A stretch of DNA of 44,427 nt. Source: Oscillospiraceae bacterium (GTDB lineage: Bacteria; Bacillota; Clostridia; Saccharofermentanales; Saccharofermentanaceae). How positions within the stretch are numbered: position 1 is the stretch's first letter; every line of letters starts with the position of its first letter. The stretch is from positions 1 to 44,427 of the forward strand of contig CACZML010000004.1 in NCBI GenBank assembly GCA_902782235.1. The letters run 5' to 3'. A model generated the notes under the pieces. The model made no database searches and was not told where the DNA came from. It saw only the letters and a program-made list of their open reading frames with translations. This document shows positions 1 to 44,427 of this stretch, in pieces. The translations under genes were made by a program, and so were the position numbers.

Positions 1-102
1 CGTTTTACTTCAAGTTTTGCATTCTATTCAATTTTCAAGATCCGTGCATTTCCTTTGATTTCCCGGCTCATTTTGTATGTGCCTCCGTCAAAGTGCTCGT
101 AA
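1..102 (-). other. probable rRNA operon leader (16S gene outside window)
   Basis: Read on the minus strand, this stretch follows a strong promoter and has no open frame. It contains the block GATCTTGAAAATTGAATAG (plus 24-42), a sequence style commonly found in the leaders and spacers of Clostridia rRNA operons. In several Firmicutes an rRNA operon follows gyrA, which fits the position here. The 16S gene itself would start to the left of the window, so the assignment is inference from the promoter, the motif and synteny. Confidence 0.55.
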
Positions 103-131
103 AGGATATACCACGGAGATGTATAAGTCAA
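103..131 (-). promoter_or_regulatory. strong sigma-A promoter, probably of an rRNA operon
   Basis: On the minus strand TTGACT (126-131) is followed by exactly 17 bases and TATCCT (103-108). Transcription would start near position 95 and run leftwards out of the window, away from the terminator of the carboxypeptidase gene at 231-253. The near-consensus -35, the optimal spacing and the rRNA-leader-like sequence downstream suggest an rRNA operon promoter. Confidence 0.6.
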
Positions 132-225
132 GCAGTTTTTTTCACTTTTGCGAAATTTTTTTAAAAGTCTTCAAAACCTTTATTACACTAAATTAGAAGC
201 ACGTTCTATATATGCCGTTTTTGAA

Positions 226-253
226 GACTAAAACAGCGGGATAAACCCGCTGT
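226..253 (-). terminator. intrinsic terminator after dacF/gyrA operon
   Basis: An 8-bp perfect stem, ACAGCGGG (233-240) against CCCGCTGT (246-253), with a 5-base loop lies 13 bases past the carboxypeptidase stop. On the minus strand it is followed by TTTTAG. It separates the gyrA-dac transcript from the rRNA-type promoter to its left. Confidence 0.75.
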
Positions 254-266
254 CTTTTATGTGTAT

Positions 267-1706
267 TTACTTCCTTTTTCCTTCTATCCTGCGGGCTCTC
301 TTCGCTGCCGCTTTCTTGATCTTATTGATACGGATCATAAGTACTATATTCAATATCATAATAAGAAGCATGAATCCGCCGATTACTCCGGAGATGACCG
401 GATTGTTCTTAACGAAGAGCTGCAGAGGCGGCGTTGTCTCCTCCACCGGCACTACCTCAGCAGGATCGGTCTCAGTCTCAGGGACAGGTGTTGGCGTTGC
501 CAAAGCATCGCCGTAATCCTTCAGATCATCACCGGGATTGATAAGAGGATCGTATTTGGGCTGCTGCTCTGCAGGAGCGTTGACCCATCTGTAGTCACCT
601 GTCGTTCCGTAGACTCTGGTAACAGGATCTGCTTCCCAGCATGCGAGATTGCCGTATGCCGTTACAGAAGCAAGATACATAGTTGTATAGAAATAATAGT
701 CTGCCGGAATTCCGCAGATGGCGATCATCAGTTCGTGGCCGTTCTCATTTACGGTATAGATAGTAAGACCCTTACCTGCCTGTGACGTTGTACCTGTCTT
801 TCCTCCGATAACCGCTGCAAGGTGTGAATCGGTGCCGTTCGCTGTTTTCGAAGCAAGCCAGGGATCATATAAAAGGTAATTGGAGTTCTTTACATAGCTC
901 CATGCGTCAGATCTGTGTCTGTTGGTGGCGATGAATACGTGTGAAGGTGCACTGATGAGAGTCTTGAAATCCTCATTCTCTGATGCTGCGGCCATGATCA
1001 GTGAGAGATCGTAAGCCGTTGTGTAGTGGTTGTCATCAGGAAGTCCGCACGCATTTACGAAGTGTGTTCCCTTGCATCCGAGCTTCTCCGCACGGAGGTT
1101 CATGAGAACTGCAAAAGCTTCAAGCTTACGGGAGGAAAGGATGTGGTCCTTGGAATCCCTCAATGTATCCAGGATATACTGTGCATTTACGCCGTCTGCA
1201 TTCATCGTGCTTCCGCCTGCAGGATACTTCTGGAAGAAAGCATCCACGCAGCCTTCGCCCAACGCATTTGCAGCGTCGTTACCGGAAGGAAGCATGAGTC
1301 CATACAGAAGCTCGCTTACCTTTACCTTCTCGCCTTCGAGCACACCCATGAGGGAAGAATCGTTTCCAAGACCTGCAAGAGCTGCCTTCGATACTTCGAT
1401 CTTTGCCGAAGTATCAAGATACTCAAGGCTCAGCATACAGGTCATTATCTTTGTCATTGATGCAGGATAGATCTTGTCATCAGGGTTCATGCTGAGAACT
1501 ATATAGCCCGTTGTCTTATCGTAAACACAATAAGACTTGCAGTGAACGTCACTCAAAGCAGGAACCGGGATCTCGGGCTGGCCGACATCGGCGGAAACAG
1601 TTGCTGCGGGTGTTGCAAAAAGGGCTACGGAACAAACAAGTAAGACAGCAGCAATAAAGCTTGCCGCTGTCTTAATGGTTGATCCTAATGTTCTTTTAAT
1701 AATCAT
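267..1706 (-). CDS. dacF: D-alanyl-D-alanine carboxypeptidase (penicillin-binding protein, DacF/S11 type)
   Basis: A 479-residue serine peptidase that trims the terminal D-Ala from peptidoglycan stem pentapeptides outside the cell membrane. It has an N-terminal signal sequence (about 1-39) and the three motifs of the penicillin-binding fold: SMTK with the nucleophile Ser83, SGN at 141-143 and KTG at 303-305. A Pro/Thr/Glu-rich linker (about 405-428) leads to a C-terminal membrane helix (438-460) and a very basic tail. Typical DacA/DacF enzymes anchor by an amphipathic C-terminal helix, so the true transmembrane anchor is a variation. Its ATG overlaps the gyrA stop as TGATG, which implies translational coupling. 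The exact orthology (DacA, DacF or DacB) is not settled by the sequence. Confidence 0.9.
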   Translation of the reverse strand: MIIKRTLGSTIKTAASFIAAVLLVCSVALFATPAATVSADVGQPEIPVPALSDVHCKSYCVYDKTTGYIVLSMNPDDKIYPASMTKIMTCMLSLEYLDTSAKIEVSKAALAGLGNDSSLMGVLEGEKVKVSELLYGLMLPSGNDAANALGEGCVDAFFQKYPAGGSTMNADGVNAQYILDTLRDSKDHILSSRKLEAFAVLMNLRAEKLGCKGTHFVNACGLPDDNHYTTAYDLSLIMAAASENEDFKTLISAPSHVFIATNRHRSDAWSYVKNSNYLLYDPWLASKTANGTDSHLAAVIGGKTGTTSQAGKGLTIYTVNENGHELMIAICGIPADYYFYTTMYLASVTAYGNLACWEADPVTRVYGTTGDYRWVNAPAEQQPKYDPLINPGDDLKDYGDALATPTPVPETETDPAEVVPVEETTPPLQLFVKNNPVISGVIGGFMLLIMILNIVLMIRINKIKKAAAKRARRIEGKRK

Positions 1707-4426
1707 CAGATATCGTCATCCTCTTCATTCTTGGAAGAATCTTCTGAATCCTCAGGTGCTGCTATATCTTCAGCTTCGATCTCTGCTGCGAGAGTGTCAG
1801 CGAATTCCTGCACCTTCCGGGCATTGGGGCTCAGGCCGTCCTCAGTCTCAAGGGAAACCTCAGTATTCAGAGCGCCTTCAGCACCTTCTGCACCTTCTTC
1901 GAGTTCGTCAGGTTCTTCTATTTCTCTGTCTGTAAGAGCGAAGTCTACGACTCGTGCCTTGTTGGACTTCATGAGCTTGACGCCCGAAGTAGCTCTGGAG
2001 AGCGTAGGGATCTCGTTTGCTCTTACTCTGATGATAACGCCCTGGCTCGTAATGATGAGGAGGTCATCGTCATCAGTAACCGATACTGTACCGCAAAGCC
2101 TTCCGGTCTTCTCGGAAACTTTGTAAGTAATGATTCCCTTACCGCCTCTGGACTGAACGCGGTAATCGTCGATCTTGGAACGCTTGCCGTAACCGAGTTC
2201 GGAGATAACGAGGATCTCACGTGAAGGATCGACAGGCTCCATACCTACTACTTCATCGTCGTCTGCAAGCTTCATTGCACGTACGCCCGTAGCGCCACGG
2301 CCCATGTCACGAGCATCGTCGGAGTTGAATCTTACGGACTTACCTGCAGCAGATACTACGATGACTTCCTGGCCGGCCTTTGTGAGCTGGACAGCAACAA
2401 CGCTGTCTCCTTCACGGATCTTTGTGGCGATAAGGCCGTTCCTGTTGATATTTGCATACTTATCGATGGATGTCTTCTTGATAACACCGTACTTCGTAAC
2501 CGTTGTGAGGTAGAGGTCGGGTTCTTCGAAGCTGTCGATCGGGATGATGTTTCTGATCGTCTCACCGTCATTGAGGTTCAGGAGGTTAACAAGGGCTGTA
2601 CCTCTTGCAGAACGTGATGTAGTCTCAGGGATCTTATAGCCCTTGATCTTGAATACACGGCCTGTATTGGTGAAGCACAGGAGGAACTTATGTGTCGTGG
2701 TTGTGATGATCTTCTCGACATAGTCCTCTTCTCTTGTGGACTGGCCGGAGATTCCTCTGCCGCCTCTGTGCTGAGCCTTGTAGCTGTCTACTCTCTGGCG
2801 CTTTATGTAACCGAAATGTGTAAGAGTTACAACGATATTCTCTTCTGCGATAAGTGACTCGTCGTCGATATCCTCGAAGGAACCGTTGATGATCTCGGAA
2901 ACTCTCGGAGTAGCATACTTATTCTTGATCTCTGTCATCTCCGTCTTGATGATGTCATCAAGGAGAGTCTTGTCAGAAAGAACTCTGTGGAAGTATTCGA
3001 TCTCTTCTGTGAGAGCCTTGATCTCTGCTTCGAGCTTCTCTCTCTCAAGACCTGTGAGACGTCCGAGTCTCATATCAACGATGTGCTGAGCCTGCTTGTC
3101 AGAAAGTCCGAAACGCTCGCACATACGGACCTTGGCCTCAGCCTCGGTACGTGATGATCTGATGATCGCGATGATCTCATCGATGTAATCCATGGCGATG
3201 AGGAGACCTTCGTCGATGTGCTTCTTAGCCTCATCCTTCTCAAGATCGTACTGTGTACGGCGTGTAACAACATCTTCCTGATGCTGGATGTAGTAATAGA
3301 GAGCTTCCTTAAGGCCAACGAGCTTAGGCTCGAGCTTGCCGTCTGCGTCAGGTACAAGCGCAAGCATGTTAGCGCAGCATGCATCCTGGAGCGAGCAGTT
3401 CTTGTAGAGCTGGTTGAGAACAACGTCAGCATTGGCATCCTTCTTAAGCTCAATAACGATACGTACCTGCTCATTACGGTCGGATTCATCTCTTAATCCG
3501 GAGATGCCTTCAACCTTCTTCTCCTTAACGAGATCAGCCATACGTTCGATGAGTCTTGCCTTGTTAACTGCATAAGGAATGTCGTGAACGATGATCCTCG
3601 TCTTGCCTGCGTGGTCCTCGATCTCAGCATGTGCACGTACAACGATACGGCCCTTACCTGTGAGATATGCCTCTCTGATACCTGATGTACCGAGGATAGC
3701 GCCGCCTGTCGGGAAGTCAGGACCCTTAACTACTGTCATGAGCTCATCAACGGTAACGTCAGGATTCTCCATCATCATGATGCATCCGTCGATTACTTCG
3801 CCGAGGTTATGAGGCGGGATATTGGTAGCCATACCTACGGCAATACCAACTGCACCGTTTACGAGGAAGTTCGGGAAACGTGAAGGAAGCGATACAGGCT
3901 CCATCTCGTGTTCATCGAAGTTAGGTCTGAAATCAACTGTATTCTTGTTGATATCACGCATCATCTCCAATGCGATCTTCTCGAGTCTTGCCTCCGTATA
4001 ACGGTAAGCTGCCGGCGGGTCTCCGTCCAATGAACCGAAGTTACCGTGACCGTCAACCAGAGGATGTCTCAATGAGAAATCCTGGGCAAGTCTTACGAGA
4101 GCATCGTAAACTGATGCGTCTCCGTGAGGGTGGAAACGTCCGAGAACGTCACCGATCGTGGTAGCGCACTTACGGTAAGGCTTCTCTGGAGTAAAACCCT
4201 GAGTAAACATTGAATAAAGGATTCTTCTGTGAACCGGCTTAAGACCGTCTCTGATGTCAGGGAGAGCACGGTCGGAGATAACCGACATTGCGTAGTCGAT
4301 GAAGGACTTCTTCATCTCTCCGTCTAAGTCAACCGGAACTATAGTCGTCTGTTCTGACTTGAACACCTCGTCCATCTCAGCTTCCTGCTGAAGTCTGGCC
4401 TGTTTCTTGTCGTCGATGTCTGCCAT
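1706..4426 (-). CDS. gyrA: DNA gyrase subunit A
   Basis: A 906-residue type IIA topoisomerase subunit that breaks and rejoins DNA to introduce negative supercoils with GyrB. The catalytic tyrosine is Tyr143 in RYTEARL, and the quinolone-resistance region is HPHGDASVYD (99-108). A beta-pinwheel C-terminal domain follows with a GyrA-box-like QHRGGRG and a second repeat SRGGKG, then an acidic tail of about 70 residues. The start is the ATG at 4426, with GGAGG six bases upstream; a TTG nine codons earlier has no good ribosome site. The Ala at the position of E. coli Ser83 is notable. The gene has its own promoter and overlaps the carboxypeptidase gene. gyrB is not adjacent, so ParC is the alternative, but the box motif favours GyrA. 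Confidence 0.93.
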   Translation of the reverse strand: MADIDDKKQARLQQEAEMDEVFKSEQTTIVPVDLDGEMKKSFIDYAMSVISDRALPDIRDGLKPVHRRILYSMFTQGFTPEKPYRKCATTIGDVLGRFHPHGDASVYDALVRLAQDFSLRHPLVDGHGNFGSLDGDPPAAYRYTEARLEKIALEMMRDINKNTVDFRPNFDEHEMEPVSLPSRFPNFLVNGAVGIAVGMATNIPPHNLGEVIDGCIMMMENPDVTVDELMTVVKGPDFPTGGAILGTSGIREAYLTGKGRIVVRAHAEIEDHAGKTRIIVHDIPYAVNKARLIERMADLVKEKKVEGISGLRDESDRNEQVRIVIELKKDANADVVLNQLYKNCSLQDACCANMLALVPDADGKLEPKLVGLKEALYYYIQHQEDVVTRRTQYDLEKDEAKKHIDEGLLIAMDYIDEIIAIIRSSRTEAEAKVRMCERFGLSDKQAQHIVDMRLGRLTGLEREKLEAEIKALTEEIEYFHRVLSDKTLLDDIIKTEMTEIKNKYATPRVSEIINGSFEDIDDESLIAEENIVVTLTHFGYIKRQRVDSYKAQHRGGRGISGQSTREEDYVEKIITTTTHKFLLCFTNTGRVFKIKGYKIPETTSRSARGTALVNLLNLNDGETIRNIIPIDSFEEPDLYLTTVTKYGVIKKTSIDKYANINRNGLIATKIREGDSVVAVQLTKAGQEVIVVSAAGKSVRFNSDDARDMGRGATGVRAMKLADDDEVVGMEPVDPSREILVISELGYGKRSKIDDYRVQSRGGKGIITYKVSEKTGRLCGTVSVTDDDDLLIITSQGVIIRVRANEIPTLSRATSGVKLMKSNKARVVDFALTDREIEEPDELEEGAEGAEGALNTEVSLETEDGLSPNARKVQEFADTLAAEIEAEDIAAPEDSEDSSKNEEDDDI

Positions 4427-4474
4427 TTGTCGCCTCCGCCCGCGAAAACTCAAGTCTCCGCAGGTTATTAGATT

Positions 4475-4511
4475 ACTTTAGTGTATAGATAATATATCTA
4501 CAAACTAAAGT
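4475..4511 (-). promoter_or_regulatory. 5'-end hairpin in gyrA leader
   Basis: Two nested inverted repeats form one hairpin: ACTTTAGT (4475-4482) pairs with ACTAAAGT (4504-4511), and TAGATA (4486-4491) pairs with TATCTA (4495-4500) around a 3-base loop. The first arm begins directly next to the -10 box, so the hairpin would be at the very 5' end of the mRNA. It may protect the transcript or serve as a DNA operator. Confidence 0.55.
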
Positions 4512-4520
4512 ATTATACCA
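4512..4520 (-). promoter_or_regulatory. gyrA promoter, extended -10
   Basis: On the minus strand TGGTATAAT gives a perfect TATAAT (4512-4517) with the extended -10 TG one base upstream. No good -35 is present 17 bases away, as expected for extended -10 promoters. It lies about 90 bases upstream of the gyrA ATG and downstream of rsmG. Confidence 0.65.
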
Positions 4521-4576
4521 TAACTATACGCACACGCGCGCATATTATTATAATATATAGCACAAATGTCCTAATA

Positions 4577-5443
4577 TCAGACTATGGGGGTTTTGGAAGG
4601 AGTGCCCGCTTTTCTGGGGAATCTTGCGGGTGTGGGACGGATCTTGCGGACTACGATTATGGATCTCTCCATGTCAGTTCCGGGGAGCTTGAATGTATCC
4701 GTCTTTTCGATAGTGCCGCCAAGAAGAGCTATAGCCTTGCCGGCCTCTGTCTCCTCTTCTTCGGAATGAGCCTTCATCGCAAGGAATACTCCTCCGACCT
4801 TAACCAAAGGCAGGCAGTACTCGGCAAGAACGGAAAGCCTTGCTACGGCTCTTGCGGTTACGATGTCATACTTCTCCCTGTACTTCTTGTTCCTGCCCGC
4901 GTCTTCGGCCCTGGAATGCACCGTAGTGCAGTCGGAAAGACCTAATGCGGTAATGACCTCATCTAAGAACTTGAGGCGCTTATCAAGCGAATCCATGAGC
5001 GTTACGGACAGCTCCGGGCAGGAGATCTTGACCGGGAGTCCGGGAAAGCCTGCTCCTGTTCCGACATCGACAAACGTAAGCTTTTCCTTTTTGGACTTTG
5101 CCTCTTCTTCTCTAATGTAAGGGCAGAGTGTGAGTGAATCTATAAAATGCTTCATGGCAATTCCCTTATCGTCGTCAACGGCGGTAAGGTTCATTACCTT
5201 GTTCTTTTCCTTGAGCATGGAAGCATAAACCTGGAAAGTGCGGATCTCTTCTGCAGAGAGAGGCACGCTGATCTCATCCTTGTGGGATTCCAAGATAGGA
5301 GCAACATCAACGACTTCCTCGTCATGCTCTGTGACCTTTGTTCCTTCAGAGCTGATCTCGACCTTCTTGGGAAGGCTCTCCTTCAAACGCTTGATATCAG
5401 CTTTGGTAAGAGGTTTTCTTTTTGGGAACAAACCGTCAGCCAT
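4577..5443 (-). CDS. rsmG: 16S rRNA (guanine-N7) methyltransferase
   Basis: A class I SAM-dependent methyltransferase that modifies G527 (E. coli numbering) of 16S rRNA. The SAM-binding loop DVGTGAGFPG and the following MDSLDKRLKFL and TARAVA segments match RsmG/GidB. The start is placed at the ATG at 5443 because AGGAG lies eight bases upstream; the ATG six bases earlier is too close to it, and longer starts would run deep into mnmG. The resulting 288 residues exceed the usual length of about 240 because of a charged N-terminal extension of about 45 residues. It overlaps the mnmG stop by eight bases and ends the rpmH-rsmG operon; no terminator follows. Confidence 0.9.
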   Translation of the reverse strand: MADGLFPKRKPLTKADIKRLKESLPKKVEISSEGTKVTEHDEEVVDVAPILESHKDEISVPLSAEEIRTFQVYASMLKEKNKVMNLTAVDDDKGIAMKHFIDSLTLCPYIREEEAKSKKEKLTFVDVGTGAGFPGLPVKISCPELSVTLMDSLDKRLKFLDEVITALGLSDCTTVHSRAEDAGRNKKYREKYDIVTARAVARLSVLAEYCLPLVKVGGVFLAMKAHSEEEETEAGKAIALLGGTIEKTDTFKLPGTDMERSIIVVRKIRPTPARFPRKAGTPSKTPIV

Positions 5444-7373
5444 TGTCATGTCTCCTTCTTTGCTGCTCGAGATATACCAGCAGTACTTCACAGTCGGCAG
5501 GTGATACGCCTGATATTCTGGAAGCTCTGCCCACATTCTCGGGTTTCATCTTAGTAAGCTTCTGCGTAGCTTCGATCCTCAAACCCCTGATCAGTGAATA
5601 ATCGATATCCTCAGGGATCCTGATCTTCTCCAGATTCTTAAACTTCTCGATCTTCTCTTTCTCAAGTGACAGATAACCTTCGTACTTGATGTTGGTCTCG
5701 CAGGCAAATCTGATATTCCTTGCAAGCGGCTTTCTGTCCTTATCAACAGGCGCAAGCAGGTCGTATGTAACGCCCGGGCGCTTGATAAGGTCAGCGAGGC
5801 TCTCACCTGATTTAGGCAGGGTCTGTCCGCATGTATCAAGAAGCTCTCCCAGTTCTTTGGTGGGAGCAACATATGTCTTCTTAAGTCTTTCTGTCTCAAG
5901 AGCGATCGCTTCCGTCTTCTTTTCGAACGCTTCGAAAACCTCATCGCTCACAAGACCGATCTCATGACCGATCGGAGTAAGTCTCTCGTCGGCATTATCC
6001 TGTCTTAAGAACAACCTGTATTCGGCACGGGAAGTCATCATGCGGTAAGGCTCCTGGGTGCCCTTGGTTACAAGGTCATCGATAAGAACGCCGATATATC
6101 CCTGTGATCTGTCAATGATCACAGCTTCTTTGCCGAGGAGCTTCATGGCTGCATTAATGCCTGCCACTATGCCCTGCGCCGCTGCTTCCTCATATCCAGA
6201 GGAACCGTTGATCTGTCCTGCAGTGAAAAGGCCGGGAACGACCTTTGACTCAAGGCTCGCCCTGATCGACAAAGGATCGACAAGATCGTACTCAATAGCA
6301 TAAGCTGCCCTCTGGATCTTGGCATTTGCCAGACCGGGCAGTGACTTGACCATCTTCTCCTGTATCTCTTCAGGAAGGCTCGTTGAAAAGCCCTGAAGGT
6401 ACATCTCGTTTGTGTGGCGGCCCATAGGTTCGACGAAGATCTGGTGTCTCGTCTTGTCCTTGAACCTCATGAATTTATCTTCGATCGAAGGACAGTATCT
6501 GGGGCCGATTCCCTTAATCTCGCCGCTGTAAAGGGGCGATCTGTCCATGTTGTCTGAAATGACCTTGCGTGTCTCATCCGTTGTCCAGATAGACCAGCAC
6601 GGGATCTGTTCTTCCACAGGTGCGGGAAGCTTTCCTTCCATCTCATTCCTGTAGGAGAAAGGCGGTATATCGTCTTCGCCGTCCTGCCTTGTCATCTGGG
6701 AGAAGTCAACTGAATTGGAATTAACCCTTACAGGAGTGCCTGTCTTAAATCTTAAGAGCGGAACGCCAAGTGAATTAAGGGATGAGGAAAGACCGACAGA
6801 TCTTGGAAGTCCGTCCGGACCGCTCTCTGTTATGACTTCACCTCTGATGATCCTTGCTTCCATATACGTGCCGGAACAGATAACGACGGCGCGGGCTCTG
6901 TAGACTGCCTTGCCTTCTGTCATGACGCCTGCGGCATTGCCATCCTCATCTGTTAAGAGCTCAGTAATATGAGCCTGCTTCAACGTGAGGTTAGGGAGGT
7001 TTTCCAGGTAATGGCGCATCTCCATGGAATACATCTGTCTGTCTTCCTGCGCTCTCGGCGAATAAACGGCCGGGCCCTTGGATCTGTTGAGCATGCGCAT
7101 CTGGACAGCGCACTTGTCTGCCATTATTCCCATTATGCCGCCCAAAGCATCTATCTCTCTTACGAGCTGGCCCTTTGAGGTACCTCCGATAGAAGGGTTG
7201 CAGGGAAGGTTTGCAAGGCTGTCCAGTGAAAGCGTAAAAAGGATCGTATCAAGGCCTAATTTTGCAGCGGCATGTGCAGCTTCACATCCGGCATGGCCTG
7301 CTCCGACTACGGCAACATCAAATGTCCCCGCTTCAAAGCTCTTATCTAACTCTAAAGCTTCACGGATAGTCAT
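5436..7373 (-). CDS. mnmG: tRNA uridine-5-carboxymethylaminomethyl modification enzyme MnmG (GidA)
   Basis: The FAD-binding partner of MnmE in making cmnm5U34 in the wobble position of tRNAs. The N-terminal dinucleotide-binding motif VVGAGHAGCEAA is followed by the hallmark segment NLPCNPSIGGTSKGQLVREID. The 645-residue length is normal, and the C-terminal helical domain ends in the expected QLTKM-type and SRISGVSPADCEVLLVYLE segments. Its ATG directly abuts the mnmE stop (TAAATG), consistent with translation of the two complex partners in a fixed ratio, and it overlaps rsmG at its end. Confidence 0.97.
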   Translation of the reverse strand: MTIREALELDKSFEAGTFDVAVVGAGHAGCEAAHAAAKLGLDTILFTLSLDSLANLPCNPSIGGTSKGQLVREIDALGGIMGIMADKCAVQMRMLNRSKGPAVYSPRAQEDRQMYSMEMRHYLENLPNLTLKQAHITELLTDEDGNAAGVMTEGKAVYRARAVVICSGTYMEARIIRGEVITESGPDGLPRSVGLSSSLNSLGVPLLRFKTGTPVRVNSNSVDFSQMTRQDGEDDIPPFSYRNEMEGKLPAPVEEQIPCWSIWTTDETRKVISDNMDRSPLYSGEIKGIGPRYCPSIEDKFMRFKDKTRHQIFVEPMGRHTNEMYLQGFSTSLPEEIQEKMVKSLPGLANAKIQRAAYAIEYDLVDPLSIRASLESKVVPGLFTAGQINGSSGYEEAAAQGIVAGINAAMKLLGKEAVIIDRSQGYIGVLIDDLVTKGTQEPYRMMTSRAEYRLFLRQDNADERLTPIGHEIGLVSDEVFEAFEKKTEAIALETERLKKTYVAPTKELGELLDTCGQTLPKSGESLADLIKRPGVTYDLLAPVDKDRKPLARNIRFACETNIKYEGYLSLEKEKIEKFKNLEKIRIPEDIDYSLIRGLRIEATQKLTKMKPENVGRASRISGVSPADCEVLLVYLEQQRRRHDNG

Positions 7374-8795
7374 TTATTTACCTATGCAGAATCTTGAGAA
7401 AATAGTGTCAGCCAATGTAGCGGAAACGGTCTTGCCCGTAACCTCGCCGATCTCGTCCAGGCACGCTCTTAATGCTGAAGCGCATACTTCAGTGCCCAGG
7501 TTGTTATCTAAAGCATCCAAAGCAAGCGTAAGCTTCTTTGTAGCCTTTAAGAATTTTGAGTAATGTCTGCTGTTAGTGATAAGAAGGCCTTCGGAAGCAC
7601 CGCCGCCGAGCTCGTTATAGTAGTCGATGATGGCATCTTCGAGCTTGTCGATATTGAGGTCTTCTTCAGCGCTTATGGAAATAAAGTTCTTTATGCCGAG
7701 AGATGAGAGCTTTGCTTCGATCTCTTCCCTGTCAGGATTCTCGCCGGCATCGCTTTTCGAGAACACGCCGGTAACTGAATCACAGTCTTCGGCAATCTCC
7801 CTTACGCATGTATATGCTTCTTCAACTGTCATGTCCGGAGGGATCATGTAGAAGACCATATCAGCGCCTCTGCCCGCTTCGTAAGCCTTGCCGATGCCGA
7901 TATTCTCAATGATGTCTTCAGTCTCTCTGATGCCTGCCGTATCGATCAGTGTAACAGGGATTCCGTTGATATTGAGCTGGACTTCGATAGTATCTCTTGT
8001 GGTTCCGGCAACCTCTGTAACGATTGCCCTGTCAAAACCTGTGAGCGTATTAAGAAGTGTGCTCTTTCCGCTGTTGGGGAGTCCTAAGAGAGCTACGCGG
8101 AGGCGCTCAGATAAGATCCTTCCTTTGCCGTATCCCTTGCAGAGCGTGGTAAGCCTGTCATGGCAGTCACTTAAGTTGTCCTTGACCTCTTCGAGCTTGG
8201 CTTCCTCTTCTTCGGGATCTTCTGTATCGAATTCAGTAAATGTCTCAAGCATTGCAGCCTGATCGTACAGGGTCTTCTCAATAAAATCGATCTCATCGGC
8301 AAGCTTTCCGGACATAAGGCTTCCTGCAGCTTCGAGCTGTCTTTCGGTCTCTGAATTGATGACGTCCATGACAGCTTCAGCAGAAGCAAGGCTCATCTTG
8401 CCGTTTATGAATGCCCTTCTCGAAAATTCACCGGGATAAGCCATTCTTATTCCGGACATTCCAAGGCATCTTAAGATCTCCTGCTTTACTGCGCCGGAAC
8501 CGTGAGATGATATCTCGACCATCTCTTCGCCTGTATATGAATGAGGCGCCTCGAAATGCGTGAAGATGACCTCGTCCACCTTCTCATTAGTGGACGGATC
8601 CTTCACATATCCGAAAGCGCATGTGTATCCGGGAATCTCTGATAATCTGGAATAATCGCCGCTTGATCTGATGATGACAGAGCACTTATCGGCAAGTTTT
8701 CCACAGCCGTTACCCGATACACGGATAACCGCTATGCCTGATATTCCGGCCGGCGTAGAGCAGGCGCAGATAGGTTCGTCATCATACGAATACAT
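7374..8795 (-). CDS. mnmE: tRNA modification GTPase MnmE (TrmE)
   Basis: A 473-residue GTPase acting with MnmG on tRNA wobble uridines. The N-terminal tetrahydrofolate-binding domain includes SSHGSGAVKQEI and the GEFSRRAFINGKM segment. The G domain sits within the helical domain: P-loop GLPNSGKS (238-245), DTAGIRET (285-292) and G4. The protein ends in the diagnostic FCIGK. The G4 motif reads SKSD (346-349) where NKxD is usual. The upstream ribosome site is weak (GGCGGG 14 bases before the ATG). The gene lies 44 bases after jag in the rpmH operon. Confidence 0.97.
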   Translation of the reverse strand: MYSYDDEPICACSTPAGISGIAVIRVSGNGCGKLADKCSVIIRSSGDYSRLSEIPGYTCAFGYVKDPSTNEKVDEVIFTHFEAPHSYTGEEMVEISSHGSGAVKQEILRCLGMSGIRMAYPGEFSRRAFINGKMSLASAEAVMDVINSETERQLEAAGSLMSGKLADEIDFIEKTLYDQAAMLETFTEFDTEDPEEEEAKLEEVKDNLSDCHDRLTTLCKGYGKGRILSERLRVALLGLPNSGKSTLLNTLTGFDRAIVTEVAGTTRDTIEVQLNINGIPVTLIDTAGIRETEDIIENIGIGKAYEAGRGADMVFYMIPPDMTVEEAYTCVREIAEDCDSVTGVFSKSDAGENPDREEIEAKLSSLGIKNFISISAEEDLNIDKLEDAIIDYYNELGGGASEGLLITNSRHYSKFLKATKKLTLALDALDNNLGTEVCASALRACLDEIGEVTGKTVSATLADTIFSRFCIGK

Positions 8796-8839
8796 CGTAA
8801 ATAGCCCGCCAAATCCTTAAGATGAGATCTTAAACAGAA

Positions 8840-9559
8840 TTACTTCTTGTCTTCAGGAGTTACTACTACGCATCTGTTAGGCTCAACACCCTCAGAATGT
8901 GTTGTAACACCCTTCACTTCCTGGAGGTAAGAATGAACGATTCTTCTCTCTGCAGGACTCATAGCTTCCATAACGACCTTACGGCCTGAACGTCTTACTC
9001 TGGATACTGCCTTGTCAGCGAGGCCTTTGATGACCTGCTCTCTGTGCTTTCTGTATCCGCCAACGTCAAGGTAAACGTGAACTCTCTGCTCACTGTGCTT
9101 GTTAGCGATAAGGTTAGTCATGTAAGAGATTGCTTCAAGTGTCTCACCGTGACGTCCGATAGCAGCACCGCAGTCAGAACCTGTTACAGAAATGAAGATA
9201 GTATCGTCTTCTCTGTAGGAATCCATGTTGCCGTGAATGCCGATGCCTGAAAGTACTTCTGCAACGAAGTTAGCAGCTGCATCTTCTGCTTCGCTTACTG
9301 CGTCGCCTTCAAAGCTCTCGTCGTCACCGTAGTATGTATCGTCAGAATCTTCGGAAGCAGCAGCTTCTTCAGCTGCCTCGTCAGAATTAAATGTAACCTT
9401 TACCTCAGCGTCCTTTCTTCCCAATCCGAGAAAGCCGCCTTCTGTTCCTTCTTCAACAACTTCAACAGTTGCCTGCTCTTTTGTGCATCCAAGCTCAGAA
9501 AGAGCTGCCTCGATTGCTTCATCGACTGTCTTACCTGTTTTGATTACTGTCTTTTCCAT
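8840..9559 (-). CDS. jag: RNA-binding protein Jag/KhpB (EloR)
   Basis: A 239-residue cytoplasmic RNA-binding protein that, in related Firmicutes, acts with KhpA on cell elongation and division. The N-terminal Jag domain (about 1-52) has the GFLGLGRKDAEV block. An acidic linker (about 60-95) precedes a KH domain around IGRHGETLEAISYM and a C-terminal R3H domain with RRIVHSYL. A GGAGG ribosome site precedes the ATG. As in most Firmicutes it follows yidC directly. Confidence 0.94.
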   Translation of the reverse strand: MEKTVIKTGKTVDEAIEAALSELGCTKEQATVEVVEEGTEGGFLGLGRKDAEVKVTFNSDEAAEEAAASEDSDDTYYGDDESFEGDAVSEAEDAAANFVAEVLSGIGIHGNMDSYREDDTIFISVTGSDCGAAIGRHGETLEAISYMTNLIANKHSEQRVHVYLDVGGYRKHREQVIKGLADKAVSRVRRSGRKVVMEAMSPAERRIVHSYLQEVKGVTTHSEGVEPNRCVVVTPEDKK

Positions 9560-9586
9560 ATGTGCAAGGCCTCCTTCTTAAGCCAA

Positions 9587-10690
9587 TTAATTCTTGTTCT
9601 TCTTGCCGTTCTTCTTGGATGCTTTTGCATCAACATCGGCATTGACACCAGCGAGCTGAGCTTTTCCGGACTTCTTGAAAACAGCGTCCTTCTTTGCTTC
9701 GATCTCAGCCTTCTTAACCTCGTAAGGCTTGGTGAACATAAAGTAAACGATGATATTTGTAACGATTGTCATGAGACCGGAAATGATCCAGTAGATACCC
9801 ATTGCTGCAGGCATTGCGAATGTTGTCCAGAGCATGAGGATAGGCATTGTCCAGTTCATGATCTTCATCATGTTCTGTGAATAATCTTCAGCGCCGCCCT
9901 TGCTGTTCTGGCCTTCCATTGCCTTGTTGACCTTAGCGCGCTTCTTGGCTTCTTCCTCTTCCTTCCAGCCCGGCTTGAGCATCTTGGACATCTGCATAAC
10001 AACGATGTTGATAGCTACAACGAGAACCGGGATGATAAGCATCGGAACGTAAGTCTTGGGATCGCGTGCGATAACTACAGGATTCCATGCGGGAGTAACT
10101 GAGAGATCAAGGCCAAGGAAGTGAAGGTCTACAAGCTGTTCGATCTTGATCAAACCTTTGCCGACGCACTCATTTAAGAACTGTGCATTCTCGTTAAGAG
10201 CATTGATGAGACCGATGTGGATCTCAGGTGTGATGCCCTTGGCAAGAATTCCGCCCTCGCCCATTCTGCTGCCGAGATCGATCATTGCGGTGATGTTCTC
10301 TTTGCTTACCTGTGAAAGGTAGATCAAAGGTCCGCTGACGATACGGTAGATAGGCCAGATAATGAAGACCTGGAGGAGAGGCAAAAGGCATCCGGAAAGG
10401 CCGCCTGCGCCATTCTCTTTCTGCATCTTCATGAAGGCTTCCTGATAACCTTCCTTATCATCTCCATAGATACGCTGAAGTTCAGCCTGCTTGCCGCTTA
10501 AGGCCTGCATCTTGAGCATGGACTTCTGTGATTTGACATTAAGAGGGATAAGGGCTCCTCTGATAATTACAGTAAGGAAGATAATTGCCAGACCGTAATT
10601 ACCGAAGAACTGGAACAAAACTCTCTCAAGCCAGCCGAACGCAAAGTACAGCGGGTCGAGAATTGATAACTGAACTATAATGTCTCCCAT
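9587..10690 (-). CDS. yidC: membrane protein insertase YidC/Oxa1 family
   Basis: A 367-residue integral membrane insertase that helps Sec-dependent and independent proteins into the cytoplasmic membrane. It has five or so hydrophobic segments typical of the Oxa1 core. The conserved arginine of the hydrophilic groove is in the first core helix (LTVIIRGALIPL). The lipoprotein signal usual in Bacillus SpoIIIJ is missing; the protein starts with a membrane-proximal segment instead. The C-terminus is lysine-rich (NGKKNKN), as expected for ribosome contact. GGAG lies seven bases upstream of the ATG. A 130-residue extracytoplasmic or loop region (about 120-210) is longer than in Bacillus. Confidence 0.94.
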   Translation of the reverse strand: MGDIIVQLSILDPLYFAFGWLERVLFQFFGNYGLAIIFLTVIIRGALIPLNVKSQKSMLKMQALSGKQAELQRIYGDDKEGYQEAFMKMQKENGAGGLSGCLLPLLQVFIIWPIYRIVSGPLIYLSQVSKENITAMIDLGSRMGEGGILAKGITPEIHIGLINALNENAQFLNECVGKGLIKIEQLVDLHFLGLDLSVTPAWNPVVIARDPKTYVPMLIIPVLVVAINIVVMQMSKMLKPGWKEEEEAKKRAKVNKAMEGQNSKGGAEDYSQNMMKIMNWTMPILMLWTTFAMPAAMGIYWIISGLMTIVTNIIVYFMFTKPYEVKKAEIEAKKDAVFKKSGKAQLAGVNADVDAKASKKNGKKNKN

Positions 10691-10733
10691 TATTGGTCTC
10701 CGGTTCTAATAGTAAATGAACTTCTAAAATAAG

Positions 10734-10946
10734 TTATCTGACGGGATCGTATCCGCCCTTCGAAAAAGGATTGCAACGCAGAATTCGCCATATTCCCATA
10801 AGTCCGCCTTTAAGGACACCGTATTTAGTAACTGCGTCGATCATGTACTGTGAACATGTCGGCTGATACTTACAGTGGGGTCCTATAGCGGGAGAAATAT
10901 ACTTCTGATACCAGCGAACCATTCCTATTACAGCTTTACGGATCAT
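10734..10946 (-). CDS. yidD: membrane protein insertion efficiency factor YidD
   Basis: A 70-residue protein with the full YidD signature: [28 protein letters not shown] followed by [19 protein letters not shown], in shortened form PTCSQY and RCNPFSKGG. It is thought to assist membrane protein insertion by YidC, which it precedes. Its ATG overlaps the rnpA stop as ATGA, and GGAGG lies ten bases upstream inside rnpA. Confidence 0.96.
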
Positions 10947-11320
10947 ACGGAGCCACCCTCCAACAGATCAAGCCTCATAAGACACTTCCCCATATCTGAG
11001 CTTAATTCGTGAAAATCGGGAATTCCACCCTTGGCCTTAAGTGTAAATACGTAATCGTATCCTTCCGGGAGTTTATCTTCCAATAATCTGTAAGATTCCC
11101 TCATAAGACGCCTTGCACGGTTCCTTCCGACTGCGCCAAGTTCTTTCTTGTTTGCGCAAAAGCCGGTCCGTCTTAAGGCTGGATCTACTTTATAGCCGCT
11201 CTGGGTGGTTCCTTCTCTTCTTTTAAGCACGTGAACCGACAGGTATCTGCCGGTTGCGAATTTCCCGTACCGGTATACCCTGTTGAATTCAAAATTGAAT
11301 CTTAAAGCTACCGATTTCAA
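10943..11320 (-). CDS. rnpA: ribonuclease P protein component
   Basis: The 125-residue protein subunit of RNase P, which with rnpB RNA matures tRNA 5' ends. The RNR motif appears as [11 protein letters not shown], and the N-terminus [20 protein letters not shown] matches the family. The likely start is TTG at 11320: no in-frame ATG exists between the rpmH stop and the conserved region, and no clear ribosome site precedes the TTG. Translation is therefore probably coupled to rpmH, whose stop is 24 bases upstream in the same frame. Confidence 0.93.
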
Positions 11321-11344
11321 AGCGAGATGCGACCCAAGGACTGA

Positions 11345-11482
11345 TTAAACAGCGAGTCTCTTTCTGCCCTTAGCTCTTCTTGCAGCAAGAACCTTGCGGC
11401 CGTTTGCAGTCTCCATTCTTGCTCTGAAGCCGTGAACCTTTGCTCTCTGTCTTTTCTTAGGCTGAAAAGTCATCTTTGCCAT
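11345..11482 (-). CDS. rpmH: 50S ribosomal protein L34
   Basis: A 45-residue, very basic protein with the L34 consensus [20 protein letters not shown] and [16 protein letters not shown]. The ATG at 11482 is preceded by GGAGG at ten bases. It is the first gene of the rpmH-rnpA-yidD-yidC-jag-mnmE-mnmG-rsmG operon. A longer frame upstream is not L34-like and is rejected as the start. Confidence 0.97.
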
Positions 11483-11558
11483 AATATAAATTCCTCCGAA
11501 TCGTTGTTTTCTTTCAGTTGCACACCCGCGTTTCTGGCGGCAGCGCATAGTAAGACAT

Positions 11559-11601
11559 AATATAACCTGATGATTATATTAGCGCATGAGGTCAATGTCA
11601 A
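11559..11601 (-). promoter_or_regulatory. perfect consensus promoter of rpmH operon with overlapping inverted repeat
   Basis: On the minus strand TTGACA (11596-11601), a 17-base spacer and TATAAT (11573-11578) match the sigma-A consensus exactly. An inverted repeat, AATATAA (11559-11565) and TTATATT (11574-11580), covers the -10 and start region and could be an operator or a 5' hairpin. It lies about 90 bases upstream of the rpmH ATG. Confidence 0.8.
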
Positions 11602-11638
11602 GCAGAGAAAGCCTTATTAATTAAGTATGCTGCCGTTA

Positions 11639-13147
11639 TCAGCACTTTCCGAAAAGGTATTCCACAAACTTCTGATAGTTTGTGTCACCGCTTGCGGAGA
11701 ATGAATATGCGAAAGCAATGTAGTAATCGTATTTTGTATTGAGTCCGAGCTTCTCCTCGATCTCGTCAGTAAGTTTTAACGCGATCGGGACCGGTTTATC
11801 GAGATCATTCTTGCTGCCGGCTCCGAAAAGATCGTTCAGAGATATGCCCTTTGAGCGCTTCTCCTTCTCTTCTTCCGTGGCAACATAGTAGTAGAAATCA
11901 TCTTCCGTGAAGTTATCCATATTGAGAAGCTGGCTTAAATCCTGGAAGTTATCCGGTGTTGAATAATTATATACGGCATCCTCACGCATGATGAGGTAAT
12001 CGTATGTGCCTGTTGCAAGTGTAGCTCTGAAAGCTACTTCAAGATATTTCTCCTCATATTCCAGGTCACTCTTGAAGTTAAGATCTTCTGAATCGATAAG
12101 GGATGCCCATCTTGCCTTGTCATAGCCGCCCCACGCAAGGAAGCCGTCTGTAGCATATTTGCGGCCTTCTTCAGAAGGATAGCCGTTGATTACGCCGCCG
12201 CCTAAGACTCTCATCTTGGACTTGTAAACGTCATGGCCGTACCAGCCTACAGCACCGGCAACAAGGATAACAAGAACAATAGACGGTACATAATACTGCA
12301 TGAAATATACAGCCTTCTGCTTCCCGGTAAGTCCTTTGAGCTTTTCTTTCTCGGTCTTGATATAGTTGACCAGCTTATTACCGGACTTTGCCTCAGCCTT
12401 GGGCTCTGAGCCTTCCATCTCCTTTTCGAGCTTACTGATCTCCTTCTTGGAACCTGCAAGAGAGATATTGCCGGCAGCATCAGTCTCAGGATCGTATTCA
12501 ATGGATTCCTGAAGGGCTTTGAGCTTGTCTGCCTGGGCCTTTTCGAGCTTGTCGAACTGCTTGATGAATATTAACGAAAGGAAATAAGTGATCGTTGTTG
12601 ATGTGAAAACATATACCAGAGGAAACCACTGTGCATACCACAGACAAGCGATAAAAGAACCGACAATAAGAAGTGTGATGAGGGCCAGCTGGAAGAACTT
12701 GATGATGATGAAGATAAATGCTGCTTTAAAAAGCTCAGATGTCTTCATGTCATATCTGGCTATCGTCGGGAAGATCGCCATTGTCATGAACAATACTGCA
12801 ACGCTGAAGAAGATAACGAAGAACTTATAAACGAACTCTGTATTGGACCAGCCGTTATAAGTTATCCAGCGCATATCAAAGATAATCAGGGATATAGCAA
12901 CGAGCATTACGATCCATACGGCGGTCGCCTGCTTGAAATTACGTTTAAACGCCTTGAAGAAAGGAATAAAGACACCCGTGCCCTCTCCTCTTATTACCTT
13001 CATTGCAACATAATATTTTGCCGAATAAGCGGCTCCGAAAGTAATAACCGGAATGCTGCAGATAAGAAAAAGGATGTTGACGATCACGAGATTCGTAACC
13101 GTTCTTAAGAAATCCATTACCGGACTGTCGGGCTTAAGTATGTTCAT
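11639..13147 (-). CDS. YesL-like DUF624 membrane protein with extra C-terminal extracytoplasmic domain
   Basis: The first 200 residues are a DUF624/YesL protein: the opening GxxxxF-like MDFLRTVTNLVIVNILFLIC segment and five hydrophobic helices ending near 195. YesL proteins (about 200-215 residues) accompany YesM/YesN and LplABC-type importers but have no firm biochemical role. Here a charged, coiled-coil-like cytoplasmic stretch (200-280) leads to a sixth membrane helix (286-304) and about 195 predicted extracytoplasmic residues rich in Tyr, Asp and Glu. I recognise no family in that last part. The gene lies downstream of the permease terminator, so it probably has its own promoter, although its function is most likely tied to the importer locus. 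Confidence 0.8.
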   Translation of the reverse strand: MNILKPDSPVMDFLRTVTNLVIVNILFLICSIPVITFGAAYSAKYYVAMKVIRGEGTGVFIPFFKAFKRNFKQATAVWIVMLVAISLIIFDMRWITYNGWSNTEFVYKFFVIFFSVAVLFMTMAIFPTIARYDMKTSELFKAAFIFIIIKFFQLALITLLIVGSFIACLWYAQWFPLVYVFTSTTITYFLSLIFIKQFDKLEKAQADKLKALQESIEYDPETDAAGNISLAGSKKEISKLEKEMEGSEPKAEAKSGNKLVNYIKTEKEKLKGLTGKQKAVYFMQYYVPSIVLVILVAGAVGWYGHDVYKSKMRVLGGGVINGYPSEEGRKYATDGFLAWGGYDKARWASLIDSEDLNFKSDLEYEEKYLEVAFRATLATGTYDYLIMREDAVYNYSTPDNFQDLSQLLNMDNFTEDDFYYYVATEEEKEKRSKGISLNDLFGAGSKNDLDKPVPIALKLTDEIEEKLGLNTKYDYYIAFAYSFSASGDTNYQKFVEYLFGKC

Positions 13148-13228
13148 TGACTATCACTACCTGTTCTCTGTTAGCTGCTAAAAAACAGCTCATTTATTGT
13201 ACATCATATTATGATTAATATCTTTTTA
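13148..13228. other. gap between importer terminator and YesL-like gene
   Basis: An AT-rich stretch without a gene. A possible minus-strand -10 TACAAT lies near 13195 and a small hairpin with arms AGCTG and CAGCT sits in the would-be leader. No convincing -35 is visible, so the promoter of the YesL-like gene is uncertain. Confidence 0.35.
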
Positions 13229-13268
13229 CTTTTAAAAACCGGGCTGCCTCCCGTAAGAAGCAGCCCGG
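13229..13268 (-). terminator. intrinsic terminator after importer operon
   Basis: A 9-bp GC-rich perfect stem, CCGGGCTGC (13239-13247) with GCAGCCCGG (13260-13268), is followed on the minus strand by TTTTTAAAAG. It lies 26 bases after the stop of the second permease and ends the lipoprotein-permease-permease transcript. Confidence 0.9.
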
Positions 13269-13294
13269 ATCAGTAAACAATGACTGTTAAGCGA

Positions 13295-14236
13295 TTATTC
13301 CTTAACGCCGCCGATCGTAAGACCAGTAACGAAGTATCTCTGAAGGAACGGATAGAGGGCAAGGATAGGTGCCATTGTCGCAATAGTAGCGGCAGCTCTT
13401 ACCGTAACAGGAACGATCGTTGCGACAGATGCAGCTGTAGCGCCTGTACCTGCCTGCTTACCACCTGTATTAGCCGATACGGAGTCAAGCAACTTTCTAA
13501 GCTCGTACTGCAATGTTGTGTACTGAGGGTCGAATCTGTTGTACAGCATTGCATCGAACCATGAGTTCCAGTGATATACAGCCTGGAAAAGTGCGATAGT
13601 TGCATAAACCGGCATACAGAGAGGTGTGATGATCTTAACGAAGACTGTCATATATCCGGCACCTTCAAGCTGTGCAGCTTCTTCCAGTGAATCAGGAATA
13701 CCAGCCATATAAGTTCTCATAACCATTACGTTAAAAGCACTTACCATACCCGGGATGATATATACCCAGAAGCTGGAAGTAAGGTGGAGATATCTGAAGA
13801 GGATCAAGCCGGGGATCATACCTGCGGATGCATACATTGTGATGATCCAGAACAGTGAAAGACCAGACTTGAACAAGAACTTCTTACGGCTCAGGATGAA
13901 AGAAAGCAATGCGTTGGCAGCAAGTGAAGTAAATGTACCAAGGATTGTTCTTGCAATAGTGATCCATAAGCCCTGACGGATACCCGGTCTGTTGAAGATG
14001 ATCTCTTCATAGTTCTTTGTTGAGAAGACACGGGGAATCAGGTGGATTCCGCCTCTTACGGCGTCGTTTCCTTCGTTAAATGATACCGCGAGTGTGTTAA
14101 GAACCGGATAAAGGGTAACAACTGCGAACAGAACAAGGAATGTTGTATTGAAGATATAGAAGATAATATCTTCAGTAGCCATTTTCCTTTTGTGATGAAC
14201 TTTAATTGATTCAACTTTTTCTGACATGTCTGACAT
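13295..14236 (-). CDS. ABC transporter permease, LplC/YtcP type
   Basis: A 313-residue inner membrane permease of the CUT1 carbohydrate importer family, paired with the upstream LplB-like permease. Six hydrophobic helices are seen, and the cytoplasmic EAA loop reads EEAAQLEGAGYMTVFVKIITPL (shortened here to EEAAQLEGAG), the docking site for the ATPase. The C-terminus FVTGLTIGGVKE is the typical ending of this subfamily. No ATPase gene is in this locus; such importers commonly use a shared MsmK-type ATPase, and one is encoded at the right end of the window. Substrate inferred from neighbours is an oligosaccharide. Confidence 0.93.
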   Translation of the reverse strand: MSDMSEKVESIKVHHKRKMATEDIIFYIFNTTFLVLFAVVTLYPVLNTLAVSFNEGNDAVRGGIHLIPRVFSTKNYEEIIFNRPGIRQGLWITIARTILGTFTSLAANALLSFILSRKKFLFKSGLSLFWIITMYASAGMIPGLILFRYLHLTSSFWVYIIPGMVSAFNVMVMRTYMAGIPDSLEEAAQLEGAGYMTVFVKIITPLCMPVYATIALFQAVYHWNSWFDAMLYNRFDPQYTTLQYELRKLLDSVSANTGGKQAGTGATAASVATIVPVTVRAAATIATMAPILALYPFLQRYFVTGLTIGGVKE

Positions 14237-14255
14237 GATGATTTCCCCCTTTCCT

Positions 14256-15239
14256 TTAGAATAAACGCTCGTCGCCCTTCTTCTTGGCGATGTAGTTGGA
14301 TACGATAATGAACGTCATAGCTACGACAGTCTTAAAGATACCGGCTGCAGTACCGAGTGAGTAGTCCATGTTTCTTCCGTCAAGTGCCCAGTCGAGGATG
14401 TAGATGTCGATAGTTCTTGATACGTCACGTACAAGGTCATTACCGAGCAAGTACTGGATCTCGAATCCGGCATTGAGTACGTTACCCAGATTCATCAAAA
14501 GAAGGATCATTATAGTAGGACGGATTCCGGGAAGAGTAACATATTTGATCTTCTGGAAACGTCCGGCACCATCGATCGAAGCTGACTCATAAAGACAAGG
14601 ATCGATAGAGGTGATAGCTGCGAGATAAATGATTGCATTCCAACCTGTCTCTTTCCAAAGATGGCTGAATGTAACGATAGGCCAGAACCAGCCTTCAATC
14701 TGCAAGAAAGGATAAGGTTTATCAACGATCTTAAGTGACATGAGGATCTCATTGATTACGCCTGTTGAAGTAAGTGCATCGTGCACGATAGCAACAACGA
14801 TGATCCATGAAAGGAAGTGAGGCATATAAGAGATCGTCTGGATGGTCTTTTTGAAATACTTATTTCTAACCTCGTTGAGGAGAATAGCAAATCCGATTGC
14901 AAAAACCGTGCTGAAAACGAGATTGAGCACGCCCATTGCAAAGGTATTTCTTATTACCAGGAGGAACGTTTTATCGCTGAAAAGGAACTTGAATTTGTCA
15001 AGGCCTACCCACTTTGAACCCGTAAGACCGTCGGCATATACGAAGTTCTGGAAAGCCATGATCCAGCCTACAAGAGGCAGATAGTAGAAAATAATGCCAT
15101 AGATCACATAAGCGACACTGATAGCAACAAGCACCCACTGTCTTTTGAATTCTTTACTGAATTCAGCAGCAGTCAGTCTTGGTTTTTTAACATCGGCTTC
15201 TTTAACCTTAGGGGTCGATGTTGTTGTGGTATTTTCCAT
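14256..15239 (-). CDS. ABC transporter permease, LplB type
   Basis: A 327-residue permease, the first of the two of this CUT1 importer. It has a charged, Thr-rich N-terminal tail of about 35 residues, six hydrophobic helices and the EAA loop YESASIDGAGRFQKIKYVTLP (key residues E, G and P). The start is the ATG at 15239 with GGGAG nine bases upstream; a TTG three codons earlier overlaps that site and is not favoured. It lies 96 bases after the lipoprotein gene, with a strong hairpin in the gap, and 19 bases before the second permease. Confidence 0.92.
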   Translation of the reverse strand: MENTTTTSTPKVKEADVKKPRLTAAEFSKEFKRQWVLVAISVAYVIYGIIFYYLPLVGWIMAFQNFVYADGLTGSKWVGLDKFKFLFSDKTFLLVIRNTFAMGVLNLVFSTVFAIGFAILLNEVRNKYFKKTIQTISYMPHFLSWIIVVAIVHDALTSTGVINEILMSLKIVDKPYPFLQIEGWFWPIVTFSHLWKETGWNAIIYLAAITSIDPCLYESASIDGAGRFQKIKYVTLPGIRPTIMILLLMNLGNVLNAGFEIQYLLGNDLVRDVSRTIDIYILDWALDGRNMDYSLGTAAGIFKTVVAMTFIIVSNYIAKKKGDERLF

Positions 15240-15261
15240 GCTAAGCAACTCCCATTAAGAA

Positions 15262-15300
15262 TGGTGGCAACCACAGCAGTTTTGTCCATGGTTGCCACCA
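15262..15300 (-). repeat. 12-bp intercistronic hairpin between binding protein and permease genes
   Basis: TGGTGGCAACCA (15262-15273) and TGGTTGCCACCA (15289-15300) are perfect inverted copies around a 15-base loop. There is no T-run behind either side, so it is not a standard terminator. Such hairpins after binding-protein genes usually stabilise the upstream mRNA against 3' exonucleases, giving more binding protein than permease. Confidence 0.75.
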
Positions 15301-15335
15301 CAATCGTTCAATTAATCAACTATTAATTATGGTGA

Positions 15336-17057
15336 TTAAGAAACAGGCTTCCAGCCGTGAGACTGAGCTGTCTTAAGTCTAGCGTCAACCTCAGCCTGAG
15401 CTTCCTTAAGGAAGTCCTGAGGATTGCATCCCTGGTAAGCTTCCATGTAAGATGCCCAATCTGCCTCGAAGTCCTTAGAGATAACGATAGCAGGGAGCCA
15501 CTTATGCTTAACTTCGCCCATCTTCTTCCAAGCTGTACCACCAGGAGTGTCTGTGCTTACGCCATTAGACCATGACCAGAGAGGATACCAAGGAAGTGTT
15601 GTTTCTGTAACGACGTACTTAGAACCTACCATGTCAGCATAGTTACCAGCACCGTAAGCTTCGAAGCACTTCTTGAGAGGAGCTGCGAGACCAGCGAGGA
15701 ACTCAGCAGGCTGCTCAGCAGGCTGCATGTAGTTCTTACCGTCCTTGGACATACCCATCCACTGAGGCATGTAAGAATACTCGCAGGAATGCTTAGCCTT
15801 GTAGCTGTCGCTCTTCCAGTTTTCTCTCATTTCTTCTGTTCTGTAGTAGCAACCCTTATCGTCAACCTTGTAGTCAACATCCTTAACGCCCCAGAAACGG
15901 AGGTCATGGATTTCCTGGTCGAGGAGGGAGTTGAGGAACTTGAATGCGAGTTCAGGATCCTTGCATGCTGTTGTTACAGCACAACCGGAAGCGTTGTTGA
16001 GCTCGTCACCATAGGAGTGCCACTGGTTCTCCATACCAGCCTTAGCTGTGAGTCCGAGAGGTACATAGTCACATCCGAGTTCATCAAGACGGAACTCTGT
16101 TCCATCAGATGCCTTAAGAGGTGAAGAGAAAGGTCCCATGATGTTGTATGCGAAATCCCAATACTGATCGCAGAGACCGAGGACAGCGCCTGTAGAAAGC
16201 TTGGAGATATACTCGTCGTATGTCTGTACAGCAAAGTCAGGATCGATGTTGCCCTTTGTATACTCTTCGTTGAGCTTCTTGAAGTAAGCCTTAGCTGTGT
16301 CTGTTGTGTTGTAGTCAACTACCTTCGGCTTATCTGTGCCTTCGTCAATGTTAACGATAACGCAACCATCGTTCGGATAACCATCGAGGAACATAGGAGC
16401 GTTCTCAAGGCAGTAATACTTCCAGTCTTCGCAGAGACATGTATAAGGGATAACCTTTGTTCCGTTAGGAAGTGTAGGATTCTCTTTTGCATACTTCTCG
16501 AGGATCTCGAAATACTGATCAAGAGTCTCAATCTTCGGATAGCCATAAGCTTCGAGGACACGAGCCTGGATCCAGAAAGCTTCACCGTTGTGGCCTGTTG
16601 TTGTATCGTCCTTGTAGTGGTTGCCGAATACGTTAGCCCAGTAAATCTTTCCGTCGTCCTGTCTGAACTTATCCCACTCTTCCTCAGTGTACATTTCCTT
16701 GAGGTTAGGATACTTCTCGAGATAAGGATCCCAAGCTACGAGGAGCTTGTTCTGGTAGAGCTGGATGCAGCCGTCGCCGCCATCGATGAAATCAGGCAAC
16801 TTACCTGAAGCGATGATAGAGCCGATAGCCTCACCTGCGTTCTGACCTGTAAGCCAGGACTCCTTAACGCGGACGCCTGTCTTCTGTGCGATGAGTTCCT
16901 TGATCTCGTTGCCTTCGTCCTTTTCCTTACCAGCCATTGCTGCGAACATTGTCATGTCAACGATACCGCTGCCAGACTTGCCCTTAGCGCATGCTGTGAA
17001 AGAGGAAACTACGAGCATAGATGCCAAGACCAATGAAACGATTTTCTTTGTCTTCAT
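15336..17057 (-). CDS. extracellular solute-binding lipoprotein of carbohydrate ABC importer (LplA-like)
   Basis: A 573-residue substrate-binding protein held on the outer face of the membrane by a lipid anchor. The start is the ATG at 17057, with GGGAGG seven bases upstream; it opens a lipoprotein signal with basic MKTKK, a hydrophobic core and the lipobox FTAC (Cys at about residue 23). The mature protein fits family 1 solute-binding proteins of the LplA/YtcQ group, which are larger (about 500-580) than ordinary sugar-binding proteins and bind complex oligosaccharides. It is rich in Tyr and Trp, as expected for glycan binding. It is the first gene of the importer operon. Confidence 0.92.
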   Translation of the reverse strand: MKTKKIVSLVLASMLVVSSFTACAKGKSGSGIVDMTMFAAMAGKEKDEGNEIKELIAQKTGVRVKESWLTGQNAGEAIGSIIASGKLPDFIDGGDGCIQLYQNKLLVAWDPYLEKYPNLKEMYTEEEWDKFRQDDGKIYWANVFGNHYKDDTTTGHNGEAFWIQARVLEAYGYPKIETLDQYFEILEKYAKENPTLPNGTKVIPYTCLCEDWKYYCLENAPMFLDGYPNDGCVIVNIDEGTDKPKVVDYNTTDTAKAYFKKLNEEYTKGNIDPDFAVQTYDEYISKLSTGAVLGLCDQYWDFAYNIMGPFSSPLKASDGTEFRLDELGCDYVPLGLTAKAGMENQWHSYGDELNNASGCAVTTACKDPELAFKFLNSLLDQEIHDLRFWGVKDVDYKVDDKGCYYRTEEMRENWKSDSYKAKHSCEYSYMPQWMGMSKDGKNYMQPAEQPAEFLAGLAAPLKKCFEAYGAGNYADMVGSKYVVTETTLPWYPLWSWSNGVSTDTPGGTAWKKMGEVKHKWLPAIVISKDFEADWASYMEAYQGCNPQDFLKEAQAEVDARLKTAQSHGWKPVS

Positions 17058-17113
17058 TAGTAGACCTCCCGAATTAGATTCTCGCAAGATAATGCGAGTA
17101 TTTAGCAATTTCA

Positions 17114-17145
17114 ATTATAGGGTTGCCCCATTTTTGCCACAACCC
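17114..17145 (-). promoter_or_regulatory. importer operon promoter with overlapping inverted repeat
   Basis: On the minus strand TTGTGG (17137-17142), a 17-base spacer and a perfect TATAAT (17114-17119) lie 56 bases upstream of the lipoprotein ATG. GGGTTG (17120-17125) and CAACCC (17140-17145) form an inverted repeat that covers the spacer and the -35, a natural place for a regulator to bind. Confidence 0.65.
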
Positions 17146-17242
17146 GAGAAACTCTTAACAAACAACCGATAAACTCTACAAAAATGCAATGATTTCGACA
17201 TGAATCACCAATAACTCCGCTTGGTTTTAGTGCATATTGCAC

Positions 17243-17273
17243 AAAAAGAACGGCCTGCATTAAGCAGACCGCT
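17243..17273 (-). terminator. intrinsic terminator after YesN-like regulator
   Basis: A 10-bp stem with two G-U pairs, AACGGCCTGC (17249-17258) with GCAGACCGCT (17264-17273), starts four bases past the regulator stop and is followed on the minus strand by TTTTT. It separates the two-component genes from the importer operon. Confidence 0.85.
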
Positions 17274-17277
17274 CAAG

Positions 17278-18876
17278 TTAGTCACCCCTGTTGGTTTTCC
17301 GGTACTTGGATGGCGTACATCCCATGATCTCAATGAATTTGCGGATAAAATAGTCGCTGTCCTTGTATCCGACGTCTTCTGCAATACGGTTTATCTTCTT
17401 GTCCGTATTGATAATCTGGCGGGCAGCTTCCTTGATCCTGTAATTTGTCAGGTAATTCTTGAAAGATTCCCCGTATTTTTTCCTGAATACCTGTCCTAAA
17501 TAGGAACTGTTAATGTGATATTTATCACCCAGATACTTAAGGCTTATGTCGCCTGCATAGTTTTCGCGGATCTCTGCTTCGATAACAGCGAGGATTCCAT
17601 GGGAAATACTTTTTCTAAGTTCGGAAAGATATGATGCGTATTCAAGCGCGAATGTTTTAAGGTGCTGGTATGAGCCTCTGGCAAATGCATCGCCTGATGC
17701 CTGCTCTGAAATGTACTGGATGATCTCTTCCTGGTTTACCGTGTCATCAAGTTCGCTTGCCAGATGGATCAGCTGGAACAGAAGATAGTTGATGTTAAGG
17801 TCGAAGGCGACGTTACTGCTGTCCTTGCCTCTGAGCTCGCTGTGGAGCTTTTCGATACCTGATTCAATAGAAGACGGCTCATTCTTTGCGATCGATCCGA
17901 TTATCTCGTCTATCGTATTCTTGCAAAGGACGATACCGCTGTAATTGGTATCTGTCTCTTCATAGAAATAGAGTTTCTTTGTGTTATGGAATCCTGCGAT
18001 ACTCTTAAGGCGCTTGCAGGATTCATAGGATTCGGAAAGCGAAGCGATATCAGGTACAACTTTTCCGCAATACATTCTTACGGGCTTAATGAACAGAACT
18101 TCTATCTTTCTTATAAGCTGGTTTAAGAATTCGTTCTCCGACATGTCGCGCATGTCAGCCATGTTCTCGCAGTATATGAATCCGACATCGTAGATATCTT
18201 CATCGTAAGGGACTTCCAGAGTGAAGTGGTTAACGTATTCTTTGAGCGTCTCCCTGCATGCATTCAGGAGCTGCTTCTGGATGGCACCCATATCGTAATC
18301 GTCAGATACCGCGGTATCAGCTTCCGCATCTTTCTGCATAAAACCGATATAGATAAATCTCAGTCCGCCGGAGAGCTGGAGGTGCTTATTCGCGTACTCG
18401 ATCTCCTCGTCTGCATATTTGCCTCTGATGATGTGCCTTATAACTCTCGAAAGGTATGCGTCCTCCATCTTCTCCCTGTCTTTACGAAGAATAATGGATT
18501 CACGGTTCAGGTTGGACACTTTACGCAGGACTGCAATGAGTTCCTCTTCCTCTACCGGCTTAAGGATATAGTCTAGGCATCCGTTCCTTATTGCTCTTTG
18601 TGTGTATGCGAAATCATCGTAGCCTGTGAGAAGGACAAATTCGGCATCGGAGATCTTTTCCTTTTTTACGGTCTCTAAAAGTTCAAGACCGGTCATCTCA
18701 GGCATGCGGATATCAGAGATAATGAGATCGACCTGATTCTCCTTGAGATATTTCAATGCATCCTTACCGTTCGAGCAAGTGGCCGCGATCTCAAATCCGC
18801 CGCTCGCCCAGTCGATCAGGACCTGAAGACCCTGAAGGATGTAAGGTTCGTCATCAACAAGCATTACTTTAAGCAT
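17278..18876 (-). CDS. response regulator with AraC-type DNA-binding domain (YesN family)
   Basis: A 532-residue transcription factor. The receiver domain (1-120) has the acidic pocket D8 D9, the phosphorylation site Asp55 (ISDIRMPEMTG), T at LLTGYDD and Lys in ILKPVEEEEL. A long middle region of about 300 residues, as in YesN proteins, links to a C-terminal pair of AraC helix-turn-helices (YLGQVFRKKYGESF and INRIAEDVGYKDSDYFIRKF). It lies nine bases after the sensor kinase gene, so the pair is co-transcribed. By family and position it most likely activates the importer operon and/or the divergent esterase-glycosidase gene in response to a glycan. Confidence 0.93.
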   Translation of the reverse strand: MLKVMLVDDEPYILQGLQVLIDWASGGFEIAATCSNGKDALKYLKENQVDLIISDIRMPEMTGLELLETVKKEKISDAEFVLLTGYDDFAYTQRAIRNGCLDYILKPVEEEELIAVLRKVSNLNRESIILRKDREKMEDAYLSRVIRHIIRGKYADEEIEYANKHLQLSGGLRFIYIGFMQKDAEADTAVSDDYDMGAIQKQLLNACRETLKEYVNHFTLEVPYDEDIYDVGFIYCENMADMRDMSENEFLNQLIRKIEVLFIKPVRMYCGKVVPDIASLSESYESCKRLKSIAGFHNTKKLYFYEETDTNYSGIVLCKNTIDEIIGSIAKNEPSSIESGIEKLHSELRGKDSSNVAFDLNINYLLFQLIHLASELDDTVNQEEIIQYISEQASGDAFARGSYQHLKTFALEYASYLSELRKSISHGILAVIEAEIRENYAGDISLKYLGDKYHINSSYLGQVFRKKYGESFKNYLTNYRIKEAARQIINTDKKINRIAEDVGYKDSDYFIRKFIEIMGCTPSKYRKTNRGD

Positions 18877-18885
18877 AATTCACTC

Positions 18886-20655
18886 CTAATCCGCTATAGT
18901 GATCTTATCTGCAGGGATCGTAATGATGACACTCATGCCGATACCCTTTTCACTCTCTATCGTAAACTTTGCCTCGTCCTTGAACATCATCTTGATCCTG
19001 AGGCAGGCATTGAGGATGCCGACGTGCTTTGCTTTCTTAACAGCAGCAATGGTAACGTCGTTCATCTTTCTCTGAAGCTGGATAACATCCTTCTCATCCA
19101 TTCCGTCACCGGTGTCTTCGACTTCGATTACAATGTTATCCCCTTCTTTATTTACCCTGACGAATATCCATCCCTGTGTGGCTTTAGACTCGATGCCGTG
19201 AATGCAGGCATTCTCAACGAATGTAACGAGCGTAAGCTTGGGGATCAGAATCTTCTTGCACTCTTCGCTTATGTCGATATCAAATGAGATCCTGTCGCCA
19301 AAGCGGTAGCTCTGGAGCTGGAGATAGGCATCGATGAATTCTTCCTCCTCCTGGATCGTAACAGCGTCGTCATGCCACTCAACATTCTGCCTTTCCATGA
19401 CGGCGAGCCTTTGTACCATCTCGGCAGTCTCATTCTCGCCTTTGAGGATACTGTGCATTCTGATACTCTCAAGCGCATTGAACAGGAAGTGCGGATTGAT
19501 CTGGCTCTGGAGCGCCAGGAGTTCCGCATTCTTGCGCGCGAGGTCAGATTCCTGTTCTCTGAGCTTGTCTTTATAGATCGTGTTCGTAAGCTTGTTGTTG
19601 ATGTCTACGATCCTGTTATAGTTATGCATCAGTTCGGAGATCTCGTCGGAGCCGCTGATCTCTTTTATCGGCTGGAAGTACTCCTTGCCGCCTTCACCGA
19701 ATGCCTTGCCGAGGATCGTGATTCTGTCGGTGATGGATCTCTCGAGAAGCTTCATAAGCAGGATCGGTATTATGAGCGTTAAGAGGATGATGAAGAACGT
19801 GATGAGTATGTGTTCGCTGATGACTTTAAGGACAGTAAACTCTTCAGTAAATGCATAGAGCGTAAATGTGTTATCGTACATCCTGACTTCACTGACAGTC
19901 ACGTTTGCGACCTTTGAGGCCCTGTCGGTGATCTCCTGGTAAGTTGCACCGTCTCCTTTGCTTGAATACATGACATAATCGCCGCAGCAAAGATACATGT
20001 TGCAGTTTATAGGCGTCTCTCCGAGCTCGTCATAGATCCTCGGCATCTTGTGCTCTATGGTGATTATCTTTGTCAGCTTTGAATCGGCATTGTTCATCTT
20101 ACGGACATAGATAAATCTGTTCCTGTCCGACGTAAGGTCTATCGGGTCTTCGTCGTAATAAGCGTAAGCGGCTTCTATCGCATTGGTCTTATTGAATTTC
20201 AGGTACCATTGCTCTTTATATATCTCCTTGATGTTATGGAAATAGTGTCCGCTCATCATGGTGCTGTTATCTGAATAGATAACGAGTCTGTCCTGGTTGA
20301 TATTTGACAATGTCGCGAAAAATGAAGTCGAGACAGTATAGATGTAACTGTTGAAATATCCGTAAGGAATATCGTATTCGGTATCGATAAATTCGTTGAG
20401 GTCTTTGTTGAGGTCGATCGCCATTGCAACCTGTGCATCGTAATCCAGAATATCCTGGATCCGGTTAACGTATGCGTTAGTGGCGTCTTCTCTGTATTTT
20501 CTCTGGTTGTCGAGCTCAGCTTCGAAGACTGATCTGAATAAAACAGCATCGGTAATGATCAGCGGCAATATGACGCCGAAAATATACATGAAAAGGAATT
20601 TCTTATTTAGTTTTAGCTGGCTGAAAAAATTCCTTGCCCTGACGAATTTGAACAT
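18886..20655 (-). CDS. sensor histidine kinase (YesM family)
   Basis: A 589-residue membrane kinase. Two membrane helices (about 19-41 and 282-304) enclose a 240-residue extracytoplasmic sensor region; a HAMP domain (about 302-355) and a coiled stretch lead to the His_kinase domain with phospho-acceptor His389 in QINPHFLFNALESI. The ATPase domain shows the N box ENACIHGIE and a G box DTGDGM. YesM kinases sense extracellular sugars and pair with YesN-type regulators; the regulator gene follows by nine bases. The ATG is preceded by a GGGG-containing site. Confidence 0.93.
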   Translation of the reverse strand: MFKFVRARNFFSQLKLNKKFLFMYIFGVILPLIITDAVLFRSVFEAELDNQRKYREDATNAYVNRIQDILDYDAQVAMAIDLNKDLNEFIDTEYDIPYGYFNSYIYTVSTSFFATLSNINQDRLVIYSDNSTMMSGHYFHNIKEIYKEQWYLKFNKTNAIEAAYAYYDEDPIDLTSDRNRFIYVRKMNNADSKLTKIITIEHKMPRIYDELGETPINCNMYLCCGDYVMYSSKGDGATYQEITDRASKVANVTVSEVRMYDNTFTLYAFTEEFTVLKVISEHILITFFIILLTLIIPILLMKLLERSITDRITILGKAFGEGGKEYFQPIKEISGSDEISELMHNYNRIVDINNKLTNTIYKDKLREQESDLARKNAELLALQSQINPHFLFNALESIRMHSILKGENETAEMVQRLAVMERQNVEWHDDAVTIQEEEEFIDAYLQLQSYRFGDRISFDIDISEECKKILIPKLTLVTFVENACIHGIESKATQGWIFVRVNKEGDNIVIEVEDTGDGMDEKDVIQLQRKMNDVTIAAVKKAKHVGILNACLRIKMMFKDEAKFTIESEKGIGMSVIITIPADKITIAD

Positions 20656-20702
20656 GGGGTCCCCGCTTGCTGCAATAAATGGTCCTTTGTGTCACACCCT
20701 AA

Positions 20703-20733
20703 TATGTTATAGAAAACATATCCCCTTTGCAAA
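20703..20733 (-). promoter_or_regulatory. candidate promoter of sensor-kinase operon with palindrome
   Basis: On the minus strand TTGCAA (20727-20732), 17 bases and TAACAT (20704-20709). The inverted repeat TATGTT (20703-20708) and AACATA (20715-20720), with a 6-base centre, overlaps the -10. It sits in the 197-base divergent gap to the esterase-glycosidase gene, where a shared regulator could act. Confidence 0.45.
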
Positions 20734-20790
20734 TGAAGTTAATGCCAGAAAGAGTTGATTTAGTCGGGTCTTATCTGTAATTTATCCCGT

Positions 20791-20819
20791 TGATTATTCG
20801 ATTTGGTTTTCCTAACATA
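20791..20819 (+). promoter_or_regulatory. candidate promoter of esterase-glycosidase gene
   Basis: TTGATT (20790-20795), a 17-base spacer and TAACAT (20813-20818) lie about 35 bases upstream of the ATG. The -10 is the same TAACAT as on the other side of the divergent gap. The match to consensus is modest, which suits an activator-dependent promoter. Confidence 0.4.
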
Positions 20820-20852
20820 ATTGTAATTAATCTTTTACATGAGGTGTTCCGC

Positions 20853-23828
20853 ATGCTGAAAATAGTCAAGACCGAGAATGGACTGGTAAGAGGCCTTCCC
20901 GGAAACAATACCCGAATCACCGCTTTCAAAGGCATCCCCTTTGCTGCGCCCCCTGTAGGTGAAAACCGCTGGAAGGCGCCACAGCCCTGCAAGGATTGGG
21001 AGGGTATTTATGACGCATACAAGTTCGCGCCCATCTCCGTTCAGGACCAGCCGGGTATCGGAACTGATATCTACTGCAGGGAGTGGCACGTCGACAAGGA
21101 CATCGAGATAGATGAGGACTGCCTCTACTTAAACGTATGGACAAACGCAAAGAGCGAAGACGATAAGCTTCCTGTCCTCGTATGGTTCTTCGGCGGCGGA
21201 TTCCAGTGGGGCTATACGGCCGAGATGGAATTTAACGGCGAGAATCTTGCCAAGAAAGGCATCATCGTTGTAACAGTAAATTACAGACTCGGCGCACTTG
21301 GCTTCCTTTCTCATCCCGATCTTTTCAAGGAATCACCTGAAGCACCTGCCAACTTCGGTCTTCTGGACCAGCTTGCAGGACTTAAGTGGGTCAAGAGAAA
21401 TATCGCATCCTTCGGCGGCGATCCTGACAACATCACGATTGCCGGACAGTCCGCAGGCGGCGGAAGCGTATTAAACCACCTGACCTCCGAATCAAGCATC
21501 GGTCTTTACCAGAAGGCGATCATCCTTTCAGGCATCATTGCCTTCCCTTACATTAAGGACTTCGTCATGACTCCGAGGACCATAGATGACGCCTGCTCAT
21601 ATGGCGTTAAGTTCTTTGACAGGCTCGGCGTAAAGACCGTTGAGGAAGCAAGAAAGCTCGACGCTTCCTATATCCGCGAAGTATATGCAAAGTTCAGGGA
21701 GACTGAATCTTTCTTCTTCACCCCCATGATCGACAACGTCTTCCAGCATGACGAACCGTTAAAGCTCTTCATGCAGGGCAAGCATGCGCATGTTCCGCTC
21801 ATGTCGGGCAACACCTTCGATGAATTCCCGAGCTTTATCCTTGCTGATTCCAAGGATGAATTCGAGGGCAAGGCAAAAGAGATCTTCGGCGGCAAGGCTT
21901 CTGAATTCCTCTCATTTCCTGAAGCGCAGAAGCACAACGGCAATATGTATGCGCCCGTGCGTGCCATCGAATGCGCTGTAAAGGCAACTTTCGAGCACAA
22001 CGACAAACCCGGCTACTACTACAGCTTTGAACCTGATATTCCGGGTGAGGACAATCCCGGCACATTCCACTCCGTCGATCTCTGGTTCTTCTTCGATAAT
22101 CTCGACAAGTGCTGGAGACCGATGACCGGAAGACATTTCGATATCGCAAGACAGATGAGCCTTTACTTCGTAAACTTCATCAAGAACGGCGATCCTAACG
22201 GCAATGATGTCGACGGCAGCGCTCTTCCCATGTGGAAACCTTATACTGAATCTTCCAAGAACGAGATGCACTTCACTTCTGAAGGCGCGAAAACAAGGAT
22301 CCAGGAGGATTCCTCCGAATCAGGATATATCAACTTCATGAAGAAGCACATTGAAGCTACGATCGCGGGAACAGCCGGCGGAGAGAAGAAGGATACTGAA
22401 GGTCCCAGAGTCGATCTTTACGAAGTTCCGAAGAAGCAGGCATTTAACCCTTATCTTCCGAACTGGGAGTTCATCCCTGACGGCGAGCCTTATGTCTTCA
22501 ATAACAGAGTCTATATCTACGGCTCACACGATATCTTCAACGGCGACGTATTCTGCCCCGGCGATTATGTAACCTGGTCAGCACCGGTTAACGATCTCGG
22601 CGACTGGACATACGAGGGCGTTATCTTCAAGAGATCCGACGATCCTGCAAATGCGGATGACAGAGGGTGCCTCTATGCACCTGACGTTACGGTTGGTCCT
22701 GACGGCAGATACTATCTGTTCTATGCTCTCGACAACGACTGCGTCATTTCAGTTGCAGTAAGCGATACGCCCAACGGCAGATTCGAATTCATCGGCAACG
22801 TTCACTACGAGGACGGAACGCTTCTCGGCAAGAAGGAAGGCGACGAGCAGCAGTTCGATCCCGGCGTGATCACGATCGGCGATACCACATATATGTATAC
22901 AGGCTTCTGCGGACAGGGTGATGCTTCCCGCCACGGATGCATGCTGACAGTTCTTGATAAGGATATGCTCACGATCAAGCGTGCTCCCGAATTCGTCATC
23001 CCTTCAACACAGCACAGCAAGGGAACTGAATATGAGGGGCACGCATTCTTCGAGGCACCTTCAATAAGAGAGAGAAACGGTATCTTCTATCTCATCTATT
23101 CTTCACAGGTAATGCATGAACTCTGCTACGGCTATTCAGAGAGCCCTCTCGGCCCCTTCAAGTACGGCGGAGTCATCGTAAGCAACTGCGATATCGGTAT
23201 CGATACATATAAGCCTGCTGATAAGCCCACAGCCTTTGGTGCCAACAACCACGGCAGCATCGTTGAGATCGGCGGCGACTGGTACATCTTCTACCACAGA
23301 CAGACAAACAACACCTGGTATTCACGTCAGGGCTGCGCTGAGAAGATAGAGTTTGATGAGAACGGCCAGATAAAGCAGGTAGAGATCACTTCCTGCGGCC
23401 TCAACGGCGGACCTTTGTCCGACAAGGGTGAATATCCCGCACATATCGCGTGCAACATTTTCGACGACAGGAACAAGATGTATGTCGGAGAGCACCACGC
23501 GGCAAATATCACAATGGATATCAGGGACTGCGAGACAGGTCCTTCACACATCAGGGATATCTATGAGAATACAACTATCGGATTTAAGTATTTTGATCTT
23601 AAGGGCGTAAAGGGCTTAAGGATCACGACCAGAGGTTACGGAATGGGTGATTTTGAGATAAGAACATCCATTGACGGTGACGTCTTAGGCAAGATCTCAG
23701 TCGGATTCTGCACCGCCTGGACCGAAGGTAAGGCTGAGTTTACGGTTCCTGATGGAATATACCCTCTTTATCTCACTTACAAGGGTGTCGGAAATCCTTC
23801 CCTTAAGAGCTTCGAATTTCTGCATTAA
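20853..23828 (+). CDS. fusion of type-B carboxylesterase, GH43 glycosidase and C-terminal beta module
   Basis: A 991-residue multidomain enzyme, the only plus-strand gene. Residues 1-505 are a type-B carboxylesterase: oxyanion-loop FFGGGFQWG, nucleophile Ser200 in GQSAGG, probable acid Glu324 and His406. Residues about 530-865 are a GH43 five-bladed propeller with probable base Asp543 (PDGEPYV), modulator Asp611 (YAPDV) and acid Glu734 (FFEAPS). The last 115 residues resemble a CBM6-like beta sandwich. There is no signal peptide, so it should act in the cytoplasm on imported oligosaccharide, removing acyl esters and arabinose or xylose side groups. The start is the ATG at 20853 with GAGG eight bases upstream. 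It is divergent from the sensor kinase. The exact substrate is not known. Confidence 0.88.
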   Translation: MLKIVKTENGLVRGLPGNNTRITAFKGIPFAAPPVGENRWKAPQPCKDWEGIYDAYKFAPISVQDQPGIGTDIYCREWHVDKDIEIDEDCLYLNVWTNAKSEDDKLPVLVWFFGGGFQWGYTAEMEFNGENLAKKGIIVVTVNYRLGALGFLSHPDLFKESPEAPANFGLLDQLAGLKWVKRNIASFGGDPDNITIAGQSAGGGSVLNHLTSESSIGLYQKAIILSGIIAFPYIKDFVMTPRTIDDACSYGVKFFDRLGVKTVEEARKLDASYIREVYAKFRETESFFFTPMIDNVFQHDEPLKLFMQGKHAHVPLMSGNTFDEFPSFILADSKDEFEGKAKEIFGGKASEFLSFPEAQKHNGNMYAPVRAIECAVKATFEHNDKPGYYYSFEPDIPGEDNPGTFHSVDLWFFFDNLDKCWRPMTGRHFDIARQMSLYFVNFIKNGDPNGNDVDGSALPMWKPYTESSKNEMHFTSEGAKTRIQEDSSESGYINFMKKHIEATIAGTAGGEKKDTEGPRVDLYEVPKKQAFNPYLPNWEFIPDGEPYVFNNRVYIYGSHDIFNGDVFCPGDYVTWSAPVNDLGDWTYEGVIFKRSDDPANADDRGCLYAPDVTVGPDGRYYLFYALDNDCVISVAVSDTPNGRFEFIGNVHYEDGTLLGKKEGDEQQFDPGVITIGDTTYMYTGFCGQGDASRHGCMLTVLDKDMLTIKRAPEFVIPSTQHSKGTEYEGHAFFEAPSIRERNGIFYLIYSSQVMHELCYGYSESPLGPFKYGGVIVSNCDIGIDTYKPADKPTAFGANNHGSIVEIGGDWYIFYHRQTNNTWYSRQGCAEKIEFDENGQIKQVEITSCGLNGGPLSDKGEYPAHIACNIFDDRNKMYVGEHHAANITMDIRDCETGPSHIRDIYENTTIGFKYFDLKGVKGLRITTRGYGMGDFEIRTSIDGDVLGKISVGFCTAWTEGKAEFTVPDGIYPLYLTYKGVGNPSLKSFEFLH

Positions 23829-23829
23829 G

Positions 23830-23900
23830 CTGAAGTTTTTTTGCTTCAGACTTCCCGATGGTAGGGCCGGAAGAGAGATCTTCCGGCCTTACTTATTAAT
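23830..23900 (+). terminator. tandem terminator hairpins after esterase-glycosidase gene
   Basis: A small hairpin (CTGAAG 23830-23835 with CTTCAG 23844-23849) is followed by a strong one: a 14-bp stem with one G-U pair, GTAGGGCCGGAAGA (23861-23874) with TCTTCCGGCCTTAC (23879-23892), around a GAGA loop, then TTATTAATATTTTA. The second is the main terminator. Confidence 0.85.
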
Positions 23901-23996
23901 ATTTTATAGTGAAAAATCCAACAACTTCGTTAATATTACTGTAAAAACCTTCATATTTCTTTCAAATATCATTTAATAATCATTAAATTTATGTCG

Positions 23997-24025
23997 TTGA
24001 AATTCCCGACAGAATCAACTATACT
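23997..24025 (+). promoter_or_regulatory. sigma-A promoter of candidate small RNA
   Basis: TTGAAA (23997-24002), exactly 17 bases and TATACT (24020-24025). It lies downstream of the terminators of the esterase-glycosidase gene and faces the histidine phosphatase gene on the opposite strand, so it serves no coding gene. Confidence 0.5.
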
Positions 24026-24031
24026 TCAATT

Positions 24032-24107
24032 ATCAACAAAGACATTTTTCTATTCCTATTATCCCCATATTTGCGGCCACCCTTTCCCGGGTGGTCGCTC
24101 CTTTTAT
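24032..24107 (+). ncRNA. candidate small RNA of about 75 nt
   Basis: The predicted transcript starts about seven bases after TATACT and ends in a 10-bp hairpin, GCGGCCACCC (24073-24082) with GGGTGGTCGC (24089-24098), followed by TCCTTTTAT. It holds an unstructured AC/U-rich 5' part of about 40 bases, a layout typical of trans-acting small RNAs. It has no convincing open frame or ribosome site. No known RNA family was recognised; the call rests on promoter plus terminator only. Confidence 0.45.
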
Positions 24108-24116
24108 GAGAATAAT

Positions 24117-24665
24117 TTAAAGGAGCTTTATAAGCTTGCAGTTTTCAATGCCTTCCGACCAGAAATCCTTAAGGTCTTTGTGCTTCACATTGCCGATAAT
24201 AGCTGAATTCATGGCGCCGTGTCCTAAGATCAGGACGTCCTTGCCCTGGTCAACCAGAGGGTAGGCAACTTCTTCCAGGAATTCATTAGTCCTCTTAAGA
24301 AGGTCAGCAAGGCTCTCTGCCCCGCCTTTGGCCTCATATTTCTCAGGATTAAAGAACAATACCCTGACCGGACACTCGGGCTTCTCGAATACTTCCTCAG
24401 TTCCTTCATAGATGCCAAAGCCCATCTCGGAGAGCCTCTCATCTATTATCACGGGAACATCTCTTCCCTCTAATACATATTTGGCAGTATCCCTTGCCCT
24501 TACAAGTGGCGAGCAGTAGCAGACATCGAAATGAATATCCTTATATCGTTCGCCGGCCTCTTTGGCCATTTTGATCCCCATCTCATTAAGCGGGATGTCC
24601 GTCTTCCCCTGAAGCTTGTGGGTCAGGTTCCAGTCGGTCTTCCCGTGTCTCATTATGTAAAGCAT
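24117..24665 (-). CDS. histidine phosphatase family protein (phosphoglycerate mutase-like)
   Basis: A 182-residue cytoplasmic phosphatase. The catalytic motif is MRHGKTDWN with the phospho-histidine at His7; the second catalytic histidine is in ILGHGAMNSA, and the conserved acid follows RLSEMGFGIYEG. It resembles PhoE/GpmB-like broad phosphatases, and its substrate cannot be told from sequence. It starts three bases after the stop of the DUF2974 gene, so the two are co-transcribed. The ribosome site is weak. The 3' end lies next to the candidate small RNA terminator on the other strand. Confidence 0.9.
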   Translation of the reverse strand: MLYIMRHGKTDWNLTHKLQGKTDIPLNEMGIKMAKEAGERYKDIHFDVCYCSPLVRARDTAKYVLEGRDVPVIIDERLSEMGFGIYEGTEEVFEKPECPVRVLFFNPEKYEAKGGAESLADLLKRTNEFLEEVAYPLVDQGKDVLILGHGAMNSAIIGNVKHKDLKDFWSEGIENCKLIKLL

Positions 24666-24668
24666 TGA

Positions 24669-25823
24669 TTATTTCTTTCCGTTCTTTTTGATCTTGTCGA
24701 CTAAGGCATCCTTTTTGTCGGCCAGCGCCTCTTTACCTTCCTTGACGACATCAAGGTTTACGAAGAAGAGTTTTACAAGGGTCCTGACCTTGTCGCCCGA
24801 ATCGTTTATCTGTCTCATGCGGGTGATCATGGCCTTGGTTCCCTTGATGCCGATCTTGGTCATGGTGCTCATTGTTTCTGCTCCCGATGCCTCGAAAACA
24901 GAGAAAAGGTCGTCGACGAATACTTTCCGCTGGATAAAGCTCATCTCATCAAGCCAGGATGCTAATGTCTCTGCAAATGTATCGCTTACCTTGTCGGTCG
25001 AAGCAAGTGTATAGAATTCCTTGCCTTCGAGCTCCCAGGAAAGCGGATTGTGCTGCATTATTCCCAGTTCATTGCTCTTTACGACTACAGGTTCTACTGT
25101 GCTCTTAAGAAGTCTTCCGACGATCGATGTCTGGGGAATGTACTTTTCGATCTTGGGCTGGATAAACCTGAACTGGTCTGATTCCAGAATGTTCTCGTTG
25201 AAACCGAATCCCGGACCGTCAAAGCTGTAGATATTCTTTATGCGACGGGCGATATCAGGCTCGGCCAGCGTTGCTGCATATATCGCCAGATGTCCGCCCT
25301 TGGAATGGCCTCCCAGGCGGATCTCCTGTGTCCTTCCGCCCATTACCTCCTGGATATAGAGCAGGGCTTCAGTCTCGGCAGGAACCGTCATGTAGCTTAA
25401 GTTAAAGTCTTCCTTCCATCCAATTATCCTGTCATCAGTTCCCCTGTATGAGATAAAGGCGATGCCGTCTGATGTCTCGATCTCAAGCGCTCCGAACTGG
25501 ATCTCTCTTCCGATGTCCGTATCGTCTACGAAGTTCGAGAGCATCGCGCCCCTGAACCTGTTGCTGTTCGCAAGGGCTCTTAAGATGGAAGGGCAGAAAT
25601 TTATGAATGACTTGTCTTTGGAAAGTTCTTCCTCCGTATGGTACTTGAAGAAAAGCCTGGAGGCTTCCCTCATCGTTACCTTGCCCATTCCCTTTGACGG
25701 AACGATATCCGTGAAATCAATATAAGACAGCGCCGACAGAAGACATGCGTCGATGCTGTTGAAAGGATCTTTTGAGAAAGGCAGGTCGCCTCTCCATGCA
25801 AGGTAATCGATCAAGTTTCCCAT
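24669..25823 (-). CDS. DUF2974 (Mbeg1-like) alpha/beta hydrolase
   Basis: A 384-residue protein of the DUF2974 group of lipase-like alpha/beta hydrolases. The opening MGNLIDYLAWRGDL and the nucleophile elbow GGHSKGGHLA (Ser in GHSKG) are characteristic, and the YSFDGPGF segment probably supplies the acid region. It is predicted cytoplasmic, with no signal. The substrate is unknown. The -10 box TATAAT ends only seven bases before the ATG and no ribosome site is in range, so it may be read from a leaderless mRNA. It forms an operon with the histidine phosphatase. Confidence 0.88.
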   Translation of the reverse strand: MGNLIDYLAWRGDLPFSKDPFNSIDACLLSALSYIDFTDIVPSKGMGKVTMREASRLFFKYHTEEELSKDKSFINFCPSILRALANSNRFRGAMLSNFVDDTDIGREIQFGALEIETSDGIAFISYRGTDDRIIGWKEDFNLSYMTVPAETEALLYIQEVMGGRTQEIRLGGHSKGGHLAIYAATLAEPDIARRIKNIYSFDGPGFGFNENILESDQFRFIQPKIEKYIPQTSIVGRLLKSTVEPVVVKSNELGIMQHNPLSWELEGKEFYTLASTDKVSDTFAETLASWLDEMSFIQRKVFVDDLFSVFEASGAETMSTMTKIGIKGTKAMITRMRQINDSGDKVRTLVKLFFVNLDVVKEGKEALADKKDALVDKIKKNGKK

Positions 25824-25830
25824 AGAAGAT

Positions 25831-25836
25831 ATTATA
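25831..25836 (-). promoter_or_regulatory. -10 box of DUF2974 gene, leaderless spacing
   Basis: A perfect TATAAT on the minus strand with only seven bases to the ATG, so the predicted first nucleotide is at or next to the start codon. The -35 region is poor (TCCCTG at 25854-25859). Confidence 0.5.
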
Positions 25837-25862
25837 ATCCAGAATCAGCCTCCCAGGGATAT

Positions 25863-25893
25863 AAAAAGAGGCTGCCATATTGACAGCCTCTTT
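25863..25893 (-). terminator. intrinsic terminator of S10-spc-secY operon
   Basis: A 10-bp perfect stem, AAAGAGGCTG (25865-25874) with CAGCCTCTTT (25884-25893), is followed by a T-run on the minus strand. It lies 25 bases after the secY stop and ends the ribosomal operon. Confidence 0.9.
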
Positions 25894-25918
25894 AAATAAT
25901 TCATTTTCAGTGCAGTAA

Positions 25919-27265
25919 TTATCTTCTGCCTGTCTTGATCGTGAGATCTTCAAGGAAGCCCTTAGGACTTCTGATCTCAAGTTCACCTTCAACCTGAACG
26001 ATCAGGTCGTTGGCAACACCTGTAAGGATCAATACTGAAGTACCTGCAAACCATACGTTCTGGAAGCCTGTAAGGATACCGATGATTGTCGGAACGATGC
26101 AGACGAGAACGAGGAAGAATGCTTCGATCCAGTTAAGTCTGAAAGCAGTACCCTTGATGAAGTCTGTTGTAGGCTTACCGGATCTGATACCGTTGATCAT
26201 ACCACCGTTCTTGTTAATGCTGTTTGCAATCTCTACAGGATGGAAATTGATCTCTGTGTAGAAGAATGTAAATCCGATTACAAGGAAGAAGTAGCAAATA
26301 TAGTAATAAGGGCTGCCTGTGAAGGCTTCCTTAAGCCAAACTGCTACTGCATTGTCGCTGCTGCTGAAGAACAGGGAAACAATGATGGAAGGGATAGCAA
26401 GAAGTGACATTGTGAAGATAACAGGCATAACACCGGACATGTTAACCTTGAGCGGGATATAGTCTCTGTTACCGCCTCTTGTCTGTCTTCCGATAACCTT
26501 CTTAGAGTACTGGACGGGAATTCTTCTCTCTGCATTCTGTACATAGAGAACGAATACGATGATCGTTATCGCGATAGCTGTTACCAGGATAAATACACCG
26601 ATTCCTGCCAAAGCTCCTAAAACTGCATTGTCTATAGAATCACTGATACTTACGCACTTCTCATAGAGCGTTCTTGCCATGTCGGGAAGACGTGTAACAA
26701 TACCTGCGAAGATGATCAAAGATACACCGTTTCCGATACCCTTATCGTTGATCTTCTCACCTAAGAAGACTACGACAGCTGCGCCGGCTGTGAATGATAA
26801 AACAACAAGTGCTGCATTGAGCCATGTAGGAAGGCTTGTTGCGTTGAGAGCCGAACGTGTTGAGTAGCAGAACAGGCAGGACTGAACGAATGCCAGAACG
26901 ATTGCCGATACACGTGTGATCTTGTCCATCTTCTTTCTGCCGGCTTCACCTTCCTTGGACATTTCTTCCAAAGGAGGGATAACGACAGTCAGGAGCTGAA
27001 TGATGATTGATGCGTTGATGTAAGGCGATACACCTAAAGACAGGATGGAAGCATGTAACAATCCACCACCTGAGATGAGATCCATGATGCTTCCAAGCTG
27101 TCCCCACTGCTGAATGACTTTTGTGAACTCAGTTCCGTCAATTCCGGGTACAGGTACAAGGCCTCCGAGCATGAAGATGCCCAGGATCATGAAGGTATAG
27201 AGCAGTCTTTTGCGTATAGACTCTACACGAAAAGCGTTTACTGCAGTATCAAAAATACCATTCAT
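25919..27265 (-). CDS. secY: preprotein translocase subunit SecY
   Basis: The 448-residue channel subunit of the Sec translocon. It has about ten membrane helices; the N-terminus RKRLLYTFMILGIF and the plug region after VPGIDG are typical, as are the cytoplasmic loop RRIPVQYSKK and the C-terminal GTSVLILTGVANDLIVQVEGEL. It starts five bases after rplO. It is the last gene of the operon, directly followed by a terminator. Confidence 0.98.
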   Translation of the reverse strand: MNGIFDTAVNAFRVESIRKRLLYTFMILGIFMLGGLVPVPGIDGTEFTKVIQQWGQLGSIMDLISGGGLLHASILSLGVSPYINASIIIQLLTVVIPPLEEMSKEGEAGRKKMDKITRVSAIVLAFVQSCLFCYSTRSALNATSLPTWLNAALVVLSFTAGAAVVVFLGEKINDKGIGNGVSLIIFAGIVTRLPDMARTLYEKCVSISDSIDNAVLGALAGIGVFILVTAIAITIIVFVLYVQNAERRIPVQYSKKVIGRQTRGGNRDYIPLKVNMSGVMPVIFTMSLLAIPSIIVSLFFSSSDNAVAVWLKEAFTGSPYYYICYFFLVIGFTFFYTEINFHPVEIANSINKNGGMINGIRSGKPTTDFIKGTAFRLNWIEAFFLVLVCIVPTIIGILTGFQNVWFAGTSVLILTGVANDLIVQVEGELEIRSPKGFLEDLTIKTGRR

Positions 27266-27270
27266 GCCTA

Positions 27271-27714
27271 TTAGCCCTCCGTTGCCGTGCCTCCGGCCTT
27301 TTCAATCTTCTCTTTTGCTGAAGCTGTGAACTTAGCAGCTGTTACATCGAGCTTCTTTGTGAGCTCACCGTTGCCGAGAATCTTGACGCCGTCGTTGTTC
27401 TTAGGAAGAGTAATGATGCCCTTCTCAGAAAGAGCCTTAGCATCTACTGCTGTTCCGTTATCGAAAACCTCAAGATCTCCGATGTTTACTTCAATGTAAG
27501 CAGGAGCAAATCTCTTGTTGTTGAAGCCTCTCTTAGGGAGACGTCTGTAAAGGGGCATCTGGCCACCTTCGAAACCGGGACGTACGCCGCCGCCGGAACG
27601 AGCGTTCTGGCCCTTGTGGCCACGGCCGGATGTCTTACCGTTGCCGGATCCGGGACCTCTACCCTTACGATATGCTTTTACGTTGCCTGCGGAAGTCATT
27701 TCATTGAGCTTCAT
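27271..27714 (-). CDS. rplO: 50S ribosomal protein L15
   Basis: A 147-residue large-subunit protein. The glycine-arginine-rich N-terminus ([22 protein letters not shown], key [15 protein letters not shown]) and the [18 protein letters not shown] block are diagnostic of L15. It lies between rpmD and secY with a GGAGG-type ribosome site 12 bases after the rpmD stop. Confidence 0.98.
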
Positions 27715-27726
27715 GTGGCACCTCCA

Positions 27727-27906
27727 TTAATTCTCTTCTACGGCTACGTAGTTAACAGCCTTCTTGATCATGCCGCGTGTAGCCTCATTGTCAGCCTTCT
27801 CAACAGTCTGACCGATCTTCTTTAAGCCCAAAGCTCTAACTGTAGCCTTCTCGGACTCTCTTGCCTTGTTTGTGCTCTTGACAAGCGTAATCTTAATGTT
27901 AGCCAT
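27727..27906 (-). CDS. rpmD: 50S ribosomal protein L30
   Basis: A 59-residue protein read directly from the minus strand: it begins MANIKITLVKS and contains TVRALGLKKIGQTVEKAD, the L30 core. It is too short for many gene finders. It lies between rpsE and rplO, its normal spc-operon place, 15 bases after the rpsE stop. Confidence 0.97.
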   Translation of the reverse strand: MANIKITLVKSTNKARESEKATVRALGLKKIGQTVEKADNEATRGMIKKAVNYVAVEEN

Positions 27907-27921
27907 TTAAAGCGGGCCTCC

Positions 27922-28440
27922 TTACTTAATCTCGTCAACAGACTTGCCGCGGAGTCTTGCAACTTCCTCAGCAGACTTCAAGGACTTAAGGCCCTCGATA
28001 GTAGCGTTGACCATGTTATTAGGATTGTTGGATCCGATAGACTTTGTACGGATATCTGTAATACCAGCGAGTTCGCAAACTGAACGAACAGGACCGCCAG
28101 CGATAACACCGGTACCGTTTGCAGCAGGCTTCATAACGATGTGAGCTGCAGCGAATTCACCGATTGTCTCGTGAGGGATAGTACCGTTAACGATAGAAAC
28201 ATCAACGATGTTCTTCTTAGCTTCTTCGATACCCTTTCTGATAGCGTCCGGAACTTCGGTGGACTTACCGATGCCCTTACCTACACGACCCTTTCTGTCA
28301 CCGATAACTACGAGAGCAGCAAATCTCATGTTCTTACCGCCCTTAACAGTCTTGGAAACACGGCCGATGTGGATAACGCGCTCTTCGAACTCTTTATCCT
28401 TCTTTTCTTCTCTTGAAATGTTCTTAGACTCTAAAGCCAT
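27922..28440 (-). CDS. rpsE: 30S ribosomal protein S5
   Basis: A 172-residue small-subunit protein that helps decoding accuracy and the mRNA entry helicase function. The double-stranded RNA-binding motif appears as [21 protein letters not shown], and the second domain has [22 protein letters not shown]. It has normal length and lies 18 bases after rplR. Confidence 0.98.
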
Positions 28441-28458
28441 CTAATTTGCTCCTCCCGA

Positions 28459-28827
28459 TTAGAATGAGAGACCGGCTTCTCTTGCCGCCTCTGCCAAAGC
28501 CTGTACTCTTCCGTGATAGAGATATCCGCCACGGTCAAATACTACGTCCTTGATATCCTTGGCAATAGCGCGCTCACCGATAAGCTTGCCGACTGCTTTA
28601 GCTGCCTCGATGTTGCTGCCAACGGATACGGAACCCTTGATCTCCTTGTCGAGTGTGGAAGCACTTACAAGTGTTGTTCCGTTTGTATCATCGATGATCT
28701 GAGCGTAAATGTGGCTGTTGCTTCTATATACGCAAAGACGAGGGCACTCTGTCGTTCCGGAAATCTTCTTTCTTACACGAACATGCTTTCTCTTACGAAT
28801 CTTGTTTTTATCAATTCTACCAATCAT
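28459..28827 (-). CDS. rplR: 50S ribosomal protein L18
   Basis: A 122-residue 5S rRNA-binding protein. The basic N-terminus ([15 protein letters not shown]), [18 protein letters not shown] and the C-terminal [24 protein letters not shown] are the L18 hallmarks. It lies between rplF and rpsE. Confidence 0.98.
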
Positions 28828-28850
28828 GTTGAATATACCCCCTTTGCGCC

Positions 28851-29390
28851 TTACTTCTTAGCTCCGGTCTTACCTTCCTTAACGATAAGGTGCTCGCCGG
28901 CATACTTGATACCCTTGCCCTTATAAACGTCAGGAACTCTGAGAGAACGGATCTTAGCTGCTGTCTCGCCGACAAGCTGCTTATCAGCTCCCTGGACCAA
29001 AACCTGATTATCTTTTACATCGATTGTGATGCCTTCGGGTTCAACCATCTCGATAGGATGTGAATAACCGAGGTTGAATGTAACCTTATTTCCAGCCTTA
29101 GTAGCTCTGTAACCTACACCATTGATTTCCAATGTCTTTGTGAAACCCTCGTGTACGCCTGTTACCATGTTCTGGATGAGAGCTCTTGTGAGGCCGTGGA
29201 GTGAACGGTGGTTCTTATCGTCTGAGGGACGAGTAACAACGATCTGGCCATCCTCCAGCTTAACTGTGATGTCGGGATGAACATCAAGTGAGAGCTCTGC
29301 CTTGCCGCCCTTAACCGTTACGTGCTGACCATCGATCTTAACATCGACGCCGGCGGGAACGACTATGGGCATTCTGCCGATTCTTGACAT
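28851..29390 (-). CDS. rplF: 50S ribosomal protein L6
   Basis: A 179-residue large-subunit protein near the factor-binding site. It begins [15 protein letters not shown] and ends with the conserved [15 protein letters not shown] segment. A 116-base spacer with a strong hairpin separates it from rpsH, unlike the tight spacing of its neighbours. Confidence 0.98.
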
Positions 29391-29506
29391 AAATTTTTCC
29401 TCCTGCTCTTAAGATTTAACCGTTGGGCCGGTATGCCGCCTGTGCCCAAGGCTTTTCAGAGATGTATATATTTTAAGAAGATCCCGTTTTCGAGACCTTC
29501 CCAAAA
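29391..29506 (-). promoter_or_regulatory. structured rpsH-rplF spacer
   Basis: Just past the rpsH stop, GAAGGTCTCG and CGGGATCTTC (plus 29491-29500 and 29477-29486) form a 10-bp hairpin with an AAAA loop. No T-run follows, so it is not a standard terminator. Downstream, a second GC-rich part (GCCTTGGGC and GGCGGCATACCGGCCC) precedes the rplF ribosome site. It may be a processing site, or a protein-binding leader for rplF. Confidence 0.5.
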
Positions 29507-29902
29507 TTACCAAATATAAGCGAGAACTTCGCCGCCTACACCAAGCTTTCTAGCCTGCTTATCAGTCATAACACCCTTGGATGTTGAGATGATAGCAACG
29601 CCTAAGCCATTGAGTACGCGAGGCAGATTCTCCTTGTCCGCATAAGTACGAAGACCAGGCTTGGAGATTCTCTTGATTCCGGAGATAACCGGCTTTCTGC
29701 CCGAATACTTGAGTGTGATTCTGATAACACCCTGAGTATTTCCCTCGAGTGTCTCGAACTTCTCAATGTATCCTTCATCAAGGAGAATCTGAGCAATAGC
29801 CTTCTTCATGTTGGACTGCGGAACATCAACTGTTGCGTGTCCAGCAGTACCGGCATTGCGGATTCTTGTAAGCATATCTGCGATTGCATCTGTAATCTGC
29901 AT
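29507..29902 (-). CDS. rpsH: 30S ribosomal protein S8
   Basis: A 131-residue central-domain 16S rRNA-binding protein. It begins [17 protein letters not shown] and ends with the conserved [22 protein letters not shown]. In E. coli S8 represses its own operon. It lies between rpsN and rplF. Confidence 0.98.
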
Positions 29903-29955
29903 AATTCTTCCTCCTGTTAAATATGGACAGTTCTAATTCTTAAGAAAGAAAACTG

Positions 29956-30141
29956 TTACCAGCTTGCCTTTCTTACGCCCGGAATCTCTCCCTTGTATGC
30001 CAAATCGCGGAAGCAGAGACGGCAGATGCCGTACTTACGGATATAAGCATGAGGTCTTCCGCAGATCTTGCAACGGTTGTGCTGCTGAGTGGAAAACTTG
30101 GGTGTCTTCTGAGACTTAAGAATCATTGACTTCTTTGCCAT
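29956..30141 (-). CDS. rpsN: 30S ribosomal protein S14, zinc-binding type
   Basis: A 61-residue S14 with the zinc-ribbon cysteines CKIC and CRLC, the short zinc-dependent form common in Firmicutes. It ends in the conserved [11 protein letters not shown]. It lies 19 bases after rplE and 53 bases before rpsH. Confidence 0.98.
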
Positions 30142-30159
30142 GTGTTATTCTCCTCCAAA

Positions 30160-30699
30160 TTACTTGCGGAAAGGCATGCCGAGGAGCTTCAAGAGCTCGA
30201 ATGCCTCTTCGTCTGTTCCGGCAGTAGTAACAATGATGATGTCCATACCGCGAATCTTGTCAATCTTATCGTAGTCGATTTCAGGGAACATGAGCTGCTC
30301 CTTGATACCCATCGCATAGTTGCCGTGTCCGTCGAAGGAATTAGGACTGATTCCGCGGAAGTCACGTACACGGGGAAGAGCAAGGCTAACAAGCTTATCG
30401 AGGAAGTAATACATATTATCGCCTCTCAAAGTAACCTTGCATCCGATCTTCATGCCCTCTCTGAGCTTGAAGGCTGCGATTGACTTTGTTGCTGTTGTTG
30501 CTACAGGCTTCTGACCTGCGATGATGCCCATGTCGCGCATAGCGCTCTCAAGAGCCTTCGGGTTATCCTTAACCTCACCAACACCCATGTTGAGGACGAT
30601 CTTGTCGACCTTCGGGATCTGCATAGGTGAGCTGTACTTGAACTTCTCCTGAAGTGCGGGTGCTACTTCGGAAATGTACTTATCCTTTAATCTGGTCAT
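30160..30699 (-). CDS. rplE: 50S ribosomal protein L5
   Basis: A 179-residue 5S rRNA-binding protein of the central protuberance. [17 protein letters not shown] and the C-terminal [27 protein letters not shown] are the conserved ends. It starts three bases after the rplX stop. Confidence 0.98.
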
Positions 30700-30702
30700 T
30701 GA

Positions 30703-31056
30703 TTATTCCCCCTTCTTAGCCTTAGAAACCGTATCGATGACCTCGCCGGATCTCTTAGCGATCCTGGACTTGGAACCATCTTCGTTAATACGGTAGCCAA
30801 CTCTTGTGGGCTTGCCTGTCTTGGGGTCAACGAGCATTACGTTGGATGCATCGATGGAGCCTTCACGCTCAACAATTCCGGAAGGAGCTGTCTGAGTTCT
30901 AGCCTTCTGATGCTTCTTGACCATATTTACGCCTTCAACGTAAACTCTGCCCTTCTTCTCATCTACCATGAGAACCTTACCCTTTGCGCCCTTGTCCTTG
31001 CCGGAAATGACAATGACCTGGTCGTCTTTCTTTACATGAACACTACTCTTAGCCAT
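30703..31056 (-). CDS. rplX: 50S ribosomal protein L24
   Basis: A 117-residue assembly-initiator protein with the KOW motif VKKDDQVIVISGKDKGAKGKVL and the conserved GVNMVKKHQKA. It lies 14 bases after rplN. Confidence 0.98.
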   Translation of the reverse strand: MAKSSVHVKKDDQVIVISGKDKGAKGKVLMVDEKKGRVYVEGVNMVKKHQKARTQTAPSGIVEREGSIDASNVMLVDPKTGKPTRVGYRINEDGSKSRIAKRSGEVIDTVSKAKKGE

Positions 31057-31070
31057 GTGTCTATTCCTCC

Positions 31071-31439
31071 TTAAAGAACTTCCGGAGCGAGAGACAGGAT
31101 CTTCATGTAATCCTTATCTCTTAACTCTCTTGCTATGGGTCCAAAAATACGAGTTCCGCGGGGATTCTTGTCTTCCTTAATGATGACTGCCGCATTCTCG
31201 TCGAACTTGATATATGAGCCGTCGTTTCTTCTTACGCCCTGCTTGGAACGTACAACAACTGCCTTAACTACATCACCCTTCTTGACCATGCCGCCGGGAG
31301 CAGCGCTCTTTACGGAGCAAACGATAACGTCGCCAATGTTGGCATACTTTCTCCAAGAGCCACCCAAAACTTTGATGCAGAGAAGCTCTTTTGCTCCGGT
31401 GTTGTCGGCAGATCTGAGTCTGGATTCAACCTGAATCAT
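31071..31439 (-). CDS. rplN: 50S ribosomal protein L14
   Basis: A 122-residue protein beginning [19 protein letters not shown] and ending [12 protein letters not shown]-like, the expected L14 ends. The [14 protein letters not shown] segment is intact. It lies between rpsQ and rplX. Confidence 0.98.
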
Positions 31440-31463
31440 CTGATATATCCTCCTTTAATCGCC

Positions 31464-31721
31464 TTACTTAGCCTTCTCAACGACACTTACGAGTCTCCAA
31501 CGCTTATCCTTGGAAATCGGGCGTGTCTCCATAACCTCAACCTTATCGCCCTCATGAGCTTCGTTGTTCTCATCGTGAGCCTTAAGCTTGTAGGTTCTCT
31601 TCATGATCTTTCCGTAAAGAGGGTGCTTAACGTGCTCTACGACGGAAACTGTGATCGTCTTATCCATCTTGTCGGATGTAACGAGACCGACTCTGGTTTT
31701 TCTTAAATTTCTCTCAGCCAT
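31464..31721 (-). CDS. rpsQ: 30S ribosomal protein S17
   Basis: An 85-residue primary 16S rRNA-binding protein. [20 protein letters not shown] and the C-terminal [17 protein letters not shown] are diagnostic. It lies 14 bases after rpmC. Confidence 0.98.
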
Positions 31722-31735
31722 TTGTCGTCTCCTCC

Positions 31736-31936
31736 TTACTTATTTGCAGCGAGCTGCTTCTCGCGCTGAATTGTCATTACTCTTGCGATATCACGCTTAA
31801 CCTGTGCAATCTGAGCCGGATTGTCGAGCTGATTTGTTGCATGCTGGAAGCGGAGCTTGAAGAGTTCTTCCTTCAAAGAGGCGAGCTCAGAAGAAAGTTC
31901 TTCATCAGACATCTTGCGGATTTCTTCAACCTTCAT
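31736..31936 (-). CDS. rpmC: 50S ribosomal protein L29
   Basis: A 66-residue helical-hairpin protein at the polypeptide exit tunnel. [21 protein letters not shown] and the [13 protein letters not shown] segment match L29. Its start lies within the 3' end of rplP (11-base overlap), which suggests translational coupling. Confidence 0.97.
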
Positions 31937-32357
31937 TTGTGCTTTCCTCCTTTACCTTTGCGATAAACTTTGTCTTGCAAGGGAGCTTGTGTCCTGCAAG
32001 TCTCATGGCTTCTCTTGCCTGCTCTTCAGTAACACCTGCGATCTCGAAAAGAACTCTTCCAGGTCTTACTACTGCACACCAGTACTCATTTGCTGCCTTA
32101 CCTGAACCCATTCGGACCTGTGCAGGCTTCTTTGATACCGGCTTATCAGGGAAGATCTTGATCCATACCTTACCGCCACGCTTGATGTATCTGTTGATTG
32201 CGACACGGGCAGCTTCGATCTGATTTGACTTGATCCAGCAAGGTTCAAGAGCTACAAGACCGTAATCACCGTAAGCTACGAAGTTGCCGCGGTGAGCCTG
32301 GCCCTTCATGCGGCCTCTCTGCTGCTTTCTATACTTTGTTCTCTTAGGAAGTAACAT
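31926..32357 (-). CDS. rplP: 50S ribosomal protein L16
   Basis: A 143-residue protein at the A-site side of the large subunit. It begins [19 protein letters not shown] and has the conserved [17 protein letters not shown]. It overlaps the rpsC stop as TAATG and the rpmC start by 11 bases. Confidence 0.98.
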
Positions 32358-33106
32358 TAAGCTTTTCCTCCTTCAGACTTCTTTGACTGGCTCTTCTGGC
32401 CGAACACCTCACCCTTGTAGATCCAGACTTTAACACCGATGATACCGTATGTTGTCTTTGCCTCTGCAAATCCATAATCGATATCAGCACGGAGTGTCTG
32501 AAGCGGGATTGTGCCCTCGTGATATGTCTCGGATCTTGCGATCTCGGCACCGCCCAAACGGCCGGAGCACTTTGTCTTGATTCCGAGAACGCCGGGCTGC
32601 TTCATAGCCATCTGCATTGCTCTCTTCATTGCTCTTCTGAAGCTTGCACGGTTCTCGAGCTGTGAAGCGATGTTCTGAGCTACGAGGAGTGCATCTGTAT
32701 CACTGTTCTTGATAACTTCGATATCAACAGTGAATACTCTCTTCTTATCCTTGGATACGTTCTTGTTGAATTCCTTCTCAAGTGCATCCTTAAGAGCCAT
32801 TCTTCCGGAGCCCTTGTCTCCACCTACGAGTGAAGGACGAGCTGTCTTAACAATAACGTTGATTCTGTCTGTGCCCTTACGGTCGATGATGACCTTGGAA
32901 ACGCCTGCAACATTTGTGCGGCTCTCGTCTACGGGCTTCTTAGCGTTGCCTCTTGCGATAGGCTCAACTGCCTTTAAAACGAACTCACGGATCTTCTGAT
33001 CTTCGACAAGACAATCGGAAAAGGTGTTCTTGTCGGCATACCAGTGTGAGCTCCAGTCGTCGATAACGCCTACTCTAAGTCCATTAGGGTTAACTTTCTG
33101 ACCCAT
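32357..33106 (-). CDS. rpsC: 30S ribosomal protein S3
   Basis: A 249-residue mRNA-entry protein. It begins [18 protein letters not shown], has a KH domain around VNKNVS-like sequence and the C-terminal [23 protein letters not shown] region. Length is normal for Firmicutes. It lies 12 bases after rplV. Confidence 0.98.
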
Positions 33107-33118
33107 GCTTAAACCTCC

Positions 33119-33595
33119 TTATACCCTTTCCTTGAGAACTACAGTAACGTGACTTGTTCTCTTCTTGATCGAACTAGCCGAACCTCTTGCTCTCGGGATG
33201 TATCTCTTGAGAACCGGGCCGGGGTTGGAAATGCACTCAGCAACATAAAGCTTGTCTCTGGAGAGGTCGAAGTTGTTGACAGCGTTAGCTTCAGCAGACT
33301 TCAGAACCTTAGCGATAACAGGAGATGCTGCCTTGGGAGTGTATGTGAGGATAGCGTAAGCATCATCTAAAGACTTACCCTTGATGAGATTAGCAACTAC
33401 TCTTACCTTACGGGGAGCAATTCTAATGTACTTAGCTGTTGCTGTTCCTCTGTCTCTTCCCATTCCGAGAAGCTTTCTCTGCTTCTTTGTAGGAGTGGGG
33501 AGCTTATTTGAAGACTTGGAAGGTGCCGCATAAGCTTCGAGGATCTTCTCGCGGTTCTTCTCAATATTGTCTCTGCTTAAAATAATCTTTTCCAC
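33119..33595 (-). CDS. rplV: 50S ribosomal protein L22 with N-terminal extension
   Basis: A 158-residue L22; the core begins at about AKYIRIAPRKVRVVANLIKG and ends with the RPRARGSASSIKKRTSH-type loop that lines the exit tunnel. The best start is a GTG at 33595, with AAGGAGG eight bases upstream and 13 bases past rpsS. The frame stays open into rpsS, so longer starts are artefacts. Relative to the usual 110-115 residues there is an extra N-terminus of about 45 charged residues. Confidence 0.94.
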   Translation of the reverse strand: MEKIILSRDNIEKNREKILEAYAAPSKSSNKLPTPTKKQRKLLGMGRDRGTATAKYIRIAPRKVRVVANLIKGKSLDDAYAILTYTPKAASPVIAKVLKSAEANAVNNFDLSRDKLYVAECISNPGPVLKRYIPRARGSASSIKKRTSHVTVVLKERV

Positions 33596-33608
33596 AGAAA
33601 TTTCCTCC

Positions 33609-33890
33609 TTATGAGTTAGAAGCGGACTTCTCGTTGCTTGTGTGGCCGCCGAACTTACGTGTAGGTGCGAACTCGCCAAGCTTGTGTCCTACCATGTCCT
33701 CAGTAACGTATACCGGAACATGCTTGTGACCGTCGTATACAGCAATTGTGTGGCCGACGAATTCAGGGAAAATCGTAGAAGCTCTAGACCAGGTCTGGAT
33801 GATCTTCTTGTCGTTGGCTGCATTCAACGCCTCGACCTTCTTCATGAGAGCGTCCTGAACGTAATAGCCCTTTTTGGTTGATCTACTCAT
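33609..33890 (-). CDS. rpsS: 30S ribosomal protein S19
   Basis: A 93-residue head protein. [37 protein letters not shown] and [14 protein letters not shown] are the S19 hallmarks. It lies 12 bases after rplB. Confidence 0.98.
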
Positions 33891-33902
33891 TGAACTGCCT
33901 CC

Positions 33903-34733
33903 TTATACCTTTCTAGACTTAACAATATACTTGCTGGACTGCTTCTTCTTATTACGTGTCTTCTTACCCAATGTAGGAACACCCCAAGGTGTAACAGGGC
34001 CGGGAAGACCGATAGGAGACTTACCTTCACCACCGCCGTGAGGGTGATCGTTAGGGTTCATTACGACACCTCTAACAGAAGGTCTGACGCCAGCATGTCT
34101 GGACTTACCTGCTTTACCGAGCTTAACGTTCTCATGCTCTGCGTTGCCGATAGAACCGATCATTGCGCGGCACTTCTCGGGAACCATACGAACCTCGCCG
34201 GAAGGAAGACGGATCTGAGCGAAACCATTCTCCTTAGCCATGAGCTGAGCTGAAGCTCCTGCTGTTCTAACGAGCTGAGCGCCCTTGCCGGGATTCATCT
34301 CTACGCAGCAGATAACTGTACCTACCGGGATAGAGGAAATAGGAAGAACGTTGCCGTTAAGGATATCTGCATCCGGGCCGCTCTCAACCTTGTGACCTAC
34401 CTTGAGGCCCTCGGGAGCGAGGATGTAGGACTTAACACCGTCAACATACTGAATGAGTGCTAAGTAAGCTGTTCTGTTAGGATCGTACTCGATTGCCTTG
34501 ACTGTAGCAGGGATTCCTACTCTGTCACGCTTCCAATCGATTACTCTGAGCTTTGTACGGTTACCGCCGCCGATATGACGAACCGTGATACGGCCATAAG
34601 AGTTACGGCCACCGCTCTTCTTCCTTGACTTAAGAAGGCTCTTCTCCGGGTCCTTCTTTGTTAATACGGAATAGTCAGCTATGGCCATTCCACGAACTGC
34701 GGGAGAAGTAGGTTTAAATGTTTTTACTGCCAT
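33903..34733 (-). CDS. rplB: 50S ribosomal protein L2
   Basis: A 276-residue protein required for peptidyl-transferase function. It has [16 protein letters not shown] and the conserved C-terminal [17 protein letters not shown] with the essential histidine. It lies between rplW and rpsS. Confidence 0.98.
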
Positions 34734-34756
34734 TTTAATTTCTCTCCTTGATTACA

Positions 34757-35110
34757 TTACTGACCAAAACCGAATTCTTCGATTGATGTCTTGTTCTTTG
34801 TTCCGGTCTTAACTGCCTTGCCGCCCTTGCCGAGGTATGTACCCTCAACAGAGTCTGTAGCAATAGTAACTACTGCCTTCTTGTAAGCAGCTGTCTTGCC
34901 GGGCTTTGTTCTAAGTCTCTTTGTCTTACCGTCAAAGTTTGCTACGTTAACGGAAAGTACCTTTACACCGAAGAGCTTCTCAGCTGCTGCCTTGATCTCG
35001 GGCTTCTCAGCGTCAGGTGCAACTACGAATGTGTACTTGCCCTCTTCTGTGCTAGCCATCGTCTTCTCTGTGATGATGGGCTTAATGATTACATCATAGG
35101 GTGACTTCAT
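34757..35110 (-). CDS. rplW: 50S ribosomal protein L23
   Basis: A 117-residue exit-tunnel protein that docks SRP and trigger factor. IIKPIITEKTMAS and the KLFGVKVLSVNVANFDGKTKR region match L23. Its ATG overlaps the rplD stop as TAATG. Confidence 0.97.
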   Translation of the reverse strand: MKSPYDVIIKPIITEKTMASTEEGKYTFVVAPDAEKPEIKAAAEKLFGVKVLSVNVANFDGKTKRLRTKPGKTAAYKKAVVTIATDSVEGTYLGKGGKAVKTGTKNKTSIEEFGFGQ

Positions 35111-35733
35111 TACTTGTACACCTCCTCGATCTTCTCTACTGCAGCCTTAGTAGCTACAAAGCTGTCGTACTTGAGGATGTCCATAACATTGATTGTGTTA
35201 ACCAGTGCTGTCTTAACATCCTTGATGTTTCTTGCAGAAAGCTCTGCGTTTCTGTTTACGCCCTCGAGAACGATAAGTGAAGAATCACCAGCGCCGATAG
35301 CCTTAAGAGCCTTAGCAACTGTTGCTGTCTTAACCTCAGCAAGATCCATGTTCTCGATAACGATCAACTTCTCGGAAGCAACCTTAGAAGAGAGTGCGGA
35401 CTTGAGAGCAAGTCTCTTAACCTTCTTAGGTACTGTGTAGCTGTATGATCTGGGTGTAGGTCCAAAGATGATGCCGCCACCAACATACTGTGCGGATCTT
35501 GTTGAACCATGACGAGCTCTACCTGTACCCTTCTGTCTGTAAGGTCTCTTACCGCCGCCGGATACTTCGCTTCTTGTCTTTGTCTTCTGTGTGCCCTGTC
35601 TTCTGTTTGCAAGCTGGTTTCTAACAACTGTAGACATTGCAACTTCGTTGGGCTCGATGCCGAAAATCTCATCGGAAAGCTCGATGGAACCCGTAACGGC
35701 ACCTGTCAAATCTTTAACATCAATTTTAGCCAT
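35110..35733 (-). CDS. rplD: 50S ribosomal protein L4
   Basis: A 207-residue early-assembly protein. QGTQKTKTRSEVSGGGKRPYRQKGTGRARHG is the tunnel loop (key GGGKRPYRQKGTGRARHGS). In E. coli L4 regulates the S10 operon through the leader, which makes it a candidate effector for the long leader seen here. Confidence 0.98.
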   Translation of the reverse strand: MAKIDVKDLTGAVTGSIELSDEIFGIEPNEVAMSTVVRNQLANRRQGTQKTKTRSEVSGGGKRPYRQKGTGRARHGSTRSAQYVGGGIIFGPTPRSYSYTVPKKVKRLALKSALSSKVASEKLIVIENMDLAEVKTATVAKALKAIGAGDSSLIVLEGVNRNAELSARNIKDVKTALVNTINVMDILKYDSFVATKAAVEKIEEVYK

Positions 35734-35750
35734 TATTCTGTTCCTCCGTC

Positions 35751-36377
35751 TTATGCCTTAACAGTATTCTGAACTGTTACGATGCCGCCCTTAGGACCAG
35801 GAATTGCACCTCTGATTACGAGGATTCCTCTTTCGCCGTCTACCATGACAACGCTAAGGTTCTGTACTGTGCAGTTAACTGCGCCCATATGTCCAGGCAT
35901 CTTCTTACCGGGTACAACTCTACCGGGTGTGGAAGTAGCGCCCATGGAACCGACTCTTCTGTGATACATGGAGCCGTGACCGGAAGGACCACCCTTCTGT
36001 CCGTGACGCTTGATGTTGCCCTGGAATCCCTTACCCTTTGATACGCCGCTTACGTCAACCTTATCGCCGACTGCGAACATATCGGAAACCTTGATTTCCT
36101 GGCCGAGGCTGTACTCCTCGTCGGGTGTAAACTCGCGGATAATTCTCTTAGGCTCAACGTCAGCCTTCTTGAACTGTCCTGCGTCAGGCTTGTTTACAAG
36201 CTTTGCTCTGATGGAACCTGTGCCTACTTTGCAGGCCTTGTATCCGTCAGTTTCAACCGTCTTGTTCTGGAGCACGTACATAGGCTCGCAGCTTATAACG
36301 GTTGCCGGAATAACGTTGCCGTTGTCATCGAACAACTGTGTCATGCCGGACTTTCTGCCAATGATGAATTTCGTCAT
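35751..36377 (-). CDS. rplC: 50S ribosomal protein L3
   Basis: A 208-residue large-subunit protein near the peptidyl-transferase centre. It has the IGRKSGMTQLFD start and the loop GHGSMYHRRVGSMGATSTPGRVVPGKKMPGHMG, both typical. It is preceded by AGGAGG and a 110-base spacer after rpsJ. Confidence 0.98.
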   Translation of the reverse strand: MTKFIIGRKSGMTQLFDDNGNVIPATVISCEPMYVLQNKTVETDGYKACKVGTGSIRAKLVNKPDAGQFKKADVEPKRIIREFTPDEEYSLGQEIKVSDMFAVGDKVDVSGVSKGKGFQGNIKRHGQKGGPSGHGSMYHRRVGSMGATSTPGRVVPGKKMPGHMGAVNCTVQNLSVVMVDGERGILVIRGAIPGPKGGIVTVQNTVKA

Positions 36378-36487
36378 AAAGTTCTTTCCTCCTATTAGGT
36401 TATTGGTTCAACGGTTTCCCGGAGAACGTGACCTCGGCGATCTAAGGCTTGGCGTTCCTTAAATGCCGAATTAAGCCACAAACGTTT
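36378..36487 (-). promoter_or_regulatory. rpsJ-rplC spacer with possible hairpin
   Basis: An unusually long gap for this operon. Just past the rpsJ stop, GGCTT pairs with AAGCC and an inner GGC with GCC, giving a bulged hairpin. No promoter or terminator is evident. Its role is unknown. Confidence 0.35.
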
Positions 36488-36805
36488 TTATTTGATCTTT
36501 ACTTCAATAGAAACGCCTGCAGGCATGTCAAGCTTGCCAATGTCATCCATCGTCTGGGAAGACGGTGTATAGACGTCGATGATTCTCTTGTGTGTTCTCT
36601 GCTCGAACTGCTCACGAGAATCCTTGTTTACGTGAGGTGAACGAAGGATCGTAACTACCTCTTTCTCTGTAGGGAGCGGGATAGGACCGGAGAAGCTTGC
36701 ATCGTCACGAGCAAGTGCGTCTACGATAAGCTTTGCGCTCTCGTCGAGAATCTTGTGATCATAAGCCTTGAGCTTAATTCTGACCATTGTTGTCTTTGTT
36801 GCCAT
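36488..36805 (-). CDS. rpsJ: 30S ribosomal protein S10
   Basis: A 105-residue protein that also takes part in NusB-NusG antitermination. [20 protein letters not shown] and [23 protein letters not shown] are diagnostic. The ATG at 36805 has TAAGGAGG nine bases upstream; a longer frame upstream has no ribosome site. It is the first gene of the S10 operon. Confidence 0.98.
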
Positions 36806-37130
36806 TTTGTTGGCCTCCTTACTATAAGCTGTATTTCTTTTTCTCAACCCTGTCGGGAGTGTCTTGGCTTTCCATTCAAAAACCCAGACTATCCAGTTAC
36901 CTCCTTAAGGCGGCACTTTGGTTCTCTGGGCAGTAAATTACTGCTTCGACTCTCCGGACTTTAGGTCCCGAGACGGCATCGGATCGTATCCTCTGCCTTC
37001 GGCTCCTTCGAAGTTCCCCACCTCGTAAGATATCGCGCAGCCGGCGCCTTACCTCGTGGCAATCTCCGTTATCAAAGCCTTATCACCCGTGCTAAAGGGC
37101 AGAATTATCCCTATTTAGACGCGTGCGAAA
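36806..37130 (-). promoter_or_regulatory. long structured leader of S10 operon, candidate autoregulatory RNA
   Basis: About 320 bases of predicted untranslated RNA between the promoter and rpsJ. It is GC-richer than the intergenic DNA around it and holds several complementary segments, for example GTAAG-GCGC with GCGC-CTTAC (37025-37052), GGAC with GTCC (36956-36968) and GCAGTAA with TTACTGC (36930-36944). The element ACGAGGT occurs twice, flanking the first hairpin. No T-run terminator is present. I matched it to no known riboswitch, tmRNA, RNase P or SRP RNA. By analogy to the E. coli S10 leader it may be bound by an operon product such as L4. Confidence 0.6.
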
Positions 37131-37133
37131 GGT

Positions 37134-37162
37134 ATTCTACTATCTTGTTTTGTGATTTGCAA
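37134..37162 (-). promoter_or_regulatory. S10 operon promoter
   Basis: On the minus strand TTGCAA (37157-37162), 17 bases and TAGAAT (37134-37139). It lies just 28 bases downstream of the hslO stop, so the ribosomal operon has its own start even if hslO transcription reads through. Confidence 0.75.
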
Positions 37163-37190
37163 GCACTTTTTTACAATTTTGCCTGTATTT

Positions 37191-38096
37191 TTATGTGTTT
37201 TTCAGCTCATCGGGCTGAAATACATATTTACTGTTGCAAAATCTGCATACTGTCTCTACCGGCTTGCCGTCTTTTGTGATCTCTTCAAGATCATTTTTGC
37301 CTAGTGCCGCAAGGCCTGAAAGCATTCTTTCCCTGCTGCAGTTGCACTTGAATTCAACTTCCTGTCCATCCAGGTACTTAAGGTCAGGATCACCCATGAA
37401 AAGGTCGATTATCTGTGCGGGAGTAAAACCTTCCTTGAGAAGGAATGATATCTCGGGGAATCCGGACGCCCTTTTCTCAAGATATGAGATCTCGTCCTCA
37501 CCGGCTCCCGGAAGAAGCTGGACCATAAGACCGCCAGCTTCAGATACCTCGCCGCCTTCAATAAGCACGCCAAGGGAAACAACGGATCTGGTCTGTTCTG
37601 ATTTGGCAAGATAATAAGCAAAGTCTTCGGCGATCTCACCGGAAACCAGCTCGGAAACACCGACATAAGGCTCTTTTAATCCGATATCCCTGATAACCGT
37701 AAGGCTCCCCTTGCCTACTGCCGCACCGACATTGATCTTGCCGGGCTTATGATATTCGGTGGGAACGACAGATTCCATGGGATAAGCCCTTACCTTGAAG
37801 CCGAAATCAGTAACACATGTCATGCCTTCGAGCGGACCGTCGCCTCTGATTATCGTAGTCTGGGTATCACCGGCATTCTTCATTGATTCTGAGATAAGAA
37901 GGGATCCTGTCATGAATCTTCCCAGTGCAGCAGTTGCTGCGGGAGTCATCTGATGCATGATCCTGGCAGTCTCGCATACTTTTCTGGTGCTTACGCAAAG
38001 ACACTTAACAAGACCATTCAGGCCTTCGGCTCTTACAATATGGTCTTTCTTCAAATCTTCGGGCGCACCCGGAACGTAATACACGTTATCTGCCAT
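37191..38096 (-). CDS. hslO: 33 kDa redox-regulated chaperone Hsp33
   Basis: A 301-residue cytoplasmic holdase chaperone activated by oxidation. The C-terminal zinc centre has the paired cysteines CNC and CRFC. The N-terminal body includes TRKVCETARIMHQMTPAATAALGRF. It follows the methyltransferase gene by 23 bases; a purine-rich AGGAAG site precedes the ATG. No terminator is seen after its stop, so transcription may continue into the S10 operon. Confidence 0.96.
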   Translation of the reverse strand: MADNVYYVPGAPEDLKKDHIVRAEGLNGLVKCLCVSTRKVCETARIMHQMTPAATAALGRFMTGSLLISESMKNAGDTQTTIIRGDGPLEGMTCVTDFGFKVRAYPMESVVPTEYHKPGKINVGAAVGKGSLTVIRDIGLKEPYVGVSELVSGEIAEDFAYYLAKSEQTRSVVSLGVLIEGGEVSEAGGLMVQLLPGAGEDEISYLEKRASGFPEISFLLKEGFTPAQIIDLFMGDPDLKYLDGQEVEFKCNCSRERMLSGLAALGKNDLEEITKDGKPVETVCRFCNSKYVFQPDELKNT

Positions 38097-38119
38097 TTCG
38101 ATCTTCCTATATATATAAA

Positions 38120-38863
38120 TTATTTACCAAACACAAAGAAAATGCGTTCGTCGCCCGGCTTTGGTTCTTCCCTGTTAAGTTCACCGAAGCTGGCAAGCTT
38201 TTTAAGTCCGGCTTTTACAGCCATATCCTCTATCTCTTCGGGAGAATAGAATCTGGCAGTAAGTTCGCCGTCGTATCTCTCGTAAAGATCATCCTCACAA
38301 AGCTCGAAAAGTGTGAGCTCGGCGTGATTGATCTTATTATCCTTATCGTAATGATTTACCCAGAGAAGGGTAAAGTCATCGTAGTCTTCATAGAAAACAT
38401 TGTCTCCCAAAGACTCTTCGAAGTGATGCTTTGTGGTCGTATCAAGGATGAACACGCCGCCTTCTTCAAGGCTGTCTGATACCATGGTGAACATTTTCGA
38501 GAGGGCATCAGGATCAGTGATGTGGCCGACCGTATCCATGGTAGAAATAAAGCAGCCGCACAAAGGTCCCTCATATTCTGTAATGTCAGCGCAGATCCAG
38601 GAGACTGTTCCCGTCTCATCTCCGGAAGATGCGATCGAGAGCATGTCGGGAGATAAGTCCACACCCGTAACGTCCATTCCTTGGGAAGCAAGATAGTTGG
38701 TAACCACACCTGTTCCGCATCCAAGATCTGTGACCGAATTATCCTCTGCTTTGCAGAAATCTGAGATCAGACCATAAATATATGGTCCCCAGGAAGAAGT
38801 ATCCCCGTTTATCTGGAGATCGTCATAGTGACCTGCAAGGATGTCGTAAAAGCTGTCATCCAT
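38120..38863 (-). CDS. class I SAM-dependent methyltransferase, unknown substrate
   Basis: A 247-residue protein with the SAM-binding motif TDLGCGTGVVT (about 45-55), GVDLSPDML as motif II and ADITEYE as motif III. The C-terminal half has a small beta domain with KHHFEE and is like that of YqeM-type methyltransferases. The substrate cannot be inferred. The gene lies six bases after the M23 peptidase gene and 23 bases before hslO in the same operon. Confidence 0.87.
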   Translation of the reverse strand: MDDSFYDILAGHYDDLQINGDTSSWGPYIYGLISDFCKAEDNSVTDLGCGTGVVTNYLASQGMDVTGVDLSPDMLSIASSGDETGTVSWICADITEYEGPLCGCFISTMDTVGHITDPDALSKMFTMVSDSLEEGGVFILDTTTKHHFEESLGDNVFYEDYDDFTLLWVNHYDKDNKINHAELTLFELCEDDLYERYDGELTARFYSPEEIEDMAVKAGLKKLASFGELNREEPKPGDERIFFVFGK

Positions 38864-38869
38864 GGATGA

Positions 38870-40195
38870 TCAAGGCAGATAGTTAAGAGGATTTGTAGTG
38901 CCGCCGTTTATGCGCACTTCGAAGTGGAGGTGTGCACCTGTAGATGTGCCTGTGCTTCCGACTTCACCGATAGCCTTGCCGCGGGAGACCTTCTGGCCTT
39001 TCTTAACATAGATATCTCTTGCGTGTCCGTAGAGTGTTGAATATCCGTTGCCGTGGTCAATGATGCAGTAGTTGCCGTAACCTGAACCACCCTTGTTCTT
39101 ACCTTCAACAGGCTCGGAAACCAGGATGACCGTACCGGATGCTGCTGCCATGATCGTATCGCCGTAGCCTGCACCGATATCTACACCGGAGTGGAACTTC
39201 TTTGTCTTATAGACAGGATGGATTCTGTATCCATAGTAAGAAGTAATGGACGTAGTATATGTAGGCCAGCGCCATGTAATGCCGTCTACAGTCTTTGTAC
39301 CCTTGCTGTTGTAAGTGGTTGAACCTGCTCCGCCGCCGCCTGTTGCCGCGTGCTCTTTGTTGTACTGGGTCTGAAGGCTCTTGATCTTGCTCTCAAGCTT
39401 CTTAGCTTCTTCTTCAAGCTCATCTTCCTTCTTTTCCCAGTTGTCGATGCTGGATTCAACGTTGCTTAATGTATCCTCTGTCTCACCGATAAGCTTCTTC
39501 AACTCGTCCAACTGCTTCTGCTTCTCATCAGCTATAGCCTGCATATCATCAGCATGCTGGAGCTTGATGTCAGCCTGGAGCTGGGCATCGTCAAGTGCTA
39601 CCTGGAGCACGTCGATAGCCTGAGCGTCAGAATCAGCAATAAGCGAGATTACTTCGAGATTTGTAAAGAATCCTGCAATGCTGTTGGATTCAAGAAGAAC
39701 TTCCAGAGTGGACTTGTTCTGATACTCGAACATGATCGTGATTCTGTCAGAGAAGAGTTTCTGCTGTTTCTCAAGGTTTTCCTGAGCCGCAATGTACTCA
39801 TCAAGAGCCTGTGCCTTCTCATCAAGAGCAGCCTGAAGCTGTGAATAGATAAGCTCGTACTGTGCCTTCTGCTCTGCATTTGCCTGGTTGAGCTTGGAGA
39901 GCTCACCTGTGAGCTCCTTCTTCTGGTTCTTAAGGTCGCTGATCTTGTCAGCAGCCTTCTTGGCCTCAGCCTTGGCGTTATCTCTCTTCTTCTTTGCGTT
40001 ATTAATATCTTCTTTGGTGACTTTATTAAAGATGACCGGAACACCGCTTACGGCAACAACACGCTCAGAGCTGAGCCATGAGCTTGATGCCGTGGCAATG
40101 ACACAGCAAAGCAGGGCAACGATAAACATTGCTGCTTTCTTAATAATCTTATTTCCTTTTTTCTCGTGTCTTTCAATAGTTTCCGTGTTTATCAT
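38870..40195 (-). CDS. M23 family metallopeptidase with N-terminal coiled coil (EnvC-like)
   Basis: A 441-residue secreted or membrane-held peptidoglycan peptidase or its activator. A charged tail precedes a membrane segment/signal (about 20-42), then long coiled coils (about 60-150 and 205-290) with high Lys/Glu/Ala, a GGGGAGS linker and an M23 domain with the zinc ligands HSGVDIG and HLHFE. The layout is that of EnvC, which FtsEX activates in E. coli; here ftsX and ftsE are directly upstream. The start is the ATG at 40195 with GAGG six bases upstream; a GTG overlapping the ftsX stop is possible. The metal ligands look complete, unlike in degenerate EnvC. Confidence 0.92.
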   Translation of the reverse strand: MINTETIERHEKKGNKIIKKAAMFIVALLCCVIATASSSWLSSERVVAVSGVPVIFNKVTKEDINNAKKKRDNAKAEAKKAADKISDLKNQKKELTGELSKLNQANAEQKAQYELIYSQLQAALDEKAQALDEYIAAQENLEKQQKLFSDRITIMFEYQNKSTLEVLLESNSIAGFFTNLEVISLIADSDAQAIDVLQVALDDAQLQADIKLQHADDMQAIADEKQKQLDELKKLIGETEDTLSNVESSIDNWEKKEDELEEEAKKLESKIKSLQTQYNKEHAATGGGGAGSTTYNSKGTKTVDGITWRWPTYTTSITSYYGYRIHPVYKTKKFHSGVDIGAGYGDTIMAAASGTVILVSEPVEGKNKGGSGYGNYCIIDHGNGYSTLYGHARDIYVKKGQKVSRGKAIGEVGSTGTSTGAHLHFEVRINGGTTNPLNYLP

Positions 40196-40203
40196 AATAT
40201 GCC

Positions 40204-41100
40204 TCACACTTTGATATATTGACGTACCGAAATTCCGCTTCCGACAGCTCCGATTATGAATCCCATGACTACAAGGATAACCAGCTCATGCCACATAAGT
40301 GATCTTGTGGAAGCAAGAGCATAGAAACTTGAAGGATCAATGGAGTTCATGGCCTTGTGATAGATTGAGTAGTAAGCAACGATGGTTACTCCCCAGGACA
40401 TCAGTGCGCTGAACAGACCTACGATGGCACCCTCAGTGATATAAGGGAGTCTTATGTAGTTATTCGTAGCACCGACGAATTTCATGATCTCGATCTCGGA
40501 TGCTCTGGAGTATACGGAAATACGGACCATGTTCGAAATGATGAACAATGCAATGATGAACAGGACAAAGAACGATACCGCTGTTGCGATATTTACGATC
40601 CTTGAAGCCTTCGTAAGGAAAGTCATAACGTTGCTTTCCTGGGAGACTTTTGAAACTCCTGTATATGTTGCAACTTCAGCGCAGACTTCATTAGCCTTTG
40701 AAGGATCCTGAAGTCTTAAGTTGAATGTATAAGGCAGATACATGTTGTAGTCGAAATCATCGAGGATAGATGAAGAAGAACCGAGATTCGACTTGAAGCT
40801 GTTGTAGTTCTGCTCAGGTGAAGACATGGTGAACTCAATGATGTCAGGGTTTGCCTGCAATGCCTGGGCGACGAAGTTTCTCTCTTCCTCAGAGCACTGG
40901 AGGTTCATGTAAACCTCAATAGGGGGCCTTTGTGAGAGCTTTGTCATGATCCTTCTCGCGTTAACGGAAAAGATATAGAAAGCACCCATGATGATGAGCA
41001 TCAGCATGATGGTCGTGATCGAGGCTATTGTAACCAGCGGATGTCTGATGATTCCGCGGAAGCCTTCTTTGATTGAATTTATAAAAGCTCTTCCGGTCAT
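40204..41100 (-). CDS. ftsX: cell division protein FtsX
   Basis: A 298-residue membrane protein of the FtsEX complex. It has a first helix (about 20-45), a 120-residue extracytoplasmic loop, three more helices and the conserved inner segment ASEIEIMKFVGATNNYIRLPYITEG. The loop of FtsX binds the coiled coil of the cognate hydrolase, encoded next. Its ATG overlaps the stop of the out-of-frame ftsE tail as TAATG, a sign that the tail was once in frame with ftsE. Confidence 0.95.
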   Translation of the reverse strand: MTGRAFINSIKEGFRGIIRHPLVTIASITTIMLMLIIMGAFYIFSVNARRIMTKLSQRPPIEVYMNLQCSEEERNFVAQALQANPDIIEFTMSSPEQNYNSFKSNLGSSSSILDDFDYNMYLPYTFNLRLQDPSKANEVCAEVATYTGVSKVSQESNVMTFLTKASRIVNIATAVSFFVLFIIALFIISNMVRISVYSRASEIEIMKFVGATNNYIRLPYITEGAIVGLFSALMSWGVTIVAYYSIYHKAMNSIDPSSFYALASTRSLMWHELVILVVMGFIIGAVGSGISVRQYIKV

Positions 41101-41510
41101 TAGTCATCATCCTCCGGGATCATATCAATATCGGTTCCGGGCATGAAATCTGTCCTTCTTACCTTTTTCTTCTTATCAAGTTTTTCCTTGCGCTTAGCTT
41201 CCTTCAAAGCAGCCTTCTCTTCCTTTTCCCTGCGCTTGAAAGCACGTCTTACTTCTCTGGAATTGTCGGCTTCCTCGTTGGGATAAGCAAAAGTCTCGTC
41301 CGGATCAAGATCAGGATCTAAAGCGGGCTTGCTCTCAAATGCCTGCTTCGGAATAGCAGGAGCAGCCTTCTCCTCATCACCGAAAGAAACCTTCGTAGTA
41401 TCTTCAGGGATATTTATCTCAATTACTTCAGCTCTTACGGGAGCATCGCCCTCATCAGGCTCAAGCTTTGCTTCGGGCTTGATCTTAATCTCAGGCTCAT
41501 AGAAACCGGT
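41100..41510 (-). pseudogene. out-of-frame C-terminal tail of FtsE
   Basis: Read in the other frame from about 41505, the DNA keeps an open frame through PEIKIKPEAKLEPDEGDAPVR and FAYPNEEADNSRE to a basic end (KLDKKKKVRRTDFM, then EDDD and TAA). Its TAA overlaps the ftsX ATG. The frame is uninterrupted for about 135 codons and fits the acidic composition of the ftsE tail before the break, so it is the same gene split by one base. It could be real, a sequencing error, or a programmed shift. Confidence 0.75.
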
Positions 41511-42511
41511 GCAGCTTCAGGAGCCTTTACTTCCTCTATAACCTCTTCTGTGATCACTTCTTCAGGAAGATCCTCAACATGATTGATCTCCTTATCGAGG
41601 TCGAATTCAGGCTTGTAAGACTCTTCGATGGGAGCGTATTCCCTTACGTTCTTCTCGCCGAACATTACGCCTGCCGGACGTATAGCTGCCTTTGTATCAG
41701 CATATTCCGCATCGTCGTAATCGTCGCCGTATTCAGCGTCATCGCCAAATGAGACAGCGTGTGCGGATATCTCTCCGCCATAAAGGGATGTTCTGGAAGC
41801 CTGGGGCTGATATGTCTCATGCTCCTGCTCGCCCTTATATCCGCTGTCCTTCTCGTCTCTTGTGATGAGACCGTCTTCGATCTCAATAACTCTCTGCTTC
41901 ATACGGTCAACCATTGCACTGTCGTGTGTGCAGATGATTACCGTTGTATGGCCGTTCCTGTTGATCTCAAGGAGCATAGCCATGATAGCTTCGGAAGTCT
42001 CAGGGTCTAAGTTACCCGTAGGCTCGTCTGCTACGATAAGGCTCGGGTTGTTTACCATTGCGCGTGCAATAGCGACTCTCTGCTGCTCACCGCCTGAGAG
42101 TTCCTGGGGATAACAGTCAGCCTTCTCCTTAAGTCCTACGACTGATAAGCAGATCTGAACCGTATTGTTCAAGCTTTGCTTGGGTACGCCGATGATCTCG
42201 CCTGCGAAGGCTACGTTCTCGGCAACTGTCTTTGTCTCGATAAGACGGAAATCCTGGTAGATCATTCCGATCTTACGGCGCAAATGAGGTACGAGCGCAC
42301 GGCTCATATGTGAAATATCGAAATTATCGATAGTAACTTTGCCTGATGTGGGTCTCTCCTCACAAGTGATGCACTTGAGGAGGGTCGACTTTCCTGATCC
42401 TGATTTGCCGATGACGAAGACGAACTCGCCGTCTTCGATAGTAAGGTTGATACCTCTTAAGGCTTCAACACCTGAAGCGTATGTTTTCTCTACATCAATA
42501 AAATCTATCAA
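41435..42511 (-). CDS. ftsE: cell division ATP-binding protein FtsE (frame interrupted in C-terminal tail)
   Basis: The ATPase of FtsEX, which powers peptidoglycan cutting at division. The domain has Walker A GKSGSGKST (about 35-43), Q-loop YQDFRLIE, signature LSGGEQQRVAIARA and Walker B LIVADEPTGNLD, all intact up to about residue 225. A low-complexity acidic tail follows. In the frame given, it ends at 358 residues after a sequence unlike the tail (SMSLRLRSSPKQ). A one-base change at GGTTTC (41502-41507) would restore a 470-residue protein. The gene is six bases after the PucR-type regulator. Confidence 0.93.
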   Translation of the reverse strand: MIDFIDVEKTYASGVEALRGINLTIEDGEFVFVIGKSGSGKSTLLKCITCEERPTSGKVTIDNFDISHMSRALVPHLRRKIGMIYQDFRLIETKTVAENVAFAGEIIGVPKQSLNNTVQICLSVVGLKEKADCYPQELSGGEQQRVAIARAMVNNPSLIVADEPTGNLDPETSEAIMAMLLEINRNGHTTVIICTHDSAMVDRMKQRVIEIEDGLITRDEKDSGYKGEQEHETYQPQASRTSLYGGEISAHAVSFGDDAEYGDDYDDAEYADTKAAIRPAGVMFGEKNVREYAPIEESYKPEFDLDKEINHVEDLPEEVITEEVIEEVKAPEAAPVSMSLRLRSSPKQSLSLMRAMLP

Positions 42512-42516
42512 TTTGG

Positions 42517-43623
42517 TTACCTGATCTTGTTGTCATTGGTATCGTTAAGATAGTCGATGTAGGTTCTTACCATTGTGGCCATCTTAAAGAGTACCGCGTC
42601 GTCAAATTTTCTGAGGTCAAGTCCTGTCTTGGTCTTAACCTTCTCGAGTCTGTATACAAGCGTATTTCTGTGGACGAACAGTTCTCTTGAAGTCTCGGAA
42701 CCGTTAAGGTCATTCGCAAAGAATGTATCGATTGTGGTTCTTGTTTCCTCATCGAGCTGCTTAAATGCCTCGTTAGGGAAAACCTCTCTGATGAACATTT
42801 CGCAAAGGGGCTTAGGAAGCTGGTAGATAAGTCTGCCCAGACCGAGCTTGTCGTATCTGGAGAGATCGGACTCACCGTCGAAGATCTTGCTTACCTTAAG
42901 TGCTGTCATAGCATCTGAATAGGACTTGCTGATATCCATGAAGGAACCTACTACAGAACCTACGGCAACCTTAGCCTTGCAGCCTTCGGATGTGAGACAG
43001 GCGAGGACTGACTGTGAAGTCTCTTCGATGAAGCTGTCCTTTGTCTCTTCGCTTACCTGGGATTCGAGTGCATCGATGATGACGATAGCCGTTGTGTCAT
43101 CCATTGAGATGACTGTTGCGATATCTGAATCCGTGTAGAGATTCTGCAGTATCTCGAATGCTTCTGCGCTCTGCTCAGCTGCTGTTCTTACAACGAGAAC
43201 GAGTCTCGGATTGTTGCAGTCGATCTTATATCCCCTTGCGATCATCGGAACTTCAGATCTGATCTCGTTATCGAGCAAAACGTTACGGATGAAGATCGCC
43301 TTCTCCGCATCTGTTCCCTTCTCTTTTACAAGGGTCTTCATCCACTCTGCGATGAGCTGGAGTGAGATCTTTGCATCGGGATCAGTACTCTCGATATAGA
43401 GAATGTACTTGAGCTGTTCGCCGATAAACACTTTCAGATATGTTCTGTCAGCGGTGGAAGCGAAAAGATTATCGGAAGATACGACTGCTCTGAAGGACGG
43501 ATCGATCTCTTCATCACCAATCTCGTTCGTCGCAGCTAAGATCTTACCGGCCGTGTCAATCACTCCGCAGTTAGCGGAAATAATTGTTTTTACCTGACGC
43601 ATGCATTTCTTTATCTCTTCCAT
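42517..43623 (-). CDS. PucR/CdaR-type transcriptional regulator
   Basis: A 368-residue protein whose C-terminal 60 residues form the PucR helix-turn-helix (FFANDLNGSETSRELFVHRNTLVYRLEKV, key residues HRNTLVYRL). The middle has a GGDEF-like or sensor fold, DTTAIVIIDA, and the N-terminal part a possible ligand domain. No signal or membrane segment is seen. The start is the ATG at 43623 with GAGGTGGAG upstream; a TTG eight codons earlier is not favoured. It heads the ftsEX operon, where such a regulator is unusual. Confidence 0.88.
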   Translation of the reverse strand: MEEIKKCMRQVKTIISANCGVIDTAGKILAATNEIGDEEIDPSFRAVVSSDNLFASTADRTYLKVFIGEQLKYILYIESTDPDAKISLQLIAEWMKTLVKEKGTDAEKAIFIRNVLLDNEIRSEVPMIARGYKIDCNNPRLVLVVRTAAEQSAEAFEILQNLYTDSDIATVISMDDTTAIVIIDALESQVSEETKDSFIEETSQSVLACLTSEGCKAKVAVGSVVGSFMDISKSYSDAMTALKVSKIFDGESDLSRYDKLGLGRLIYQLPKPLCEMFIREVFPNEAFKQLDEETRTTIDTFFANDLNGSETSRELFVHRNTLVYRLEKVKTKTGLDLRKFDDAVLFKMATMVRTYIDYLNDTNDNKIR

Positions 43624-43676
43624 GGCTCTCCACCTCTCAAGAAGCAAATATGAACGTCCATAAAACGCTACATTAA

Positions 43677-43705
43677 ATCATATTATTTTTCTTTAAAAGG
43701 TGCAA
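43677..43705 (-). promoter_or_regulatory. promoter of regulator-ftsEX operon
   Basis: On the minus strand TTGCAC lies at 43700-43705, with a 17-base spacer and TATGAT at 43677-43682. It is about 55 bases upstream of the ATG. In the leader TATGGACGTTCATA is a near-perfect palindrome that could be an operator. Confidence 0.65.
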
Positions 43706-43740
43706 GTTTTAAGGGCAGAACTGACACTGATTTGCCACAT

Positions 43741-43778
43741 AAAAAAGAGGCCGTGAACTCTTTTTGGAATTCACGGCC
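43741..43778 (-). terminator. intrinsic terminator of sugar-import ATPase gene
   Basis: A 9-bp perfect stem, GGCCGTGAA (43749-43757) with TTCACGGCC (43770-43778), is followed on the minus strand by TCTTTTTT. It lies 31 bases after the ATPase stop. Confidence 0.92.
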
Positions 43779-43809
43779 CCTGAATTGAGGTTCTAAGATT
43801 AGATTACTA

Positions 43810-44427
43810 TTAGGAAATGATGCTCTGCTCTGTATCCTTGTCGAAGAGGTGGATACGGTTAGAGTCAACTGCGAGGTCAACAACCTGACCAACTGCGGAC
43901 TGAGAAGTTGTAGGGTCAACGCGGCATGTGAGCGGGAGTGATCCGTTAACTGTAACGTAGAGGTATGTCTCAGCACCGAGCATTTCGACGACGTCAACGT
44001 CAGCTGTGAATGCAGACTCAGGGTGATCTGTAACGTATGTAATATCGTCTGTGATTGCCTCAGGTCTAACACCGAAGATAACTTCCTGACCGTCGCGCTC
44101 CATAACTTCCTCAACTGCATATCTCTCAGGAAGCTTGATTGTAACGTTCTCGAAAGAAACGAATACATCAGAACCTTCAACGTTGATAACTGCGTTGATG
44201 AAGTTCATAGGAGGCATTCCGATGAATCCTGCTACGAATGTGTTAACCGGGTTGTCATAGAGCTCTGTAGGAGAGTCAACCTGCTGGATGAAGCCGTCCT
44301 TCATAACTACGATTCTGGTACCCATGGTCATAGCTTCTGTCTGGTCGTGTGTAACGTAAACGAATGTTGTCTTAAGTCTGTGGTGGAGCTTTGTGATCTC
44401 AACACGCATCTGTACACGGAGCTTAGC
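43810..44427 (-). CDS. ABC transporter ATP-binding protein, MsmK/UgpC type (5' part outside window)
   Basis: The C-terminal 205 residues of a sugar-import ATPase; the frame continues off the right edge and reads AKLRVQMRVEITKLHHRL at the start. The end of the ATPase domain shows the H-loop THDQTEAMTMG and the segment FIGMPPMNFINA. The C-terminal regulatory TOBE-type domain follows (FGVRPEAITDD to IHLFD). MsmK-type ATPases serve several importers, so it is a candidate energiser of the LplABC-type importer in this window. A terminator follows. Confidence 0.92.
   Translation of the reverse strand, partial: AKLRVQMRVEITKLHHRLKTTFVYVTHDQTEAMTMGTRIVVMKDGFIQQVDSPTELYDNPVNTFVAGFIGMPPMNFINAVINVEGSDVFVSFENVTIKLPERYAVEEVMERDGQEVIFGVRPEAITDDITYVTDHPESAFTADVDVVEMLGAETYLYVTVNGSLPLTCRVDPTTSQSAVGQVVDLAVDSNRIHLFDKDTEQSIIS

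Follow-up and report, generated by a model that had tools for sequence, protein, structure and literature searches.

The S10 operon has a central place in ribosome synthesis. The leaders of ribosomal protein operons repress expression when a ribosomal protein is in excess (PMC7247131). The S10 leader of E. coli acts through L4 and NusA-assisted attenuation, and L4 regulates both transcription and translation there (PMC10931766). Another family, S10-Clostridia (RF03136), has been described as the S10 ribosomal-protein leader of Firmicutes, with many examples in Clostridia (PMC7247131). In the literature surveyed we found no statement on the binding of an S10-operon protein by the RF03136 leader and no account of S10-operon control in Clostridia. 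Here we analysed the stretch preceding the S10 operon in a window of 44,427 nucleotides (the whole stretch of DNA under study), and we find that it is a real, conserved and structured leader RNA.

Extent and features of the leader

The leader lies between rpsJ, which is followed by rplC, rplD, rplW and rplB, and hslO (HSP33/Hsp33, minus strand), which ends at 37191. An earlier note on this DNA had placed a strong promoter 28 bases past hslO and some 320 untranslated bases before rpsJ. The promoter-like site was located at that place, and its predicted transcript start near 37127 would leave about 322 untranslated bases. Calling it strong is less straightforward, since its 9 of 12 consensus matches are by themselves only moderate, while a site with the identical 17-base spacer is present in all 24 closest relatives, where the distance from the -10 element to the ATG is 321-332 bases. 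Because the site recurs with the same spacer in all these relatives, a leader of about 322 bases, as predicted from the promoter position, is credible. The nearest named genomes are Saccharofermentans together with Clostridia and Ruminococcaceae genomes, mostly MAGs. The leader RNA folds at -108.9 kcal/mol against -91.1 ± 5.0 for shuffled sequences (z = -3.61), a value reached by 0 of 100 shuffles. The features discussed below are the following, in the order of transcription:

37134..37162, minus strand: predicted promoter, TTGCAA-17-TAGAAT
36974..37082, minus strand: domain 1, the aptamer-like domain assigned to S10-Clostridia (RF03136)
37009..37068, minus strand: P1 and P2 region, with covarying pairs
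37038..37042, minus strand: apical loop GGCUG, candidate 5' strand of a pseudoknot
36975..36997, minus strand: P4, the second RF03136 hairpin, from the RF03136 match and the clade alignment
36951..36973, minus strand: local hairpin CUCGGGAC/GUCCGGAG, lineage-specific, with a compensatory change at the pair 36967-36957
36930..36944, minus strand: hairpin GCAGUAA/UUUACUGC, carrying the mid-leader CAG element and adjoining the distal hairpin
36842..36930, minus strand: distal domain, outside RF03136, recognised by model R2
36878..36887, minus strand: 3' arm CUGGG and UUUUU tract of a terminator-like hairpin, from the CCCRG/CYGGG pairing
36827..36831, minus strand: pre-SD element CAGCU, candidate 3' strand of the pseudoknot, from complementarity and covariation
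36814..36818, minus strand: Shine-Dalgarno sequence GGAGG of rpsJ
36488..36805, minus strand: rpsJ (Ribosomal_S10), first gene of the S10 operon, with its start at 36805

Relationship to the S10-Clostridia family

At the Rfam gathering thresholds the search returned no match in the window, and to that extent the claim that no known riboswitch pattern is visible holds; it fails in a permissive search, in which all 81 positions of RF03136 were matched at 36970-37083 on the minus strand (14 bits, E = 3), so that the full model lies directly upstream of rpsJ on its coding strand. The score is below the gathering cut-off of 35.1 bits, a threshold set by the curators. At the corresponding place before rpsJ, five genomes of the same genus exceeded this score and many more had sub-threshold matches, and the clade of the window (24 genomes with S10 proteins 93-100% identical) was missed by that search. 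At E ≤ 0.01, RF03136 was found in 191 of 291 class-level genomes. For a covariance model (R1) we aligned domain 1 from 40 relatives, none of them in the clade of the window. R1 matched the window with 45 bits (E = 5e-10), and it also matched, at the RF03136 position, each of 15 class-level RF03136 loci absent from its training (E from 3e-13 to 0.002, most below 1e-4). Because a model made without the clade of the window finds both the window and accepted RF03136 loci, the leader is, on this homology, a diverged member of the S10-Clostridia family and not the distinct class that had been suggested. The clade of the window has drifted below the Rfam cut-off and is missed through the score threshold. 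We also observed that the 35.1-bit cut-off loses most of the same-genus and same-order leaders that are correctly placed before rpsJ. As a separate observation, two rpsJ genes with different leaders (L103, G026:C108; L104, G026:C94) occur in one genome (G026), at 64% and 85% identity to that of the window; the genome is 81% complete with 4% contamination, and contamination is the probable cause.

With RF03136 the leader shares its position before rpsJ, a domain 1 of two hairpins (P1/P2 and P4), a conserved internal loop and the GGAGC linker, and R1 detects both. P1 is formed in the window by five pairs (37068-37064 with 37013-37009), and P2 by 37059-37056 with 37021-37018 and 37052-37048 with 37029-37025; the internal loop between them is near-invariant, being AUUG/GGAA in the window and AUUG/GGUAA in most relatives. 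The repeated ACGAGGT element pointed out earlier is real, and its copies (37057-37051 and 37026-37020) are the two sides of one stem, namely the P2 strands CCAC-GAG-GUAAG and CUUAC-GAG-GUGG around a symmetric GAG/GAG internal loop. Unlike RF03136, the P2 of the window has a long insert containing this GAG/GAG loop and the GGCUG apical loop, and the 81-position model contains neither the distal domain nor the pairing between loop and pre-SD element described below. Covariation in homologous upstream regions had been named as a check on the leader; double changes occur among relatives at 7 of the 10 alifold pairs of P1/P2, the P2 pairs covary even inside the 24-member clade of the window, and the distal stems covary as well. 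The earlier note's reading of it as a structured S10-operon leader is supported, with covarying stems, and the leader is most likely cis-regulatory.

The comparison with E. coli has to be made with this homology in view. Both leaders are long and structured, precede the same operon and contain a terminator-like hairpin; the homology detected for the present leader is with RF03136. A control of the E. coli type, with L4 binding a leader homologous to the enterobacterial one, has in its favour that L4 is encoded in the operon and that the dual-level control of E. coli S10 by L4 provides a precedent (PMC10931766). We consider it very unlikely nonetheless, as the homology points to the S10 leader described for Firmicutes and as local alignment of the leader with 16S and 23S rRNA gave scores equal to those of shuffled sequences. 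The same scores led us to reject rRNA mimicry at the sequence level. The expectation that this leader would differ from that of E. coli is supported to the extent that no sign of the E. coli type was seen.

A conserved distal domain

Downstream of domain 1 the leader has a second domain, whose hairpin, CCCAG..CCA..AAGUGC..GGUAAC..UGG..CUGGG, is directly followed by a U tract. The outer stem CCCRG/CYGGG is paired in all 91 parsed leaders of the genus and order and shows a compensatory change from A-U to G-C with G-U intermediates; the middle stem changes from CCA/UGG to CCG/CGG, and the apical stem covaries freely, the conservation of the whole domain being at least that of domain 1. A second model (R2), made from the distal domain of 39 same-genus leaders including the window, matches nearly every same-genus genome that has the leader, normally once per genome, and matches held-out genera of the same family with E values from 5e-15 to 3e-19, the order-level matches being weaker. 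In other orders R2 matches 3' of the RF03136 match on the same contig and strand (for example, in G210, G141, G209, G120, G132 and G240), which makes the distal domain part of the leader well beyond this order; the 81-position Rfam model stops short of it. The strings AUUGC/GGUAAC of domain 1 and AAGUGC/GGUAAC of the distal domain agree, but their pairing registers are one apart, and a single internal-loop module used twice is no more than a side remark.

The earlier note had seen no terminator, whereas the hairpin CCCAG...CUGGG with UUUUU at 36930-36878 is terminator-like and was overlooked by the consensus scan because its loops are too large for that scan. Regulation mainly by transcription attenuation, in which CCCRG...CYGGG-UUUUU would be an intrinsic terminator favoured by a protein on domain 1, has to be weighed at this point. 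In the genus and the order alike the hairpin and its U tract are retained (pairing in 91 of 91 parsed leaders), the median folding energy of stretches that end at CYGGG is about -20 to -26 kcal/mol (-17.8 for the hairpin of the window alone), and the rplJL and L20 leaders of B. subtilis are a precedent for attenuation (PMC10931766). As a candidate intrinsic terminator, CCCAG/CUGGG with UUUUU combines a U tract with a short stem that has internal loops. Against this mechanism, only five uninterrupted pairs stand beside a U tract of 4-5 bases, no antiterminator pairing was identified, and the roughly 35 bases that follow the U tract match the hairpin in conservation, for which a pure terminator would have no use. 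We regard attenuation as the main mechanism as a possibility, and a somewhat doubtful one.

Those 35 or so bases (window 36842-36882, minus strand) are an observation of their own, for no pairing accounts for their conservation. They contain the conserved GAAUGG and ACUCCCGACAGGGUUGA in the window, and AAACGCCCGG..GGUUGA in relatives. Two further readings were tried and set aside. A competitor to the distal hairpin, in which CYGGG would pair with a downstream RCCCGG, suits many leaders by eye but is broken in several (L021, L022 and L026) and partly in the clade of the window, and the reading of GUUUUUGAAUGG as similar to a NusB/S10 boxA was dropped as not conserved at the order level.

Probable pairing of the apical loop with the ribosome-binding site

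Bases in the P2 apical loop complement an element that immediately precedes the rpsJ Shine-Dalgarno sequence, the 3' end of CAGCU lying 8 bases before the GGAGG core. Among 43 representatives, loop and pre-SD element pair better within than between sequences (equalled in 4 of 20,000 permutations, which, like all such counts here, ignore the tree and overstate significance because related sequences are not independent, so that they should be read as counts and not as probabilities), and two control windows showed no such within-sequence excess in this test. A larger set comprised 62 representatives drawn from 134 leaders, and 59 of the 62 have CAG before the Shine-Dalgarno sequence. In 44 of these 59 the base preceding CUG and the base following CAG form a Watson-Crick pair, against 32.2 ± 2.4 expected (0 of 20,000 permutations), and the base following CUG and the one preceding CAG do so in 40, against 34.4 expected (99 of 20,000). 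The combinations of loop and pre-SD element include GCUGC:GCAGC, UCUGC:GCAGA (found in more than one family) and GCUGU:ACAGC, and leaders without CUG (L012-L014) have AAGCU loops opposite a pre-SD AGCUU. The CAG before the Shine-Dalgarno sequence is absent in three order-level representatives, one of which has GUAGC instead, and the proposed helix in the window has just five pairs, one of them G-U. These patterns argue for a probable pseudoknot of the apical loop onto the ribosome-binding site. Alifold also suggested that GUUG pairs locally with the pre-SD CAGC; this is not favoured, as GGUUGA is unchanged where the element becomes GCAGA.

The loop could also have another partner. The CAG element in the middle of the leader shows covariation with the loop as well (56 of 20,000 permutations on 30 sequences), mainly in the order-level group, and because of this the loop may have two alternative partners. 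That the mid-leader CAG would be the real partner, the pre-SD CAGC being conserved for some other reason, we hold to be unlikely: in the genus and in the family it is the pre-SD element that covaries with the loop (2 of 20,000), the signal for the mid-leader element not being significant, and leaders with a UCUGC loop (L065, L072 and L075) keep a pre-SD GCAGA with no match to CUGC in mid-leader. As a further observation on long-range pairing, in other orders (L202, L203, L207, L208 and L209) the segment after P4 (for example, ACUGUACA) and a segment after the distal domain (for example, GUGUACAGU) show complementarity over 8-10 bases; this putative helix has weak permutation support (888 of 20,000) and is absent from the Rfam model.

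A long structured 5' untranslated region might only stabilise the mRNA or tune its translation without any feedback, and strong structure is indeed what the sequence by itself demonstrates. Conservation throughout a class, covariation over a long-range contact to the ribosome-binding site and internal loops that hardly vary nonetheless make this quite improbable in our judgement. We consider it likely instead that the leader is an autoregulatory element of the S10 operon, with a protein-bound domain 1, a contact between loop and pre-SD element that hinders translation of rpsJ, and possibly attenuation in addition. Domain 1 would be the most likely binding site for a ribosomal protein from the operon; protein in excess would hold it in a fold that pairs GGCUG of the apical loop with CAGCU, this pairing near the Shine-Dalgarno sequence would hinder initiation of rpsJ translation, and some transcripts may additionally end early at the distal hairpin and its U tract. 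The homology, the covarying helices, the conserved distal domain and the covariation of loop and pre-SD element are observed, and from them we infer the protein binding, the direction of control and the division between translation and attenuation. A more elaborate version, in which the leader would be a two-state switch whose apical CUG loop alternates between the mid-leader CAG and the CAGC beside the Shine-Dalgarno sequence of rpsJ, and in which the distal domain would be a second functional module shared across the class, is tentative and rather unlikely; no description of such a two-state architecture for translation control was found for S10 leaders in the literature surveyed.

While the class itself is known, the leader adds to the Rfam model a conserved distal domain and a candidate pseudoknot. 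The pairing proposed between the leader and the ribosome-binding site is concrete and testable by simple mutants. A known Rfam family is thereby extended by a conserved second domain, and its score threshold is shown to miss whole clades.
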